Part shown: piece by piece, positions 1 through 64,000 of the stretch | Layout: the number at the start of each line of letters is the position of its first letter | Numbering within the stretch: position 1 is the stretch's first letter | From: Psychrobacter arcticus 273-4 | GTDB taxonomy: Bacteria > Pseudomonadota > Gammaproteobacteria > Pseudomonadales > Moraxellaceae | Length of the DNA: 64,000 nt | Assembly (NCBI RefSeq): GCF_000012305.1 | Contig: NC_007204.1 | Span: forward strand, 434,001 to 498,000 | Direction of reading: 5' to 3' | The notes under the pieces: model-generated | Told to the model about the DNA's origin: nothing | The model's input: only the letters and a program-made list of their open reading frames with translations | Databases searched by the model: none | Position numbers and translations under genes: made by a program

Positions 1-1
1 T

Positions 2-112
2 GAGGCTTTATTAACGGCTTTAAATAACTTACAAACGCTTGATTTGTCTGCTTATCCGCAGCTTAATTATCATCGTCTGAGTGAGAATGATATGACTTGG
101 AAAATGATTTAA
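2..112 (+). CDS. C-terminal tail of an unidentified protein (partial)
   Basis: An open frame enters at the left edge and ends at TAA 110-112, giving 36 residues that finish in NDMTWKMI. Codon use looks normal for the window. I do not recognise the family from so short a tail; most of the gene lies outside. It is followed by about 125 bp without a gene before the crotonase-family gene on the same strand. Confidence 0.5.
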   Translation, partial: EALLTALNNLQTLDLSAYPQLNYHRLSENDMTWKMI

Positions 113-239
113 ATAGAGGGTTCTATGGTGTTAAGGACTAACGATATCGTGGCAGTCAGTTATTGACAAAGTAGCGGAGAGGCAAGGCTGTTAATATCAG
201 TCTATATACAAGCTATTATTTCAATTATTAAGGATGATT

Positions 240-1052
240 ATGTACACTATCGCCACCTACCAATATGAAACGTTACAAGTCAGCGCAACCGACGACATTT
301 TAACCGTGACTATCAATCGACCAAAGAAAAAAAACGCCATGAGCTTTAAAGTGATTGAAGAGTTGATTGCGGTAGCCGGTCGCATCAGTAAAGACAAAAC
401 GATACGTGCAGTAATTTTAAATGGTGCTGAAGGCACCTTCTGCGCAGGTATCGATTTGGGCGACTTAAACCACCCAAAAAACCAAGCTTTTGCGCTATGG
501 GAGCTGATCAAACCTTGGCAAAGCTCATTTCAGCGTGTTTGTTTGGTATGGCGCGATGTCCCAGTACCTGTCATAGCCGTACTTGAAGGCTATTGTGTCG
601 GTGCAGGCTTACAGCTGGCGCTGGCATGTGATATTCGTATCAGCCATCCTGATTGTAAATTGTCTATTATGGAAGCAAAGTGGGGGCTAGTACCAGATAT
701 GGGCTTGACCCAATCTGGGTTTGGTGTGGTACGCGCTGATATCCTAAAAGAGCTGGCAATGACAGCCCGTACCGTTAATGCAGAAGAAGGCAAAGAGCTA
801 GGGCTAGTCAGCCATTGTAGTGACACGCCGCTTGAACAGGCGCAGCAACTTGCTGCTGAATTTTCAGAACGTTCACCCGATGCGGTGCTGGCAAGTAAAC
901 GCGTTATCAATGCCATGTTTGAGCAATCTGCGATGACTTTATATATAGAAAAAGTCTGGCAGTTAAAAATGATGTTCGGGCGCAATCGTAAACTGGCCCT
1001 TAGAAAAGCCAAGCAAGCCAGTACCGTATTTGGCAAGCGCCAGTTCCGTTAA
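240..1052 (+). CDS. Crotonase/enoyl-CoA hydratase family protein
   Basis: A 270-residue cytoplasmic enzyme of the crotonase fold, which acts on acyl-CoA thioesters. The N-terminal strand pattern TVTINRPKKKNAMS, the oxyanion-hole segment GTFCAGIDLGDL and the segment GYCVGAGLQLALACDIR are typical. The later block EAKWGLVPDMG carries an acid at the position used by dienoyl-CoA isomerase-type members, while the usual hydratase glutamate in the GAG segment is not obvious. Isomerase activity is therefore as likely as hydratase activity. I chose ATG 240 over ATG 234 because AAGGA (230-234) lies five bases before it. It is a single gene with no clear operon partner; the exact substrate cannot be read from sequence. 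Confidence 0.85.
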   Translation: MYTIATYQYETLQVSATDDILTVTINRPKKKNAMSFKVIEELIAVAGRISKDKTIRAVILNGAEGTFCAGIDLGDLNHPKNQAFALWELIKPWQSSFQRVCLVWRDVPVPVIAVLEGYCVGAGLQLALACDIRISHPDCKLSIMEAKWGLVPDMGLTQSGFGVVRADILKELAMTARTVNAEEGKELGLVSHCSDTPLEQAQQLAAEFSERSPDAVLASKRVINAMFEQSAMTLYIEKVWQLKMMFGRNRKLALRKAKQASTVFGKRQFR

Positions 1053-1268
1053 TACAGTTTAGATGGCTTATTGTTTAAATAACTTGGCCCTATTTTAAAC
1101 GAACCATTATTTTTTTAAACGAACCATTGTTTTATGGATTAAAGTTTGTTTTAGTAACGTGATACCTCTATTGAAATATACGCAGACAGTGCGATATAAG
1201 ACTGTCTGCTTGCATAGCGGTTCGTCGATAAAAATAAAATAACAATCACTAGGTCAAAGGGTTTAACT

Positions 1269-2528
1269 ATGTCTGCTCCAAAATTCCCTCTTCCTAATAA
1301 ACCGGTTGCTGCTGACCGCGTGCGCTCTGCCGATTTACCTGTCGCATGGATTATGATGCTGGGTCTTATCGTTGCGGTAGGACCTTTATCTATTGATATG
1401 TATCTGCCAGCGTTACCATCGATGGCCGATGACTTTGGCGTATCGACTGCCTTTATGGCAAACTCCGTACCCGCTTATTTTGTCGGATTGGTATTTGGGC
1501 AGCTATTTTATGGACCCTTTAGTGACCGCGTTGGCCGCGTCAAACCTTTATACATAGGCATGGTTTTATATGTGATTGCCTCCATTATTTGTGCAACCAC
1601 CAATAATGAATATGTGTTGTTCACCGGTCGTACGTTGCAAGCACTCGGTGCGTGTGTGGGGGCAGTTGTTACCCGTGCAGCGATTCGTGATCGCCTAACA
1701 GCCAAGCAAACTGCCAAAGCGTTCTCTATTATGATTTTGGTAATGGGTTTAGCGCCGATATTAGCGCCATCACTTGGCGCAGTGTTCTTACAGTTCTTTA
1801 GCTGGCACTCTATATTTTGGTTTTTGGCGGCTTTTGGTACGCTCAATTTATTACTCACCAAGTTTTTCTTTTTTGAAACGCTTAGCGAAGAAAATCGCAA
1901 TGTACGTCCTGCTAAAGAGATACTCAGTCAATATTGGGAGTTGCTCAAAGATCCCACCTTTAATTATCCGGCGATTGGTGGCGGATTATTGATGGGCGCA
2001 ATGTTTGTCTATATTAGCTCAGCGTCTGAATTAATCATGGATACTTATGGCCTATCAGCCACACATTTTGGCTGGCTATTTGGGATGAATGCCGCAGGAT
2101 TTGTAGCATTAACGCAGCTTAACCAATGGCTCACCAACCGTTTTCGTATTTTGAGTATTTTACGTTTTGGGGCGATGATGCAAGTCATCTCAGCAGGGGC
2201 GCTATTTACCCTCGGTATTGTGTTTGGTACAGATGCCTGGCTGCCATTGGTATTAGCCTGTATTTTCTTTTGTATTGCAGGTCTAGGTTTGACTCAGCCC
2301 AACTCTTCAGCGATTGCCTTGGCTTTTCAACAGCGCCGTGCGGGTATGGCAAGTGCGCTACAAGGCTCGCTGATGTTCTCAGTAGGTATCTTTGGTGGAT
2401 TGTTGTTAAATTTATTCCCCGTCAATCCAGTACTAAAAATCGGTATCGCGATGTTTTCACTGATGAGTCTTGGTTGCTATTTAATTTGGCAGATAGACCG
2501 TAATTTGAACCTTGATAATGCAGATTAA
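1269..2528 (+). CDS. Bcr/CflA-type multidrug efflux MFS transporter
   Basis: A 419-residue major facilitator superfamily exporter with about twelve hydrophobic segments spread over its length. The first segment contains GPLSIDMYLPALPSM, the hallmark of the Bcr/CflA drug:H+ antiporter subfamily. It is followed by the loop 2-3 motif DRVGRVKPLY and, in segment 5, the antiporter-type MGLAPILAPSLGAVF. It should sit in the inner membrane and expel small drugs; in E. coli the relatives export bicyclomycin and chloramphenicol, but the substrate here is unknown. ATG 1269 follows AAAGGG at a suitable distance. It is monocistronic, with 300 bp before rpsB. Confidence 0.87.
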   Translation: MSAPKFPLPNKPVAADRVRSADLPVAWIMMLGLIVAVGPLSIDMYLPALPSMADDFGVSTAFMANSVPAYFVGLVFGQLFYGPFSDRVGRVKPLYIGMVLYVIASIICATTNNEYVLFTGRTLQALGACVGAVVTRAAIRDRLTAKQTAKAFSIMILVMGLAPILAPSLGAVFLQFFSWHSIFWFLAAFGTLNLLLTKFFFFETLSEENRNVRPAKEILSQYWELLKDPTFNYPAIGGGLLMGAMFVYISSASELIMDTYGLSATHFGWLFGMNAAGFVALTQLNQWLTNRFRILSILRFGAMMQVISAGALFTLGIVFGTDAWLPLVLACIFFCIAGLGLTQPNSSAIALAFQQRRAGMASALQGSLMFSVGIFGGLLLNLFPVNPVLKIGIAMFSLMSLGCYLIWQIDRNLNLDNAD

Positions 2529-2837
2529 TTGAGCATTAGCTATTTGTAATAGCGCTAGCAGTCGCTAAGCGTTATATGATAAAATACAGCCCAGCTATTT
2601 TTATTCTACAGTATTCTGTACGTTCAAATCATAGCTCAATTTTTTAAACCAACCCATCAACCAATGACACACACATCATGGCAAAAAATTGCTGGGTGTT
2701 TGGCGACTTGATTAATTTGCCCAAAGTTACTAAAAGATTAATGCGCTATTGATAAGCATTAATAATGGCAGATGCGTGTCGCTAGATAGGCAGTTTTTGT
2801 GATGTGGAGGCATAACCCAACCAACAGGACATTTAAC
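2529..2837 (+). promoter_or_regulatory. Leader region of rpsB
   Basis: This 309-base stretch has no gene. It must hold the rpsB promoter and its untranslated leader. Many gammaproteobacteria have an S2-binding leader here that represses rpsB-tsf. I can see short complementary pieces (GGCAAA near 2679 and TTTGCC near 2718) but cannot establish a conserved fold by eye. The rpsB ribosome binding site is ACAGGA at 2824-2829. Confidence 0.35.
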
Positions 2838-3632
2838 ATGGCTACAAAGAATCCAACCAAAATTGAAATGCGCGACCTACTACAAGCCGGCGCTCACTTT
2901 GGTCACCAAACACGTTTTTGGAATCCAAAAATGGGTCCATATATCTTTGGCGCCCGTAACAAGATTCACATCATTAACCTAGAGCACACGGTAAAAGCGT
3001 TTAACGAAGCATTGACTTACGTTAACGGCTTAGCAGCTAAGAAAAACAAAGTATTATTTGTTGGTACTAAACGCGCAGCAAGTGGTGTTATCGCTGAGCA
3101 AGCAGCACGCGCTGGTATGCCATACGTTGACCATCGCTGGTTAGGTGGTATGTTGACTAACTGGAAAACACTACGCCAGTCAATCAATCGTCTAAAAGAG
3201 CTTGAGAAGCAAGCTGAAGACGGTACATTTGCTAAGCTAACCAAACGTGAAGCGTTAGAGCGTACTCGCGATATGGAAAAACTTGAGCGTTCATTGGGCG
3301 GTATCAAAGACATGGGCGGTCTACCTGACGCAATCTTCGTTGTAGACGTAGATCATGAAGCAATCGCTATCAAAGAAGCTAAAAACCTAGGTATCCCAGT
3401 TATCGGTATCGTTGATACTAACTCTAACCCAGATAACGTTGATTACATCATCCCAGCAAACGATGATGCTATCCGTGCCGTGACTTTGTACGTAACTTCT
3501 ATGGCTGATGCAATCATCGCTGGTAAAGAATACGCACAAACTCAAGCTGGTGGTAAAGCTGAGCAAGAAGCACCTGCTACTGAAGAAGCGGCTGATGCTC
3601 AAACTGAAGAAGCTGCTACTCCAGCAGAATAA
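2838..3632 (+). CDS. rpsB: 30S ribosomal protein S2
   Basis: A 264-residue ribosomal protein S2, which binds the back of the 30S head and is needed to recruit S1. The N-terminus [18 protein letters not shown] and the segments [22 protein letters not shown] and [14 protein letters not shown] are diagnostic. The C-terminus is an acidic Glu/Ala/Thr tail, common in this genus group. ATG 2838 is chosen over the upstream in-frame start at 2799 because S2 proteins begin just before this point and ACAGGA lies upstream. It is followed by tsf on the same strand 229 bp later, the conserved bacterial order, with a hairpin between them that may attenuate readthrough. Confidence 0.97.
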
Positions 3633-3721
3633 ATCGCTGAGTGATATGGTTTAACGTTGTAAGGGTACCTTGATAATTTATCTATTGGCAGCCATATAAC
3701 GTGACTAACAGCATAGAGATA

Positions 3722-3764
3722 AACAATAGGCATGATGTAGTGTTACTCGTCATGCCTTATTGTT
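3722..3764 (+). terminator. Hairpin between rpsB and tsf (possible attenuator)
   Basis: Arms 3722-3735 (AACAATAGGCATGA) and 3750-3764 (TCATGCCTTATTGTT) pair over about 14 bp with one bulged base. No strong T-run follows, so it is more likely a partial terminator or processing site that sets the rpsB:tsf ratio than a full stop. Confidence 0.45.
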
Positions 3765-3861
3765 ACAGCGGATTTATTAAAGTGGCGTTGTTAAGCCGCC
3801 ATACAGAATTTAAGTGCGTTTAGATATTGTGCACTCACATACATAATAAAAGGTAACTCTT

Positions 3862-4746
3862 ATGTCAGAAGTAAAAGTATCTGCCAAAATGGTAAAAGAA
3901 TTGCGTGACCGTACTGGTCTTGGCATGATGGAATGTAAAAAAGCGTTAGAAGAATCAAATGGCGATGTTGAAACTGCCATTGATAACCTACGTAAATCTG
4001 GTCAAGCAAAAGCAGCTAAAAAAGCGGGTAACATCGCAGCTGATGGCGCTATCATCATCGCTCAAGGCGAAAGCAAAGCATTCTTGTTAGAAGTTAACTG
4101 CCAAACTGACTTCGTTGCAAAAGACGAAAACTTCACTGCATTTGCAGAAACAGTAGCGAACATTGCATTAGAAAACAATGTGACTGACGTAGCTGCTATC
4201 GCTGAATTGCCATATGGCAATGATCAGACTGTTGAAGAAGCTCGCGTATCTTTGGTACAAAAAATCGGTGAGAATATCCAAATCCGCCGTGTTGAAGTAC
4301 TTGAAGGCGCTAACATTGCTGCATATCGCCATGGTCTACGTATCGGCGTAGTGGTATCTTATGAAGGTGGCAGTGCAGAAACTGGTAAAAACCTTGCTAT
4401 GCACATCGCTGCGTTCAACCCAGTTGCTATTGATGACGAAGACGTTGCTGCTGATTTGTTAGCGCGCGAAAAAGACATCATTGAAGCAAAAGCACGTGAG
4501 TCTGGCAAGCCTGACAACATCGTTGAAAAAATGATCGAAGGTGGCCTACGTAAGTACCTAGAAGAAGTGACGTTACTACGTCAGTCTTACGTTATGGACA
4601 ATGAGAAAAAAGTTGGTGACGTATTAAAAGCTGAAGGCGTAAAAGTACTTGGCTTCAAACGTTTAGAAGTCGGTGAAGGCATTGAGAAGAAGCAAGAAGA
4701 CTTTGCTGCTGAAGTTGCTGCAACCCAAGCACTAGCTAACAAATAA
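3862..4746 (+). CDS. tsf: Translation elongation factor Ts
   Basis: A 294-residue nucleotide exchange factor that releases GDP from EF-Tu (tuf lies at 45.3 kb in this window). The N-terminal UBA-like domain contains the signature ELRDRTGLGMMECKKALEE, followed by the core motifs FLLEVNCQTDFVAKDENF and the C-terminal dimerisation modules. Length agrees with the family (about 280-295). ATG 3862 follows AAAAGGTAA. It is cotranscribed or partly cotranscribed with rpsB, and transcription ends at a strong hairpin at 4823-4863. Confidence 0.97.
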   Translation: MSEVKVSAKMVKELRDRTGLGMMECKKALEESNGDVETAIDNLRKSGQAKAAKKAGNIAADGAIIIAQGESKAFLLEVNCQTDFVAKDENFTAFAETVANIALENNVTDVAAIAELPYGNDQTVEEARVSLVQKIGENIQIRRVEVLEGANIAAYRHGLRIGVVVSYEGGSAETGKNLAMHIAAFNPVAIDDEDVAADLLAREKDIIEAKARESGKPDNIVEKMIEGGLRKYLEEVTLLRQSYVMDNEKKVGDVLKAEGVKVLGFKRLEVGEGIEKKQEDFAAEVAATQALANK

Positions 4747-4822
4747 TTTATAAAATTTGCTGTGAGTACTGAGTATATTTTGCTCAGTACTTATAGGTTG
4801 TTTTATATAAAAAGCAATCAAG

Positions 4823-4863
4823 CACAAAAGAGCCCGTTATTTATTTTAACGGGCTCTTTTGTG
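4823..4863. terminator. Bidirectional terminator between tsf and the lytic transglycosylase gene
   Basis: A perfect 16-bp inverted repeat (4823-4838 with 4848-4863), GC-rich at the tip of the stem and A/T-rich at the base. It can terminate tsf from the left and the convergent transglycosylase gene from the right. Confidence 0.85.
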
Positions 4864-4892
4864 ACTGTTGTTTTTATTTTGGATTTACGAGA

Positions 4893-5714
4893 TTAGCGCA
4901 ATGCCAAATAAGCAGAGTTGGCATAGCTTGGGCTATTACTATTACTACTCGTGCCGTAACTGACGTTTTGAATACCACCGCCATTACTAGTAGTTCCAAT
5001 ATTACTATTATTGGCATTCATGCTATTGCCTGATAGCCCTGAATCGTTTTTATACAGGCTATGATAACGGCTCATCACGCTTTTAACATAGTTACGTGTT
5101 TCTTTAAACGGTGGAATGCCATTGTACTTATCAATGTTACCTTCACCGGCATTGTAACCCGCTACTGCAAACTCGACATTGTTGTTAAAACGGCGCATCA
5201 GCCAAGCGATATATTTGGCAGAACCTTCGATGTTATCAGCAGGATTCCAAGGGTTACTCACTTTAAATCGACGTGCTGTAGCTGGCATCAGCTGCATTAA
5301 ACCCTGTGCACCGACTGGTGAGCGAGCATTGGGATTAAAGGCAGATTCAGTGTGCATCATGGCTTTCATAAGCCCTGGATCGACACCGTGGCGCTGCGCT
5401 GAGGCTAGAATATAGCTATCGTAAGAGTTACGAGTGCCGCTGCTGCTAGCCGAGCTACTGCCGTAATCATTACTACTATTGCTGCTACCACTATCATATA
5501 GACTGGAATCTTTATAATAAGTGACTTTTACTTTTTTAGTAAACTTATCAAAATTACCACTGGGATTGACGTTAGTCAGGAGTACTTGTCCGCCTTTATC
5601 TTTATAGATATACATATTGCCTGCTTGAGCAGCGATAGGTAGGCTAGATAGAGCGACGGCGGTGAGTAAAATAGGAGACAAGCAGCGGGTCATGAAAGGT
5701 GCAATATTGATCAT
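4893..5714 (-). CDS. Lytic transglycosylase, SLT domain (secreted)
   Basis: A peptidoglycan lytic transglycosylase of the Slt70/MltC-like SLT fold. After a signal peptide (hydrophobic run ending near AAQA) comes a short strand-rich segment MYIYKDKGGQVLLTNVNP. Next is a Ser/Asn-rich linker, then the catalytic domain beginning near YDSYILASAQRHGVDP. The catalytic glutamate is in HTESAFNPNARS. GAQGLMQLMPATA and AVAGYNAGEGNID are the conserved following blocks. The C-terminus is a Ser/Asn-rich low-complexity tail. The frame is open to GTG 5765; I chose ATG 5714, which gives a cleaner signal peptide, though ATG 5693 is also possible. It acts in the periplasm, probably in wall turnover. It ends against the shared terminator with tsf. 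Confidence 0.85.
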   Translation of the reverse strand: MINIAPFMTRCLSPILLTAVALSSLPIAAQAGNMYIYKDKGGQVLLTNVNPSGNFDKFTKKVKVTYYKDSSLYDSGSSNSSNDYGSSSASSSGTRNSYDSYILASAQRHGVDPGLMKAMMHTESAFNPNARSPVGAQGLMQLMPATARRFKVSNPWNPADNIEGSAKYIAWLMRRFNNNVEFAVAGYNAGEGNIDKYNGIPPFKETRNYVKSVMSRYHSLYKNDSGLSGNSMNANNSNIGTTSNGGGIQNVSYGTSSNSNSPSYANSAYLALR

Positions 5715-5791
5715 AGGGTTATCACTTTTTATCGAGTAGTAGCAAATAGCCTTGCTCATAGACACATCGGTTTGCGCGACAAAGCGGTTAT

Positions 5792-5842
5792 CGTGGCTTT
5801 GTTTTATAGGCTCTAACCTCAGCGCTATAAAACAAAGCCACG
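5792..5842. repeat. Perfect 18-bp inverted repeat upstream of the transglycosylase gene
   Basis: Arms 5792-5809 and 5825-5842 are exact reverse complements (CGTGGCTTTGTTTTATAG) around a 15-base loop. It lies just upstream of the transglycosylase gene. No T-run follows on either side beyond the arms, so the function (terminator, operator, or relic of an element) is open. Confidence 0.6.
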
Positions 5843-6144
5843 GCTAACAAAAACCAATTGCAATAGATACAAAAAATAATAGTTGCTTACTATAACATAT
5901 AATAAATTTTTACTACATCTGATTGCCCTAATAAGCTATCTAAATAAATATTTTAATTATAAAATTTTTTAATGAAATCAATATGATATTGCAGGGTGCA
6001 CTTGTTAAGTGCGAGGTCAGAAGCGGCTACAGACTATAGTCAAATCTATATAAATCCGCTACATTGTCATCCTCGCTTGATGTACTACTTGTACTATCTG
6101 CGCTTGGTTTTATTGTATCGAAATTATATTGTATCGAAATTCTA
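5843..6144. other. Intergenic stretch with a possible second element relic
   Basis: No gene is seen. A short hairpin (GCACTTGTTAAGTGC, near 5997-6011) is followed by TATAGTC at about 6033 and a tract containing GTACTATCTGCGC, and two copies of GTATCGAAATT near 6115-6140. The layout resembles a decayed TATAG-type palindromic element distinct from the 138-bp family, but I see no second copy to align. Confidence 0.25.
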
Positions 6145-6834
6145 TTAAACTGACAGTGCCGTGACAAAGATAGGTACCCAGACAGCAGTGACCAAACCAT
6201 TCACTGCCAAGCCAAACGCGGCATATCGTCCCGCTGTATGACTAATCTGCCACGCTTCTACTGTGCCAAAAGCATGAGCGACTAAGCCAAGCGCTAAGCC
6301 TTTGGCGCGGTCATCCTCAATGCCGATAAATAAGAAACGTGCCAACGTCCCGCCAATGATACCTGAAACGATAATAATCAGGTTTGCCATCGCCAGAGGT
6401 GCTTTGATTAAATCTGCGATGCTCAGACCAATTGGAGTGGTCACTGAACGACTGGCAAATGCCAGTATCGTGTCGTGACTGAGTGAAAATAGGTATGCCA
6501 ATGACATGGGTAATAATGCCCCAATCAAACTTGCCATCGCCACAATCAGGACAAGTTTCTTTACCGGTAAACCTTTGAAATTCATGGCAGCCAAAGGTAT
6601 TGCCAATAAGACAGTGACATAACCTAACAAATGGTCAAAGACAGGTTTGGCCACGCCGTAATAATGATTGTAATCCCATCGAAAAATGAATAAAAGTATA
6701 ACGACCAATACCAGTGCGGTAATGACCATCGGCAACCATGAGAGTTTGCGTGCCAATATGCGAGCAATTATATGGGCTGTTAAAGTGAGCAATATCGCTG
6801 CAAGGGTTGCCACAAACACATTATCAAAACTCAT
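6145..6834 (-). CDS. LrgB/CidB-family membrane protein
   Basis: An integral inner-membrane protein of about 229 residues with many hydrophobic segments. The LrgB features are clear: RSVTTPIGLSIADLI, GIIGGTLARFLF and the C-terminal block GLALGLVAHAFGTVEAWQI. In Staphylococcus the family works with holin-like CidA/LrgA proteins in controlling murein hydrolases and cell lysis, and related plastid proteins transport glycolate. The start is ATG 6834, preceded by AAGGAA. It lies 31 bp downstream of the LrgA-like gene on the same strand, the usual pairing, so the two probably act together. Confidence 0.85.
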   Translation of the reverse strand: MSFDNVFVATLAAILLTLTAHIIARILARKLSWLPMVITALVLVVILLFIFRWDYNHYYGVAKPVFDHLLGYVTVLLAIPLAAMNFKGLPVKKLVLIVAMASLIGALLPMSLAYLFSLSHDTILAFASRSVTTPIGLSIADLIKAPLAMANLIIIVSGIIGGTLARFLFIGIEDDRAKGLALGLVAHAFGTVEAWQISHTAGRYAAFGLAVNGLVTAVWVPIFVTALSV

Positions 6835-6865
6835 AGTATTCCTTTTTTTATACCGCTCAAGGCTG

Positions 6866-7294
6866 TCATTTTTGCTCGTTAATAGTAGTGTTATTGTTCG
6901 CATGATTATTGCGCTTTAGCCAGCGATTGGATAATAAAGCGAATCCCCAAATCGGTATCAGCGTACTAATCAGTATGGTTAGCATAAAGCCCCATAGCTC
7001 ATCTCCTAAAGCAAATAACAGCAAGCCTGCACCGGTAGAGACTGGTAAAAAAGCAAAGCCACTATCGACAAGCAAGGTATTACTCGCTTGGGTAAGCCAA
7101 CTTGGGATACCTTTGATAAACCGCCAAATAATCAAAATAAAAAACATGGTCAATAAGCCAACGATATTGGCAGCTTTTTCAATACCTGCCCACTGACAGA
7201 TAATTACCGCCGACTCACGCACAGTAATGACAATGGTGAGCGTCAGGAGTAATGCCATCCATAAAGGCATCTTTGAAGAATGGGTAGACTTCAT
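6866..7294 (-). CDS. CidA/LrgA-family holin-like protein
   Basis: A small membrane protein of about 142 residues with four hydrophobic segments and a basic, Asn-rich cytoplasmic tail. The segments RESAVIICQWAG, IVGLLTMFFILIIW and VSTGAGLLLFALGDELWGFMLTIL match the LrgA/CidA pattern, including the loop before the last helices. It is the upstream partner of the LrgB-like gene. ATG 7294 is preferred to the GTG at 7309 on codon grounds; neither has a strong ribosome binding site. Similar antiholin/holin pairs may instead serve metabolite export. Confidence 0.75.
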   Translation of the reverse strand: MKSTHSSKMPLWMALLLTLTIVITVRESAVIICQWAGIEKAANIVGLLTMFFILIIWRFIKGIPSWLTQASNTLLVDSGFAFLPVSTGAGLLLFALGDELWGFMLTILISTLIPIWGFALLSNRWLKRNNHANNNTTINEQK

Positions 7295-7425
7295 AAGCAA
7301 GTGGACCACGTTAGGTGTAGATAAGAGGGTAAAAAGATGAGTGAGAGGAGACTCACGAGTGCAGTATATAAGTGATTATATATAGAGTGCGCCAACTAAT
7401 AAAGCGTATCGGTCAATAGTGGCGA

Positions 7426-7508
7426 TATAGTACTGTAAGTAATAAAATCGATACATTAATATATCGATATATAGCTACTGCTGGTACAAGTTTCTCTTGT
7501 GTGCTATG
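7426..7508 (+). repeat. Decayed left half of the 138-bp TATAGT element
   Basis: TATAGT, then AAGTAATAAAATCGATACA, then CTACTGCTGGTACAAG and CTTGTGTGCT line up with the first half of the 138-bp element with many changes and small insertions; the right half is missing. Confidence 0.55.
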
Positions 7509-7521
7509 TTGATTTAACATT

Positions 7522-7554
7522 AAAAAGGACGCTATTCATCGATAGCGTCCTTTT
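7522..7554. terminator. Terminator downstream of hflX
   Basis: A 13-bp perfect stem (AAAAGGACGCTAT, 7523-7535, with 7542-7554) and a 6-base loop. On the minus strand it is followed by a T-run, placing it as the hflX terminator. Confidence 0.85.
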
Positions 7555-7585
7555 ATCTTCCTTCAAAATATTCTAAGTAAATGAC

Positions 7586-9055
7586 TTATTTTTGCGAGTC
7601 AGGTGTTTGAATGTCTTCTGTTATCAAGTCTTGTGCTGCTCTTTCAGCTTCAGCATTTAACGCCTCAAATTCAGCAAACGCTTTTTCTTCAGCGTCCGTC
7701 ATCGTTTGTTCTTCATCTTCATCAGGTTTTTCAAACTCTTCAAGTATCGGCATCAGCAATGTCGCTTGCGCTAATGGCAATACATCTAAAGGCTCTAAGT
7801 TGGCTTGACCAAGTAACTGTCTCAGTCTATCGCTTGGCAAGCGAATCGTTAAGCACTCATGACCACTGTCATCATAGCTTTCTTCTTGGATAACACCCAG
7901 CTCATACAAGGCATTTTTTAACTGCCCAGCATTATAGGGCAGTGTCAAATCAAAGGTAGTCAGTGTGCCAGTGAGTAACTGCTGCACGGCTAATGACAAT
8001 TCTTCCATGCCTAAGTTTTCTCTAGAAGAAACATAGACGCGATTAGGCTGACCTTCGCTGGCATAACCGATACGTGCAGGCTCATCGGTTAAATCGATCT
8101 TGTTATAAACATTGAGCACAGGCACATCATTATCAATTTCAGCAAGTACATCTTTCACCGCTTGAATTTGCTCATGCATGTCTTCGCTCGAAGAATCGAT
8201 GACATGTAGCAATAAGTCTGCCTCAAGCGTCTCTTCTAAGGTTGCATGGAAAGATTCAACCAACTCATGTGGCAGGTGACGGACAAAACCTACGGTATCG
8301 ACCAATACCACGCGTCCCACACCTTGCCAATCTAGGCGGCGTAGCGTCGGGTCGAGCGTCGCAAACAATTTATCGGCCGCATAGATATTTTCATCGACCA
8401 AGCGATTAAATAAAGTGGACTTGCCAGCATTGGTATAACCAACAAGTGAGATAGTCGGCACATCTGATTTTTGGCGGCGAGCTCGACCTTGCGCACGTGT
8501 CTGTCTGACTTTTTCAATTCTACTTTTGAGCTGCATGACTCGCACTTGTAGCAAACGGCGATCCGTCTCAAGCTGAGTTTCACCGGGTCCACGCAGACCA
8601 ATACCGCCTTTTTGACGTTCCAAATGCGTCCAACCACGAACTAAACGCGTTGATAAATGATTAAGCTGCGCCAGCTCTACTTGTAGTTTACCTTCATAAG
8701 TACGTGCACGCTGCGCAAAAATGTCCAAAATCAGACCCGTACGATCAAGTACGCGGCATTGCACCAAGGCTTCAATATTACGCTCTTGTGAAGGCGATAA
8801 GCTGTGGTTAAAAAGCACGATATCCGCATCATGCTCGCGCACCAATTCTGCTATCTCTTCTGCTTTGCCGCTACCAACGAAATATCTGGCATCGGGACGT
8901 GCACGAGAGCCTGTGACCAGTGCCAAGCGATCTGCGCCTGCTGAGTCTGCCAATAGCTCAAACTCACCCAGATCATCAGGATCTTGAATTTGGCGGATGT
9001 CTAAATGTACGATGATGGCGCGCTCGCCACCGGTATGTCTTTCAAAATATTCCAA
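7586..9055 (-). CDS. hflX: Ribosome-splitting GTPase HflX
   Basis: A 489-residue GTPase that rescues stalled or heat-damaged ribosomes by splitting them. The N-terminal HflX domain includes ARPDARYFVGSGKAEEIAEL and FNHSLSPSQERNIE. A helical linker with GGIGLRGPGETQLETDRR leads to the G domain: P-loop GYTNAGKSTLFN, G3 DTVGF and G4 NKID. A charged Glu-rich C-terminal extension follows. It is not next to hfq, its partner in many enterics. Start ATG 9055 has only a weak upstream site (GTGATACTCTTTGG context). It ends at the terminator at 7522-7554. Confidence 0.95.
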   Translation of the reverse strand: MEYFERHTGGERAIIVHLDIRQIQDPDDLGEFELLADSAGADRLALVTGSRARPDARYFVGSGKAEEIAELVREHDADIVLFNHSLSPSQERNIEALVQCRVLDRTGLILDIFAQRARTYEGKLQVELAQLNHLSTRLVRGWTHLERQKGGIGLRGPGETQLETDRRLLQVRVMQLKSRIEKVRQTRAQGRARRQKSDVPTISLVGYTNAGKSTLFNRLVDENIYAADKLFATLDPTLRRLDWQGVGRVVLVDTVGFVRHLPHELVESFHATLEETLEADLLLHVIDSSSEDMHEQIQAVKDVLAEIDNDVPVLNVYNKIDLTDEPARIGYASEGQPNRVYVSSRENLGMEELSLAVQQLLTGTLTTFDLTLPYNAGQLKNALYELGVIQEESYDDSGHECLTIRLPSDRLRQLLGQANLEPLDVLPLAQATLLMPILEEFEKPDEDEEQTMTDAEEKAFAEFEALNAEAERAAQDLITEDIQTPDSQK

Positions 9056-9632
9056 AGAGTATCACCTATGCATAAAGTAAATAAATCGCAACGCTGCTTA
9101 TTCTAAATCTCAGTTCTAAATATCAGTTCTAAATATTAGTGCTAAATAGATGGGTTTTATTCAATAAATTGAGTAAGTGACCAATCTTATATAAATAGAA
9201 AAAATCATAATAGTCGCGTTCAGATAACCATTTATATGTGGTCTTATCAGTTGATATTAAAGCGTATTCACACAATTATCGATGATTTTATGTTACAGAG
9301 TTCATTAGTCAGTATTTCATCCTAGCAGTGCGATATAGTCGGTGAAAAGTAATATCGATACAACACGTACTGCTGGTGCAAATTTTTCTTGCTTGCTGTG
9401 CCTACGCAGACAGAGGCTGCAAAAAATTTACACCAGCAATACGGTAGCGACTTTAAAGTATTTCAACGATAGTCTTTCTAAACTGCATCAGTTAGAGATA
9501 TTAGCAGCAAATTACTCACAAAACCTATTCATAACTCGGTGAACAAGTCGTCACTGGCTGAATAAACTTTGTTATACTTATTGCGTTTGTTTACCATATA
9601 TAATCATAAGTTTTTAATCACGAGGGACACAG
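9056..9632. other. Intergenic region between hflX and the acyltransferase gene
   Basis: Divergent promoter region for hflX and the acyltransferase. It carries three imperfect direct repeats of TCAGTTCTAAATA at about 9110-9148 and one full 138-bp element (9334-9471). No gene is seen; the short open frame that runs through the element is discussed under the element. Confidence 0.5.
9334..9471 (+). repeat. 138-bp TATAGT element, copy 1
   Basis: Full length. Left end TATAGTCGGTGAAAAG, right end CAACGATA (one base differs from the usual CAACTATA). The inner arms are CTGCTGGTGCAAAT and ATTTACACCAGCAAT. Confidence 0.9.
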
Positions 9633-10433
9633 ATGAGCCAACCCAAATCAGGCTTTTCAATCAAACAGCAATTGGGGCGCGGCAAACAGATTGCTGGCAT
9701 GACCACCACGATCGCTGGTGGGTTACGCGCCGCCCAACGTATTGGGGCATTTAAACAGCCGCCACGCGAAACACTGCCACGCTATATCCAAGCTTTTTGC
9801 CGTAAAATGGCAGGCTCTTTTGGCGTCAAGGTTATTGCTGTTGAGCGAGTAGAGCAACATCACGGGTTATGGGTCTCTAACCATGTATCATGGATGGACA
9901 TCCCTGTGGTCGGTACAGTAAGCCCTGCCTTCTTTTTATCCAAAGCTGAAATTGGTGAGTGGCCTATCTTTGGTAAACTGGCACACGCGGCAGGCACGGT
10001 ATTTATCGAACGTGGTTCCGGTGATGTAGGCTCAGTCGCCTCGCAAATCGCCAACTTTCTAACCAAAGGTTTTTCGGTTATCTTTTTTCCTGAAGCGACC
10101 ACCACAGATGGCAAAAAAATCAAACGTATTCATGGCACCTTACTACAAGCTGCAATAGATGCTGACGTACCTGTGCGCCCGCTGGTGATTGCTTATGTCA
10201 ATAAAGATGGCACGTTAAGTGAAGCATTACCCTATTACGGCAAGCTTACGATGAAAGACAGCTTAAAGAAGGTATTAGATAGTAAAGATGTCACCGCTTA
10301 CGTCTTACCACTAGAAGCTATCGATCCTAAAGGTTTGACCAAAAGTCAGCTGACGGATTTATTACAAGCACGTATGCGAGAAGGCTTAGCTGAATTACAT
10401 TCGCGCGTATTGACCAAAATAGCGAAAGTTTAA
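9633..10433 (+). CDS. PlsC-like lysophospholipid acyltransferase
   Basis: A 266-residue 1-acyl-glycerol-3-phosphate acyltransferase family protein. It shows the four classical motifs: I, NHVSWMD (HX4D catalytic pair); II, FIERGSGDVG; III, FFPEATTTDGK; IV, VPVRPLVIAYV. It would transfer an acyl chain to a lysophospholipid at the inner membrane; the acceptor could be lysophosphatidate or another lyso-lipid. A short hydrophobic/amphipathic stretch precedes motif I. ATG 9633 follows GAGGGA. It is a single gene, closed by the hairpin at 10471-10519. Confidence 0.9.
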   Translation: MSQPKSGFSIKQQLGRGKQIAGMTTTIAGGLRAAQRIGAFKQPPRETLPRYIQAFCRKMAGSFGVKVIAVERVEQHHGLWVSNHVSWMDIPVVGTVSPAFFLSKAEIGEWPIFGKLAHAAGTVFIERGSGDVGSVASQIANFLTKGFSVIFFPEATTTDGKKIKRIHGTLLQAAIDADVPVRPLVIAYVNKDGTLSEALPYYGKLTMKDSLKKVLDSKDVTAYVLPLEAIDPKGLTKSQLTDLLQARMREGLAELHSRVLTKIAKV

Positions 10434-10470
10434 TGCTATATTCTTTAAATCGGTTAGTTAAGGGTGTATG

Positions 10471-10519
10471 AAAAAGGCGTAAATCGCAGTGATAATACTT
10501 GCGATTTGCGCCTTTTTTA
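10471..10519. terminator. Terminator of the acyltransferase gene
   Basis: Arms 10471-10488 and 10500-10518 pair over about 18 bp with one wobble; a run of T follows on the plus strand. It may also serve the convergent aldo/keto reductase gene. Confidence 0.85.
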
Positions 10520-10567
10520 ATTTATAAATGCTTTCATCTTAATTTATAAAAATCCGATAAGCCTCAA

Positions 10568-11608
10568 TTATGGTGACGGATTGGGTTGCTGCGTATGTAC
10601 AGCTTCGATAGCGGCTAGTACATCTGAGCTTAAGGTTAAATGGATGCTATCGATGTTAGATTTTAGCTGCTCGGTCGAGGTTGCACCAATAATGTTACTG
10701 GTCACAAACGAGCGCGAGTTAACAAAAGCCAATGCCATCTGTGCCATATCTAAACCGGCATCCGCCGCAATTTTGGCATATTGAGCGGTGGCTGCTAGTG
10801 CTTGCTCATTGGTATAACGGGCAAAGCGATCGTACATGGTCAGACGCGCGCCAGTTGGACGTTTACCGTCGAGATACTTACCAGACAATACACCAAAGCC
10901 AAGCGGTGAATAAGCAAGTAAACCCACGTTATCACGATGCGCAATCTCTGCCATAGCCACTTCATATAAGCGGTTAAGCAAACTATACGGGTTTTGCACG
11001 GTGATGGGTGCAATCAAACCGTTTTTATCCGCTTCCCATAAATAACGCATCAGACCCCAAGCAGTATCATTTGATAAGCCATAAGCACGAATACGACCTT
11101 TTTTAATCTCATCATTTAATGCTTGGATGGTCTCTAAAAAAGGCGTTAAATTATCGAGCGGCTGCGCTGCCATTGCTTCGGTATAACCACGCTGACTAAA
11201 ATAGTTTGTTTGACGTTCAGGCCAGTGTAGCTGATAGATATCAATATAATCGGTCTGCAAACGCTCAAGATTGCCATCAATGGCGCTACTGATATGTGCG
11301 GCATTAAAGCGTGTTTGCCCATCACGCAAAAAATCCATCGGCGATATTTTGCTGGCAAGCACAACTTTGTCGCGCTGTTTGGTTTTATGAAACCAAGTAC
11401 CCATAAAGCGCTCGGTATCGCCCTGCTTGTTTTTATCCGGCGGTGACGGATACATCTCAGCAGTATCCCAAAAATTTACGCCTTCGCTGAGTGCTAAGTC
11501 CATCTGCTCATGTGCATCGCTTTCGCTGTTTTGCTGTCCCCACGTCATCGTCCCCAAACAGATTTTGGAAACTTTTTCATTGAGTTGTGGTAGTGTTTGA
11601 TATTGCAT
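10568..11608 (-). CDS. tas: Aldo/keto reductase, Tas-like
   Basis: A 346-residue NADP(H)-dependent aldo/keto reductase of TIM-barrel fold, the same length as E. coli Tas. The catalytic tetrad is visible: Asp and Tyr in NFWDTAEMYP, Lys in VVLASKIS and His in YQLHWPER. The C-terminal cofactor-binding block FVTSNIIGATSTEQL is also present. Tas was named for suppressing a tyrosine auxotrophy; the natural substrate is unknown. ATG 11608 follows AAGGA. It is 42 bp downstream of fkpB on the same strand, so the two may be cotranscribed. Confidence 0.85.
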   Translation of the reverse strand: MQYQTLPQLNEKVSKICLGTMTWGQQNSESDAHEQMDLALSEGVNFWDTAEMYPSPPDKNKQGDTERFMGTWFHKTKQRDKVVLASKISPMDFLRDGQTRFNAAHISSAIDGNLERLQTDYIDIYQLHWPERQTNYFSQRGYTEAMAAQPLDNLTPFLETIQALNDEIKKGRIRAYGLSNDTAWGLMRYLWEADKNGLIAPITVQNPYSLLNRLYEVAMAEIAHRDNVGLLAYSPLGFGVLSGKYLDGKRPTGARLTMYDRFARYTNEQALAATAQYAKIAADAGLDMAQMALAFVNSRSFVTSNIIGATSTEQLKSNIDSIHLTLSSDVLAAIEAVHTQQPNPSP

Positions 11609-11650
11609 CTGTTTGTCCTTTTTTATTTTATTCTAAATCAATTTTTCATT

Positions 11651-12148
11651 TTAAATGAGCTTGATACCTGTGACACCCGGCGGCGTTACTTGAAAAATTT
11701 TGATTTTAAACAGCACGGATTGTCCCGCAAGCGGATGGTTAAAGTCCACTTCAACTTCGTCGTTAGTGATGGCACTAATCGTACCGGGTAGGGTATTTTT
11801 GCCTTTATCTTCAAATTCTACCAGCATGCCAATCTCGGGATTGTCAGCGATAAGGGCAAACTGAGTAGGGCTAAAGCGTTGGATATTGTCAGGATTCCAC
11901 TCACCAAACGCTTGCTCTGGCTCAAGGTGGGCTGCGCGCGTATCGCCTGCACGTAGATTCATCAGCACTTGCTCAAAACCGGGTAACAAGCTCTCATCAC
12001 CGATGGTTAAAGTCACAGGCGTATCACGGCTGAAAGTAGAATCAATCAGTGTACCGTTCTCGAGCGTTACTTCGAAATGCAGCTTCACAAGGCTGCCAAA
12101 AGTGATACGTACATCTTCATTGGGCGTGATAAATTGCGAGTCGGTCAT
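11651..12148 (-). CDS. fkpB: FKBP-type peptidyl-prolyl isomerase (FkpB/SlpA-like)
   Basis: A 165-residue single-domain FKBP isomerase of the SlpA/SlyD group. The FK fold is shown by VKLHFEVTLENGTLIDST, TIGDESLLPGFEQVLMNLRAGD, and an insert-in-flap segment with EPEQAFGEWNPDNI and ISAITNDEVEVDFNHPLAGQ. It acts as a cytoplasmic isomerase and chaperone. In many gammaproteobacteria fkpB directly follows lspA. Here the orientation is kept (ileS, lspA, then fkpB on the minus strand) but about 4.5 kb of accessory DNA separates them. Confidence 0.92.
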   Translation of the reverse strand: MTDSQFITPNEDVRITFGSLVKLHFEVTLENGTLIDSTFSRDTPVTLTIGDESLLPGFEQVLMNLRAGDTRAAHLEPEQAFGEWNPDNIQRFSPTQFALIADNPEIGMLVEFEDKGKNTLPGTISAITNDEVEVDFNHPLAGQSVLFKIKIFQVTPPGVTGIKLI

Positions 12149-12375
12149 AATAATGTGTCTTTTGTTAAATAGGATTTATCGGATTGATTATAGTGATGAG
12201 TTTATCATAAACCTTTAACTAAGCATGATTCTGTTGTTAGAGGACTTCAAAATAGGTATAGCATTTTACATAACTTCCATACTTGTCTATTACATTATTA
12301 GCCCGACTCAAAGATTGAGCTATCACAAAAAAAATAAATTTTTGTTTACTTAGGTTTCTTTGATGTATTTAAAAT

Positions 12376-13355
12376 ACCCCACTCTCAACTTCGAAAGTGA
12401 TTGAAAAAAGAAGAGCATCTCACTAATCTATTGTTTTCGACCAAGAATACAACGGAGTCATGAGATGCCCATAGACGAATTTATCATCAATATCTATTTA
12501 ATGGTAGAGCAATATTACAAAATAGTCGTTACTGAACCCTTGCGAGGTGCAGGTTACGCGCCAAAGCTGAGTGATCCTGAGATCATTTGCATGGAACTGG
12601 TCGGTGAATTTTTAAACCTTGATCAAGACAAACAGATTTGGCAATATTTTACCCAGCACTGGCAAGCCTGGTTTCCAGCCATAGGCTCATATCCTAACTT
12701 CGCAAAGCATTGCGCGAATCTGTGGCAAGTCAAACAGCGGATACAAGATAACGTCAGTCAACTTGAGGGCCGTGACAACATCCATTTTATGGATGGTTTT
12801 CCGATACCCGTCTGTCATTATGGACGCGCTTATCGGCATAAAAACTATCAAGACTTAGCGGCTTTTAGCTACTGTGCGGCTAAGCAAGAGAGGTACTATG
12901 GCTTTGAAGGACATTTGCTTGTTAACTTATCGGGCATGATTAAAGGCTTTACCTTTGCTCCTGCCAATGTTGATGAAAGAGCGGTTGCGCCTGATATTAC
13001 TGACAATATCTATGGTTTGCTCGGCGCTGATAAAGGGTATATCAGCCCTAGTCTCACTCAGTACTACGACGCTCAAGGAGTGGATTTACAAACGCCACTC
13101 AGAGCTAACATGAAAGAGGATAGACCCAAACCTGTGGTAAAACGGCTAATGAAAGCCCGCCGTATCGTTGAAACAGTCATTGGTCAGCTATCAGAACGAT
13201 TTAATATACAAAGGGTACGAGCAAGAGATTTATGGCATTTGTCTCATCGATTGATTCGTAAAATTCTGTCACATAATCTATGCTTTGTACTCAACAAAAA
13301 ACTTGGTAACCCGCCACTTCAGTTTGAATTGCTTATTTCAAGTTGAGAGTGGGGT
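12376..13355 (+). mobile_element. Intact IS982-family insertion sequence
   Basis: About 980 bp bounded by perfect 16-bp inverted repeats: ACCCCACTCTCAACTT at 12376-12391 and its reverse complement at 13340-13355. Both ends are flanked by the same 7 bp TTAAAAT (12369-12375 and 13356-13362), read as a target-site duplication, which suggests a fairly recent insertion. It contains one full-length transposase gene. Confidence 0.95.
12465..13346 (+). CDS. IS982-family transposase
   Basis: A 293-residue DDE transposase of normal family length. Likely catalytic residues are D110 (HFMDGFPIP), D189 (LLGADKGYIS) and E236 (RRIVETVIGQL), followed by the conserved helix with ERFNIQR and the C-terminal HRLIRKILSHNLCF. 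ATG 12465 follows CGGAG. The gene is undamaged, so the insertion sequence may still be active. Confidence 0.93.
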   Translation: MPIDEFIINIYLMVEQYYKIVVTEPLRGAGYAPKLSDPEIICMELVGEFLNLDQDKQIWQYFTQHWQAWFPAIGSYPNFAKHCANLWQVKQRIQDNVSQLEGRDNIHFMDGFPIPVCHYGRAYRHKNYQDLAAFSYCAAKQERYYGFEGHLLVNLSGMIKGFTFAPANVDERAVAPDITDNIYGLLGADKGYISPSLTQYYDAQGVDLQTPLRANMKEDRPKPVVKRLMKARRIVETVIGQLSERFNIQRVRARDLWHLSHRLIRKILSHNLCFVLNKKLGNPPLQFELLISS

Positions 13356-13689
13356 TTAAAATGTTAATATTATTCTTATAACGTAAATTATTTTTGAAAT
13401 ATTGTTGTGATTATTTCTTCAAGCACTTTTATGATTTCACTTGCTGTTTATGTTATTAACTTAAAATTCACCCTGAATTTATCTTATTTAAAACTAAAGC
13501 ACCTTGTGAAATCTGGATTAAGTTGCTGTATCTCTTGGAAATATTGGTTTCAGGCAACTCATTAAAAATAGCTTTCTTCGCAGCTTGTATAACTCTTATT
13601 ACTGGTTGTGCTACAACTCATGATGCCAGAATTTTAGGCGCTGATATTCAAGTGGAACTACGTAGTATGCAAACTAGATCTTTTGATAC

Positions 13690-13827
13690 TATAGTCGGTA
13701 AAAAGTAATATCGATACAACACGTACTACTGGTGCAAATTTTTCTTGCTTGCTGTGCCTACGCAGACAGAGGCTGCAAAAAATTTACACCAGCAATACGG
13801 TAGCGACTTTAAAGTATTTCAACTATA
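13690..13827 (+). repeat. 138-bp TATAGT element, copy 2 (inside a lipoprotein gene)
   Basis: Full length, one change in the left end (GGTAAAAAG). It sits exactly at the junction of two copies of the 27-bp segment AGTATGCAAACTAGATC... (13664-13690 region and 13828-13854 region), each starting at a TA. Confidence 0.93.
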
Positions 13828-14003
13828 GTATGCAAACTAGATCTTTTGATACTAGTGATAGAACTGTAGTAGTTAGAAATGTAATATCAACGTTACAAGA
13901 TTTGAGCTTTGTAATTGATAAGGCTGACACTGACCTTGGTATGGTTTCAGCTACCAGATTATACAATGGCAACAAGGTTAGAATGACTGTAACCGCGAGA
14001 CCT

Positions 14004-14042
14004 TCTTCTTCTTCTTCTTCTTCTTCTTCTTCTTCTTCTTCT
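14004..14042 (+). repeat. (TCT)13 microsatellite encoding polyserine
   Basis: Thirteen tandem TCT triplets within the interrupted lipoprotein gene. Because the unit is three bases, length changes would alter the serine run without shifting the frame. Confidence 0.9.
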
Positions 14043-14220
14043 GGCAAGTCTGTAATCGTTAGAGCTAACGCTCACTACAACCTAAAGCCAATTGAGAATT
14101 ATAAAATATATCAAGATTTTTTCTCATCTTTATCAAAGTCGCTTTTCTTAGCAGCTAATGCTGTAGAGTAAAAGGCTAATAAATAAGGAAGAGTACTTTA
14201 AATTAGTTGACCACTACAGC

Positions 14221-15150
14221 TTGAAGAAAAATATGCCCCTGAAACTACTAAAGCGTAAGTTGGATTCTTTAAAAAATCCTTCATATACTGCACAACGTTT
14301 AAATCCGACAACTAAATTGTATCAAAAAGCAGCGCATAACGGTGATGCTGAAGCCCAGTTTAACCTTGGATTAACTTACAAAGACGGTCAAGATGTTCAG
14401 CAAGATAATAGTATGGCAGTTAAATGGTATCAAAAGGCAGCAGAGCAGGGCCATATTGCTTCTCAGTTTAACCTTGGGTCGCTGTACCGAGACGGCAAAG
14501 GTGTCCAGCAGGACTTTTCTTTAGCAGCTGAATGGTATCAAAAGGCAGCAGAGCAGGGCCATATTGCTTCTCAGTTTAACCTTGGGTCGCTGTACCGAGA
14601 CGGCAAAGGTGTCCAGCAGGACTTTTCTTTAGCAGCTGAATGGTATCAAAAGGCAGCAGAGCAGGGCCATATTGCTTCTCAGTTTAACCTTGGGTCGCTG
14701 TACCAAGATGGCAAAGGTATCCAGCAGGACTTTGCTTTAGCAGTTAAATGGTATCAAAAGGCAGCAGAGCAAGGCCATATTGCTTCTCAGTTTAACCTTG
14801 GGTCGCTGTACCAAGAGGGTAAAGATGTCCAGCAAGATTTTGCTTTAGCAGCTAAATGGTATCAAAAGGCAGCGGAGCAGGGCCATATTGCTTCTCAGTT
14901 TAACCTTGGGTCGCTGTACCAAGAGGGCAAAGATGTCCAGCAAGATTTTGCTTTAGCAGCTAAATGGTATCAAAAGGCAGCGGAGCAGGGCCATATTGCT
15001 TCTCAGTTTAACCTTGGGTCGCTGTACCAAGAGGGCAAAGGTTTGCGTCAAGATAAGAATCAAGCAAAAGAATGGTTCGGTAAAGCTTGTGATAACGGGG
15101 ATCAAGCTGGCTGTGATAATTATCGAATATTAAATGAACTAGGATATTAA
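14221..15150 (+). CDS. Sel1-repeat (SLR) protein with near-identical repeats
   Basis: About 309 residues made of seven 36-residue Sel1-like repeats and a partial eighth. Each repeat is of the form WYQKAAEQGHIASQFNLGSL then Y-D/E-GK-QQDF. Sel1 repeats form an alpha-solenoid used for protein-protein contacts. No signal peptide is visible. The only starts are TTG 14221 and ATG 14233, neither with a good ribosome binding site, and the frame is open further upstream to 14167 without an ATG. The 5' end may therefore be lost and the gene may be a remnant. It lies 50 bp after the interrupted lipoprotein gene, suggesting a former operon of a surface lipoprotein and a solenoid partner (inference). Confidence 0.75.
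   Translation: MKKNMPLKLLKRKLDSLKNPSYTAQRLNPTTKLYQKAAHNGDAEAQFNLGLTYKDGQDVQQDNSMAVKWYQKAAEQGHIASQFNLGSLYRDGKGVQQDFSLAAEWYQKAAEQGHIASQFNLGSLYRDGKGVQQDFSLAAEWYQKAAEQGHIASQFNLGSLYQDGKGIQQDFALAVKWYQKAAEQGHIASQFNLGSLYQEGKDVQQDFALAAKWYQKAAEQGHIASQFNLGSLYQEGKDVQQDFALAAKWYQKAAEQGHIASQFNLGSLYQEGKGLRQDKNQAKEWFGKACDNGDQAGCDNYRILNELGY
14425..15072 (+). repeat. Six tandem 108-bp repeats in the Sel1 gene
   Basis: Six consecutive 108-bp units, each coding for one 36-residue Sel1 repeat. The first half of every unit is almost identical at the DNA level; units 1-2 and units 4-5 match over nearly the whole length. Such identity implies recent duplication or gene conversion. Confidence 0.9.
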
Positions 15151-15213
15151 TTTGACTGAGAGTATCCCAGCTTGTGAACCGCCTCGACTTTATCGGAGGC
15201 TGATTTACTTGAG

Positions 15214-15497
15214 TCAAGCAGTGATGCCTGACAGGACTAAACTATCATAATACCGCTTTTCAAACTCAAAAGGTGATACATAACCAATCGTGCTATGCAA
15301 ACAGGTTTTATTAAACCAATCTACCCATTCAAGAGTTGCCAATTCAACATCGTTTACGCCGTTCCAGTTCTGCTTTAAATAATGAATGACCTCAGATTTA
15401 TACAATCCATTAACCGTTTCAGCCAAGGCATTGTCGTACTAATCGCCAGTCGTACCGACAGAGGCGCTAATGCCAAATAAGCTTAATCTCACCGATA
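15214..15497 (-). pseudogene. IS3-type transposase (OrfB) C-terminal remnant
   Basis: Read on the minus strand, the frame gives SLFGISASVGTTGD, an in-frame TAG, then YDNALAETVNGLYKSEV, ATLEWVDWFNKTCLHSTIGY and PFEFEKRYY. This is the end of the integrase core of an IS3-family OrfB (rve domain), including the AETVNGLYK region with the catalytic glutamate. The N-terminal two thirds are missing: the sequence runs into a 138-bp element at 15498. The stop and truncation show it is dead. Confidence 0.8.
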
Positions 15498-15635
15498 TAT
15501 AGTTGAAATACTTTAAAGTCGCTACCGTATTGCTGGTGTAAATTTTTTGCAGCCTCTGTCTGCGTAGGCACAGCAAGCAAGAAAAATTTGCACCAGTAGT
15601 ACGTGTTGTATCGATATTACTTTTCACCGACTATA
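15498..15635 (-). repeat. 138-bp TATAGT element, copy 3
   Basis: Full length in reverse orientation, next to the IS3 remnant. On the far side (15636-15752, plus strand) a short open tail ending VGKQVYRAVYIGIFLM may be the end of another lost gene. Confidence 0.93.
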
Positions 15636-15892
15636 CATACCTTTAACTCGGACTACCCAGACAAATTGGTCTCACTTGATGACAAGAACGGTATATTGAT
15701 AGTTGGTAAGCAAGTTTATAGAGCAGTATATATCGGTATATTTCTAATGTGAGAATAGGGAAGGTTAACCAAATAACTATCTATAGCTAACTGATAGATG
15801 ACAATAGCGGCTTTTATTGTTGTTATGATGTTTTAGGATTAAATAAAACCATTTGAATACCGAACGCATCAATAATGTTAAAGGAAGAAATA

Positions 15893-16381
15893 ATGAGTAA
15901 CGATAATAATGCTGATAAGGTTAATTTGACACAAGATATTTTTTCGGCTTTAATCGGCAATCATGAGATTCAACGGGCGTTATGCGATAAGCTTAAAAAA
16001 ACAGAGGGTGCGGCGCAGCGTAAAGCCGTCTATGAAGCACTTAAGCTTGAGCTAAAGGCACATGCGGCGGCAGAAGAGCGCCATTTATATGTGCCAGTCA
16101 TGCAGCACGATGATGGGCTTGATTTATCTCGGCATGCCATTACTGAACATCATGAGATGGATGAGATGATGGAAACGTTGGATGACGGGTGTATTGGCCA
16201 AGAGAAGTGGGATAGCACCTGTGCAGATTTGATTCATAAGGTACGTCATCATTTAAAAGAAGAAGAAAACAAGTTTTTTAAAGAGGCGAAAAAGATTTTA
16301 GATACTGATCTGCAGCAACGTCTTGGCTCATTGTACCAAGTTGAGTATGCTGAGTTTAAGCAAGCACATGCGGATGATTGA
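15893..16381 (+). CDS. Hemerythrin-domain protein
   Basis: A 162-residue four-helix hemerythrin-like protein, which typically binds a di-iron centre and oxygen, NO or oxidants. Metal-ligand candidates follow the family pattern: GNHEIQRAL, KAHAAAEERHLY (HxxxE), TEHHEMDEMM and VRHHLKEEENKFF (HxxxE). It has no signal peptide, so it is cytoplasmic. ATG 15893 follows GGAAG; an in-frame start at 15875 lacks this spacing. It stands alone in the accessory block between fkpB and lspA and looks intact. A role in oxygen or nitrosative stress is inferred from the family only. Confidence 0.85.
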   Translation: MSNDNNADKVNLTQDIFSALIGNHEIQRALCDKLKKTEGAAQRKAVYEALKLELKAHAAAEERHLYVPVMQHDDGLDLSRHAITEHHEMDEMMETLDDGCIGQEKWDSTCADLIHKVRHHLKEEENKFFKEAKKILDTDLQQRLGSLYQVEYAEFKQAHADD

Positions 16382-16420
16382 TTGCTAAAATCTTTTGTAC
16401 TTTTTGATAAAGTACAAAGC

Positions 16421-16558
16421 TATAGTCGGTGAAAAGTAATATCGATACAACACGTACTACTGGTGCAAATTTTTCTTGCTTGCTGTGCCTACGCAGACAG
16501 AGGCTGCAAAAAATTTACACCAGCAATACGGTAGCGACTGTAAAGTATTTCAACTATA
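16421..16558 (+). repeat. 138-bp TATAGT element, copy 4
   Basis: Full length, 39 bp after the hemerythrin stop and directly before the terminator at 16566. Left arm ACTACTGGTGCAAAT, right arm ATTTACACCAGCAAT. Confidence 0.93.
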
Positions 16559-16565
16559 GAGCATA

Positions 16566-16597
16566 AAAATAGCCACTATAATAGTGGCTATTTTTTT
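16566..16597. terminator. Terminator between the hemerythrin gene and lspA
   Basis: A 14-bp inverted repeat (AAAATAGCCACTAT, 16566-16579, with 16581-16594) with T-runs on both sides; it can end the hemerythrin transcript and the ileS-lspA transcript. Confidence 0.8.
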
Positions 16598-16658
16598 AAA
16601 GAACACTTTTAAAGATATACATCTTTTAGTTTCAAAGGCAGTCTAAGACGTTATAACA

Positions 16659-17309
16659 CTAGGCTTCACGTTTCTTTTCCAAAAACAGCATGTCAATCAC
16701 AATCAGTGCCACACCGATACAGATACCAATATCAGCAATATTGAAAATAGGATAATGCCAAACATCGGCATAATGCACATGGATAAAATCAATCACGTGA
16801 CCATGTAATAAGCGATCGATCAAATTACCCACAGCACCGCCTAACACCAATGCTAAACCGAGTGATAACAGCTTGGCTTGTCGAGGCGCTTTAACTAGAT
16901 AGCCTATCAAGAATAGCGACATCAATAGCGCCAGTCCTGCAAAAAACCACTTTTGCCATCCACCGGCATCTGCCAAAAAGCTAAAAGCCGCGCCGTAGTT
17001 GTAAGCGAGCGTCCAATTCAGAAACGGCTCAATCACAGGCACAGGCTTAAGAAAGGTCAGATTGGTTTCTGCTAGCCATTTTGTCCACTGGTCAAGGATG
17101 ACCACGACCAGTGATAACAGGTACCAATTAAGCGCAAGGCGACCATTAGTGACCATCTTTGGCGTCTTATTCAAGCGACTCTTAGGCGTCGATGAGCTAC
17201 CCGTGGTGGCATGAGCCGGTTTAGGTGAGTTGTCGACGTCGATAGGCAGCTGTTTATCGTCTGGTACGTTCGTTGGATTAGGCGTTGGATTAGGCGTTGA
17301 GTTAGGCAT
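16659..17309 (-). CDS. lspA: Lipoprotein signal peptidase (signal peptidase II)
   Basis: An inner-membrane aspartic protease that removes signal peptides from prolipoproteins. Four membrane segments follow [19 protein letters not shown]. The catalytic aspartates are in [11 protein letters not shown] and [11 protein letters not shown]. The protein is about 216 residues, some 50 longer than E. coli LspA, because of an Asn/Pro/Thr-rich N-terminal extension ([11 protein letters not shown]). The DNA there repeats GGATTAGGCGTT. ATG 17309 overlaps the ileS stop by eight bases (ATGCCTAA on the minus strand), so translation is probably coupled; an internal ATG nearer the first membrane segment ([11 protein letters not shown]) is the alternative start. 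Confidence 0.93.
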
Positions 17310-20148
17310 AGTGGCGAACCTCACCGTCACCGCTGACGTTGGTTGCACAGCGGGCACACAATTCTGGATGTGTACTATCTGTACCAATATCATCACGGAT
17401 GTGCCAACAGCGCACGCACTTGGTGCCGGTTGCAGCATGTACTTCGACCACTAAGTCAACGACACCTGTGCTATTACTGTCCGTTTGCTCATCTGTGCTT
17501 GCTGAATGAGCAGGGACAGTGCTCAAAGGTTTTAAAGTTGCATTACTAGTAATGAGTACAAAACGCAGCTCTTCACCAAGCTTGGCTAGGCTTTCATGCA
17601 TGGCACCATCAGCATATAGATTGACGTCAGCCGATAAGTTGGCATTGATGATTTTTTCGCCACGTGCCGTTTCGATATGTTTATTGACCATGTCTTTTGC
17701 CAGCATGATACGTTGCCAGTCATCATTACTGATGGCGCTCAGCTCAAACTCTGGGAAGGTGTACCATTCTTCAGTGAACACATAGCTATCAGCACCATGT
17801 AATACTTCCCACGCTTCTTGCGCAGTGAACGATAAAATCGGTGTAATCCAGCGAATAAGCGCTTGGACGATATGATAAATGGCCGTTTGTGCAGAGCGGC
17901 GCGGCTGACCATCAGTCTGTGTCGTATATTGGCGGTCTTTGATAATATCTAAATAGAAGCTACCCAAGTCTTGCGAGCAGAACGCGGTGATATGCTGCGT
18001 GACTTGGTGAAAGTCCATCGCATCATACGCACTAATGATTTGTGCTTGTACCGTTTGCGCACGCTCAATGATAAATTTATCAAGGCTAACCAATTCGTTG
18101 ATATCAACGCTATTGGTCGCAGGATCAAAATCATCCGTATTGGCAAGCAAGAAGCGTAGGGTATTACGAATGCGGCGATACATATCGATTGAACCCTTAA
18201 ATACGGTTTTACCCGCGCTCATCTCATAACGATAGTCACTCGATGCAATCCACAAACGCAGCATATCTGCGCCTGTTTTATTGATTTCTTCTTGCGGTGT
18301 GATGATATTGCCCAGTGACTTACTCATCTTGCGACCGTTTTCATCAACCACAAAGCCATGGGTCAATACTTGCTTGAATGGTGGACGCTCGTACATCGCT
18401 TCTGAGGTCAGTAATGATGTTTGGAACCAGCCTCGATGTTGATCAGAGCCTTCTAAGTACATATCAGCAGGATTGGTCAGCTCGTCACGTTGATCGAGTA
18501 CGGCAAAATGCGTCGTTCCAGAGTCAAACCAAACGTCTAAAGTATCAGTCGCTTTATCATAATCAGCGGCTTCTGCTCCTAAGAAATCCTCACAGCTGGC
18601 ATCAAACCATGCTTCTACGCCGCCTTCATGGATTCTTTGTGCCGCCGTTTCCATCAGCTCAAGCGTGTTTGGATGCAGCTCACCGGTTTCTTTATGTGTA
18701 AAGAAGGTAATTGGCACGCCCCACGTACGCTGACGGGAGATACACCAATCTGGGCGACCTGTCATCATCGACTCGATACGGTTTTGACCCCATGCTGGTG
18801 TCCATTGAACCGTTGGAATATCAGCAAGTGCACGCTCACGTAAGCCTTTAGTTTCCATACTGATAAACCACTGCGGCGTGGCACGGAAAATAATCGGTGA
18901 TTTATGACGCCAGCAATGTGGGTAGCTGTGCTCAATTTTGGTATGGCGGATTAAATGACCGTTTTCGTGTAGGGCAGCGATGATTTGTGGATTGGCTTTA
19001 TAGATGTGCTCACCGGCAAATACCGCTGCGCTTTCTAAATAAACGCCCGTACCACTCACTGGGTTTTCAACAGGCAAATTATATTTTAGACCGACGATAT
19101 AATCGTCAAGACCATGACCCGGTGCAGTATGAACTAAGCCAGTACCGCTGTCAGTCGTTACGTGATCGCCCAAGATTAATGGCACTTGGCGAGCTTCGAT
19201 AAGCGGATGCTGAGCATGTAGACCTTCAAGCTCACGACCTAATACAGTAGCTAGGACGCCTTTATTCTCCAGCTTAAATTCACTTAGCGCTGATTCAACC
19301 AAGTCAGTCGCCAGTAGTAAGTTGCCGTTTTCAGTGGCGACCACACTATAGTTATGCTCAGAATGGAGTGCAATAGCTTGGTTGGCAGGCAATGTCCAAG
19401 GCGTTGTCGTCCAGATAACGGCAGCGATATTGCCGTCTATTTCAGCCAATGCCGCAACTTTGCCACTGTCTACAATATCAAAGCTGACATAAATAGCGTC
19501 TGAGACTTTATCTTGATATTCAACTTCGGCTTCTGCCAGTGCTGAGCTACAGTCCAAGCACCAGTTTACTGGCTTCATACCGCGAGTCACATGACCATTG
19601 TCATAAATTTTTGCAAGGGCGCGTACGATATTGGCTTCTTGGTGGAAGTTCATGGTTAGGTAAGGGTTGTCCCAGTCACCAAACACCCCTAGGCGTTTAA
19701 AATCTGCCTTTTGTAATTCAATCTGCGTACGGGCGTATTCACGGCATAGACCACGGAATTCAGTGGCAGAAACTTTTTGGCCGACCTTACCGTGTTTGGC
19801 TTCGACTTTCTGCTCAATAGGTAGACCATGACAGTCCCAGCCGGGTACATAAGGCGCATCAAAACCGGATAAAGTTTTTGACTTAACGATAATGTCTTTG
19901 AGTACTTTATTGACTGCATGACCCAAGTGAATCTGACCGTTGGCATATGGAGGACCATCATGCAAAATGTATTTGGTCGCACCAGCACGTGCTTGACGAA
20001 TCTTACCGTAAACGTCATCTGCCTCCCAAGCCGCTAACCAATCTGGCTCACGTTTGGCAAGGTTGGCGCGCATCGCAAACGGCGTGTCAGCAAGATTTAG
20101 CGTGTCTTTATAGTCTTGGCTTGGCATATCAGTACTTTTATCAGTCAT
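17302..20148 (-). CDS. ileS: Isoleucyl-tRNA synthetase
   Basis: A 948-residue class I synthetase that charges tRNA-Ile. The HIGH-type motif is HLGH at residues 74-77 (within [17 protein letters not shown]). The editing domain includes [14 protein letters not shown], the KMSKS motif is intact ([12 protein letters not shown], about residue 620) and the C-terminus carries the zinc cysteines [12 protein letters not shown] and LCARCATN. This is the bacterial type 1 architecture. It is followed by overlapping lspA. The ribF gene that often precedes ileS is not present upstream. Confidence 0.97.
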
Positions 20149-20610
20149 AGAAGGCGTCTTTTAAAATGGTGATTAAAATGTAAATTGAATTAAAAAGTGC
20201 GTGTAAAGCTGGCTACAAAACTTAAGGTAATACTGGGATTGAAAGTAGATAACACTCGCTATTATATGACAAAAAGAGTGGGGTAAGAAGAGCTGCCGAG
20301 TATCGTTTCTATGTCCGTCAAAACCGTCACAAAATTTATTTAACGAGCGATTGGTTGTTACTTTATATCTGCTAGGATAATAAATTGAGCAATCAATGTT
20401 CATGCTGTCTTTATATGCAAGACAGCATCATATCACTATCGTCAGATAATCCCTACTTTCAGTAGTTGATAGTCGTTGTTGATTTAACCGTTTTTATTCA
20501 TTGATTTTAATCTATAGTTGAAATACTTTAAAGTCGCTACAGTATTGCTGGTGTAAATTTTTTGCAGTCTTTTTATGGTGGGATTACCAACGCTTTATGT
20601 CATCATTTAT
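20149..20610. other. Intergenic region upstream of ileS with an element fragment
   Basis: About 460 bases without a gene. It holds the ileS promoter region and a right-half fragment of the 138-bp element at 20513-20570. Nothing else is recognised. Confidence 0.5.
20513..20570 (-). repeat. Truncated 138-bp TATAGT element (about 58 bp)
   Basis: TATAGTTGAAATACTTTAAA, then GTCGCTACAGTATTGCTGG and TGTAAATTTTTTGCAG match the reversed right end; the match stops after the first inner arm and runs into the 3' flank of the thioredoxin-like gene. Confidence 0.85.
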
Positions 20611-21174
20611 TCAAGTGTTTAACCAAAAAATCGATGATAGCCACAATCGTAATTTCAACGACCATTCAGGCTGAATACCCGTCAGTCCTTGAGTCATTTT
20701 CCCATCTTTTAATATCACATACGACGGTGTGACTTGTCCTTGCCAATCATCAAAGATAATACCTTGTTGGTCATTAATCGTCGTAAAATTATAATTATGC
20801 TCCTGAAGATAGCCACCTAGATCTTGGTCAGAACCGGATTTTATAGCGACCGTAACGATAGGATAGTCACCTGATGCTGCCAGCGTATTTATGGTGGGCG
20901 AGGTAACACTACATATCGGACACCAGGTTCCCCAAAAATATACCAACGTGGGTTTATCTTTACTCATTGCTGTCAAGTCAACGCTCTGCCCTTGATAGTC
21001 CATCAATTGCAACTGTGGATTGGTTGGCATGACAGGCTGTCGCCACCAATTAACGGCAGTGTATATAAGGGTGAATACTAAGCCGTAGAGCAGCACAGTT
21101 TTAATAATTGATAGTACTTTTTGCTTGGATGTTTTCTTAACTTTTATATTTTTATTTTCGATATCAGGCGTCAT
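20611..21174 (-). CDS. Membrane-anchored thioredoxin-fold protein (TlpA/ScsD-like)
   Basis: A 187-residue protein with an N-terminal membrane anchor (about residues 25-45, VLLYGLVFTLIYTAVNWW) and a periplasmic thioredoxin fold. The redox motif is WCPIC in VYFWGTWCPICSVTSPTI, and the cis-proline segment is QVTPSYVIL. The family reduces or isomerises periplasmic disulfides, for example in copper tolerance (ScsD) or cytochrome maturation. It is monocistronic, and its start ATG 21174 has no clear ribosome binding site. The truncated element abuts its 3' end. Confidence 0.82.
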   Translation of the reverse strand: MTPDIENKNIKVKKTSKQKVLSIIKTVLLYGLVFTLIYTAVNWWRQPVMPTNPQLQLMDYQGQSVDLTAMSKDKPTLVYFWGTWCPICSVTSPTINTLAASGDYPIVTVAIKSGSDQDLGGYLQEHNYNFTTINDQQGIIFDDWQGQVTPSYVILKDGKMTQGLTGIQPEWSLKLRLWLSSIFWLNT

Positions 21175-21280
21175 ATTAGCTACTTTTTATCGTCAGTTAT
21201 GTCTAATAGATAAAATCATACGGCGGAATGGTCAGCCGTATGATATAAAATATTAAGAATCTTATTAATTAACGGTTTGC

Positions 21281-21418
21281 TATAGTCGGTGAAAAGTAAT
21301 ATCGATACAACACGTACTACTGGTGCAAATTTTTCTTGCTTGCTGTGCCTACGCAGACAGAGGCTGCAAAAAATTTACACCAGTAGTACTGTAGCGACTT
21401 TAAAGTATTTCAACTATA
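21281..21418 (+). repeat. 138-bp TATAGT element, copy 6
   Basis: Full length; it ends 8 bp from the stop codon of the convergent GNAT-nitrilase gene. The two inner arms match each other well (ACTACTGGTGCAAAT and ATTTACACCAGTAGT). Confidence 0.93.
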
Positions 21419-21426
21419 GTAACCGT

Positions 21427-23064
21427 TTAAGACTTTTGCGCACGGTTTTGTAATGGATCGCCTAAAAGCACGCTACCAGAGTTTTCTCGAAGCTCATCAT
21501 CACTCAGCTTACTAGCAGATATTTTAGCTTTGCGTTTCCATTTCAAACTATACAAATCGTCACGGCGATCCAGCAGGTTGTGTACCGACCCTTCATTACG
21601 GACATGAATAAGCTTGTCTAAATTCACATCTGAAAAGAACACCATCTCAGTATTCGCCGTCGTTTCGGCCATAATCGCATCATGCGGAAAAGCAAAATCT
21701 GATGGCGAGAAGATAGAGGACTGCGCGTATTGAATATCGAGGCTTTCAACTTGTGGTAAGTTGCCTACTGAGCCGCAAATCATCACATAGCATTCGTTTT
21801 CAATTGCACGCGCTTGAGCACAGTGGCGCACGCGTAGATAGCCGTTTTGTGTATCGGTCCAAAAGGGTACAAACAAAATATCCATGTCATCAAGCGCCAT
21901 TAGGCGAGCAAGTTCAGGGAATTCAACGTCATAACAGACCAAGATACCAATACGACCGGCATCGGTATCAAACACTTTAACCTCGTCACCGCCTTCAATT
22001 ACCCAAGCGCTACGCTCATGCGGGGTGATATGAATTTTGCGTTGCTCTTCTACCGTACCGTCGCGGCGACACAGATAGCTGACATTGAATAAGGTATCTT
22101 CTTCATCCAAATATGGCATGGAGCCGGTAATAACGTTGACGTTGTAGCTGACAGCCAGATGCGATATCTCGTTTTTAAACCATTCGGTATAGCCTGCCAA
22201 AAAGCGAATCGCGATGTTTTGATCAGTCGATTCACACAGACCCATCAAGGGCGCATTAAAAAATTCAGGCAAGCATGCAAAGTCAGAGTTGTAATCAGCC
22301 ATGATATCAACAAAGAACTCAACTTGTTGCAACAGCTCTTCTGGCGACTCAACTTCGCGCATCTGCCACTGGATACCACCAATACGAACCTCAGATTTGC
22401 GAGTATTGGGCTTATAGTCTTTAGGCGCATAATAAATATTTGCCCACTCAAGCAAGGTCGCAAAACCTTTGGACTGTGCGTCATCAGGTAAATAAGCCGT
22501 CAAAATACGCTTAACGATAAAACCATTGGATAACTGAAAAGAAAGCGCAGAATCATGAATCTCGCGTGAGGCAACCGCATCGATATAGTCACCCGGCGTC
22601 AAATCTTGATGGTTATGGTAGTTAGGAATACGACCACCGGCCAAGATGGCGCGGAAATTTAACTGACGGCACAGCTCTTTACGGGCATCATAAAGTCTGC
22701 GACCCAAACGATAACCACGATACTCAGGGTCAATCAGAGCGTCTAAACCATAGATAGCATCACCTTCGGGATTGTCTCTGATAATCTCTTTATGACCAAT
22801 CAAGTCATCATAAGTGTGTGGGTTAGAGAACTTGGCATAATCAACGCGCATGGATAAGACAATACCAATCAGTTCGTCGTGGTCAAATAAAGCAATCTGT
22901 CCTTCTGGAAAAGCATCAATCAAAGTATGAATCGTATTCTTTGACCATGCACCGCCTAAATTGACATAAACACGGTCCATCAAGGCTTTTAGTTGGGGAT
23001 AGTCTTTTTTCTTAATTTCAGCAATTGTCAGATGAAAGTCGTCCGGTTTTTCTATCTTACTCAT
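21427..23064 (-). CDS. GNAT acetyltransferase-nitrilase fusion protein
   Basis: A 545-residue two-domain protein. Residues about 10-200 form a GNAT N-acetyltransferase fold (GLDALIDPEYRGYRLGRRLY resembles the acetyl-CoA loop). Residues about 220-520 form a carbon-nitrogen hydrolase with the full triad: Glu in CLPEFFNAP, Lys in QRKIHITPHE and Cys in LVCYDVEFPE. This fused architecture is known in proteobacteria, but its substrate is unknown to me; an amide or N-acyl compound is likely. ATG 23064 follows AGGAA. It is a single gene with a 138-bp element at its 3' end. Confidence 0.88.
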   Translation of the reverse strand: MSKIEKPDDFHLTIAEIKKKDYPQLKALMDRVYVNLGGAWSKNTIHTLIDAFPEGQIALFDHDELIGIVLSMRVDYAKFSNPHTYDDLIGHKEIIRDNPEGDAIYGLDALIDPEYRGYRLGRRLYDARKELCRQLNFRAILAGGRIPNYHNHQDLTPGDYIDAVASREIHDSALSFQLSNGFIVKRILTAYLPDDAQSKGFATLLEWANIYYAPKDYKPNTRKSEVRIGGIQWQMREVESPEELLQQVEFFVDIMADYNSDFACLPEFFNAPLMGLCESTDQNIAIRFLAGYTEWFKNEISHLAVSYNVNVITGSMPYLDEEDTLFNVSYLCRRDGTVEEQRKIHITPHERSAWVIEGGDEVKVFDTDAGRIGILVCYDVEFPELARLMALDDMDILFVPFWTDTQNGYLRVRHCAQARAIENECYVMICGSVGNLPQVESLDIQYAQSSIFSPSDFAFPHDAIMAETTANTEMVFFSDVNLDKLIHVRNEGSVHNLLDRRDDLYSLKWKRKAKISASKLSDDELRENSGSVLLGDPLQNRAQKS

Positions 23065-23611
23065 AAGGTTCCTATCTGTCGTTTCTATAAGTGGGTGTTA
23101 ATAAGCGGGTGTTAATAAGTGATATTAATAAATGAAGGTGCTACGCATCTTGCGATTAATTTTTGTATAAGTGGGATCAATAATGGCAAACTTAAGCCTC
23201 AACTTAAAGGCGACGTTTTCGTATAATAATGTTGAGAAAAATATACCAATAGGCTGTCAGAATCGTTACAATCATTTATCTGTGTATTTAAAATAAGTTA
23301 TAAGAATCGTTTTTCATATGATCTATTTTAGTGAGGCATTTTTATAAGTTTGCAAGTGGCTTTATCGCACTGCAAAAATACATTGAATACCTTTTAACGT
23401 GCATCTACTGCTTATTATATGTTTATTGCAGTGAATTGCGACTGATATGATATCAAGCTCATGAGCCAATAACAGTCAAACGTCGTAACGATTTGCTAGG
23501 TTTTTGTGATTCTTTATGCCTGATTGGAGCATCATTTGATAAGTTTATACTTAATTTTATTTGGTTGGTTTTCCTTGCTCATATTTAATATTGACCCGTT
23601 AGGAAATTTTA
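23065..23611. other. Divergent promoter region, GNAT-nitrilase and BLUF genes
   Basis: About 550 bases without a gene. There is a short tandem GGGTGTTAATAAG pair near 23091-23120. No protein, RNA or element is recognised; a plausible ribosome binding site AGGA lies at the BLUF gene. Confidence 0.4.
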
Positions 23612-24244
23612 ATGATGCCTGAAATTCACACTGCTGTTTTTAGAACATTAGATGAGATTGAAGATACTGCACTGGTGCAATTGGTGTACGTCAGTAGCAT
23701 GACGATTGGTTCACGTTTTAGTACGACGATATTTGAAGAAGTAGAAAGTCATGCTCGTAATTATAATCAGCAGCAGGGCATTACAGGCACATTATGTTAT
23801 GGCAATGGGCATTTTTTGCAGTGTATCGAAGGTGAAAAAGCCAAAGTATATACGCTAATTCAGCGTATATATGCGGATACACGTCATAAAAATGTGCAGG
23901 TATTATTACTGCACGTTATCAAACATCGTAGCTTTGCTGATTGGCGTATGCGCTTACTGTTTTTGGAGCGTTGGTTATGGTCGCCTGCGACCAAAAAACA
24001 AGCGGCACAGCTATCACCTTTTTTGCCATTCTTGCCCCACAATTGGAAGCCTGATCATACTGAGCAGTTTCTACAAGTGATCAAAAATTTTGATACGCCG
24101 CCTCATATCAATGCAGCAGGCACCACTTATAATACGCTTGGTAATATGGTGCGGCATATCGCTGCGCCGCATCAAGCGTTTTTAATCGTTCAAGGTTTTT
24201 TAAGTGTGCTGCTCGTCGCAGGTTTAGCGCTGCTATATGTATAA
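23612..24244 (+). CDS. BLUF-domain blue-light receptor with a C-terminal membrane segment
   Basis: A 210-residue protein whose residues about 20-115 form a BLUF flavin domain. The flavin-contact residues expected in the family are present: Tyr in LVYVSSMT, Asn in ARNYNQQQGITGTL, Gln in HFLQCIEGE and Trp in FADWRM. BLUF domains bind FAD and respond to blue light. The middle (residues 120-185) matches nothing I know. The end (FLIVQGFLSVLLVAGLALLYV) is a single hydrophobic segment, so the sensor is probably tail-anchored in the inner membrane. No output enzyme (EAL or cyclase) is attached or next door. ATG 23612 or the next codon can start it, after AGGAAA. Confidence 0.88.
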   Translation: MMPEIHTAVFRTLDEIEDTALVQLVYVSSMTIGSRFSTTIFEEVESHARNYNQQQGITGTLCYGNGHFLQCIEGEKAKVYTLIQRIYADTRHKNVQVLLLHVIKHRSFADWRMRLLFLERWLWSPATKKQAAQLSPFLPFLPHNWKPDHTEQFLQVIKNFDTPPHINAAGTTYNTLGNMVRHIAAPHQAFLIVQGFLSVLLVAGLALLYV

Positions 24245-24314
24245 TTTGTTCTATTTTAAAACGATATCGTCCTAGTGCTATGACGGTATCTTTGTTAACG
24301 TCAGATCAGTATAC

Positions 24315-24350
24315 AAAAAGACGCTAATCTTATTGATTGAGCGTCTTTTT
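24315..24350. terminator. Terminator between the BLUF gene and the FAD dehydrogenase gene
   Basis: Arms AAAAAGACGCT (24315-24325) and AGCGTCTTTTT (24340-24350), extended inward by AATC/GATT; T-run on the plus side. The genes converge here. Confidence 0.85.
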
Positions 24351-24393
24351 ATTTATCTTTAATAATCAAAGATATGTCAGGAATAAAAACGCC

Positions 24394-25836
24394 TTACATA
24401 TCAAAAATTTTCCCACGGTTCATAATATTGTTGGGATCAAAGACTTTTTTGATATCTTTTAGGTACTCAATCTCAGTCTCACTGCGGCTATAGTGTAGAT
24501 ATGGTTTTTTAGTCATACCCACACCATGCTCAGCAGACACCGAACCACCATATTTCTGCACCGTCTCAAACACATGCTTATTCACCACCTGACACTCAGC
24601 AAAGAAATTATCCTTGCTCATATTTTCAGGCTTTAAGATATTTAAATGCAAATTGCCATCGCCAATATGACCGAACCAGCAGACTTCAAAGTCAGGGTAG
24701 TTGCTGCTGACAATATGATCAATCTCAGCGATAAATTCTGGCACGTAGCTTATCAGTACCGAAACATCATTTTTATAAGGCGTGAACACCGAGATGGTCT
24801 CAGAGATGTATTCACGTAGCTTCCACAGCTCTTCCGCCTGCGCTAAATTCTGACTCATGACACCATCGACGACCCAACCTTGCTCCATGCAGTCTTCAAA
24901 TATCGCCATCGCTTTATCCATGATGGGCTCATATGGCGCTTCAAACTCTAGTAACGTATAAAACTTGGTGCGCGATTCAAACGGCTCTTGTACTTGACCA
25001 TGGGCCATGAGTTTATCAATCGCCACATCATCAAAGAATTCAAAGGCGGTCAAATCAATCTTTGCTTGAAAGGCAGATAGCACATTCATCACATCATTAA
25101 AGCTGTCCATGCCCAGTACCATGACGTTTAAGTCTTTCGGCTGACGCTCAAGTTTAATTTGCGCATGAGTCACAAAGCCAAGTGTGCCTTCGCTACCGAT
25201 AAACAATTGACGTAAATCATAACCCGTGGCATTTTTTACCATACCGCGATTGAGCTGCAAGATATCTCCTTTACCAGTAACCACAGTCAGCCCCATAATC
25301 CATTGACGGGTCATGCCATAGCGAATCACTTTAATACCGCCTGCATTGGTGCCGATATTGCCGCCTATTTGGCTGGAGCCTGCTGAAGCAAAGTCGACAG
25401 GGTAGTAGAGGTCTTTTGATTCGGCAAACTGCTGTAATTGCTGAGTCACCACACCAGCTTCAATCTCAACCATGCGATCGGCAGGATAGAACTGTCCGAT
25501 ATGGTTCATCTTGTCCATACTGACCACAATCTCACCATTGGCGGCGACTGCGCCAGCAGACAGCCCAGTACGACCACCACTTGGTGTCAAGACCACATTG
25601 TGCTTATTGGCAAGTAGTACGATGGCTTGCACTTGTTCTGTAGTCTTTGGAAAGACGATGGCAGCAGGCGCAGGGGCAAAATGCTTGGTCCAGTCCTTGC
25701 CCCAATGCTCTAAGCTTTCGCTATCAGTTTTGATTTGGCTGGCATCAAACTGATGGGTATCAATCAGCGCACTTAACAGAGTTTGAGCAGCAGAGGTAGG
25801 GGTTTTAGATAGGGTTTGGCTAGATAAAGAAGTCAT
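24394..25836 (-). CDS. FAD-linked D-2-hydroxyacid dehydrogenase, probably D-2-hydroxyglutarate dehydrogenase
   Basis: About 480 residues of the GlcD/D-lactate dehydrogenase (VAO) family. The PP-loop FAD domain shows LTPSGGRTGLSAGAV, ASAGSSQIGGNIGTNAGG and GSEGTLGFVTHAQI. The C-terminal FAD-oxidase domain ends in VSAEHGVGMTKK and includes HIGDGNLHLNI with its metal-ligand histidines. It lies divergent from serA. In Pseudomonas the D-2-hydroxyglutarate dehydrogenase next to serA removes the D-2-hydroxyglutarate that SerA makes, driving serine synthesis; this assignment rests on family and context. ATG 25836 is preferred over TTG 25842. Confidence 0.82.
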   Translation of the reverse strand: MTSLSSQTLSKTPTSAAQTLLSALIDTHQFDASQIKTDSESLEHWGKDWTKHFAPAPAAIVFPKTTEQVQAIVLLANKHNVVLTPSGGRTGLSAGAVAANGEIVVSMDKMNHIGQFYPADRMVEIEAGVVTQQLQQFAESKDLYYPVDFASAGSSQIGGNIGTNAGGIKVIRYGMTRQWIMGLTVVTGKGDILQLNRGMVKNATGYDLRQLFIGSEGTLGFVTHAQIKLERQPKDLNVMVLGMDSFNDVMNVLSAFQAKIDLTAFEFFDDVAIDKLMAHGQVQEPFESRTKFYTLLEFEAPYEPIMDKAMAIFEDCMEQGWVVDGVMSQNLAQAEELWKLREYISETISVFTPYKNDVSVLISYVPEFIAEIDHIVSSNYPDFEVCWFGHIGDGNLHLNILKPENMSKDNFFAECQVVNKHVFETVQKYGGSVSAEHGVGMTKKPYLHYSRSETEIEYLKDIKKVFDPNNIMNRGKIFDM

Positions 25837-26223
25837 GGTCAAATCTCGGTATCAACGTGAGCGCTATGGATAAAGTGGATTATTATGCGAGTTATTATAT
25901 AGCCAAATGGCTTTAACTGAACGTATGTACATAAAGGGATATGAACGATGTATATTATTGCAATCTAATGGGCGTAGCAATGATAGAGCGTTATGAGTTT
26001 ACCTGTATATATGGGTACACAGCATAAAGAGGGTATGGCCGCTCATTTAGATAGCAGGATTTACTATAGCATAAAAAGTTTTCAGGATTGATAACCAATA
26101 ATTCATTTAATCTGCTAACATCGCCGACCAATTTTGTGTAAGATATCCAGACTCTTTTCATTTCATTCATCCAAGCTTATCCCTAAGATGATTTTTATAA
26201 GACAATTATAGGACAGTTCTCAC
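25837..26223. other. Shared promoter region of the dehydrogenase gene and serA
   Basis: 387 bases without a gene between divergent start codons, so promoters of both lie here. No operator palindrome stands out. Confidence 0.4.
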
Positions 26224-27450
26224 ATGGCGTTATCACTCCAAAAAGACAAAATCCGGTTTTTATTGCTTGAAGGTCTGCACGACAATGCTTTAAAGGTATT
26301 GAAAGATGCTGGTTATCAAAATATTGAAAATATCAGCCATGCATTGGATCAAGACGAGCTGATTGAAAAGATTAAAGATGCTCATTTTATTGGTATTCGC
26401 TCGCGCACGCAGCTGACGCGCGAAGTGCTTGAGCATGCACAAAAGCTTATTGGCATCGGTTGTTTTTGTATTGGTACCAACCAAGTAGACTTAGATGCTG
26501 CTCGTGAGTTCGGTATTCCGGTCTTCAACGCGCCATTCTCAAACACCCGTTCGGTAGCAGAGTTGGTACTTGCTGAAGCCATCATGCTCTATCGCGGTAT
26601 CCCTGAAAAAAATGCCACTGTACATCGCGGCGGTTGGGGTAAGTCTGCGACCAATTCACATGAAGTGCGCGGCAAAACCATCGGTATCGTCGGTTATGGC
26701 TCTATCGGCTCGCAACTGTCTGTATTGGCTGAAAGCTTTGGTATGAAAGTCATTTACCATGATGTCTTAACCAAACTGCCACTAGGTAACGCAGTACAAG
26801 TAGCTAGCTTAGAAGAGCTGTTATCTACTGCCGATATCGTGACCTTGCATGTACCTGAACTGCCAAGCACGCGCTATATGATGAAAGCTGAGCAGTTTGC
26901 GCATATGAAAGAGGGTAGCTACTTTATCAATGCGGCACGTGGTACTTGTGTTGAGATTGATGACCTTACTGCCGTGCTTGAGTCTGGTAAAATCTTGGGC
27001 GCAGCGATTGATGTGTTCCCAAAAGAGCCAAAATCTGCAGACGAAGAGTTTGAGTCACCACTACGTAAGTTCGATAATGTCATCTTGACGCCGCATATTG
27101 GCGGCTCAACGCAAGAAGCACAGGCAAACATTGGATTGGAAGTTGCAGATAAGTTTGTGCGATATTCTGACCAAGGCAACACGGCAACGGCTGTAAACTT
27201 CCCAGAAGTATCTATTCCGTTTAAAGAAGGCACGCATCGTCTGCTACATATCCACAAAAACGTACCAGGCGTCCTGTCACAGATTAACCGTCTGTTTGCT
27301 GAAGCAAATATCAATATCTTAGCGCAGAGCTTGATGACTGAAGGCGATGTCGGCTATCTTGTTATGGATGTCGATTATAACGACTCAACCGCGGCTTTAG
27401 ATCAGCTAAAAGATGTTCAAGAAACGATTCGTGTACGTATTTTATTCTAA
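26224..27450 (+). CDS. serA: D-3-phosphoglycerate dehydrogenase
   Basis: A 408-residue enzyme for the first committed step of serine synthesis (3-phosphoglycerate to 3-phosphohydroxypyruvate, NAD+). The Rossmann loop is GIVGYGSIGSQLS. Catalytic-region segments are INAARGTCVEI (Arg), GAAIDVFPKEP (with the Glu nearby) and LTPHIGGSTQEAQ (His). The last 80 residues form an ACT domain (HIHKNVPGVLSQINRLFAEAN), so serine feedback inhibition is likely. Length matches E. coli SerA (410). It is closed by a strong terminator. Confidence 0.97.
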   Translation: MALSLQKDKIRFLLLEGLHDNALKVLKDAGYQNIENISHALDQDELIEKIKDAHFIGIRSRTQLTREVLEHAQKLIGIGCFCIGTNQVDLDAAREFGIPVFNAPFSNTRSVAELVLAEAIMLYRGIPEKNATVHRGGWGKSATNSHEVRGKTIGIVGYGSIGSQLSVLAESFGMKVIYHDVLTKLPLGNAVQVASLEELLSTADIVTLHVPELPSTRYMMKAEQFAHMKEGSYFINAARGTCVEIDDLTAVLESGKILGAAIDVFPKEPKSADEEFESPLRKFDNVILTPHIGGSTQEAQANIGLEVADKFVRYSDQGNTATAVNFPEVSIPFKEGTHRLLHIHKNVPGVLSQINRLFAEANINILAQSLMTEGDVGYLVMDVDYNDSTAALDQLKDVQETIRVRILF

Positions 27451-27506
27451 GTACATCTGTATCTAATTATAAGTTATAGCTAATTAGCACTTATCATTGT
27501 TATATT

Positions 27507-27546
27507 AATAGCAGGCAATTTAATAAATTGTCTGCTATTTTTTTAG
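27507..27546. terminator. serA terminator
   Basis: A 16-bp stem with one wobble (27507-27522 with 27524-27539), followed by a T-run; it can also serve convergent trhO. Confidence 0.85.
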
Positions 27547-27572
27547 CTTCTCTTTTCTAATACTCGCTAATT

Positions 27573-28631
27573 TTAGTCAGCTTTGGCTTTATTGGCTTCA
27601 TCCGCTTGACGGCGAGCTTCAATCTTAGCTGCTTTACGTTTCTCAATGACATCAATGACATCACTGCCAATATGGGCTTCACCACGTTTTTGTGCCAATT
27701 GCATTTGATGCTCACGCTCACGAAAGCGTGCTTTTTGCTCGTCGGTCGCTTTATCGATACAGTGCGGGCATGACTCGCCTTTGATATAGGCAGGGCTTTG
27801 CATCTCAGCTTGCGTAATGGGCATACGGCAGGCAAAGCACTGCTCATAGCTGCCTTTTTCTAAGTTGTGATTGACTGAGACACGGTTGTCAAAGACAAAG
27901 CAGTCGCCTTCCCACATAGAGTCGCTGGCAGGTACTTCTTCCAAATATTTTAAGATGCCACCCTCTAAATGATAAACCTCTTCAAAGCCTTGCTCGCGCA
28001 TAAATGCCGTAGATTTTTCGCAGCGGATACCACCCGTACAGAACATAGCGACTTTTTTATGCTTAGCGGGGTCTAGCTCTTTTGCCACGTATTCTGGGAA
28101 CTCACGAAACGTTTCGGTATTTGGATTGACGGCATTTTGGAACGTACCGATTTTTACTTCATAATCATTACGCGTATCAATAAGAATCACATCAGGATCT
28201 GAGATAAGCGCATTCCAGTCGCTTGGCTTCACATAGCGACCGACTGATTGTAGTGGATCGATATTCTCTACACCCATAGTGACGATTTCTTTTTTAAGCT
28301 TCACTTTGGTACGATAAAAAGGCTGGGCATCAGTGTAGGATTCTTTAAAGGTAAAACTGCCGATGGCGTCGATACTACGCAGGTACTCGAGGACGTTATC
28401 GATGCCCTGACGTGTACCAGAAATCGTACCGTTAATGCCTTCGCTGGCAATTAACAAAGTGCCTTTAACCTCATTATCGAGCATGATATTTAAAATGGGC
28501 TCGCGGTACTCTTCAAAGTCAGCAAAGCGCGTGAACTTATAAAGGGCAGCGACGACGATATTATTGGTCACGCTGTCGTATTCGGTTACATGGTTGGGTG
28601 CTTTGATGTTATTGGTCTCTGAAGTACTCAT
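27573..28631 (-). CDS. trhO: tRNA uridine(34) hydroxylase TrhO
   Basis: About 352 residues of the YceA/TrhO rhodanese-related family, which hydroxylates U34 of certain tRNAs using oxygen on the route to 5-methoxyuridine. It has an N-terminal domain ([18 protein letters not shown]), a rhodanese domain with the active-site loop [14 protein letters not shown], a cysteine-rich stretch (CFACRMPIT and SCPHC) and a charged Ala/Lys tail. ATG 28631 follows AGGAG; an upstream in-frame start at 28658 lacks it. Confidence 0.93.
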
Positions 28632-28796
28632 GTTTTTCTCCTGCTGGCTAGGTCGCAAACCTAGTGCATTGGGTTTTAAGGTTTTGATAGTGTTATAACA
28701 CTAGCGCAATTGTGGATTTAGCTGATGCGCGCATAGTTTAGCAAATTTTGGGAGGGTTTTGAAACTTAAAAGCGCAAAAATGTCAGCACTCTATAC

Positions 28797-30140
28797 CTAA
28801 GTAAACGCTATATTACGAGTCTCCTGTGGCTTGAGCACGGTTTTGGAAAATTCGCTGATGCTGTCATCAACATAGCTGCTATCAAAATTCAGCCTTTGTA
28901 TATCAGGTGTTTCAATAAATTCTAACCATTCATTTTTCATCCAATTCTCAACAGTGTCTTTACCGAGTATTGCTATTAGATTGGACAGCTGTGCGTGTGG
29001 CTGTGAGTAGTAATACACGATGACTCTTAGTGACGATTCATGACCTTGATTAAATGAAAATATTTCATGAATGTAATCGCTATCGGAAGAGTCTAAAGAA
29101 TGTCCCCAAATATAAACTTCAATAGGATGATACTTCGTGAGACTTGGACTTTTCATCTTATTCTCTATCGCTACGATAGGAGACTTTGGTCTAAGAAATT
29201 GATAATCAGTATTGTTGACAAGTTTTTGATAGTATTTAACGAACCCGTAGGCTTTATTGTCTATTAATATTTGATTTTGAAGCTCTGAAATACCTAGAAC
29301 AATTTTTTTATTACTATTTTTACCAGCTTTACCATGTATAAAGTTGATATTGGAATGACTATACAAACGCTCAATAGTAGATGAGTAATTGAAGCTATAA
29401 ATAGCATCTAAATCTTTTTCACCAACTTTTGGCTTTTTTAGAGCATTTCTTACTTCTAGTTTATCAATAAAGGCAATGTATTCAGAAAATATCTCGATAA
29501 AACCAATTAAGTCTTTTTCTAAGTACTTTAACAAGCTAGAAGGACATATATCTACAGGTTGTCCTGAATAGTATTTGACAAAAGCTTTATCAAGTACCAT
29601 TTTAGTGTCTGCATGTATACTATATTTATCAGTTATAGAAAAATTTTCGAGCAAATTATTGATGAATGGATACTTTCTCTTAATATTCTTATTGAATATT
29701 TTATTACTTAAAAATAAAATATCAGTTGAAAAACAGTGAAGGTATTCTACATTTTTTTCTATCTCCGATATTATATAACAGACTGCGTTCAGCACCACTT
29801 TCATTTCATTTTCAAAGTCTATCCATGTATCAATACCACTATCAATATAGCTTTTAAAATATTGAAACCAACCGTTGTTTCTTAGTTTTTCTTTAAGCTA
29901 TTTAACTTCTATTAGTGGTAGTTCAACATTCTCAGTTTTATAGAGTTTAATAGTATTCTTAAAAAAATAACCTTCACTATTTATCAAATCCGTATATAAA
30001 GCCTCAAAGATCATTGGCTCGTCTTTATTATGATTTTCCACATTACGCATGGCATGCATAAAGTGGTCATACTTGGTAGGTAAGAAATGGGCTAAGTCAA
30101 AGCCATTGCCTAAAATAAGTATCTTAGCCGTTCCGCTCAT
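28797..30140 (-). pseudogene. AbiH-like abortive-infection gene with an in-frame amber stop
   Basis: The first 80 residues begin KILILGNGFDLAHFLPTKYDHFM, the N-terminal signature of AbiH-type phage defence proteins. A single TAG (29898-29900) follows PLIEVK. Past it the same frame continues uninterrupted with LKEKLRNNGWFQYFKSYID and FENEMKVVLNAVCY to the stop at 28797, including YSFNYSSTIERLY and EVYIWGHSLDSSDSDYIHEIF as in the family. The total of about 447 codons is a plausible full length. The region is AT-rich compared with its neighbours, a sign of transfer. A nonsense mutation is the simplest reading; a sequencing error or readthrough cannot be excluded. Confidence 0.82.
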
Positions 30141-30247
30141 AATGCTGCCCTTATAATTATTATAGTTTGAAAGTCATTGTTCTGATAATAGCAAATTTTA
30201 GTACGCTAAATTATCTTTTACCAAAGCAATAGCTGTTCTCTATAGAC

Positions 30248-30280
30248 AAAAAAATCCCAGTATTTAACTGGGATTTTTTT
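30248..30280. terminator. Terminator of the periplasmic Sel1 gene
   Basis: A 14-bp stem (AAAAAAATCCCAGT, 30248-30261, with 30267-30280), with A/T tracts on both sides, so it could work in either direction. Confidence 0.85.
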
Positions 30281-30314
30281 ATGAAGCGGTCTATAAAAAG
30301 GCACTGTTTACAAC

Positions 30315-30896
30315 TTACTTACTCTGGAACCAAGTATCTGCTTTATTGCGGGCACTGGCGATATCAGCACTTGATAAGTTCAATGCCAATTGACCAATTT
30401 TGCCGCGGGCTTTGTTACGGACTTTTTCATCAAGCATGCCATCACGGGCAGCCAAGTCGTACCATTTATAAGCATCAACAAGATTTTTTTGCTTCTCATC
30501 TAACAAGGCAAGCGTATAGCTAGCACGGTTATCACCACGCATGGCGGCTTTTTCTAACCAACCACGGGCTTGTTGTAGATTTGGTTGTACCCCTTCACCG
30601 CGCAAGTACATGATGGCAAGGTTTAACTGAGCAGGGGCAACGCCTTGCTGAGCTGCCTTGGTATACCATTGGACTGCTTGTTGAGTGTTTTTGGCAATGC
30701 CTTCGCCTTTTTGCAAACGCTTGGCCAGATAAAATTGAGCGTGATCATTACCTTGAGCCGCGCGATTGGATAACTCGCTGACAGGCATTAGCTCAAAACG
30801 TGAGGTGTCAAGTGGCACGTTTGATATTAACTCAGCGTTGGCAAAACCTGCACAAGAAAAAAGGGCAGTAAACAACGCAGCTTTTAATAACTTCAT
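30315..30896 (-). CDS. Secreted Sel1-repeat protein
   Basis: A 193-residue protein with a signal peptide (LLKAALFTALFSCAGFANA) and three to four Sel1-like repeats: AAQGNDHAQFYLAKRLQKGE, AAQQGVAPAQLNLAIMYLRG and AAMRGDNRASYTLALL. It should be a periplasmic solenoid adaptor. Its repeats are diverged, in contrast to the near-identical ones of the gene at 14.2-15.2 kb. ATG 30896 follows GGAG. It is a single gene; function unknown. Confidence 0.85.
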   Translation of the reverse strand: MKLLKAALFTALFSCAGFANAELISNVPLDTSRFELMPVSELSNRAAQGNDHAQFYLAKRLQKGEGIAKNTQQAVQWYTKAAQQGVAPAQLNLAIMYLRGEGVQPNLQQARGWLEKAAMRGDNRASYTLALLDEKQKNLVDAYKWYDLAARDGMLDEKVRNKARGKIGQLALNLSSADIASARNKADTWFQSK

Positions 30897-31298
30897 AGCA
30901 GCTCCAAAATTAGGCAGTTAATAAACACAAAAATTGTCCCGCTAAATATTGTCTCGCTAAAGACGTTTAGATGGCGATAACAATTAGGAGACATCTTGCA
31001 AGACCAACTTACCTAATTATTAGCAATATAAGTAATCGTTATCATGTAACAATGGACGCCAATGAAACCGATAAACGGTATTAATCGGGGTGCCATTGAC
31101 ACTATTTTGCTAGCTTAACACCCAAGCTTACGAAACTCAAATACTAATTACACGATTTAATGCCTATCTATATCTCATTGTCCTCAATAAAATCATACAG
31201 TTACTTGGGCGTAAGAATAGATTAAGACTCTATTAAGGTAAAAAATTATGCTTATAACTATCAATATGACTTTTAATAAGAGGTAGCAGTAGCGAGTA
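30897..31298. other. Intergenic region without recognised features
   Basis: About 400 bases. Two copies of TGTCTCGCTAAA-like sequence near 30935-30965 are the only pattern seen. No gene, RNA or element is recognised. Confidence 0.35.
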
Positions 31299-31916
31299 TC
31301 ACTCAGGTTTTTGTTTGCTGACGCGGTAAATAGCCACATCTGCCAGTAGGTTTGGCGCTCGTCTTATCAATGCTGTCATTAGTGATGAATGACCTTTTTC
31401 AGAATCACTGACGGCAAAACGATTAATGATATGAATATCATGCTGCGCGCACAGCTTCTCAAAATCTTTAAAAGTACAGAGATGGATATTTGGGGTGTTA
31501 TACCACTCATACGGCAGCGCTTCTGAGACCGGCATAATACCTTTTAAACCCAAATGTATCCGGTTCTGCCAATGGGCAAAGTTAGGGAAGGTAATGACCG
31601 CTTCACGAGCGACGCGCAGCATATCAAGCAACAGCACATCGGGCGACTTGACTGCTTGTAGCGCACGTGCCATGACCACGGTATCAAAACTATTGTCCGC
31701 GAAACGCGCCAAGCCATCATTCAAGTCTTGCTCGACAATGGATAAACCATTGGCGATGGCTTCATTGATTTTGTCCTCGTCAATCTCAAGCCCATAGCCG
31801 GTCACGCCGCGATTTTGCTGCAAATGCGCAAGCAGCTCGCCATTACCACAGCCTAAGTCGAGCACATGTGAGTACGGAGCAATCCAACGCTCAGCCAATT
31901 GATGATCCATCCTCAT
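31299..31916 (-). CDS. metW: Methionine biosynthesis protein MetW
   Basis: A 205-residue class I SAM-dependent methyltransferase-like protein. The SAM motif is [15 protein letters not shown], followed by [21 protein letters not shown] and [10 protein letters not shown]. MetW works with MetX in homoserine acylation in several proteobacteria. It starts within the stop of metX (ATGA overlap at 31913-31916), so the two are translationally coupled. Confidence 0.92.
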
Positions 31917-33355
31917 GAGCGTGCTCCTAATTTTTGCTGGCTATTTTTGCTTTGGTTGTCAGTCATAAATGGCGCATTTAGGAAACCTTTGACGGCACCC
32001 ATATAACGCGGGATATCAAATAAGAAAGAGTCATGACCGTGCGGCGCATCAACATTGATATAGCTGACAGGTTTGCCGGTCGCCATCAGTGCATCAACAA
32101 TCTCTTGTGAGCGCTCGGGTGCAAAACGCCAATCAGTGGTAAACGATACAATCAAATATTGGCACTCAGTATGAGCAAACGCGGCTTTCAGAGCTGTCAG
32201 CTCTTGGTGATTGCTTGCGCTTATATTGTCGATATCCGCACTGTCCGCTAAAGTTTTTGCCAATTCATCTTCGCTACTATCCGCTTTTACGGACTCCACA
32301 AGGGATGAAGCTAAAAGCTCTTCTGGCACTAAAGAATCTATAGGCTGTGCTGACTGCGTTAATGGATAGTCACGCGTTGGGTCAAAGTAATCCAAGGCTT
32401 TGGTCATCAGCAAATAGGTATTGGCATCGAAGTTTTCACTAAAGCGCTCGCCTTGATAGCGCAGATAGCTTTCGACTTGGAATTCGACATCATAACCATA
32501 CATAAACTTGCCCGACTTTAAATCACGCCCAAACTTGGCTTTCATCGCATCATCGGTCAGATAAGTAATATGTCCTACCATTCGCGCAAGGATAAGTCCG
32601 CGACGAGGATAAGTCCCTGCTTGCAGATAGCGTCCGTTTTTAAAATCTGGGTCTGATAAAATAGACTGGCGTGCCACTTCGTTAAAGGCGATATTTTGTG
32701 CAGACAGCTTAGGTGTACTGGCAATGACCACACAGCGTTTTAGTCTGCTTGGATAGTCAGCTGCCCATTGCAGGGCTTGCATACCACCCATTGAACCACC
32801 GACGACGGCATGCCAGACGTCAATCTCTAAGCGATCTGAAAGCATGGCTTGGGTCTTGACCCAATCTTTGATAGTGACCAGTGGAAAGTCAGGTCCATAT
32901 ACTTGTGCTTTACTGCTCTCTGGATTTATCGACGTTGGACCGGTAGAGCCAAAGCAGCTACCAATATTGTTAACACAGACGACAAAAAAACGATTGGTAT
33001 CGATGGACTTGTTAGGTCCAATCATATTATCCCACCAGCCGGCTTTTTTGTCATTATCGCTATGAAAGCCTGCCGCGTGATGACTGCCTGATAGCGCATG
33101 GCAAATCAGAACGGCGTTTGACTTGTCGCTATTAAGCGTACCGTACGTCTCAATTATCAGCTCAAACGACGGCAAAGTGCGATTACACTCCAAGGTTAAT
33201 GGCTCAGCAAAATGAAGAGTCTGGGGCTTGACGACTCCTACTGAGTTCAATAATTCATCAGCGTTAGCTGAATTATCGGCATTGGCTTTATCTGTGGCGG
33301 ACTGGTCACTGGTATTATCAGGGCGTGCGTTCAAATCTACCTCACAAGACAACAA
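31913..33355 (-). CDS. metX: Homoserine O-acyltransferase
   Basis: An alpha/beta-hydrolase that activates homoserine for methionine synthesis by O-acetylation or O-succinylation. Nucleophile: [12 protein letters not shown]. Acid: [13 protein letters not shown]. Histidine: [11 protein letters not shown]. The oxyanion segment [11 protein letters not shown] and [12 protein letters not shown] are typical. At 480 residues it is about 100 longer than usual. The excess is an N-terminal Asn/Ala/Asp-rich stretch and an acidic insert (about residues 345-395, with [18 protein letters not shown]) before the acid residue. The frame has no ATG start; TTG 33355 or 33352 is likely, after an upstream in-frame stop. 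Confidence 0.92.
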
Positions 33356-33730
33356 TCATCAATAAAATAAGAAGGGCACTCTATCGACAACTCGTTTTGC
33401 CGATATTTTTTAAATGGTTTAGCTAAATTTGACCATGTGCTTGCCTATTGTATGGTGATGCGCATATGAGTACAACCTTCAAGCGCAGTCTTTCATGCTT
33501 AGTTTTGATATCATTGAACCAATCGAAAAAAATATCATACCATTGCTACAAGTTTTAGGCGCTATTGACAAAGGCAAGTCGCAACAACTGCGTGTCAAAT
33601 TGTACAAGGACACTTTTGCAATGCGTTATGAAGGGTTAAAATGCTACACTAACGGCGTGCTCATTGAATACTGTCTTAACAATCTTTTATCGAGATTTTC
33701 TCATTAACTTAATCATAAAACAGTGCTGCT
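33356..33730. other. Divergent promoter region of metX and hemH
   Basis: About 375 bases. A 70-codon open frame on the plus strand (33495-33707) shows no family features and is not called as a gene. Nothing else is recognised. Confidence 0.35.
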
Positions 33731-34750
33731 ATGAAACCTGACCTGCCTCCCCGTATTGCCGTTTTACTTGTCAACCTTGGTACGCCAGATGAGCCGACCG
33801 CGCCAGCGGTCCGTCGTTATCTCAAGCAGTTTTTGTCAGATCCGCGCGTGATTGAAATCCCGAAGTTCTTATGGGCAATTATCCTCAATCTGTTTGTGTT
33901 GCCAAGTCGTCCAAAGCGGGTCGCAGAAGCCTATGCCAGCATTTGGGATGGTGATTCGCCGATGCGCAACATTCTTAACACGCAAGTTGAGATGTTAGAT
34001 AAGCGTTTAGCTGAACGTGCTGCGCCATTTCGCGTGTCTGTTCATGCCGCGATGAGCTATGGTAATCCTGGTTTGCCAGATGTTATGGATAAATTGCGTA
34101 GCGAAGGGGTTGACCATTTTGTCATGTTACCCGTGTTTCCGCAGTATTCGGCGACTTCAACGGGAGCGGTTTATGATGCGATGACCAAATGGTCACTGAA
34201 GCAGCGTAATTTGCCTAATATGACCATAGTCAAAGATTACTTTGCCCATCCTTTATATATTAAAGCCTTGGCAGATAGTATCCGCCGCTTTCAAGCGATA
34301 CATGGCAAGCCTGAAAAGCTCATGTTTAGCTTTCACGGTATTCCACAGCCTTATGCCGATAAAGGCGATCCGTACCCGAAGCGTTGTAAATGTACGGCGG
34401 CGCAAGTCGCTCATGAGCTTGGTCTAAAGCCAGATGAATGGATCATTAGCTTCCAGTCGCGCTTTGGTAAGCAAGAATGGATTAAGCCCTATACCGATGT
34501 GGTACTCGAAGACTGGGGCAAGTCGGGCATACGCTCAGTACAAATTCTTAGCCCTGCGTTTTCGGCAGATTGCTTAGAAACCCTAGAAGAATTGGCCATC
34601 GAAAACCGCGAAACCTTCCTTAAGGCTGGCGGGGAAGAGTATCATTATATTCCGGCGCTCAACGCTGACGAAGCACATATAGATTTGTTAGAAGCAATGA
34701 GTGCGCCATTAGTAAAAGGTTGGGCGGGGACGCTAGATGGTTGGGCATAA
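33731..34750 (+). CDS. hemH: Ferrochelatase
   Basis: A 339-residue enzyme that inserts Fe2+ into protoporphyrin IX, the last step of haem synthesis. It begins with [19 protein letters not shown]-like sequence (here [19 protein letters not shown]). The catalytic histidine lies in [19 protein letters not shown], and the conserved metal-site acids are in [23 protein letters not shown] holds a cysteine pair as in many gammaproteobacteria. ATG 33731 is the first start in frame. It is closed by the hairpin at 34787-34820. Confidence 0.96.
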
Positions 34751-34786
34751 AAGCTAAAGCAGCATGCGGATATTAAATAGAGCAGC

Positions 34787-34820
34787 AAAAAAATACCGAA
34801 CATGATGTCCGGTATTTTTT
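34787..34820. terminator. hemH terminator
   Basis: Arms AAAAAAATACCG (34787-34798) and CGGTATTTTTT (34810-34820); T-run on the plus side. Confidence 0.85.
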
Positions 34821-34846
34821 ATGGATAATTTTATAAAGGCAATACT

Positions 34847-35221
34847 TTAAAAATCATTGTCATTGCTTAATTTTGCGGCATCTCTGTCGGCGATGTCGAC
34901 AATATTTGGGTAGTGGCTGTCATCTAAATTCTCTTCGACCAGCAGCTCATCAATGCGCGATTCATCAATATTTTGATGATGTACGGGTGTGAGACCTTGG
35001 GTAGCATCGCTACCGACTTGCGAATTATTAAATCCTGCATCATCGTCAAAGTCATTATTGTCTATAACATGCAGCATGGGGTTGTCTAAATCGACCTCTT
35101 GGCTACCTTCGTTATCTTGACCTTGACCCTCATCAACGTTGTCATCGGTATGATCATCCAAGCTGTCATCGCCTTCGATATGATTCATCTCTTTTGGTAG
35201 TGGGGTTTTTGAGTGATCCAT
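34847..35221 (-). CDS. Highly acidic small protein of unknown function
   Basis: A 124-residue protein that is about a third Asp/Glu, with Asn and Gln-rich stretches (DDHTDDNVDEGQGQDNEG). It has no signal peptide or membrane segment and is probably disordered. ATG 35221 has a good ribosome binding site (AAGGAAG). It lies between hemH and polA, convergent with hemH. I do not recognise a family; coding status is supported by the ribosome binding site and the clean frame. Confidence 0.65.
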   Translation of the reverse strand: MDHSKTPLPKEMNHIEGDDSLDDHTDDNVDEGQGQDNEGSQEVDLDNPMLHVIDNNDFDDDAGFNNSQVGSDATQGLTPVHHQNIDESRIDELLVEENLDDSHYPNIVDIADRDAAKLSNDNDF

Positions 35222-35526
35222 GCTGTCTTCCTTAGTTTTTATAATTAATAACCATAGTAGCGTTTAAACGATGGTCGTATGGCTATTTTGTCCGCTTATA
35301 TTCATTGCCTCTAGTAGCAAGTATTTTTCAAATATAAGCAGTTTAAAACGCCATAGATAGGTTAAAGCAATCGCGTAAACGCCTGTTAAACTAAAAGATA
35401 ATCTGTGAAGAAATAAGATAAGTTTATTATACCGACAATTATAATACGCGACTGTTTGTTTAAGTTTACGCTGCAAGCATCAAATACCTTAAACAGCATT
35501 ACACCTACTTAAAAACCCCTTAAGGA
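35222..35526. other. Intergenic region between polA and the acidic protein gene
   Basis: About 305 bases. A 70-codon minus-strand frame (35264-35476) begins only with TTG and has no recognisable features, so I do not call it. Nothing else is seen. Confidence 0.35.
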
Positions 35527-38481
35527 TTAATGCGCCTCATCCCAATTTTGACCACTGTCCGTCTCAACCAATAGCGGTACCGCAAAGTTGACGTTCCAGC
35601 CTTTTTCAACCGCCGTCGCTGTCAAAACATTTTGCATAGCGTCAGTAATCAATTGGCTTATTTCATCGACTTTGTTGGCATCAACTTCAAACACCAATTC
35701 GTCATGGACTTGCAGTAGCATTTTTGCCTGATGTTTTGGTAGTACTTTATCGACGGCAATCATCGCAAGTTTAATCAAATCGGCCGCTGAGCCTTGTAAT
35801 GGTGCGTTAATTGCCGCTCGTTCAGCGCCTTGTTTAACCATACGATTGCTATGATTAATATCAGGGGTATAAAGCTTACGACCCAATATCGTCTCGACAT
35901 AGCCATGCTCATAGGCGCTGGCACGAGTATTGATCATATAGTCTTTGACGCCAGGATAGCGCTCAAAGTACATATCAATATAGTCTTGCGCCTCACTACG
36001 GCTCATCTGTAGTTGTTTGGCAAGTCCAAAGGCACTCATGCCATAGAGCAGACCAAAGTTAATAGCTTTGGCATTACGACGCTCGGTTGCGGTAACATCC
36101 GCCACTTCTTTGCCAAGTACTTCAGCAGCGGTGGCAGCGTGAATATCAAGCCCTTCATTAAAGGCATGAGTCAGGTTTTTATCACCTGAGAAATGCGCCA
36201 TTAAACGCAACTCGATTTGCGAATAATCCGCCGCTAATATCACCCGACCTTCTGGCGCAATAAAGGCTTGACGAATCAAGCGACCGGTCGCAGTGCGAAT
36301 AGGAATATTTTGTAAATTAGGATCTGTTGAAGATAAGCGTCCTGTGCTAGTTAAAGCTTGATGATAGCTAGTATGTACACGGTCAGTCTCGCTATCTGCC
36401 ACATTATCAAGCGCATCAGTATAGGTGCTTTTGAGTTTAGAGAGTCCGCGATACTCTAAGGTAATATCGACCAAAGGATGATCAATTTTTGACAATACGG
36501 CTTCACCCGTAGAGTATTGACCAGTCTTGGTTTTTTTACCGCCAGCAACGCCAAGCTTATCAAATAGCATCTCCCCAAGCTGCTTAGGAGAGCCGAGATT
36601 AAACTCTTCTCCCGCCACTTCGTAAGCACGTTTTTCAAGGGCAATAATTTCTTCATCGAAGCGTTTTGATAACTCATTTAAAAATGGACGCTTAATTAAA
36701 ATACCATGAGCTTCCATCTGGCAGAGTATCTCTGCTGTAGGAATCTCCAGTGCATGTAGCAGCTTGGCGTTATTGGTGTCATCAGCAAGCTTTTGACTAA
36801 ACAGCTCGAATAATTGATAAGTGATATCAGCATCTTCACAAGCATAGTCGCTGGCAATATCAATCGCCACTTGATCAAAACTCACTTGCTTAGCACCTTT
36901 ACCAGCGACATCTTCAAAGCTAATGGTTTGCGTTTGCAGATAATGCCGTGCCAGATCATCCATACCGTGACGGGTAACAGCGGCATTAATCACATAGCTG
37001 GCAAGCATGGTATCCATCGCCCAGTTGTTGGGCTTGTCATGAATATTGCCTAAGAGATTGATATCGTAAAGGCTGAGGATATGCGCATCATATTTTAGGT
37101 GCTGACCGATTTTACCAATGCTTGAGTTTTCTAAAATAGATTTTAAGCGGACAAGTACCGTATCGCGATCGAGCTGCTTTTCGGTTAATTCGTCGCCTTC
37201 TAGCGAATGAGTTAGCGGTATATAATAAGCTTCGTGTGCTTGCACGGCAAAAGACAAGCCGACCAATTCAGCCTGACGCCAATAGACGCTTGTGGTCTCG
37301 GTATCAATGACGAAATGCGGGGCAGAGGCTAATAGTTGAACTAGGTTATCAAAGGCGGGCTCGTCTAAAATAGTATGCCACGCTCTGTCGTGACTTTTGC
37401 TATCGGTGACATCACCAATGGCGCTTGATTGTAAAGATTTGGCGATTTGCGCCTGTGACTCAGTATCAGCTTGGCTATGAGCGACACTTTGAGCACCATT
37501 GGCTGGATGATTAGGGTGATCAAGTGACGCCAGCTCGTTTCTAAATTCAAGCTCACTGTATAGAGCGCGTAGCTCATCGATATGGGCGCAAGGATCAGTG
37601 TTTATTTTTAAATCTTGCCAATCTTGCCCAACTTCTAAATCAGTGACGATGGTTGCCAGCTGCGCATTCATCGGAATATCATCAGCATATTCAAGCAAGT
37701 TTTTACCCGCACGTCCTTTTATATTGGCAACGTTTTTTAGCATATTATCGATATTGCCATATTCATTTAACAAGTCTTTGGCAGTCTTTTTACCGATGCC
37801 GGGTACGCCTTTGATACCGTCAGAGGAATCACCCATTAAAGTTAAAAAATCAATCATCTGGTCAGGATTAATACCGAATTTTTCGACCACGCCAGTGCTG
37901 TCAGTTATCTTACCTGTAAAGCTGTCTTCTAATATCACGCAGTCATTAATCAGCTGCATCATGTCTTTATCACCGGTTGAGATAACCACGTGATGCCCTT
38001 CGGCGACCGCACGATAGGCGAGCGTACCGATGATATCGTCCGCTTCTGCGCCTTCGATACGTAACAGTGGAATCCCAAGTGCGGTGACCAAACGATGAAT
38101 ATAAGGAATCTGCTCAGCCAGCTCTATATCCATTTTTGGACGATTGGCTTTGTACTCTTCTGACATGGCATGGCGAAAGGTCGGTGATTTGGTATCAAAA
38201 CAAACCGCCATATGCGTTGGGTGATAGCGGCGCATCAGCTTTAACAGCGCATTGAGTGTGCCACGTATCGCATTGGTGACTAGCCCTTGCGAATTTTGCA
38301 TGGTTTTTGGCAGCGCATGATAGGTGCGAAACAGATAATAAGAGCCATCGACCAATATAAAAGGTGGCTGGTTTTTGTCCACATGTGTGGTCGTCATCGT
38401 CGCTACATTTGGCATCGTTGCAAAGTTTGGTAGCGTATTGGGATTGATGGGTGAGTGCGAGTTGTGATCGTTGTCGGTCAT
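35527..38481 (-). CDS. polA: DNA polymerase I
   Basis: A 984-residue repair and Okazaki-fragment polymerase with three domains. These are an N-terminal 5' nuclease (residues about 35-320: LVDGSYYLFRTYHALP, GVPGIGKKTAKDLL), a 3'-5' exonuclease (about 380-570) whose DTETTS acidic motif is present so proofreading looks active, and the family A polymerase (about 600-984). Polymerase motifs: A, ADYSQIELRLMAH; B, RRNAKAINFGLLYGMSAFGL; C, LQVHDELVFEV. It is longer than E. coli PolI (928) owing to a linker near residues 310-370. ATG 38481 has only a weak upstream site. A 138-bp element lies 33 bp upstream. Confidence 0.97.
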   Translation of the reverse strand: MTDNDHNSHSPINPNTLPNFATMPNVATMTTTHVDKNQPPFILVDGSYYLFRTYHALPKTMQNSQGLVTNAIRGTLNALLKLMRRYHPTHMAVCFDTKSPTFRHAMSEEYKANRPKMDIELAEQIPYIHRLVTALGIPLLRIEGAEADDIIGTLAYRAVAEGHHVVISTGDKDMMQLINDCVILEDSFTGKITDSTGVVEKFGINPDQMIDFLTLMGDSSDGIKGVPGIGKKTAKDLLNEYGNIDNMLKNVANIKGRAGKNLLEYADDIPMNAQLATIVTDLEVGQDWQDLKINTDPCAHIDELRALYSELEFRNELASLDHPNHPANGAQSVAHSQADTESQAQIAKSLQSSAIGDVTDSKSHDRAWHTILDEPAFDNLVQLLASAPHFVIDTETTSVYWRQAELVGLSFAVQAHEAYYIPLTHSLEGDELTEKQLDRDTVLVRLKSILENSSIGKIGQHLKYDAHILSLYDINLLGNIHDKPNNWAMDTMLASYVINAAVTRHGMDDLARHYLQTQTISFEDVAGKGAKQVSFDQVAIDIASDYACEDADITYQLFELFSQKLADDTNNAKLLHALEIPTAEILCQMEAHGILIKRPFLNELSKRFDEEIIALEKRAYEVAGEEFNLGSPKQLGEMLFDKLGVAGGKKTKTGQYSTGEAVLSKIDHPLVDITLEYRGLSKLKSTYTDALDNVADSETDRVHTSYHQALTSTGRLSSTDPNLQNIPIRTATGRLIRQAFIAPEGRVILAADYSQIELRLMAHFSGDKNLTHAFNEGLDIHAATAAEVLGKEVADVTATERRNAKAINFGLLYGMSAFGLAKQLQMSRSEAQDYIDMYFERYPGVKDYMINTRASAYEHGYVETILGRKLYTPDINHSNRMVKQGAERAAINAPLQGSAADLIKLAMIAVDKVLPKHQAKMLLQVHDELVFEVDANKVDEISQLITDAMQNVLTATAVEKGWNVNFAVPLLVETDSGQNWDEAH

Positions 38482-38513
38482 AGAGATTCACTTATCAAAT
38501 ATTGGGCAGCAAG

Positions 38514-38651
38514 TATAGTCGGTGAAAAGTAATATCGATACAACAGGTACTACTGGTGCAAATTTTTCTTGCTTGCTGTGCCTACGCAGACAGAGGCTGC
38601 AAAAAATTTACACCAGTAGTACGGTAGCGACTTTAAAGTATTTCAACTATA
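38514..38651 (+). repeat. 138-bp TATAGT element, copy 7
   Basis: Full length, upstream of polA. It sits at the junction of a 14-bp direct repeat, TATTGGGCAGCAAG before and TATTAGGCAGCAAG after (one mismatch), each unit starting at TA. Confidence 0.93.
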
Positions 38652-38780
38652 TTAGGCAGCAAGTATTGGGTAAAAATAGACCCTCATTATAACGATAAAA
38701 GTGATGCGTGCCGAATGGATGATGAACGAATAAAAAGAATAAAGAGTTAGGATGCGTACGAACCCAAATGATAGCCCATA

Positions 38781-38813
38781 AAAAAAGAACCCAGATCAAC
38801 TGAGTTCTTTTTA
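38781..38813. terminator. ohr terminator
   Basis: Stem of AAAGAAC and CAG paired with CTG and GTTCTTT with one mismatch and a 5-base loop, with A/T-runs outside. On the minus strand it ends the ohr transcript. The core recurs at 39630-39653. Confidence 0.75.
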
Positions 38814-38842
38814 TTATTGCAAATATCGTTGTTATTAGAGGC

Positions 38843-39256
38843 TTATTTTACTTCTGAGGTTACTTCGCTATCGACATTACCATGGATAGCTTTAGAATAT
38901 GGGCAGACTTTATTAGCCTTCTCAACCAATTGCTGGAATTCATCCGCTGATAGCTCTGTGTTTTTACCGATAACATGAATTTTAATGGCTAATTTAAAGT
39001 CTAGATCTTCACCTTTAAGTAGATCTACCGATACTTCGGTAGTAGAGTCAAACTTTGCTTTTTCTGCCCCTTTGACTGCACCAAGTGCACCATCAAAGCA
39101 AGCAGCTATACCCATAGCGAATAATTGCTCTGGGTTATTACCGTCTTTACCAGAACCAGGTGCAACCATATTAATCGTCAAATCGCTGTCTTGAAGACTA
39201 GCGCTACCTGCACGGCCGCCAGTTACAGATGCTTTAGTCGAATATAAGGGTTCCAT
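38843..39256 (-). CDS. ohr: Organic hydroperoxide resistance protein
   Basis: A 137-residue OsmC/Ohr thiol peroxidase that reduces organic hydroperoxides. The two active-site cysteines are in AACFDGALGAV and NKVCPYSKAIHGN. The N-terminal TGGRAGSASLQDSDLTINM and the block NPEQLFAMGIAACF are diagnostic of Ohr. It is cytoplasmic and acts as a dimer. ATG 39256 follows AGGATA. No OhrR-like MarR regulator is adjacent. Confidence 0.94.
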   Translation of the reverse strand: MEPLYSTKASVTGGRAGSASLQDSDLTINMVAPGSGKDGNNPEQLFAMGIAACFDGALGAVKGAEKAKFDSTTEVSVDLLKGEDLDFKLAIKIHVIGKNTELSADEFQQLVEKANKVCPYSKAIHGNVDSEVTSEVK

Positions 39257-39629
39257 AATTTATCCTTTTATATAATTAGCTTGTTGTCCATCATGTTATA
39301 GTGTTTTTAAATCTTGTTATAGCTAATTTTAAAATAGCCCATCTAGCATAACAGACGATAAGGCAAGCTTTATATAGTGGCAGTAAAAGTATGATATGAA
39401 TTTGTAAGTTTACCTTTTAAGTTTATGAGACAAAAACTAAGTTTGCTATAACTCATCGTTGCAGTAGGGGAAACTAGTGACATAAAGTAGATACAATATA
39501 TCTATAACTACTGATGCCAGCATTTTAAAAAGGACGCTGGACGATGAATAAGGTTCAGTATGTTATATCCCCGCGGTCACTAGTGAGTGCTCCTTCTTCG
39601 TCTTTGATGCTAAGGATAAAACAGGACTT

Positions 39630-39653
39630 AGAACCCAGATCAACTGAGTTCTT
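39630..39653. repeat. 24-bp hairpin sequence shared with the ohr terminator
   Basis: AGAACCCAGATCAACTGAGT plus TCTT here is identical to 38786-38809, which forms the ohr terminator stem. Here it has no T-run and lies inside a pseudogene, where it introduces a stop codon. Confidence 0.75.
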
Positions 39654-39883
39654 GATGCTGAAAAACGCTTTAATGATAAGCGTCAATCTAGTATGACCAG
39701 AGTTAATATTGGTTTCAACAATAGCCAAAAGGCAGCACAGGTTAAATGCTTTGCCGTTAATAATGACCCAGAGTATATATAGCGGTGTGGATTATGACAG
39801 CAGCATCTATGAAGTGGATTTTATTAACCGTGCTGCACCTATTCCAAATGAAGATAGCATACGCGGCGTCGTTGATTACACGA

Positions 39884-40021
39884 TATAGTCGGTGAAAAGT
39901 AATATCGATACAACACGTATTGCTGGTGCAAATTTTTCTTGCTTGCTGTGCCTACGCAGACAGAGGCTGCAAAAAATTTACACCAGCAATACGGTAGCGA
40001 CTTTAAAGTATTTTAACTATA
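39884..40021 (+). repeat. 138-bp TATAGT element, copy 8 (inside a pseudogene)
   Basis: Full length; the right end is TTAACTATA. Both inner arms are of the ATTGCTGG / CCAGCAAT type. Excision with one TA kept restores the host reading frame. Confidence 0.95.
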
Positions 40022-40093
40022 GTTAATAAAGTTGCCGCTGATTTTTTAGCAACGCAAATCACAAAATATTATTAAGCTTAAAAAAGCCATGAG

Positions 40094-40127
40094 CACTCTC
40101 TATTTACTTAATAGAGAGTGTTTTTTT
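40094..40127 (+). terminator. Terminator after the pseudogene
   Basis: An 11-bp perfect stem CACTCTCTATT (40094-40104) with AATAGAGAGTG (40110-40120) followed by seven T. Confidence 0.85.
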
Positions 40128-40233
40128 GTGCGCTAATTCTGCACCTTGATGCTAAATCCGCTACAATACGCCCATTGTTTACTCTATTTATTTAGATTGA
40201 TTTCTAAATGACACAACGTTGAAGCCAAAAATT

Positions 40234-41829
40234 ATGAGCGTAGATCCGAAGAAATTAAATAAAGAAGTGGCCAAACGCCGCACCTTTGCCATCATCTCGC
40301 ATCCTGATGCTGGTAAGACCACGATGACCGAAAAATTGCTGCTATGGGGTCAAGCTATTCAGGTGGTTGGCGAGGTCAAAGGTCGTAAAACGGATCGCCA
40401 TGCGACATCAGATTGGATGAGTATGGAGCAAGAGCGTGGTATATCTATTACGACTTCAGTGATGCAGTTTCCTTATCAAGAGCACGTGGTCAATCTGCTT
40501 GATACTCCAGGTCACGCCGATTTTAGTGAAGATACCTATCGTACTTTGACCGCGGTCGACAGTGCGCTGATGATGGTTGATGGCGCAAAAGGCGTTGAAG
40601 AACGTACGATCAAGCTTATGGAAGTGTGCCGGATGCGTGATACGCCCATCATCTCTTTTGTCAATAAACTCGATCGGCAAATTCGTGAGCCGCTTGAGCT
40701 GCTGAGTGAGATTGAAGCAGTATTAAAGATTAAATGTATCCCGATTACTTGGCCTATTGGTATGGGTCAAGATTTCGTCGGTGTGTATCATCTGACTGAA
40801 AATAAGACTTATTTTTATGAAAAAGGTCGTGGCGGCGAGATGACGGTTTCTGAAACTCGTGAAGGCTACGATTATCCTGATATTCGTGAGCGTTTGGGTG
40901 CGCTGATGTTTGCCTCGTTTGAAGAGTCACTCGAATTGGTACAAATGGCGCTTGAAGACTTTGATGTGGATGAGTTTTTAGCCGGTGAGATGACACCTGT
41001 ATTGTTCGGTACCGCACTGGGTAACTTTGGTGTCAATATGGTACTTGATACCTTAATAAAATACTCACCACCACCAAAAGCGCATCCAACCAATGAGCGC
41101 GAAGTGGCAGCGACTGAGACAACGTTTAGTGGTTTCGTTTTTAAAATTCAGGCCAACATGGATCCGCGTCATCGTGACCGTATTGCATTTTTACGAGTTT
41201 GCTCAGGCAAGTACGAAAAAGGCATGAAATTAAAGCATGTGCGTCTGGGTAAGGACGTACGTATTGCTGATGCTTTGACCTTTTTGGCGGGCGATCGTGC
41301 AGCGTTAGAAGAAGCATATCCGGGTGATATTATTGGTCTGCACAACCATGGCACCATTTCTATCGGCGATAGCTTTACGGAAGGCGAAGAGCTGAATTTT
41401 ACTGGTATTCCACATTTCGCCCCTGAGCTGTTCCGCCGTGTTATTCTAAAAGACCCACTCAAATCGAAAGCGCTGCAAAAAGGTCTGCAGCAATTGAGTG
41501 AGGAGGGCGCAACGCAGGTCTTTATGCCGCAAATTAATAATGATTTAATCTTGGGCGCGGTCGGTGTGCTACAGTTTGAAGTGGTCGCCCATCGTCTCAA
41601 AGAAGAATACAAAGTGCAGTGTATCTTTGAGCCGGTATCTATTGCGACGGTACGCTGGATTCATTGCGATGATGAAGTAGCGCTTGCGAAATTTAAGCGT
41701 AAAGCCCATGACCAACTATCACTAGATGGCGGTGGTCATCTGACTTATCTTGCGCCATCACGGGTGAATTTACAGCTGATGCAAGATCGCTATCCAGAAG
41801 TGACGTTTAGTAATACTCGCGAACACTAG
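40234..41829 (+). CDS. prfC: Peptide chain release factor 3
   Basis: A GTPase of about 531 residues that recycles RF1/RF2 from the ribosome. The G motifs are [14 protein letters not shown] (G1), GISITTS (G2), [12 protein letters not shown] (G3) and NKLDR (G4). The RF3-specific segments [18 protein letters not shown] and [20 protein letters not shown] confirm it. The C-terminal domain runs to FSNTREH. ATG 40234 is preferred to TTG 40219 because RF3 proteins begin close before the [14 protein letters not shown] segment. It is a single gene with a terminator after it. Confidence 0.96.
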
Positions 41830-41857
41830 AGTAAGTTGCTCCATTTTGCTTAATTTT

Positions 41858-41884
41858 AAAAGGCACGCTATCGTGTCTTTTTTA
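41858..41884 (+). terminator. prfC terminator
   Basis: A 10-bp stem with one wobble (41858-41867 with 41872-41881), 4-base loop, then T-run. Confidence 0.8.
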
Positions 41885-42029
41885 TGAGCTATCTAAAGCG
41901 TACCACACTGGTTTTTTATCAACAGTGAGCATTCAAAAACACCAACAGTGTTCCTACAATATAGGACAAAGGTTACGGTAGAATATCAGTAAATCTTATA
42001 GATATATTAAAGAGGCTAATATATTAAAG

Positions 42030-42816
42030 AGGCTATATGAAAATTGCCTGGAAATTGAGATCAAGTATCTTAATACCAATCATAAATGGATAAATGATAT
42101 TACCAATCAGCGCATTAACACTCTGGTTGTTAATAGTAAACCGTCTGAATCTGCATCGATCACTACCAAAACCAATCCAGCTGCTATCAAAAGCGCTCTT
42201 GATGGTTTTGTCGCGTCGCAATTTAATGAGCTACCGAGAGGCAGTGCATTTGCCTACAGCCTAACGGTGACACCTGAATATGTGGGTCATATCAATGATT
42301 TTGAGGTATTCGAGATAAGCTCGTAGGTCTTTACTGGCGGCGCACATGGAATGCTATATAGCAAATATCTATAGTTGAAATACTTTAAAGTCGCTACCGT
42401 ATTGCTGGTGTAAATTTTTTGCAGCCTCTGTCTGCGTAGGCACAGCAAGCAAGAAAAATTTGCACCAGTAGTACCTGTTGTATCGATATTACTTTTCACC
42501 GACTATAGTATTTGACCAAAAGTCAAAAAAGCAAATTAAACTGGCGGATATGCTGCAAAGCGGTAAAAAACCACAAGTTAAAGCGCTTATCTATAATGCT
42601 TATAAAGACTGGGTGAAAACGGTCGATAAAGATGTTAAAAACTACGAAAAAAATTGGCCGTTTACTCTCAGTGATAACGTGACATTGACGGATAAAGGGA
42701 TTGATATTCGTTATCAGCATTATGCTATCGCTCCCTATGTTTATGGTATGCCAGTGCTTAGCATTCCTTATGATAAGCTTGTCGGTATCATACAACCGCG
42801 CTTTATCCCTAAATAA
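42030..42816 (+). pseudogene. DUF3298/RsiV-like protein gene broken by an element
   Basis: The left part reads CLEIEIKYLNTNHKWINDIT through FAYSLTVTPEYVGHINDFEV, an in-frame TAG at 42324, then VFTGGAHGMLYSKYL. The TGGAHG block is typical of DUF3298-type extracytoplasmic domains. The 138-bp element interrupts (42370-42507). The right part continues VFDQKSKKQIKLADMLQSGK, NVTLTDKGIDIRYQHYAIAP and AYGMPVLSIPY-like sequence (YGMPVLSIPYDKLVGI). Removing 136 bp restores KYL-VFDQK in frame. The N-terminus with its expected signal peptide is missing, so the gene has a lost 5' end, a stop and an insertion. Confidence 0.8.
42370..42507 (-). repeat. 138-bp TATAGT element, copy 9 (inside a pseudogene)
   Basis: Full length, reverse orientation. 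Keeping one TA after excision rejoins codons TAT-CTA-GTA-TTT of the host gene. Confidence 0.95.
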
Positions 42817-42896
42817 TAAGGCTATAAACGCAAGATAGAACGGGATGGATCTGTTAATGACCATCATGAGACATTTAATAACTAAGGAGTCATCGC

Positions 42897-43853
42897 ATGA
42901 CAAACGATATAGAGAATATGAATGCCGCAGCAACCAATACATGGCAGCTAAATGCCTTGACAGAGGCACTTGGCGATCTAACATTGACGGTCACTGACAG
43001 CCTCTCTATAGGTCGCGGTAGTGATAATGATCTAGTGCTAGGTAGCAAGCAAATTTCACGCAATCATGCACAACTGAGTGTCTTAAACGGTCAGCTATAC
43101 GTGAAAGATTTGGAGTCGTCAAACGGCACTTTTATTAATGATGAGCGTATCGCAGCCAATGAATCGAAGTACTTAGAAGCAAATGATACGCTTGGGTTTG
43201 CAAGCTTGAGCTTTCAAGTAAGTGCGCCAGTGGCTGCTACTGCGATTCCTGAGCAAGCAGTTGCCGATAAACCAACTTTGATGTTGAGTCCTGATACTGA
43301 AATAGCGCTTATTGTTGAAGCAGAGCCAGTCGTTAAAGAAACAGGAATCTCAGAAATCTTATTAGCCGCTGACAGTGCCGAACCAGTATTGAGCGAAGTA
43401 GAATATAGTCCTACTGAAACCATGCCAATCCCTTCTGCTCATCAAGAATCACTAGTAGAGCAGCCCGTCTTAGCTGATGAGCCTGTAATAAACAAAGCCA
43501 CTGTATCTGAAACTTTTTCAGAAACGTCTTATGCAAGCGAGGCACCAGTCATTGAGGCAGCCGTTGAGCTAGAGCATGACAAAACAACCAAAACCGCCTT
43601 GCAAGAAGAAGCAGATCCGGATGTTTTACGAGCGAAACAGGCTGCTACGTCACAGTTTTCAGGCACTGCCAATCTAGGTCAATCTCGTGATTTGGGTACC
43701 ACAGGTAATAATGCGATGGATCAAGCGCTTGATAATCCTGCTAATGAAGGAGCGGTTGAAAAGAAACCGAGCGGCGGTTGGTTTATATGGGTATTTGTCG
43801 CGATTATCATTATTGGCTTAGCACTATGGTTGTTTAATACAGGCATGGTATAG
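42897..43853 (+). CDS. FHA-domain protein with a C-terminal membrane anchor
   Basis: A 318-residue protein. Residues about 20-105 form a forkhead-associated phosphothreonine-binding domain: SIGRGSDNDLVLGSKQISRNHAQLS and VKDLESSNGTFINDERI carry the conserved GR, S/RNH and SNGT elements. A long Glu/Ala/Pro/Ser/Thr-rich linker (about 110-285) follows, and the end is a single membrane segment (WFIWVFVAIIIIGLALWLF). The FHA domain should face the cytoplasm. ATG 42897 follows AAGGAG. No Ser/Thr kinase gene lies nearby, so the phosphorylated partner is unknown. Confidence 0.87.
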   Translation: MTNDIENMNAAATNTWQLNALTEALGDLTLTVTDSLSIGRGSDNDLVLGSKQISRNHAQLSVLNGQLYVKDLESSNGTFINDERIAANESKYLEANDTLGFASLSFQVSAPVAATAIPEQAVADKPTLMLSPDTEIALIVEAEPVVKETGISEILLAADSAEPVLSEVEYSPTETMPIPSAHQESLVEQPVLADEPVINKATVSETFSETSYASEAPVIEAAVELEHDKTTKTALQEEADPDVLRAKQAATSQFSGTANLGQSRDLGTTGNNAMDQALDNPANEGAVEKKPSGGWFIWVFVAIIIIGLALWLFNTGMV

Positions 43854-44243
43854 CCAATCTTTAATGACAGGGCTATCTTTCTTTGTTTATTTGAATAATA
43901 AAGCTGCTAGCTTATAAAAGTTGTCGTTGATTCACTTTGAGATATTTTTGCTTTAAGACATTAGCCTTATGCCGCTGATAAGTATTAGCGCTTGGCAGGT
44001 TTACATAATTATTGAGTGTTTTTAGCAATCAATAATCAATCCAAGAGAGTTAAGTGACTAGATGTTTTGGCTAAAAGATAGACCATTGGAATAAGAGTGG
44101 TAAAAGTAGCTGTTTCTACGAAATAAAAATCCTTTTATAATCAGTTGCTTGAGATTTATTTTTAAAATAAAGTCAAAAATACTAAAAAAGGGCTTGCGTC
44201 TGTCAAAATATTTGATAGAATAGCCTCCACTTTGAGAGAACAA
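43854..44243. other. Intergenic region before the tRNA cluster
   Basis: About 390 bases without a gene, ending with the promoter of the tRNA-tuf unit. Confidence 0.4.
44194..44221 (+). promoter_or_regulatory. Probable sigma-70 promoter of the tRNA-tuf unit
   Basis: A -35 of TTGCGT (44194-44199) and a -10 of TAGAAT (44216-44221) with a 16-base spacer, about 23 bases before the first tRNA. Confidence 0.5.
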
Positions 44244-44319
<76 letters not shown>

Positions 44320-44384
44320 TCTCTCTCAAAGCCGCTTTTTATGAATTTGCTTTAAATTAAAGTATTTTTGTACCAAGCAATCTA

Positions 44385-44468
44385 GGTGGGATTGGGGAGC
44401 GGTCAAACCCAACAGACTGTAAATCTGTCGCGAAAGCTTCGAAGGTTCGAATCCTTCTCCCACCACCA
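44385..44468 (+). tRNA. tRNA-Tyr (anticodon GTA)
   Basis: 84 bases with the long variable arm of tRNA-Tyr: acceptor GGTGGGA pairs with TCCCACC, anticodon loop CTGTAAA, T-loop GTTCGAA and encoded CCA. Confidence 0.97.
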
Positions 44469-44554
44469 TATTTTTTCTAAGTTTGTCTTAGCGCCAAGCA
44501 TACTCTATATCAATTAATGATTCTTTATTAGAGTCAATACAGGTTAGAGTAGAT

Positions 44555-44628
44555 GCGGGTGTGGTATAATGGTAACACCTTAGCCTTCCAAGCTAATGAC
44601 GCGGGTTCGATTCCCGCCACCCGCTCCA
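44555..44628 (+). tRNA. tRNA-Gly (anticodon TCC)
   Basis: 74 bases: acceptor GCGGGTG pairs with CACCCGC, anticodon loop CTTCCAA, T-loop GTTCGAT and encoded CCA. Confidence 0.97.
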
Positions 44629-44732
44629 TATATGTACCATCGCACAAACCATCAATATTCATCACGACAGTCAGTTATTATTGCTGTATCGTGATATTTT
44701 TTTTAGTGCAACTTAGTGGTTGGCTAGAATAC

Positions 44733-44807
<75 letters not shown>

Positions 44808-45293
44808 TTTATTGTTCAATCCTTTATATTTGCTTTGCTACTTTCGTATACAGCTTGGCATTGGTATCGAAATTATAAATTATCGAAAATTATACATACA
44901 GTGTGGCAGAGAATAATTCAAAGGTGACACTGAGGTGTTGCCTTTTTGTGCTGTCAGTTTATTAGCGAGTGCTGCATTTGCCTACTAAATTAGCTGTATG
45001 AAGGATTAAATGAGTAGTAGTTAGATAAAGTAGTGTAACAGCGGTGCTGTATATTAACTTGTCATGTTCAATAGATTGAAAAGCACGTATAATGCCCCTA
45101 TTTATACGCTTAACAGTTAAAATATCGAACGCAAAGAAAGATAGTATAGCGCTACAATTATTGTTCTAATAGATATTATTTTAATAGAAAAAGCACAGTG
45201 TCAACGGTTTGATGGTCATACATCATAAGCCGTCAAACAGTTATTTACCGATCTTTGATTGATAAATATTCACCAAAAAAAGAGGAAATACCC
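44808..45293 (+). promoter_or_regulatory. tuf leader region
   Basis: 486 bases without a gene between the last tRNA and tuf. A consensus -10 TATAAT lies at 45088-45093 with a poor -35, so tuf may have its own promoter besides readthrough from the tRNAs. TATCGAAATTATAAATTATCG near 44865-44886 is a short inverted-type repeat. The ribosome binding site is AGAGG. Confidence 0.4.
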
Positions 45294-46484
45294 ATGGCAA
45301 AGGCCAAGTTTGAACGTCTAAAACCACATGTTAACGTCGGTACCATCGGACACGTTGACCACGGTAAAACAACCCTTACCGCTGCTATCGCAACGGTAGC
45401 TGCTATCACCTCTGGTGGCGAAGCCAAAGACTACGCGTCTATTGACTCAGCACCAGAAGAAAAAGCACGTGGCATCACCATCAACACCTCACACGTAGAA
45501 TATGACACACCATCACGTCACTATGCTCACGTTGACTGCCCAGGTCACGCCGATTATGTTAAAAACATGATTACCGGTGCGGCACAGATGGACGGCGCAA
45601 TCCTAGTCGTATCTGCAACTGACGGCCCTATGCCACAAACTCGTGAGCACATCCTGCTTTCACGTCAGGTTGGCGTACCGTACATCGTTGTATTCATGAA
45701 CAAATGTGATGTTGTTGATGACGAAGAATTGTTAGAGCTAGTAGAAATGGAAGTTCGTGAATTATTGAGCGACTATGACTTCCCAGGTGATGACACTCCA
45801 ATCATCCATGGTTCAGCGACTGAAGCCCTAAAAGGCTCACAAGAAAAATATGGCCAACCAGCTGTTGTAGAACTATTAAACGTTCTTGACACCTACATCC
45901 CAGAGCCAGAGCGTGACATCGACAAAGCATTCCTAATGCCAATCGAAGACGTATTCTCAATCTCAGGTCGTGGTACTGTCGTAACTGGCCGTGTTGAATC
46001 AGGTATCGTACGCGTTGGCGAAGAAATCGAAATCGTCGGTATCCGTGACACTCAAAAAACCACCTGTACTGGTGTAGAGATGTTCCGTAAACTGCTTGAC
46101 GAAGGTCGTGCAGGCGAAAACTGTGGCGTACTACTACGTGGTACTAAGCGTGAAGACGTACAACGTGGCCAAGTACTTGCTAAGCCAGGTTCTATCACTC
46201 CTCATACCAAGTTTGACGCTGAAGTATATGTATTGTCAAAAGAAGAGGGTGGTCGTCACACACCATTCCTAAACGGCTATCGTCCACAGTTCTACTTCCG
46301 TACTACTGACGTAACTGGCGCAATCCAATTACAAGACGGTACTGAAATGGTGATGCCTGGTGATAACGTTGAGATGGGCGTAGAGCTTATCCACCCAATC
46401 GCTATGGACAAAGGTCTTCGCTTTGCAATTCGTGAAGGCGGCCGTACTGTAGGCGCTGGTGTTGTTGCTAACGTTCACGTTTAA
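45294..46484 (+). CDS. tuf: Translation elongation factor Tu
   Basis: A 396-residue GTPase that delivers aminoacyl-tRNA to the ribosome. The G motifs are [10 protein letters not shown], the switch I region [18 protein letters not shown] and NKCD. Domains 2 and 3 follow ([30 protein letters not shown]), ending in VVANVHV. Upstream in-frame codons from 45255 are not used; ATG 45294 follows AGAGG and matches the family start [20 protein letters not shown]. The position after the tRNA cluster corresponds to tufB. The rho-independent terminator at 46532-46565 ends the unit. Confidence 0.98.
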
Positions 46485-46531
46485 GTCTTAGCTTACAGAG
46501 CAATCTGTAATATTAAGATAAACGGTTAGTC

Positions 46532-46565
46532 AAAAGCCGCTCTCTTAACTGAGGGCGGCTTTTTT
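46532..46565 (+). terminator. tuf terminator
   Basis: A 13-bp stem with one wobble (46532-46544 with 46551-46563), 6-base loop, followed by T-run. Confidence 0.9.
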
Positions 46566-46662
46566 GTGGATGGTGATTAATGTTTGTCGAGTACTGTACG
46601 TTTCATCTAATCTAAAAACTATTATATTTTAGCCGCAAAAAAAGCTATGTAAAATACTTAGT

Positions 46663-47214
46663 CTACGCTTGCTGACCTTGAATAGTAAATGAAATATTTC
46701 TTTTTGAAAACTCATTAGCAAATACATCATTAACCTTCTGACTAAGTGTAAAGTAATTTAATAGTAAGCTATCAATGATTGGGATATCAGGCGTGTCCCA
46801 ACGAATTTCGCGCTCGTTAAAAACTATCATTGTAAACTTTGAATGATTATCATGAGTATTTATTTGATTTATAGCTTGATGAATATTATCTAAATCATTA
46901 CTGCAAATAACATAATTTGGTCTATGGGCGAATTTATTCCTTATTTTATTAAATAGCTTAAAAACTACCGCTAATTCAGATGGTAGTCCCAGTTTTTTTG
47001 AGATTTCAAGCTTAGTATCAAACGATGTAAATCTCTTCAAATCAAAAAAATCTTCGCAGTTCGTAATCTTATTGCACCATATATCTAAGAATGCTTCAAG
47101 AATGAAATGTATTCTTAACATTGCTCCTAATAAATCTTTCGTAGCCATCAACGCTTGCATATTTTCTAAATCGTAGGCTGCTGAAAGATCTTCATAAATA
47201 GTAGTGGTGGCCAT
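46663..47214 (-). CDS. HEPN-like protein of unknown function
   Basis: A 183-residue, mostly helical protein. It carries KIRNKFAHRPN, an R-x4-H arrangement as in HEPN domains, which often are RNases in toxin-antitoxin or defence systems. The preceding helices (LRIHFILEAFLDIWCNKI, FDTKLEISKKLGLPSE) fit the HEPN/MAE_28990-type pattern of genes labelled as hypothetical. The region is AT-rich compared with tuf and rimI on either side. ATG 47214 follows GGAA. No antitoxin-like partner is adjacent, so it may be a solitary HEPN. The HEPN call rests on one motif and overall shape. Confidence 0.6.
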   Translation of the reverse strand: MATTTIYEDLSAAYDLENMQALMATKDLLGAMLRIHFILEAFLDIWCNKITNCEDFFDLKRFTSFDTKLEISKKLGLPSELAVVFKLFNKIRNKFAHRPNYVICSNDLDNIHQAINQINTHDNHSKFTMIVFNEREIRWDTPDIPIIDSLLLNYFTLSQKVNDVFANEFSKRNISFTIQGQQA

Positions 47215-47301
47215 TAATATAATTCCAAGTCAAATAACATATTTTACGTTATCTACTCTCAATACTGCCACTTTTGTATATTCTTATTTTGTTTTTAGCT
47301 G

Positions 47302-47418
47302 GCGTACGGTGGGCTATCTTAAAAATAATCCACCAAATCTTTGATTCCAAATCAGGTGGCGGGTTATGTTTTTTCTTTACTCTCTACGAAAGCTTGAATA
47401 AACTGACCCACCATACGC
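47302..47418. repeat. Nested palindromic repeat upstream of rimI
   Basis: Outer arms GCGTACGGTGGG (47302-47313) and CCCACCATACGC (47407-47418) are complementary with one wobble; an inner pair CCACC (47330-47334) and GGTGG (47355-47359) lies between. The GGTGGG...CCCACC layout resembles intergenic palindromes scattered through many proteobacteria. Only one copy is seen in this window. Confidence 0.6.
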
Positions 47419-47436
47419 GACTAATAATGAAGAAAC

Positions 47437-47907
47437 ATGTTAGCTATAAAAGTACTATCAACTGCTAGTGTAGAAAACCATCCTATTATCCAAGCCGTAG
47501 CTAATATAGAAACTGTTATCCAACCACAAGATGCTTGGGGTTATCAGACAATAGTAGAGTTGCTGGCACAGGATATTATTGATTTATTAGCAGTTTATCA
47601 AAGTAAAAAAGTCGTAGGATACTGCTTATACCAAGTGGTTTTTGAGCAAGCAGAGATTTTGCGTATTGGCACCCATCCTGATTATCAACGTCAGGGCGTT
47701 GCTTCACGAATTTTTGCCAGATTGGAGGCAGAATTACAGGCTAAACAAGTAGAGAGTCTTTTGCTCGAAGTACGTGCAGATAACGTTCCGGCAATCGCCT
47801 TATATGAGCAGCAAGCGTTTGCCGTGATCCATAAGCGTAAAGGTTATTATCACTTACTAGGCCAGCCTGCTGTGGATGCACTGATTATGCAGCGTGTTTA
47901 TAATTAA
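47437..47907 (+). CDS. rimI: Ribosomal protein S18 alanine N-acetyltransferase
   Basis: A 156-residue GNAT enzyme. The acetyl-CoA loop is DYQRQGVASRIFARLE, preceded by AEILRIGTHP. The RimI-type end LLEVRADNVPAIALYEQQAF and VIHKRKGYYHL with its catalytic-region tyrosine is present. It should acetylate the N-terminal alanine of ribosomal S18 and perhaps other proteins. ATG 47437 follows TGAAG. It stands alone here. Confidence 0.88.
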   Translation: MLAIKVLSTASVENHPIIQAVANIETVIQPQDAWGYQTIVELLAQDIIDLLAVYQSKKVVGYCLYQVVFEQAEILRIGTHPDYQRQGVASRIFARLEAELQAKQVESLLLEVRADNVPAIALYEQQAFAVIHKRKGYYHLLGQPAVDALIMQRVYN

Positions 47908-47987
47908 TGCTAAAAAATATTAGCAGCTTTTATCGTCTGCGATTCAGAAAAATAACAAATATAAAATGTGATATTGAAGGTTTTTTA

Positions 47988-48422
47988 TCAAGATGAAGGT
48001 AGTATTTTTTTACACATATTAATATCAAGTTCATAGTCACTATCAGCCTTCATATGCTCAAGAATATCAATGCGTTCGGTCAACATCTCTATCATCAAAC
48101 TGATGGTCGCTTGTTGTTTTCTGATTTGAGTCAATTTTTGCTGGGTAAGGTTCAGCTGTAAGTCAATATCGAGCTGCCCATCGTAATAATCATTGAGGCT
48201 GTCTTTGATTTCAGTCAGGGTAAAGCCAATCGCTTGCGCGCTTTTGATTAATTCGATGCGTTCAACACATTCTGAATGAAACTCAGTATATAGTCGCGAA
48301 CCTGCCTGACGCTTACGAGATTTTAATAGACCCAATTGGTCATAATGACGAATCGTATCTTTGGTGGTGTTGGCTTTGGTTGCAAGCTTACCTATTAATA
48401 AAAAAGAGGTGTCAGATGCCAT
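47988..48422 (-). CDS. MerR-family transcriptional regulator
   Basis: A 144-residue regulator. The N-terminal winged helix-turn-helix reads IGKLATKANTTKDTIRHYDQLGLL then SRLYTEFHSECVERIELI, followed by the usual dimerisation coiled coil (IRKQQATISLMIEMLTERID). The C-terminus has a single cysteine (NMCKKIL), so a metal or redox signal is possible but unproven. No target gene is evident next to it; rimI is convergent. Confidence 0.87.
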   Translation of the reverse strand: MASDTSFLLIGKLATKANTTKDTIRHYDQLGLLKSRKRQAGSRLYTEFHSECVERIELIKSAQAIGFTLTEIKDSLNDYYDGQLDIDLQLNLTQQKLTQIRKQQATISLMIEMLTERIDILEHMKADSDYELDINMCKKILPSS

Positions 48423-48548
48423 AATCTACTCATGATCGTGATATGTAAGTTACTGGTTTATAACAGAAATTGCAGATTAAACGTAACAGTAATAATCGTA
48501 CGTACTCAATCGAGTCGCGCTATCTTAGCTATCCATTAGCTATATCAA

Positions 48549-48583
48549 TTTTAGATTTTAGATTTTAGATTTTAGATTTTAGA
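48549..48583 (+). repeat. Five tandem copies of TTTTAGA
   Basis: A perfect 7-bp repeat, five units, ending one base before copy 10 of the 138-bp element. Confidence 0.95.
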
Positions 48584-48584
48584 A

Positions 48585-48722
48585 TATAGTTGAAATACTT
48601 TAAAGTCGCTACCGTATTGCTGGTGTAAATTTTTTGCAGCCTCTGTCTGCGTAGGCACAGCAAGCAAGAAAAATTTGCACCAGTAGTACCTGTTGTATCG
48701 ATATTACTTTTCACCGACTATA
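48585..48722 (-). repeat. 138-bp TATAGT element, copy 10
   Basis: Full length, reverse orientation, 10 bp from the aat stop codon and directly beside the TTTTAGA tandem repeat. Confidence 0.94.
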
Positions 48723-48732
48723 GAGTAATAAT

Positions 48733-49539
48733 TTAGGGATTTAATTGCCAAGGTTGCAAATTCCCTAGCAGCGATACCGCTAGAGGCCTATGCGAATTCT
48801 TGTGCCATGCGTCTGAACCATTAGATATTAAGGTATCTAGTTGGGTCAAAAACTCAGTACGTGACAAAGTGATAGCACCTAAACTCATGAGATGCTCATT
48901 AGGTAATTGACAGTCGACAAGCGTCACATTGCTTTGAGTGCATAAACGCATCAAGCCCCAAAATGCCAGTTTTGACGCATTAGAAGCAATATGAAACATC
49001 GACTCACCGAAATAAATACTGCCTATTTTCAAGCCGTATAGACCGCCAACGAGCTGCCCTTGATCATCCCAAACTTCAACGCTATGTGCAAAACCTTGAG
49101 CATGCAGCTCGTTATAAGCCTCAATCATATCGTCATGAATCCAAGTATGCTCTCCCTCAGGCAGCCCATTACTACGGGGCAAACTACAAGCGTGTATGAC
49201 CTCATTAAAAGCCTGATTCAGCGTTAACTGCCAACGTGCATTGTTTGCTTGCTTACGTAGCGATTTACTCGGCTGATAGTCGGTCGGTTGCATCACACAT
49301 CTGGGCTCAGGACACCACCATGCAATCGGCTCATCGTCATTAAACCAGGGAAATAGACCCTGTGCGTAAGCAGAAATCAGCGTCTCAGGGGCTAAATTTC
49401 CCCCAATACCTACAATACCTATGCCGTCAGGATCCACCAGAGCAGGTTCTGGAAAGTTATAGCGCCCAAGACTTCTGATTTGCTTAACAAAGGTCTCAGG
49501 CGTTATATGAATGGCACTGCTATCGTTGATGTTGTTCAT
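48733..49539 (-). CDS. aat: Leucyl/phenylalanyl-tRNA-protein transferase
   Basis: A 268-residue N-end-rule enzyme that adds Leu or Phe to proteins with N-terminal Arg or Lys, marking them for ClpAP. The signatures are AYAQGLFPWFNDDEPIAWW, CPEPRCVM, GLPEGEHTWIHDDMIEAY and GSIYFGESMFHIASNASKLA. It is about 30 residues longer than E. coli Aat at the N-terminus. It follows trxB by 70 bp on the same strand, probably one operon. Confidence 0.95.
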   Translation of the reverse strand: MNNINDSSAIHITPETFVKQIRSLGRYNFPEPALVDPDGIGIVGIGGNLAPETLISAYAQGLFPWFNDDEPIAWWCPEPRCVMQPTDYQPSKSLRKQANNARWQLTLNQAFNEVIHACSLPRSNGLPEGEHTWIHDDMIEAYNELHAQGFAHSVEVWDDQGQLVGGLYGLKIGSIYFGESMFHIASNASKLAFWGLMRLCTQSNVTLVDCQLPNEHLMSLGAITLSRTEFLTQLDTLISNGSDAWHKNSHRPLAVSLLGNLQPWQLNP

Positions 49540-49609
49540 GTGATTCAGATCATTAAAGTTATTGATATCAGTGCGACCTTCGTTAGCAAAGTCGCTTATT
49601 TACGCTCAT

Positions 49610-50644
<1,035 letters not shown>

Positions 50645-50696
50645 CTAGAGCAATAAAAGTGAAAAGGTTCAACGTTAAAATAATAAGTATTATAAG

Positions 50697-50834
50697 TATA
50701 GTCGGTGACAAGTAATATCGATACAACACCTACTGCTGGTGCAAATTTTTCTTGCTTGCTGTGCCTACGCAGACAGAGGCTGCAAAAAATTTACACCAGT
50801 AATACTGTAGCGACTTTAAAGTATTTCAACTATA
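50697..50834 (+). repeat. 138-bp TATAGT element, copy 11
   Basis: Full length, upstream of trxB. Flanked by TATTATAAG on the left and TATTATAAAAG on the right, so a direct repeat of about 9 bp brackets it. Confidence 0.92.
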
Positions 50835-51009
50835 TTATAAAAGATAAGCGTAAAAATGACGACGCATATGGTTTTTATCGTTGCTATGTGATAATAACAT
50901 AAGGGCTGAGTGCAAAAAGTGCAAGTTTGCTAAAACGAATATGGGTATCATGAGAACTAAAACATCTCGCTCTTGAAATTTTAATGATAAAAGCGAGAGG
51001 GTATTCAAA

Positions 51010-51122
51010 TATAGTCAGTGAAAAGTAATATCGATACATCACGTACCGCTAGTATCACTCTTTCTTGTTTACTGTGCCTACGTAGACAGAGGCTGCAAAA
51101 AATTTATACCAGCAGTATCGTG
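51010..51122 (+). repeat. Diverged 138-bp TATAGT element, copy 12
   Basis: TATAGTCAGTGAAAAGTAAT starts it and CAGAGGCTGCAAAAAATTTA lies near the middle; the left arm has lost bases and the right third (after CCAGCAGTATCG) is replaced. Confidence 0.88.
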
Positions 51123-51124
51123 GT

Positions 51125-51157
51125 GTTTCTAAGTTGTTTCTAAGTTGTTTCTAAGGT
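51125..51157 (+). repeat. Three tandem copies of GTTTCTAAGTT
   Basis: An 11-bp repeat, two exact and one with a single change, starting where the diverged element copy loses similarity. Confidence 0.9.
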
Positions 51158-51507
51158 GTTTTGAATATATTTTGCTGAAAAAATACATACGCTCTCTTTT
51201 AACAGTCAAATTTTTTACTAAATCACTACTGGATTGATTTTCTTATGCGCTTTATTGATAACACGGTCGCCATGGCTGCTATGTATTTGTTATTATAAGA
51301 AGTTGTATGTTTGGTGCAAAATAAATACGGTGTCCATTTTAGTTCTTTAAAATCGTATTTTAGATAAGCAATGTACAGCAGCAAGCCCTATCCGCAACTT
51401 ATTGCAAAAGTCCGTATCAGAAATTTATGTCAGTATGATTAGGCTTAATCATGCATTGGCGACCATTTAGTATTCATGACTAGTATTAACAACAAGGCAG
51501 ACCTTAC

Positions 51508-54500
51508 GTGATATCAGCACCAATTATTGATTATTTAAAAAAGGGCATATTTACCCTGCTGGGATTACTCCTCGCGGTTTATTTGTTCGTCATTTTGATG
51601 ACTTATACCGGTAATGATCCTAGCTGGTCGCACATCAGTAGTGACATGACTGCCATTAATAATATGGGCGGCGAGATGGGTGCATGGCTATCAGACTTGC
51701 TGTATAGCTTCTTTGGTTTTGGTGCGTGGTGGTTGCTGGCATTTTTGGTTTATGAGTCGGTGCTGATTTGGTGGGATAATAAACCGACGTTTTGGCTGTT
51801 ACGCTTGGTTGCTTATGTGTTTCTAATATTGAGTAGCAGTGCCTTATTTGCCCAGCTGATAGCGTTGGCGCAGCAGGTAGCAGATCCGATATCTTCAGGA
51901 CTCAAAGGCGTTGCTGGTGGTATTATTGGTCTTGAGCTACAAGCACGGCTGGCACAGCTGTTATCGCAGTGGGGGAGTGTGACGTTTTTGGCAGTATTTG
52001 TCATTATCACTGCCACATTTGCCTTTAATATTCATTGGCTGAGTATTTATGAAAAGATAAAAACTTTGTCTTGGTTCGGCTCAGGTGTCAAAAATCTTGA
52101 TCGTACGCTTGATGCCAATCAAATAGCAAACATTAGTAATGTAGCAAAACACTCTGCTGATGATACGACGATAAATGAGAATGCTGCGCCAGAATATGAA
52201 CAACTGCCACTTGAGTTGCAAGCGGCTGGACACGCTAATACTAAAGAGAAAGATGGTAAAAGTGGTCGTTTCAACACCGCATTGACAGACTTTTTATCGT
52301 CTTCAGGATTGAGTGCTAGTGTAAAAGCCTCTATGGCAGCAACGGTGCAAATAGCTAGTGAAATGAGCAGACGAGAAGAGCAGCTGCAAACTGCTGCTAC
52401 AACGACTGGCAATAGCGCTTCTAACCTAAATAAAAAATCAGCGCCTGTTACAAATGCTATGCCAACACCTATCAGAAAGGTTGAGCCAAGTTTTGCATGG
52501 AACGACGCGAATACGGTCGACGATTTACTGGCAAATCAGATAGCGAATGAGCAGGATACGATACCTTATGATGCTGTAGATGTTCCATATTTAGATGTAT
52601 CCGCTTCTGAGTCTTTTGACAGCTCAAATATTGAGACTTCTTCTGCTAGCCCTGTTTTTGATATCACTCAAGAGGATACTCAACAACCAACTCAGCAACA
52701 AGCAATGCATTCGTTAGATGATTTTGCGGCGACCCTTTCGATAGATCAGACAGATCAGACAGATATTTCCGAATCAGCGCCTAGCGTTGATAGCTTAGTC
52801 GATGCATGGTTGGTAGAACATGCTGCAGTGCCGGAAACGACTGATTTCAATCATGAACAAGAATTATCCGTCGTAGAGACATTAGTAGAAACTGCAGCGG
52901 CACCTACTAAGCAGCAAAATGCCATTTCACTAAACGACGCCGCTGACGAATTATCTAATAATAGTTCAGCTGAACTGCCAGAAAATTTGGAATCTTCTTG
53001 TAATGCTGATGTAACGAATGCATTAGGAATAACAGATATGACACCGACCAATACGCCGCCTGCGAATCCAAAAGCGTCACCAATGGCAGAAAGTACGGCT
53101 ACCATATCGAGTATTGAATCAGCCACAGTAACCAAACCAACCATGAGTTTTGCGGTGCCAGAAGGCGATAGCAGTAATCATATTACGGATATGATGCCGG
53201 AAGATGACAATGTTTACGATAGCGCTGACGATATTGATGCACTTGTTATGCCTCATATTAGTGACGATATTGCATTCAGTCAAAAATCACGCTCGATGCA
53301 AACGGCGGCTTATCGTAGCAGTCTGTCACCGATTCCAGAGCTGTCTATCTTAGATAAGCCAGATCCCAATCGTCAGCCAAGCTATACGCTTGCTGAGCTT
53401 GAACAGTTATCAGAGCTATTGGAAATAAAATTACAAGAGTTCAATGTCAAAGCAAACGTCGTCAATGCGATTCCAGGACCTGTGGTGACCCGCTTTGAGG
53501 TAGACCTAGCGCCTGGGATAAAAGCCAGTAAAGTTACGGGGATTTCACGCGATTTGGCACGCTCATTATCAATGGCGTCTTTACGTGTGGTCGAAGTCAT
53601 TCCTGGAAAGCCCTATATTGGCATCGAAGTGCCCAACAAACAGCGTGAAATGGTGCGATTGATTGAGCTATTGGATACCGAAAAATTTAAAGACCCTAAA
53701 GCGCAAATCAGCATGGCGATGGGTAAAGATATTGGCGGTAAACCGATTATTACTGATCTTGCACGAGCGCCCCATATGTTAGTTGCGGGTACAACGGGTT
53801 CTGGTAAATCGGTATTGGTTAACGCGATGTTGCTATCGATGCTGCTTAAATATACGCCGAACGAGCTACGGATGATTCTTATCGATCCTAAGCAGCTTGA
53901 GCTTGCCAACTACAACGACATTCCGCATTTGCTGACGCCAGTCGTTACCGATATGACTGAGGCTGCAAGTGCCTTGTCATGGTGCGTCGCAGAGATGGAG
54001 CGCCGTTATCAGCTGATGAGCTTATTAAAAGTCCGTAAGCTGAATGAGTTTAACAAAAAAGTGATCGCTGCTGAAAAAGCGGGTAATCCAATGCTTGATC
54101 CATTATGGCGACCGAATGATAGTGTGAGTATCAGCCAAGCGCCAAAGCTTAAAACCTTACCGATGATTATCATCGTTGCCGATGAGTTTGCCGATATGAT
54201 TATGCAGGTTGGTAAGCAGGCGGAAGAGCTAATCACACGCTTGGCACAGAAGTCGCGCGCCGCAGGGATTCACTTAATTCTTGCGACTCAGCGTCCCTCA
54301 GTTGATGTCATTACTGGTTTAATTAAAGCCAATATTCCCGTACGAGCGGCGCTACGAGTCAACTCAAAAGTGGATTCACGCACTATCTTGGATAGTGGCG
54401 GTGCAGAAGATATGCTTGGTAACGGTGATATGTTGTTCTTAGGACCTGGGCAGATTGAGCCGGATCGTGTCCATGGTGCTTATGTCAGCGATGAAGAGGT

Positions 54501-54804
54501 CAATAGCGTTTGTGATGCATGGCGTGAGCGCGGTGCGCCTGACTATATCGACAATATGGCGGGCAATTTTGAATTATCTAGTCCTAGTGGCGGCTCTAGT
54601 GCGGCTAATGCTTCTGGTGAAGACGATGATCTTTATAACGAGGCCGTTGGTTTTATTATGGAGACCCGTAAAGTTTCTGCTTCTAGTATTCAACGTAAAT
54701 TTAGCATTGGCTATAACCGCGCCGCACGAATTGTTGACTCGATGGAAGAGGCTGGATTGGTCAGCTCAATGGGTAAGAGTGGCAAACGTGAGCTGCTGAT
54801 GTAA
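51508..54804 (+). CDS. ftsK: DNA translocase FtsK
   Basis: A 1098-residue division and chromosome-segregation motor. The N-terminal 190 residues hold four membrane segments that anchor it at the septum. A long Ser/Thr/Gln/Glu-rich linker (about 200-590) follows. The motor then carries Walker A GTTGSGKS (about residue 760), Walker B MIIIVADEFAD (about 885) and SRAAGIHLILATQRPSVDVITG. The last 65 residues form the gamma winged helix (NRAARIVDSMEEAGLVS) that reads KOPS sites and activates XerCD. The start is GTG 51508 after AAGGCAG. Confidence 0.96.
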   Translation: MISAPIIDYLKKGIFTLLGLLLAVYLFVILMTYTGNDPSWSHISSDMTAINNMGGEMGAWLSDLLYSFFGFGAWWLLAFLVYESVLIWWDNKPTFWLLRLVAYVFLILSSSALFAQLIALAQQVADPISSGLKGVAGGIIGLELQARLAQLLSQWGSVTFLAVFVIITATFAFNIHWLSIYEKIKTLSWFGSGVKNLDRTLDANQIANISNVAKHSADDTTINENAAPEYEQLPLELQAAGHANTKEKDGKSGRFNTALTDFLSSSGLSASVKASMAATVQIASEMSRREEQLQTAATTTGNSASNLNKKSAPVTNAMPTPIRKVEPSFAWNDANTVDDLLANQIANEQDTIPYDAVDVPYLDVSASESFDSSNIETSSASPVFDITQEDTQQPTQQQAMHSLDDFAATLSIDQTDQTDISESAPSVDSLVDAWLVEHAAVPETTDFNHEQELSVVETLVETAAAPTKQQNAISLNDAADELSNNSSAELPENLESSCNADVTNALGITDMTPTNTPPANPKASPMAESTATISSIESATVTKPTMSFAVPEGDSSNHITDMMPEDDNVYDSADDIDALVMPHISDDIAFSQKSRSMQTAAYRSSLSPIPELSILDKPDPNRQPSYTLAELEQLSELLEIKLQEFNVKANVVNAIPGPVVTRFEVDLAPGIKASKVTGISRDLARSLSMASLRVVEVIPGKPYIGIEVPNKQREMVRLIELLDTEKFKDPKAQISMAMGKDIGGKPIITDLARAPHMLVAGTTGSGKSVLVNAMLLSMLLKYTPNELRMILIDPKQLELANYNDIPHLLTPVVTDMTEAASALSWCVAEMERRYQLMSLLKVRKLNEFNKKVIAAEKAGNPMLDPLWRPNDSVSISQAPKLKTLPMIIIVADEFADMIMQVGKQAEELITRLAQKSRAAGIHLILATQRPSVDVITGLIKANIPVRAALRVNSKVDSRTILDSGGAEDMLGNGDMLFLGPGQIEPDRVHGAYVSDEEVNSVCDAWRERGAPDYIDNMAGNFELSSPSGGSSAANASGEDDDLYNEAVGFIMETRKVSASSIQRKFSIGYNRAARIVDSMEEAGLVSSMGKSGKRELLM

Positions 54805-54834
54805 CGCTTAAGTCTAATTGAAAAATAGATGAAT

Positions 54835-54872
54835 AATAAAAAACGAGTGACGAGAGAGACTTGTTTTTTATT
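54835..54872 (+). terminator. ftsK terminator
   Basis: A 13-bp stem with one wobble (54835-54847 with 54860-54872) and a T-run inside the right arm. Confidence 0.75.
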
Positions 54873-55002
54873 GCAAAATATCAAGGGCTTTCATTCATTA
54901 GAGGGCTTTAATGGCATTAATTAGGGCGCACGTCCATTTTTCAATCTGTTTTGTTACTGTGATCGGTAATGGTTTTTTTATGAGACAGGTTTTCTAGCTC
55001 TA

Positions 55003-55140
55003 TATAGTTGAAATACTTTAAAGTCGCTACCGTATTGCTGGTGTAAATTTTTTGCAGCCTCTGTCTGCGTAGGCACAGCAAGCAAGAAAAATTTGCACCA
55101 GCTGTACGTGTTGTATCGATATTACTTTTCACCGACTATA
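55003..55140 (-). repeat. 138-bp TATAGT element, copy 13
   Basis: Full length, reverse orientation, ending 2 bp from the rlmH stop codon. The left inner arm carries a private change (CAGCTGGTGC). Confidence 0.93.
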
Positions 55141-55142
55141 CT

Positions 55143-55631
55143 TTAATTACCACGGTGATAAGGATGATTATGATTGATACTCATCGCGCGATATAGCTGC
55201 TCCATGAGTACAACGCGTACCAAGGGATGTGGTAGAGTCAGCGCCGATAACGACCATTTTACATCTGCTTTTGCCAATACTTCAGGTGACACCCCATCAG
55301 CACCGCCGATTACCAAAGCAATATCATCGCCTTGCTGCATACCATCAGCCAATTTATCTGCCAAATTTTCGGTCGATAGCATCTTACCTTTAACATCCAA
55401 TACCCATAATTGCTCACGACCTGCTGCTGCATGAGCGGCTAATATCGCTTGACCTTCTTGCTCACGGTATTGAGCTAAATTGGCATCTGATGGATTCTTA
55501 GCACGTTTCGCCGCCGCAATTTCAACGATTTCAGTATTTAGCATGGGCTGAATACGCTTATGGTATTCATCAAAACCGGTTTGAACCCATTTGGGCATTT
55601 TATTACCGACGGTCAATATTCTTACTTTCAT
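55143..55631 (-). CDS. rlmH: 23S rRNA (pseudouridine1915-N3)-methyltransferase
   Basis: A SPOUT-fold methyltransferase of 162 residues (usual length about 155) that modifies helix 69 of 23S rRNA. It begins KVRILTVGNKMPKWVQTGFD. The SAM knot has VIGGADGVSPEVL and ends SLSALTLPHPLVRVVLMEQL and YRAMSINHNHPYHRGN. ATG 55631 is chosen over 55643 because the family starts here. A 138-bp element sits immediately after its stop. Confidence 0.95.
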   Translation of the reverse strand: MKVRILTVGNKMPKWVQTGFDEYHKRIQPMLNTEIVEIAAAKRAKNPSDANLAQYREQEGQAILAAHAAAGREQLWVLDVKGKMLSTENLADKLADGMQQGDDIALVIGGADGVSPEVLAKADVKWSLSALTLPHPLVRVVLMEQLYRAMSINHNHPYHRGN

Positions 55632-55871
55632 AATAACGGCCATTTTGATAAGTGATTAAGTAAATATGACTTAGATTAACACACCAAGTGCAACGCTAAA
55701 TAAGAGCCGTCTATCATCAAGTGGCAAAAACAGGCTATGGTAACATGAGTTGCTGCTTTCACGTAAACGCCGAATGTAGCTGTATGCAGGCTTTTATCTT
55801 ATGTCTTAATGCTTTATTTTAATGCTTTTATCTTAAAGCCTTATCTAAATAATTTATTTCAGCCATCACGC

Positions 55872-56483
55872 TTAGCGCACATGCAAAAATGCCATCGCCG
55901 TCATGATGGCATCATTATAAGCATCATGGGTGCCAAGTTCTGGAATATTATAATGCTTTAAAATACTGTTTAAATGCTGTGCTTGGCTGGGAAGCCCTTG
56001 GCTGCGACCCATCATACGCCGACTATAAAGGGAGCGTATATCAATCACTTCATTGGGCAAATGAGTACCCATATAACGTTTAACCAAAGGGTTTAAAAAC
56101 CCAACATCTATCTGCGGGAAAAACCCGACCAGCGGTCGATTGCCAATAAAGGGTAGTAGTAATGACAACATCTCATCATAACTCATCGCATGCTCAACAT
56201 CGGCGGTGCGCAGTCCATGAATGACAATGGTATCGCTCTTAGGCATAACAGGCGGTCGGCAAAGCAAATGTAGCCCATTTCCCGTATCAATCTTGTCGCC
56301 ATTGATATGAATGGCAGCTACTGACAGCAGGTGATGTTTTTTTGGATTGAGTCCGGTCATCTCACAATCAATCGCGACCCATTGTTCAGGGGCGGGCATA
56401 GCAAACATTGATGCTAGCTCAGGGCGCTGTAATTGGTTCTTTTGCCAAGCAACAGACAGCTTTTTTAGCCAGTTCATACGCAT
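55872..56483 (-). CDS. DEDDh 3'-5' exonuclease (DnaQ-like)
   Basis: A 203-residue exonuclease of the DnaQ/RNase T superfamily. The metal-binding residues are in VAIDCEMTGLNP (DxE), GFFPQIDVGFLN (D) and THDAYNDAIMTAMAF (HxxxxD). It follows the CBS/nucleotidyltransferase gene by 57 bp on the same strand; the two are linked in many gammaproteobacteria, so a joint role is likely but undefined. Two close ATG codons (56483 and 56477) follow GGAG. Confidence 0.88.
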   Translation of the reverse strand: MRMNWLKKLSVAWQKNQLQRPELASMFAMPAPEQWVAIDCEMTGLNPKKHHLLSVAAIHINGDKIDTGNGLHLLCRPPVMPKSDTIVIHGLRTADVEHAMSYDEMLSLLLPFIGNRPLVGFFPQIDVGFLNPLVKRYMGTHLPNEVIDIRSLYSRRMMGRSQGLPSQAQHLNSILKHYNIPELGTHDAYNDAIMTAMAFLHVR

Positions 56484-56540
56484 TTATCTCCATAGCTTTC
56501 CTATCTAACACGCTAACAATGAAATAGTCAGATAATGATG

Positions 56541-58499
56541 CTAACCAATCTCAAGCTGATACTGTCGACTTAATTGTCCCTTGAAGCTTTTTACTACGGC
56601 TAGGCACTCTTTTAATAAATCACGCTCTAGTGCCGACAACGTCCGTGGATCCACTTCTTGCGCATGCTTGTTGTCTGTCGATAGCGCGACTGATAAGCGC
56701 TGTGCCATAAAAAACTCTAACGCCTCAAGTAAAGTGTCGGCACGCTCTTGGGTTAACGCCCGAGCTTGAACCAAAGCTTTGAGGCGACCTTTGCTGCTAG
56801 GGTCGGTAAAGATATCGTTTTCTAACGCCAAGGTACGGATGCCATGTACCAATGGAAAGATACCCGCTTTTTTTAGGTCAATAGTATAAGAGATAGGTTT
56901 GCCACCCAATAACGGTACTAGCTTTTGCCACCATTGATTGATATCGCCAAACTGTAGCGCTGCTCGTGCAAATTGGCGCACGAACATCAAGTCTGACTGC
57001 CGATGGGCAGTTTTTAGATGTTCACGAATCTGAATCAGTAGCGATTCATCACCGCAGACGTACTCCCCATCAAATATGGCGGATAAATAAATACTGTGTA
57101 TCGGGTCGGTATTTTTATACCATGCACTAATCTGTGCTTTAAACGGCTTTAAGGGTTGCCGCCACATGGGATTGGTCATCATGATATTACCTTCACACAG
57201 CGGATAGCCAAGATTTGCTAAGTGCTGGTTAAAGGTTTCGGCAAATCGGGCAAGCTCAGGGTGGGTAAAACCATCACGGATGATAAGCGCATTGTCTTGG
57301 TCAGTACGCATGATTTGCTCGCCGCGACCCTCTGAACCCATAACGATGACACAGGTATTTTCCATTACTTCATCAGGGACGATAAGTTGCCAAAGCTTGG
57401 TAAATACTTGCGCGTTAAGGGTCTGTACCATGCGGCTGACGTTGCCCATTTTGATACCATTTTGATATTGAGCGCGTATATAGCGTCCAATGAGCTCAAC
57501 TGCGGTCGCCAAGCTTGGCAAATCTGTCGCTTGTTCGATTTGAATACTAATCAGCTGAGAGTGATGACCAATATGAGCGAGCATATCGCTTTGCCCAAGT
57601 ACGCCTATGACCTTACCATTAGCATCTATCACTGGCAGCCTATGGATACGGTAGCGCGTCATCGTCAATAGCGCATCGCCAATATCATCATCAGCATCGA
57701 TGGTTCGCAGATGAAAACTTGCATAGCCTTGACAAGGGGTCGTAGCAGGATTTTTTTGATCGCTCACAGCACGGCAGATATCGTTATCAGTGAGAATGCC
57801 TAAAGTACGATCAAAGCTATCTTTATCTTGTAAATACCCTGTTGGACGTACCAAAACATGTTTAAGCCCAGCCTCAGTCATGGTGCGAGCTGCTTGATAT
57901 AAGTTGTCATCTGCGCCAACGATATGTACGGGCAATAAAGTGATATCAATTACTGGCTGTAGCATAATCTGCTGCACTTCTTGTTGGTCGTCATAACTGG
58001 CAGCATCTAAATGCTGTCCACTACGCCGTAGCTGTAAAGCTTTTAAACGTTCGGGCAGGTTTTCTGATACTAATTGACGAACTAAATAGTTTTGCGCACT
58101 GATTTTATCAATGGCTGTCCCATTTACTTGCAGCAGCAAAGTATCTTCGACCGCACGAAATTGATAAGGCATTATTAATTCGTTTATATCTGTATCTTTT
58201 TGAAGATCGCTTTCTTGCAACCCATCTTCTATCATGGGTTTTGGCAGACGGCGGCTATCAAACCAATCGTTATTATTGAGATGATCGGTATGGTTGCTAC
58301 CTAAATAGGAGGTGACAAAGGTACCGTCAAGCAGCTGCTCGACATGACCTTTAAGTACCACATAAAAGTACTGCAAATCATCCGTCGATAATGTCTCATC
58401 TTTGGCAAGATAACGAACTTGGGTGTTTTTTTTGATACTTTGGCGTTCAGCGGCGCTTAAAACGTCAAATGGTGGCTGGGTAAAATCAAGATGGGGCAT
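56541..58499 (-). CDS. Putative nucleotidyltransferase with cNMP-binding and CBS domains (DUF294)
   Basis: A 652-residue protein. An N-terminal cyclic-nucleotide-binding-like domain spans about residues 8-150. Two CBS domains follow (about 185-315: TLLPVHIVGADDNLYQAART, then RYRIHRLPVIDANGKVIGVL), which usually bind adenosine nucleotides. The GlnD-like nucleotidyltransferase domain has VMGSEGRGEQIMRTDQDNAL, the GS...D-x-D catalytic pattern. The C-terminal DUF294 domain completes it. The transferred group and target are unknown. It is adjacent to a DEDDh exonuclease and within 3 kb of glnD, which shares the nucleotidyltransferase fold. Confidence 0.88.
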   Translation of the reverse strand: MPHLDFTQPPFDVLSAAERQSIKKNTQVRYLAKDETLSTDDLQYFYVVLKGHVEQLLDGTFVTSYLGSNHTDHLNNNDWFDSRRLPKPMIEDGLQESDLQKDTDINELIMPYQFRAVEDTLLLQVNGTAIDKISAQNYLVRQLVSENLPERLKALQLRRSGQHLDAASYDDQQEVQQIMLQPVIDITLLPVHIVGADDNLYQAARTMTEAGLKHVLVRPTGYLQDKDSFDRTLGILTDNDICRAVSDQKNPATTPCQGYASFHLRTIDADDDIGDALLTMTRYRIHRLPVIDANGKVIGVLGQSDMLAHIGHHSQLISIQIEQATDLPSLATAVELIGRYIRAQYQNGIKMGNVSRMVQTLNAQVFTKLWQLIVPDEVMENTCVIVMGSEGRGEQIMRTDQDNALIIRDGFTHPELARFAETFNQHLANLGYPLCEGNIMMTNPMWRQPLKPFKAQISAWYKNTDPIHSIYLSAIFDGEYVCGDESLLIQIREHLKTAHRQSDLMFVRQFARAALQFGDINQWWQKLVPLLGGKPISYTIDLKKAGIFPLVHGIRTLALENDIFTDPSSKGRLKALVQARALTQERADTLLEALEFFMAQRLSVALSTDNKHAQEVDPRTLSALERDLLKECLAVVKSFKGQLSRQYQLEIG

Positions 58500-58585
58500 G
58501 GCATCATCCTTGATGGCACAAGCGATAAAAGGGGTGTGAGTATTATAAATATATCATCAAATAGCAGTGCTGTATTATTCGGATA

Positions 58586-58723
58586 TATAGTCGGTGAAAA
58601 GTAATATCGATACAACACGTACTACTGGTGCAAATTTTTCTTGCTTGCTGTGCCTACGCAGACAGAGGCTGCAAAAAATTTACACCAGTAGTACTGTAGC
58701 GACTTTAAAGTATTTCAACTATA
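58586..58723 (+). repeat. 138-bp TATAGT element, copy 14
   Basis: Full length, 86 bp upstream of the CBS/nucleotidyltransferase gene. The inner arms match each other (ACTACTGGTG and CACCAGTAGT). Confidence 0.94.
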
Positions 58724-58755
58724 AGACTTACTATAGCATCATCTAACAGAAAGCC

Positions 58756-58788
58756 ACCAATAACCATAATTTTATTGTGGTTATTGGT
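58756..58788 (-). terminator. Probable dapC terminator
   Basis: An 11-bp perfect stem ACCAATAACCA (58756-58766) with 58778-58788; it lies 36 bp after the dapC stop on the minus strand. The T-run is weak. Confidence 0.6.
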
Positions 58789-58824
58789 AATTTCTTAAGC
58801 TTAACGAGTTTTTAAATAACGATT

Positions 58825-60051
58825 TTAAGCACCGAGTAATTGACGAATGCGCCTGATTGCCTCACGACTTTCCTCGACGCTTGCCACCAAAGCAATACGT
58901 ACATAGCCTTGCCCCGGATTTTTGCCATTGACCTCGCGTGACAAGTAACGCCCTGCTAGTGCATGGATATTGGCGTGCTCATAGAGCGCTTTGACGAAAA
59001 GCTCATCATCACCATCGAACTGCTCAGGCGCTTTTATCCAGAAGTAAAACCCTGCTTCAGGCATACGTAAATCTAATAACGCACCAAGCTCCGACATCCA
59101 TAAAGCGAATTTTTCTTGATACAGCGCTCGATTGTGCGCCACATGTTTTTCATCTTCCCAAGCGGCGATAGACGCCAGCTGATGAGGTATTGGCATCGCG
59201 CAGCCTTGATAGGTGCGGTACTGCAGATAAGAGTCCAAAATAGTGGCGTCACCTGCCACAAAGCCTGAACGCAAACCGGGCAGGTTTGAGCGTTTCGATA
59301 AAGAATGGAACACCAGACAGTTTTTGAAATCATGGCGACCAAGGGCAGCGCAGGCTTGTAATAGTCCTATTGGCGCTTTATCAAAGTACAGCTCGCTATA
59401 ACACTCGTCGCTGGCGATGATAAAGCCGTATTGGTCTGACAGGCGCAAGAGTTGCTCCCAGTCATCCATCGTCATCACCGAGCCTGTTGGATTATTTGGG
59501 CTACAGACAAATAATAGCTGTGTACGCATCCATACGTCTTTTGGAACGCTGCGAAAATCTCCTTTAAAGCCGTTGTCTGCAGTGCAAGGGATAAAATAAG
59601 GCGTTGCTTGTGCTAATATCGCTGCCCCTTCATATATCTGATAAAACGGATTGGGCATGACAACAACGGGCGATTGGTTGAGCGTTGCCGTCTGACTAAT
59701 AGTCTCTGTCTGATGATTAATCACTGCCTGTACGATACTAAATATCGCCTCACGCGTGCCCATTACTGGCAATACTTGCGTATTAGGATTGACGTGATTT
59801 AGGAAAAAACGCTTCTCAAGCCAATGGGCAATGGTTTGACGCAGCTCAAATAGCCCATTTGTAGTGGGATAATGACTTATTTTGTCCAAGTTTTCGCGTA
59901 GTACGTCCAGAACAAATGCTGGCGGCGCATGTTTTGGCTCACCAATACCCAGTTTAATTTCATCATAGCTATGGGCTGGGGTACTATCAGCAAGCAAAGT
60001 GGCCATCTTAGCGAATGGATAAGGGTGTAGGGTCGTCAAGTTGTGATTCAT
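58825..60051 (-). CDS. dapC: Succinyldiaminopimelate transaminase
   Basis: A 408-residue PLP-dependent class I aminotransferase in the succinylase branch of lysine and meso-diaminopimelate synthesis. GIGEPKHAPPAFVLD is its N-terminal signature. The PLP lysine is in VFHSLSKRSNLPGLRSGF, the cofactor-contact residues in VCSPNNPTGSVM and SDECYSELYFD, and the substrate arginine in GYVRIALVAS. Proximity to glnD is a conserved arrangement, as in Pseudomonas. ATG 60051 has a weak ribosome binding site. Confidence 0.9.
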   Translation of the reverse strand: MNHNLTTLHPYPFAKMATLLADSTPAHSYDEIKLGIGEPKHAPPAFVLDVLRENLDKISHYPTTNGLFELRQTIAHWLEKRFFLNHVNPNTQVLPVMGTREAIFSIVQAVINHQTETISQTATLNQSPVVVMPNPFYQIYEGAAILAQATPYFIPCTADNGFKGDFRSVPKDVWMRTQLLFVCSPNNPTGSVMTMDDWEQLLRLSDQYGFIIASDECYSELYFDKAPIGLLQACAALGRHDFKNCLVFHSLSKRSNLPGLRSGFVAGDATILDSYLQYRTYQGCAMPIPHQLASIAAWEDEKHVAHNRALYQEKFALWMSELGALLDLRMPEAGFYFWIKAPEQFDGDDELFVKALYEHANIHALAGRYLSREVNGKNPGQGYVRIALVASVEESREAIRRIRQLLGA

Positions 60052-60364
60052 AGGTAGGCTAACTATAATAGACAGTTAATAATAAAGTTATAAAGAAAAA
60101 TTACATTCAAGCAGTGTAGCACTTCTCTTATTTGTTGTCTTTTTCTTCTTATATTTCCCCAAAGCGCTTTATAATGACTTGACTAGAGCGTATTGACCCA
60201 CCGCTATTTTAACTATATAACTATATAACTATAGATAACTGTGTAAATAGGTAGTCATGTGGCTGTATCGTGACGCTTTATTATAAATAATAATATGGTG
60301 TATGTATCACTAAGTAAAGATAAATGCTGGTTTTTATAAAAGCGTATTTTAGGAAAAATTTGAT
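60052..60364. other. Divergent promoter region with a short tandem repeat
   Basis: About 310 bases without a gene. TAACTATA is repeated three times near 60208-60235. No other feature is recognised. Confidence 0.4.
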
Positions 60365-61033
60365 ATGTCTAGTATGTTAAAAACTAACGGTCTCGATGCT
60401 AAGGATATCAATGAAAAATACTTTGATGATCATAAAGAACTTGACGTTTATAAACAATTAAAGCAGCGTGAACAGGCTTGGTGGAAATCACACCAGCAGT
60501 TGACACTGTTACGAGAACGTCAAATGTTTTGGTTTGGTGATAACAGTTTTATGATGTGGCTGCTGTGGCAATTGGTCAGCTATATAGTCGTTGCCATGGT
60601 GCTGATGCTGCTCAGCAAGCTACTAGACATATCGTTCCCTCTGTGGCAATACATCGCTTTATTTGTCGTACAAACCTTGATTTTTGTTGTGATGCTGGGT
60701 TTTAAAGATAGATTTGCTAGGCAGTTGGAATATAAGATTAACCAAGCCGATTTGTCGCGTGAAGAGATGCTCAATGAGATGACGATTTTGGCTTCCGATA
60801 GCTTGTATCGCGACGTTCATGCCAAAGCGCCTATTACCTTGAAGCAGATCTATCGATATTATAATGCAGAATTTCGTTTGGTAAGCTTGCAGCGCCTCCT
60901 ACAAAAGGAAGTCGATGCGGGGCGCTTGATGTATGGCGATCAAAAGATAGAAGCAGCTCTACTGCCTCTAGAGCTTGCTGATGATGCCCTGAAAGAATAT
61001 GCTCGTGGCATCATATACAAAAGCTTGATATAA
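60365..61033 (+). CDS. Membrane protein of unknown function
   Basis: A 222-residue protein with an N-terminal charged region (about 1-55), two hydrophobic segments (LLWQLVSYIVVAMVLMLLSK and YIALFVVQTLIFVVMLGF) and a C-terminal soluble domain of about 110 residues rich in Leu and Glu. I do not recognise the family. It starts at ATG 60365 (ATG 60374 is an alternative) after GGAAAA. It ends 10 bp from the end of convergent glnD. Confidence 0.7.
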   Translation: MSSMLKTNGLDAKDINEKYFDDHKELDVYKQLKQREQAWWKSHQQLTLLRERQMFWFGDNSFMMWLLWQLVSYIVVAMVLMLLSKLLDISFPLWQYIALFVVQTLIFVVMLGFKDRFARQLEYKINQADLSREEMLNEMTILASDSLYRDVHAKAPITLKQIYRYYNAEFRLVSLQRLLQKEVDAGRLMYGDQKIEAALLPLELADDALKEYARGIIYKSLI

Positions 61034-61043
61034 AAAAAGCGCG

Positions 61044-63791
61044 TTAAATAGAGTCGTTATGGACACTCAGACTTTCTATTAATGCTGTTTTTAACGTCTT
61101 AAGTTTATTAGCGCTCAATGCCTGATCGTTTTGGTCGCTGATATAAAACATATCTTCTGCACGCTCGCCAAGTGTCGTAATACGCGCGGCGTGTACTTCA
61201 ATCTGCTGTTGCAAAAATACTTGTCCAACACGCGCAAGCAAACCTGGCTGATCAAGGGTCTCTAAGCTCATAATATGCTGACTTGAGGCATCATTAAACT
61301 CAAAATTGATCGTCGTTTCCACATCAAAATGTTTGAGCTGGCGTGGAATCCGTTTGTGCGTCAGTTTGGGCGCGGTAGGGTTTTTAAAGGCATCAATCAG
61401 TCGCTGCTTAAGCTCTTGTTGGCTATCACTATCGACCAGTAAGGTGCCACTACGGTCCAATAGTACGTAAGAATCCAGTGCAAAATCACGGGTCGCTGTG
61501 ATAATACGGGCATCTAATACATCGAGATTCATCTGATCAAATACTGCCATAGTAACGGCAAACAAATTGACTTGATCTTGGGTATAAACAAAAACCTGCA
61601 CCGCATCCAGTGCCAGCTCTCGATGCTCACGTAAGACAACTAATGGCGGACTGTCGGCATTTGATGCTCGACCTATGGGTGGATGATTCAAAATCGCCTC
61701 GGTATGCCATAAGATATCTTCTGCAATTTCACGCAAAAAATACTCATCGCCCAAGTCATCCCACAAGCTCAGTACCTCATCGCGATTCATATGCTGATTG
61801 TCGACGTTATCTAGCATCATCAGTGCCTGTTTGCGCGTGGCACTGATCATATCTTGACGATTGGTTGGGGCATCAATATCCGCCCGCAAAATACGGCGTG
61901 TTTGCGAGTATAGCTGCTTCATAAGGGTCGCACGCCAGCTGTTCCAAAGCTGTGGATTAGTGGCGTTCATATCAGCGACGGTTAACACATACAGATGATT
62001 TAGATGAGTGACGTTACCCACTAAATCTGCAAATAGCGTCACAACCTCTGGGTCCGAGATGTCCTTTTTCTGCGCCGTCATTGACATCAGTAGATGATAA
62101 CGAGTCAACCAGCCAACCAGATTGGCGTCTGCATTACTCATACCATGAGCCAGACAAAACTCAATCGACTCGATTTCGCCAAGTTGACTATGGTTGCCGC
62201 CACGACCTTTGGCAATGTCATGAAACATCGCCGCCAAGACCAAAATCTCTTTGCGCTCAATGCGCTGAAAGATAGAGCTGACCAGCGGAAAATCTTCATA
62301 AAAATGCGGATCAATAAAACGGTGCAAAATACGAATCAAAAATAAGGTATGGGCATCGACAGTATAACGATGGAACAAGTCATACTGCATCAGACCTGTT
62401 ACTTGAGCAAAGGCGGGGATATAGTTGCCCAGAACCCCGTAGCGATTCATGGTACGCAGGCGATGAAAGAGATAATTTTGCTCTTTTAAATTGGCTAAAA
62501 ATAATGTTTGATGCGTGGGGTTATCTCGATAAGCCTGATCAATACCGCGTGCTGCAATCTTTAGGGCGCGTAAGGTATGAGTACGAACGTTTTTAATGCC
62601 GTACTGACCCATGAGTAAAAACATCTCTAAAATCGATTCAGGGTGCTGAGCAAATACTCTGTGATGCGCCATTGCAATTTGCTCGCCGACTTGATTGAAG
62701 CGGGCGTTAATGGGCTGCTTTTTTGGGCGTTCCTCGTCAGGCAGTTGCGGCTCTATGATGGTTTCATAATAGTGATTGGTCAGCATTTCAGACAATGTCG
62801 ATATTTGCATGGCACAGCGATAATAATCGCGCATAAAGCGCTCTACCGCAGCATTTGGTTGATCATCTGGCTGGGTATCATAGCCCATTAGCTGGGCAAT
62901 CTCGCGCTGATAATCGAATAACAGCTTGTTTTCATTACGTCCTGTCAACTCGTGCAGATAGTGCCGTATTTGCCATAGATAGCCTTCTGAAAAACTTAAC
63001 TCATCGAATTCTTTTTCAGTCAAAAAGTTCTGTTGCACCAGATCATAGAGCTTACTAACCCGAAAATAGCGTTTGGTCACCCAGCCGACGATATGAATGT
63101 CACGCAGACCACCGGGAGCAGTTTTTATATTAGGCTCAAGATTATATTCCGTGGCATTGTGCTGTAAATAACGTGCTTTTGCCTCATCGATTTTTACGTC
63201 ATAAAACGCGCGCGGGGACCATTGATTGTTCACTATTTGGTGCGGAACATCTTGCAAGGTCTCGTTGCCTATTAATAGGCGAGCCTCTAATAACGCACTG
63301 GCAATGGTATGATCAAGCGCCGCCTCCAAGCATTCACTGACGCTGCGTACTGATAACGCTGGCTCAAGTCCAATGTCCCATAAGAGTGCCACTAAGTTAT
63401 CAATCTTGCTACTGGTATCAGCGTCAATCTCATGTGGCATCAGCAGCAAAATATCGATATCTGAATGCAGCGACAACTCACCGCGACCATAGCCACCGGT
63501 TGCAAACAGTGCCAAATCCGTCTTATCAAGCTCAAACCATTTAAACAAACCAATCAATAAATCATCAATCACGCAAGCACGAGCGCTAACCAATTGCCGA
63601 ATATTGACACCACGTTCGAGTGCACGGCTGATATCGTCATTGATTTGAAGCAACCATTCAGGAATACCAAATAGCGATTTTTCTATCAAGCTCGTATCTG
63701 TTGACAGAGATAGAGGCGCGGTTGTCATATTGTCTGTTGACAACAAAGGCATCGGTGTCAAATCAATAGCGGTGACAGCACAATTAAACAT
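61044..63791 (-). CDS. glnD: Bifunctional uridylyltransferase/uridylyl-removing enzyme (PII regulator)
   Basis: A 915-residue sensor of glutamine that uridylylates PII proteins at low glutamine and removes UMP at high glutamine. The nucleotidyltransferase site is FATGGYGRGELSLHSDIDIL. The HD hydrolase domain contains MFHDIAKGRGGNHSQLGEIE. Two ACT domains at the C-terminus (AVTMAVFDQMNLDVLDARI, and SLETLDQPGLLARVGQVFLQ) bind glutamine. The N-terminus is about 30 residues longer than needed, so the true start could be an internal ATG; ATG 63791 follows GGATAA. Neighbouring dapC fits conserved context. Confidence 0.96.
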   Translation of the reverse strand: MFNCAVTAIDLTPMPLLSTDNMTTAPLSLSTDTSLIEKSLFGIPEWLLQINDDISRALERGVNIRQLVSARACVIDDLLIGLFKWFELDKTDLALFATGGYGRGELSLHSDIDILLLMPHEIDADTSSKIDNLVALLWDIGLEPALSVRSVSECLEAALDHTIASALLEARLLIGNETLQDVPHQIVNNQWSPRAFYDVKIDEAKARYLQHNATEYNLEPNIKTAPGGLRDIHIVGWVTKRYFRVSKLYDLVQQNFLTEKEFDELSFSEGYLWQIRHYLHELTGRNENKLLFDYQREIAQLMGYDTQPDDQPNAAVERFMRDYYRCAMQISTLSEMLTNHYYETIIEPQLPDEERPKKQPINARFNQVGEQIAMAHHRVFAQHPESILEMFLLMGQYGIKNVRTHTLRALKIAARGIDQAYRDNPTHQTLFLANLKEQNYLFHRLRTMNRYGVLGNYIPAFAQVTGLMQYDLFHRYTVDAHTLFLIRILHRFIDPHFYEDFPLVSSIFQRIERKEILVLAAMFHDIAKGRGGNHSQLGEIESIEFCLAHGMSNADANLVGWLTRYHLLMSMTAQKKDISDPEVVTLFADLVGNVTHLNHLYVLTVADMNATNPQLWNSWRATLMKQLYSQTRRILRADIDAPTNRQDMISATRKQALMMLDNVDNQHMNRDEVLSLWDDLGDEYFLREIAEDILWHTEAILNHPPIGRASNADSPPLVVLREHRELALDAVQVFVYTQDQVNLFAVTMAVFDQMNLDVLDARIITATRDFALDSYVLLDRSGTLLVDSDSQQELKQRLIDAFKNPTAPKLTHKRIPRQLKHFDVETTINFEFNDASSQHIMSLETLDQPGLLARVGQVFLQQQIEVHAARITTLGERAEDMFYISDQNDQALSANKLKTLKTALIESLSVHNDSI

Positions 63792-63930
63792 GAGATTTAT
63801 CCAGTTAAAAGTTTGAAATCCGGTTCAATAAATAAGGATCGTTAAAAATAAAAAGCGATCGATAATATAGAGAAAGTATAAAGATAAAAAACCATCAAGA
63901 ATAGTGGGGGAAAACCATTAATAATAGACG

Positions 63931-63955
63931 AAAAAAAGACCGCCTAAGCGATCTT
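63931..63955 (-). terminator. Terminator of the gene at the right edge
   Basis: On the minus strand AAGATCGC-TTAG-GCGGTCTT (one wobble) is followed by seven T, just after the stop at 63967-63969. Confidence 0.75.
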
Positions 63956-63966
63956 GAATGATGATG

Positions 63967-64000
63967 TTATTGAGTCAAAAAACTCAAATCTTCTTCGGGG
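63967..64000 (-). CDS. C-terminal end of a protein running off the window (partial)
   Basis: On the minus strand the frame reads PEEDLSFLTQ and stops at TAA (63967-63969), followed by a terminator. Only eleven codons are visible, so the product cannot be named. Confidence 0.45.
   Translation of the reverse strand, partial: PEEDLSFLTQ

Follow-up and report, generated by a model that had tools for sequence, protein, structure and literature searches.

A 138-bp TATAGT-ended repeat with a covarying hairpin core in the genome of Psychrobacter arcticus 273-4

Results

Two 138-bp Units Flanking a prfC-like Gene

The window, that is, the whole 64,000-nt stretch analysed in this study, covers positions 434001-498000 of the 2,650,701-bp single-contig host genome, and comparisons within the genus refer to a set of 105 genomes. 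Two units of 138 bp each, running from TATAGT to ACTATA, were found where the preliminary description had placed them. They lie in opposite orientations and flank on either side an ORF at 40219-41829, which from its sequence we take to be prfC-like. The features of the two sites are as follows:

39544..40075, + strand: site-1 gene remnant, no Pfam family, limits approximate
39884..40021, + strand: 138-bp element (136 bp plus the duplicated TA), site 1
39913..39996, + strand: site-1 hairpin core, model R1, 102 bits (a sequence that is part of the model)
42037..42816, + strand: DUF3298/PdaC-like gene remnant, lacking its 5' part, with a single in-frame TAG and the inserted element
42370..42507, - strand: 138-bp element, site 2, within the DUF3298/PdaC-like gene remnant
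42395..42478, - strand: site-2 hairpin core, model R1, 94.6 bits

Because 138 is a multiple of three and 136 is not, the reading frame discriminates between an insertion in which one TA is kept and one without duplication, and at both sites the proteins are rejoined only in the former case. When a single TA is retained, site 1 reads GAT TAC ACG A[TA...TA] GTT AAT AAA GTT, which joins DYTI to VNKV, and site 2 reads ...SKYLVFDQK, which joins SKYL to VFDQK, both as previously proposed.

The earlier designation of the two loci as broken genes is accurate as a description; the element as their sole breaker is not upheld, since both genes carry other lesions. By coordinate comparison with the L015 homologue, an intact 284-aa ORF with DUF3298 and PdaC Pfam matches, the DUF3298 remnant is short of about 194 bp in its 5' region, and in place of a Tyr codon of L015 it carries TAG (EISS*VFTGG vs EISSYVFTGG). 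No ORF of at least 80 aa survives in the site-1 gene, the L021 homologue of which is a 297-aa ORF. Given these lesions, the insertions map the element and give no proof that it caused gene loss. The genes were either ailing before the insertion or have decayed since, and the element may have inserted into genes that no longer functioned.

Copies in the Window and in the Genome

Twelve full and two partial copies are present in the window, which is more than chance. In addition to sites 1 and 2, these are:

9334..9471, + strand: full copy, TA empty site in L013
13690..13827, + strand: full copy
15498..15635, - strand: full copy
16421..16558, + strand: full copy
20513..20570, - strand: partial copy, element positions 81-138
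21281..21418, + strand: full copy, TA at the L014 junction, flank diverged
38514..38651, + strand: full copy, TA in five relatives, flanked by a 12-base imperfect repeat, gapped alignments
48585..48722, - strand: full copy, TA empty site in L015
50697..50834, + strand: full copy, TA empty site in L004 and L015
51010..51122, + strand: diverged partial copy, hairpin core at 51039-51122
55003..55140, - strand: full copy, site in a relative 2 bases short of prediction
58586..58723, + strand: full copy, TA empty site in L016 (left flank there just 37 bases)

Across the genome, the core pattern GGCACAGCAAGCAAGAAAAATTT gave 171 + 170 = 341 matches at up to three mismatches, and the reversed pattern used as a control gave 0 + 0. 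An unselected run of 400 kb contains 63 places, about one per 6.3 kb, and both counts (341 matches x 138 bp; 63 places per 400 kb) correspond to about 2% of the genome. The length is exactly 138 bp in 79/85 full copies, with the consensus TATAGT..ACTATA and inverted repeats that are imperfect beyond 6 bp, and 76 of the 79 copies of this length have TA at both ends. These 79 copies are alike, with a median of two differences from the consensus and of four between copies, medians that derive from the window and from stretches picked near core matches. The element is short and is taken to be non-coding, as judged from length alone.

Nearly all full copies (83/85) are located outside ORFs of at least 110 aa. 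A copy lies within 50 bp of 35/75 flanking gene 3' ends versus 16/73 gene 5' ends, and relative to co-directional genes neither orientation is preferred (20 vs 19). Around one copy (39800-40150), one promoter-like site (1.3 expected) and two terminator-like sites (0.5 expected) were predicted, all of them outside the element. Plasmid and phage collections gave no element match at E<=1e-5; records near this genome may be absent from those collections.

Several variant arrangements were recorded. At L098 19228-19373, the flank of a copy (cgatacaacacgtac) equals the interior of another copy, a nested insertion. Length variants have additional ACACA units around position 31 (143 and 148 bp) or a CTTGCTTGC expansion in the core (L198 18086, L202 14926, L213 7061, L095 1680-1779). 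Elsewhere, positions 14201-15150 of the window hold a tandem repeat of seven copies with a spacing of 108 bp, 61-86% like its reference copy, which overlaps an ORF at 14221-15150 on the + strand.

Empty Sites in Relatives

The prfC-like protein was matched in 105/105 genus genomes, and the neighbourhoods from 16 of these were compared. Site 2 is uninterrupted in 15/15 relatives listed, with TA as the junction dinucleotide in five (L015, L022, L019, L024, and L029), and with TG instead in nine others and TT in the last; in the near relative L015 the junction reads AATATC-TA-GTGTTTGACC inside the intact ORF. Among the nine relatives listed for site 1, six have TA (L021, L018, L025, L019, L020, and L030), L028 and L023 have TC, and L011 carries another element. 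The latter (L011 16938-17075, G049) is a hairpin MITE of another family in the opposite orientation, no more than two bases from the site-1 position of the window, and may represent a shared site, a replacement or a second insertion.

The empty-site comparison was extended to 84 copies from sampled parts of the host genome, of which 10 have a spanning match in the compared relatives, with fuller junctions for seven window copies. Clean single-TA empty sites were obtained for six of the 12 full window copies (9334, 39884, 42370, 48585, 50697, and 58586). Five relatives show a junction TA for copy 38514, with a messy, repeat-bearing flank and gapped alignments. Copy 55003 has a relative's site that is two bases shorter than plain TA duplication predicts, copy 21281 shows TA at the junction in L014 with a flank too diverged to judge, and the spanning match of copy L103:15875 is too poor for its junction to be judged. 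The clean sites support an insertion of 136 bp with duplication of TA, and the earlier proposal that the element inserted as a unit at TA is thus borne out by relatives. Separately, copy 38514 is bracketed at 38502-38663 by direct repeats of 12 bases that match imperfectly (TTGGGCAGCAAG / TTAGGCAGCAAG), and relatives contain looser repeats at that place.

A Hairpin Core Common to Several MITE Families

The host genome also contains other MITEs with different ends and arm sequences and a common centre. An alignment of 19 of the 26 non-redundant cores, which excluded six truncated or internally expanded ones and the strongly diverged L099:13224, gave a single hairpin. Paired cells make up 91.5% (0/500 shuffles), nine of 23 pairs show a double change (3/500 shuffles), double-change cells number 33 vs 13.0 in shuffles (0/500), and the covariation score is 0.215 vs 0.111 (0/500 shuffles), all in shuffle statistics that ignore the relatedness of the sequences; slid controls scored far lower. 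The inner helix is nearly invariable and therefore contributes no covariation evidence, and the motif that flanks it, CTTGCTTGCTG...CAGAGGCTGC, is nearly invariant. Fold z values range from -4.6 to -6.6. On this alignment, the centre is a hairpin that compensatory changes have preserved in several MITE families.

Hairpin matches to model R1 at E<=1e-4 were identified in 95/105 genus genomes and in none of the other 10 at that threshold. Their numbers differ greatly between species and, with the best 43 candidates scored per genome, are lower bounds in many genomes. An order-wide search of a 293-genome sample, with stricter filters and the best 15 candidates scored per genome, yielded hairpin matches in seven genomes, all of the host's genus, and none in the 286 genomes of other genera, five of which are listed in the host's family. 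Rfam returned five matches at E<=1 and none at gathering score for window positions 38400-43000.

Strand Preference and Variation

The reverse strand folds better in 54/56 unselected copies. At the arm pairs 37-106 and 39-104, 43/112 cells hold standard pairs as written and 110/112 do so on the reverse strand when G-U is included, and across families (34 non-redundant sequences) A-C mismatches outnumber G-T by 27 to 13. Since G-T outdoes A-C in single-stranded DNA too, this bias indicates a strand and not RNA as such. It may in part descend from one founder haplotype.

Variability was examined in the unselected 400 kb together with the window, copies being located by their ends; the sequence read in this study comes to about 864 kb in all. 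In the unselected sample, private changes fall in the core in 5/30 cases vs 10.2 expected (p 0.053). The depletion of core variants is not significant when shared and private changes are compared (Fisher p 0.23 unselected, 0.11 combined) and thus does not support selection on the core through transposition.

IS630 Transposons and the Ends of the Element

PF13358 (DDE_3) was identified in 84/105 genus genomes. The host genome, in which the preliminary description had suggested looking for an IS630 element with TATAGT ends, contains only three short PF13358 matches (76, 35, and 39 of 146 profile positions), and the PF13358 search found no full-length IS630 there. Thirty IS630 loci (L031-L060) were scanned for element limits, with TA at both ends as the only requirement. 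A TATAG/TAGT-type end pair ranks among the best two at 26/30 loci and does not at L041, L043, L054, and L055. Elements of 889-920 bp with TATAG ends, two of them with one TATAGC end, occur at 24 of the 30 loci, and the IS630 elements of L032 and L035 are about 1,007 bp long with one TATACT end each. Of the 24 elements, 21 encode a pair of ORFs that lie in different frames and measure 109-132 and 187-199 aa; L056, from the near relative G047, encodes a fused 281-aa protein with HTH_Tnp_IS630 and DDE_3, and L040 and L046 have neither layout.

Genus IS630 transposons resemble the 138-bp element in their TATAGT ends and in a subterminal block at about positions 18-30; unlike the transposons, which encode a DDE_3/IS630 transposase, the element is too short for one. 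The IS630-type reading proposed earlier stands as far as this likeness of ends goes, and the exact IS partner was not found. For a closer comparison, a TATAG-starting pair was picked by hand for each IS630, the 24 elements were sorted into three end groups (a working label), and 21 chosen elements were matched against these groups in 500 shuffles each, uncorrected for multiple tests. The ends of the 138-bp family match the sampled IS630 weakly (best uncorrected values: left end, group I, 16/500; right end, group III, 24/500). Sister families of the same genome that carry the same hairpin (L099 3888, 11467, and 4192; L100 15495) match group I with their left ends at 0, 1, 2, and 0 of 500, and with their right ends at 0, 22, 284, and 8 of 500.

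Group II is matched by the left end of L074 and L143, which have identical end sequences (0/500; right end not clearly, 44 and 45), and by both ends of L011:19233 (6/500 and 0/500). The left end of L066 matches group I (8/500) and its right end group II (0/500) and group I (3/500), L010, L013, and L021 have ends that fit groups I and II to a similar degree, and the left end of L107 matches no IS630 group. These comparisons suggest that the hairpin is carried between ends of two or more kinds, in a grouping that is not clean. Outside the host genome, 49/60 hairpins have TATAGT on both sides with at most one mismatch and 25/60 have it exactly, the chance in a random 62-nt stretch being 31% with one mismatch and 3% for the exact motif. 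The IS ends exceed the TATAGT background moderately, as at least 8/72 sites of a background set contaminated by other IS ends score as high for most of them.

A hairpin search of 23 IS loci gave matches at L052, L066, and L074 only, all outside the IS. At L066 1982-2126, a hairpin MITE with a group I-like left and a group II-like right end begins five bases past the end of an IS630 (approximately 1087-1976).

Discussion

The 138-bp unit is very probably a MITE that inserts at TA with target duplication and is most likely moved by an IS630-family transposase acting in trans. As the clean empty sites support, this non-autonomous element inserts 136 bp at a TA and duplicates the TA, and the most likely mover would be a Tc1/mariner-like enzyme of the IS630 family. 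Sister species carry uninterrupted IS630 members, and in the host genome short fragments alone were found. An unrelated TA-targeting transposase, with the IS630 likeness of the ends reduced to a coincidence of TATAGT, would agree with the weak end match of the 138-bp family, but sister families that share its hairpin have left ends resembling IS630 beyond TATAGT (0-2/500), and we consider this origin very unlikely. Spread by recombination or gene conversion without any transposase, as a structural RNA or REP-like host repeat, is in our view most improbable: the genus-wide, covarying hairpin and the position of 83/85 full copies outside ORFs would fit it, whereas the single-TA empty sites, the constant length (79/85), and the IS630-type ends speak for transposition.

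An IS630-type MITE mechanism is in itself ordinary, and what is unusual here is the load together with a covarying hairpin that has a near-fixed motif and occurs in families with different ends. A share of about 2% of the genome is a heavy MITE load. We favour a role of the hairpin in the element's own spread. It could serve the element in cis, either in recognition by the transposase or a host factor, or by way of a transcript through which insertions stay tolerable; of the two strands, one in particular, read as RNA or as single-stranded DNA, would be functional. The hairpin might instead benefit the host, for example in mRNA processing or stabilisation as in NEMIS, with copies kept by selection. 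Compensatory pairs, the low number of private core changes (5/30 vs 10.2 expected, p 0.053), and the proximity of copies to gene 3' ends are consistent with such a benefit; set against these are the lack of orientation preference, the non-significant core depletion, and the very uneven match numbers between species, with none in 10/105 genomes at E<=1e-4, and on balance we regard a host function as unlikely.

A bolder form of the role in spread is only tentatively put forward, namely that the hairpin might act as a cis module passed between MITEs, in the form of structured RNA or of single-stranded DNA whose internal loop has a fixed motif, used by MITEs of at least two IS630 groups and driving their hundreds of copies. 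If so, the carried structure, and not the ends, would define the superfamily. The superfamily ties a covarying hairpin to several IS630 groups and supplies candidate transposases, which makes this system of MITE and partner directly testable.

The element works like Correia and RUP elements. Correia elements of Neisseria (CREE/NEMIS) are described in the cited passages as having TATAGT ends (PMC5039591, PMC9778887) and as foldable, mostly intergenic repeats of 69-157 bp with more than 100 copies and target duplication (PMC5039591, PMC9778887, PMC2229807), and all these traits, the length range included, are shared by the 138-bp element. The 26-28 bp repeat TATAGTGGATTAA... of Correia/NEMIS is not found in the 138-bp element, which has its own sequence at the ends; judged by eye, these depart from all four printed Correia ends after TATAGT. 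RUP of Streptococcus pneumoniae, associated with IS630-Spn1, is described in the passages cited as having IS630-type ends, a TA target, a length of 107 bp, and 108 copies (PMC2229807, PMC3049150). The likeness to RUP is judged by description, and those parts of its descriptions mention no core common to families with different ends.

REP/BIME repeats are, like the 138-bp element, high-copy extragenic palindromes. To our knowledge they occur without target duplication, and the element, with its TA duplication and constant ends, does not belong to them. RepRanger lists 2,260 REP candidates for Psychrobacter arcticus in the portion of the source cited (PMC12306157). In the portions consulted of the Psychrobacter and Moraxella literature on MITEs, repeats, and IS630, we found no earlier description of the element, which does not establish its absence from print.

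The comparison with Correia extends to a possible mobiliser, the mobilising mechanism of these elements not having been determined according to the passage cited (PMC2649163). Of the four printed Correia ends, one exact variant was present in 20 stretches of the genome contigs searched, every one of them from a single N. gonorrhoeae genome, and other genomes of the genus Neisseria have other Correia-end variants. DDE_3 matches occur in 21/46 genomes of that genus. In N. gonorrhoeae DSM 9188, an IS630 fragment at a contig start (L168 1-464) ends, read from the end inward, with TATAGTCAATTAAAATCAAAATAGGACAG. L177 and L192 are 905-bp IS630 elements with an uninterrupted DDE_3 and with ends TATAGTCAATTAAAA...AGGACA/AGTACA, i.e., ...AGGACAG and ...AGTACAA, and Correia ends finish with ...AGGACAA and ...GGTACGG. 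The similarity between Correia and IS630 ends is modest (15/2000, 58/2000, 72/2000, and 345/2000 shuffles, one value per variant). From this similar end layout, Neisseria IS630 elements are suggested as a candidate class for the Correia mobiliser, a lead that is suggestive only.
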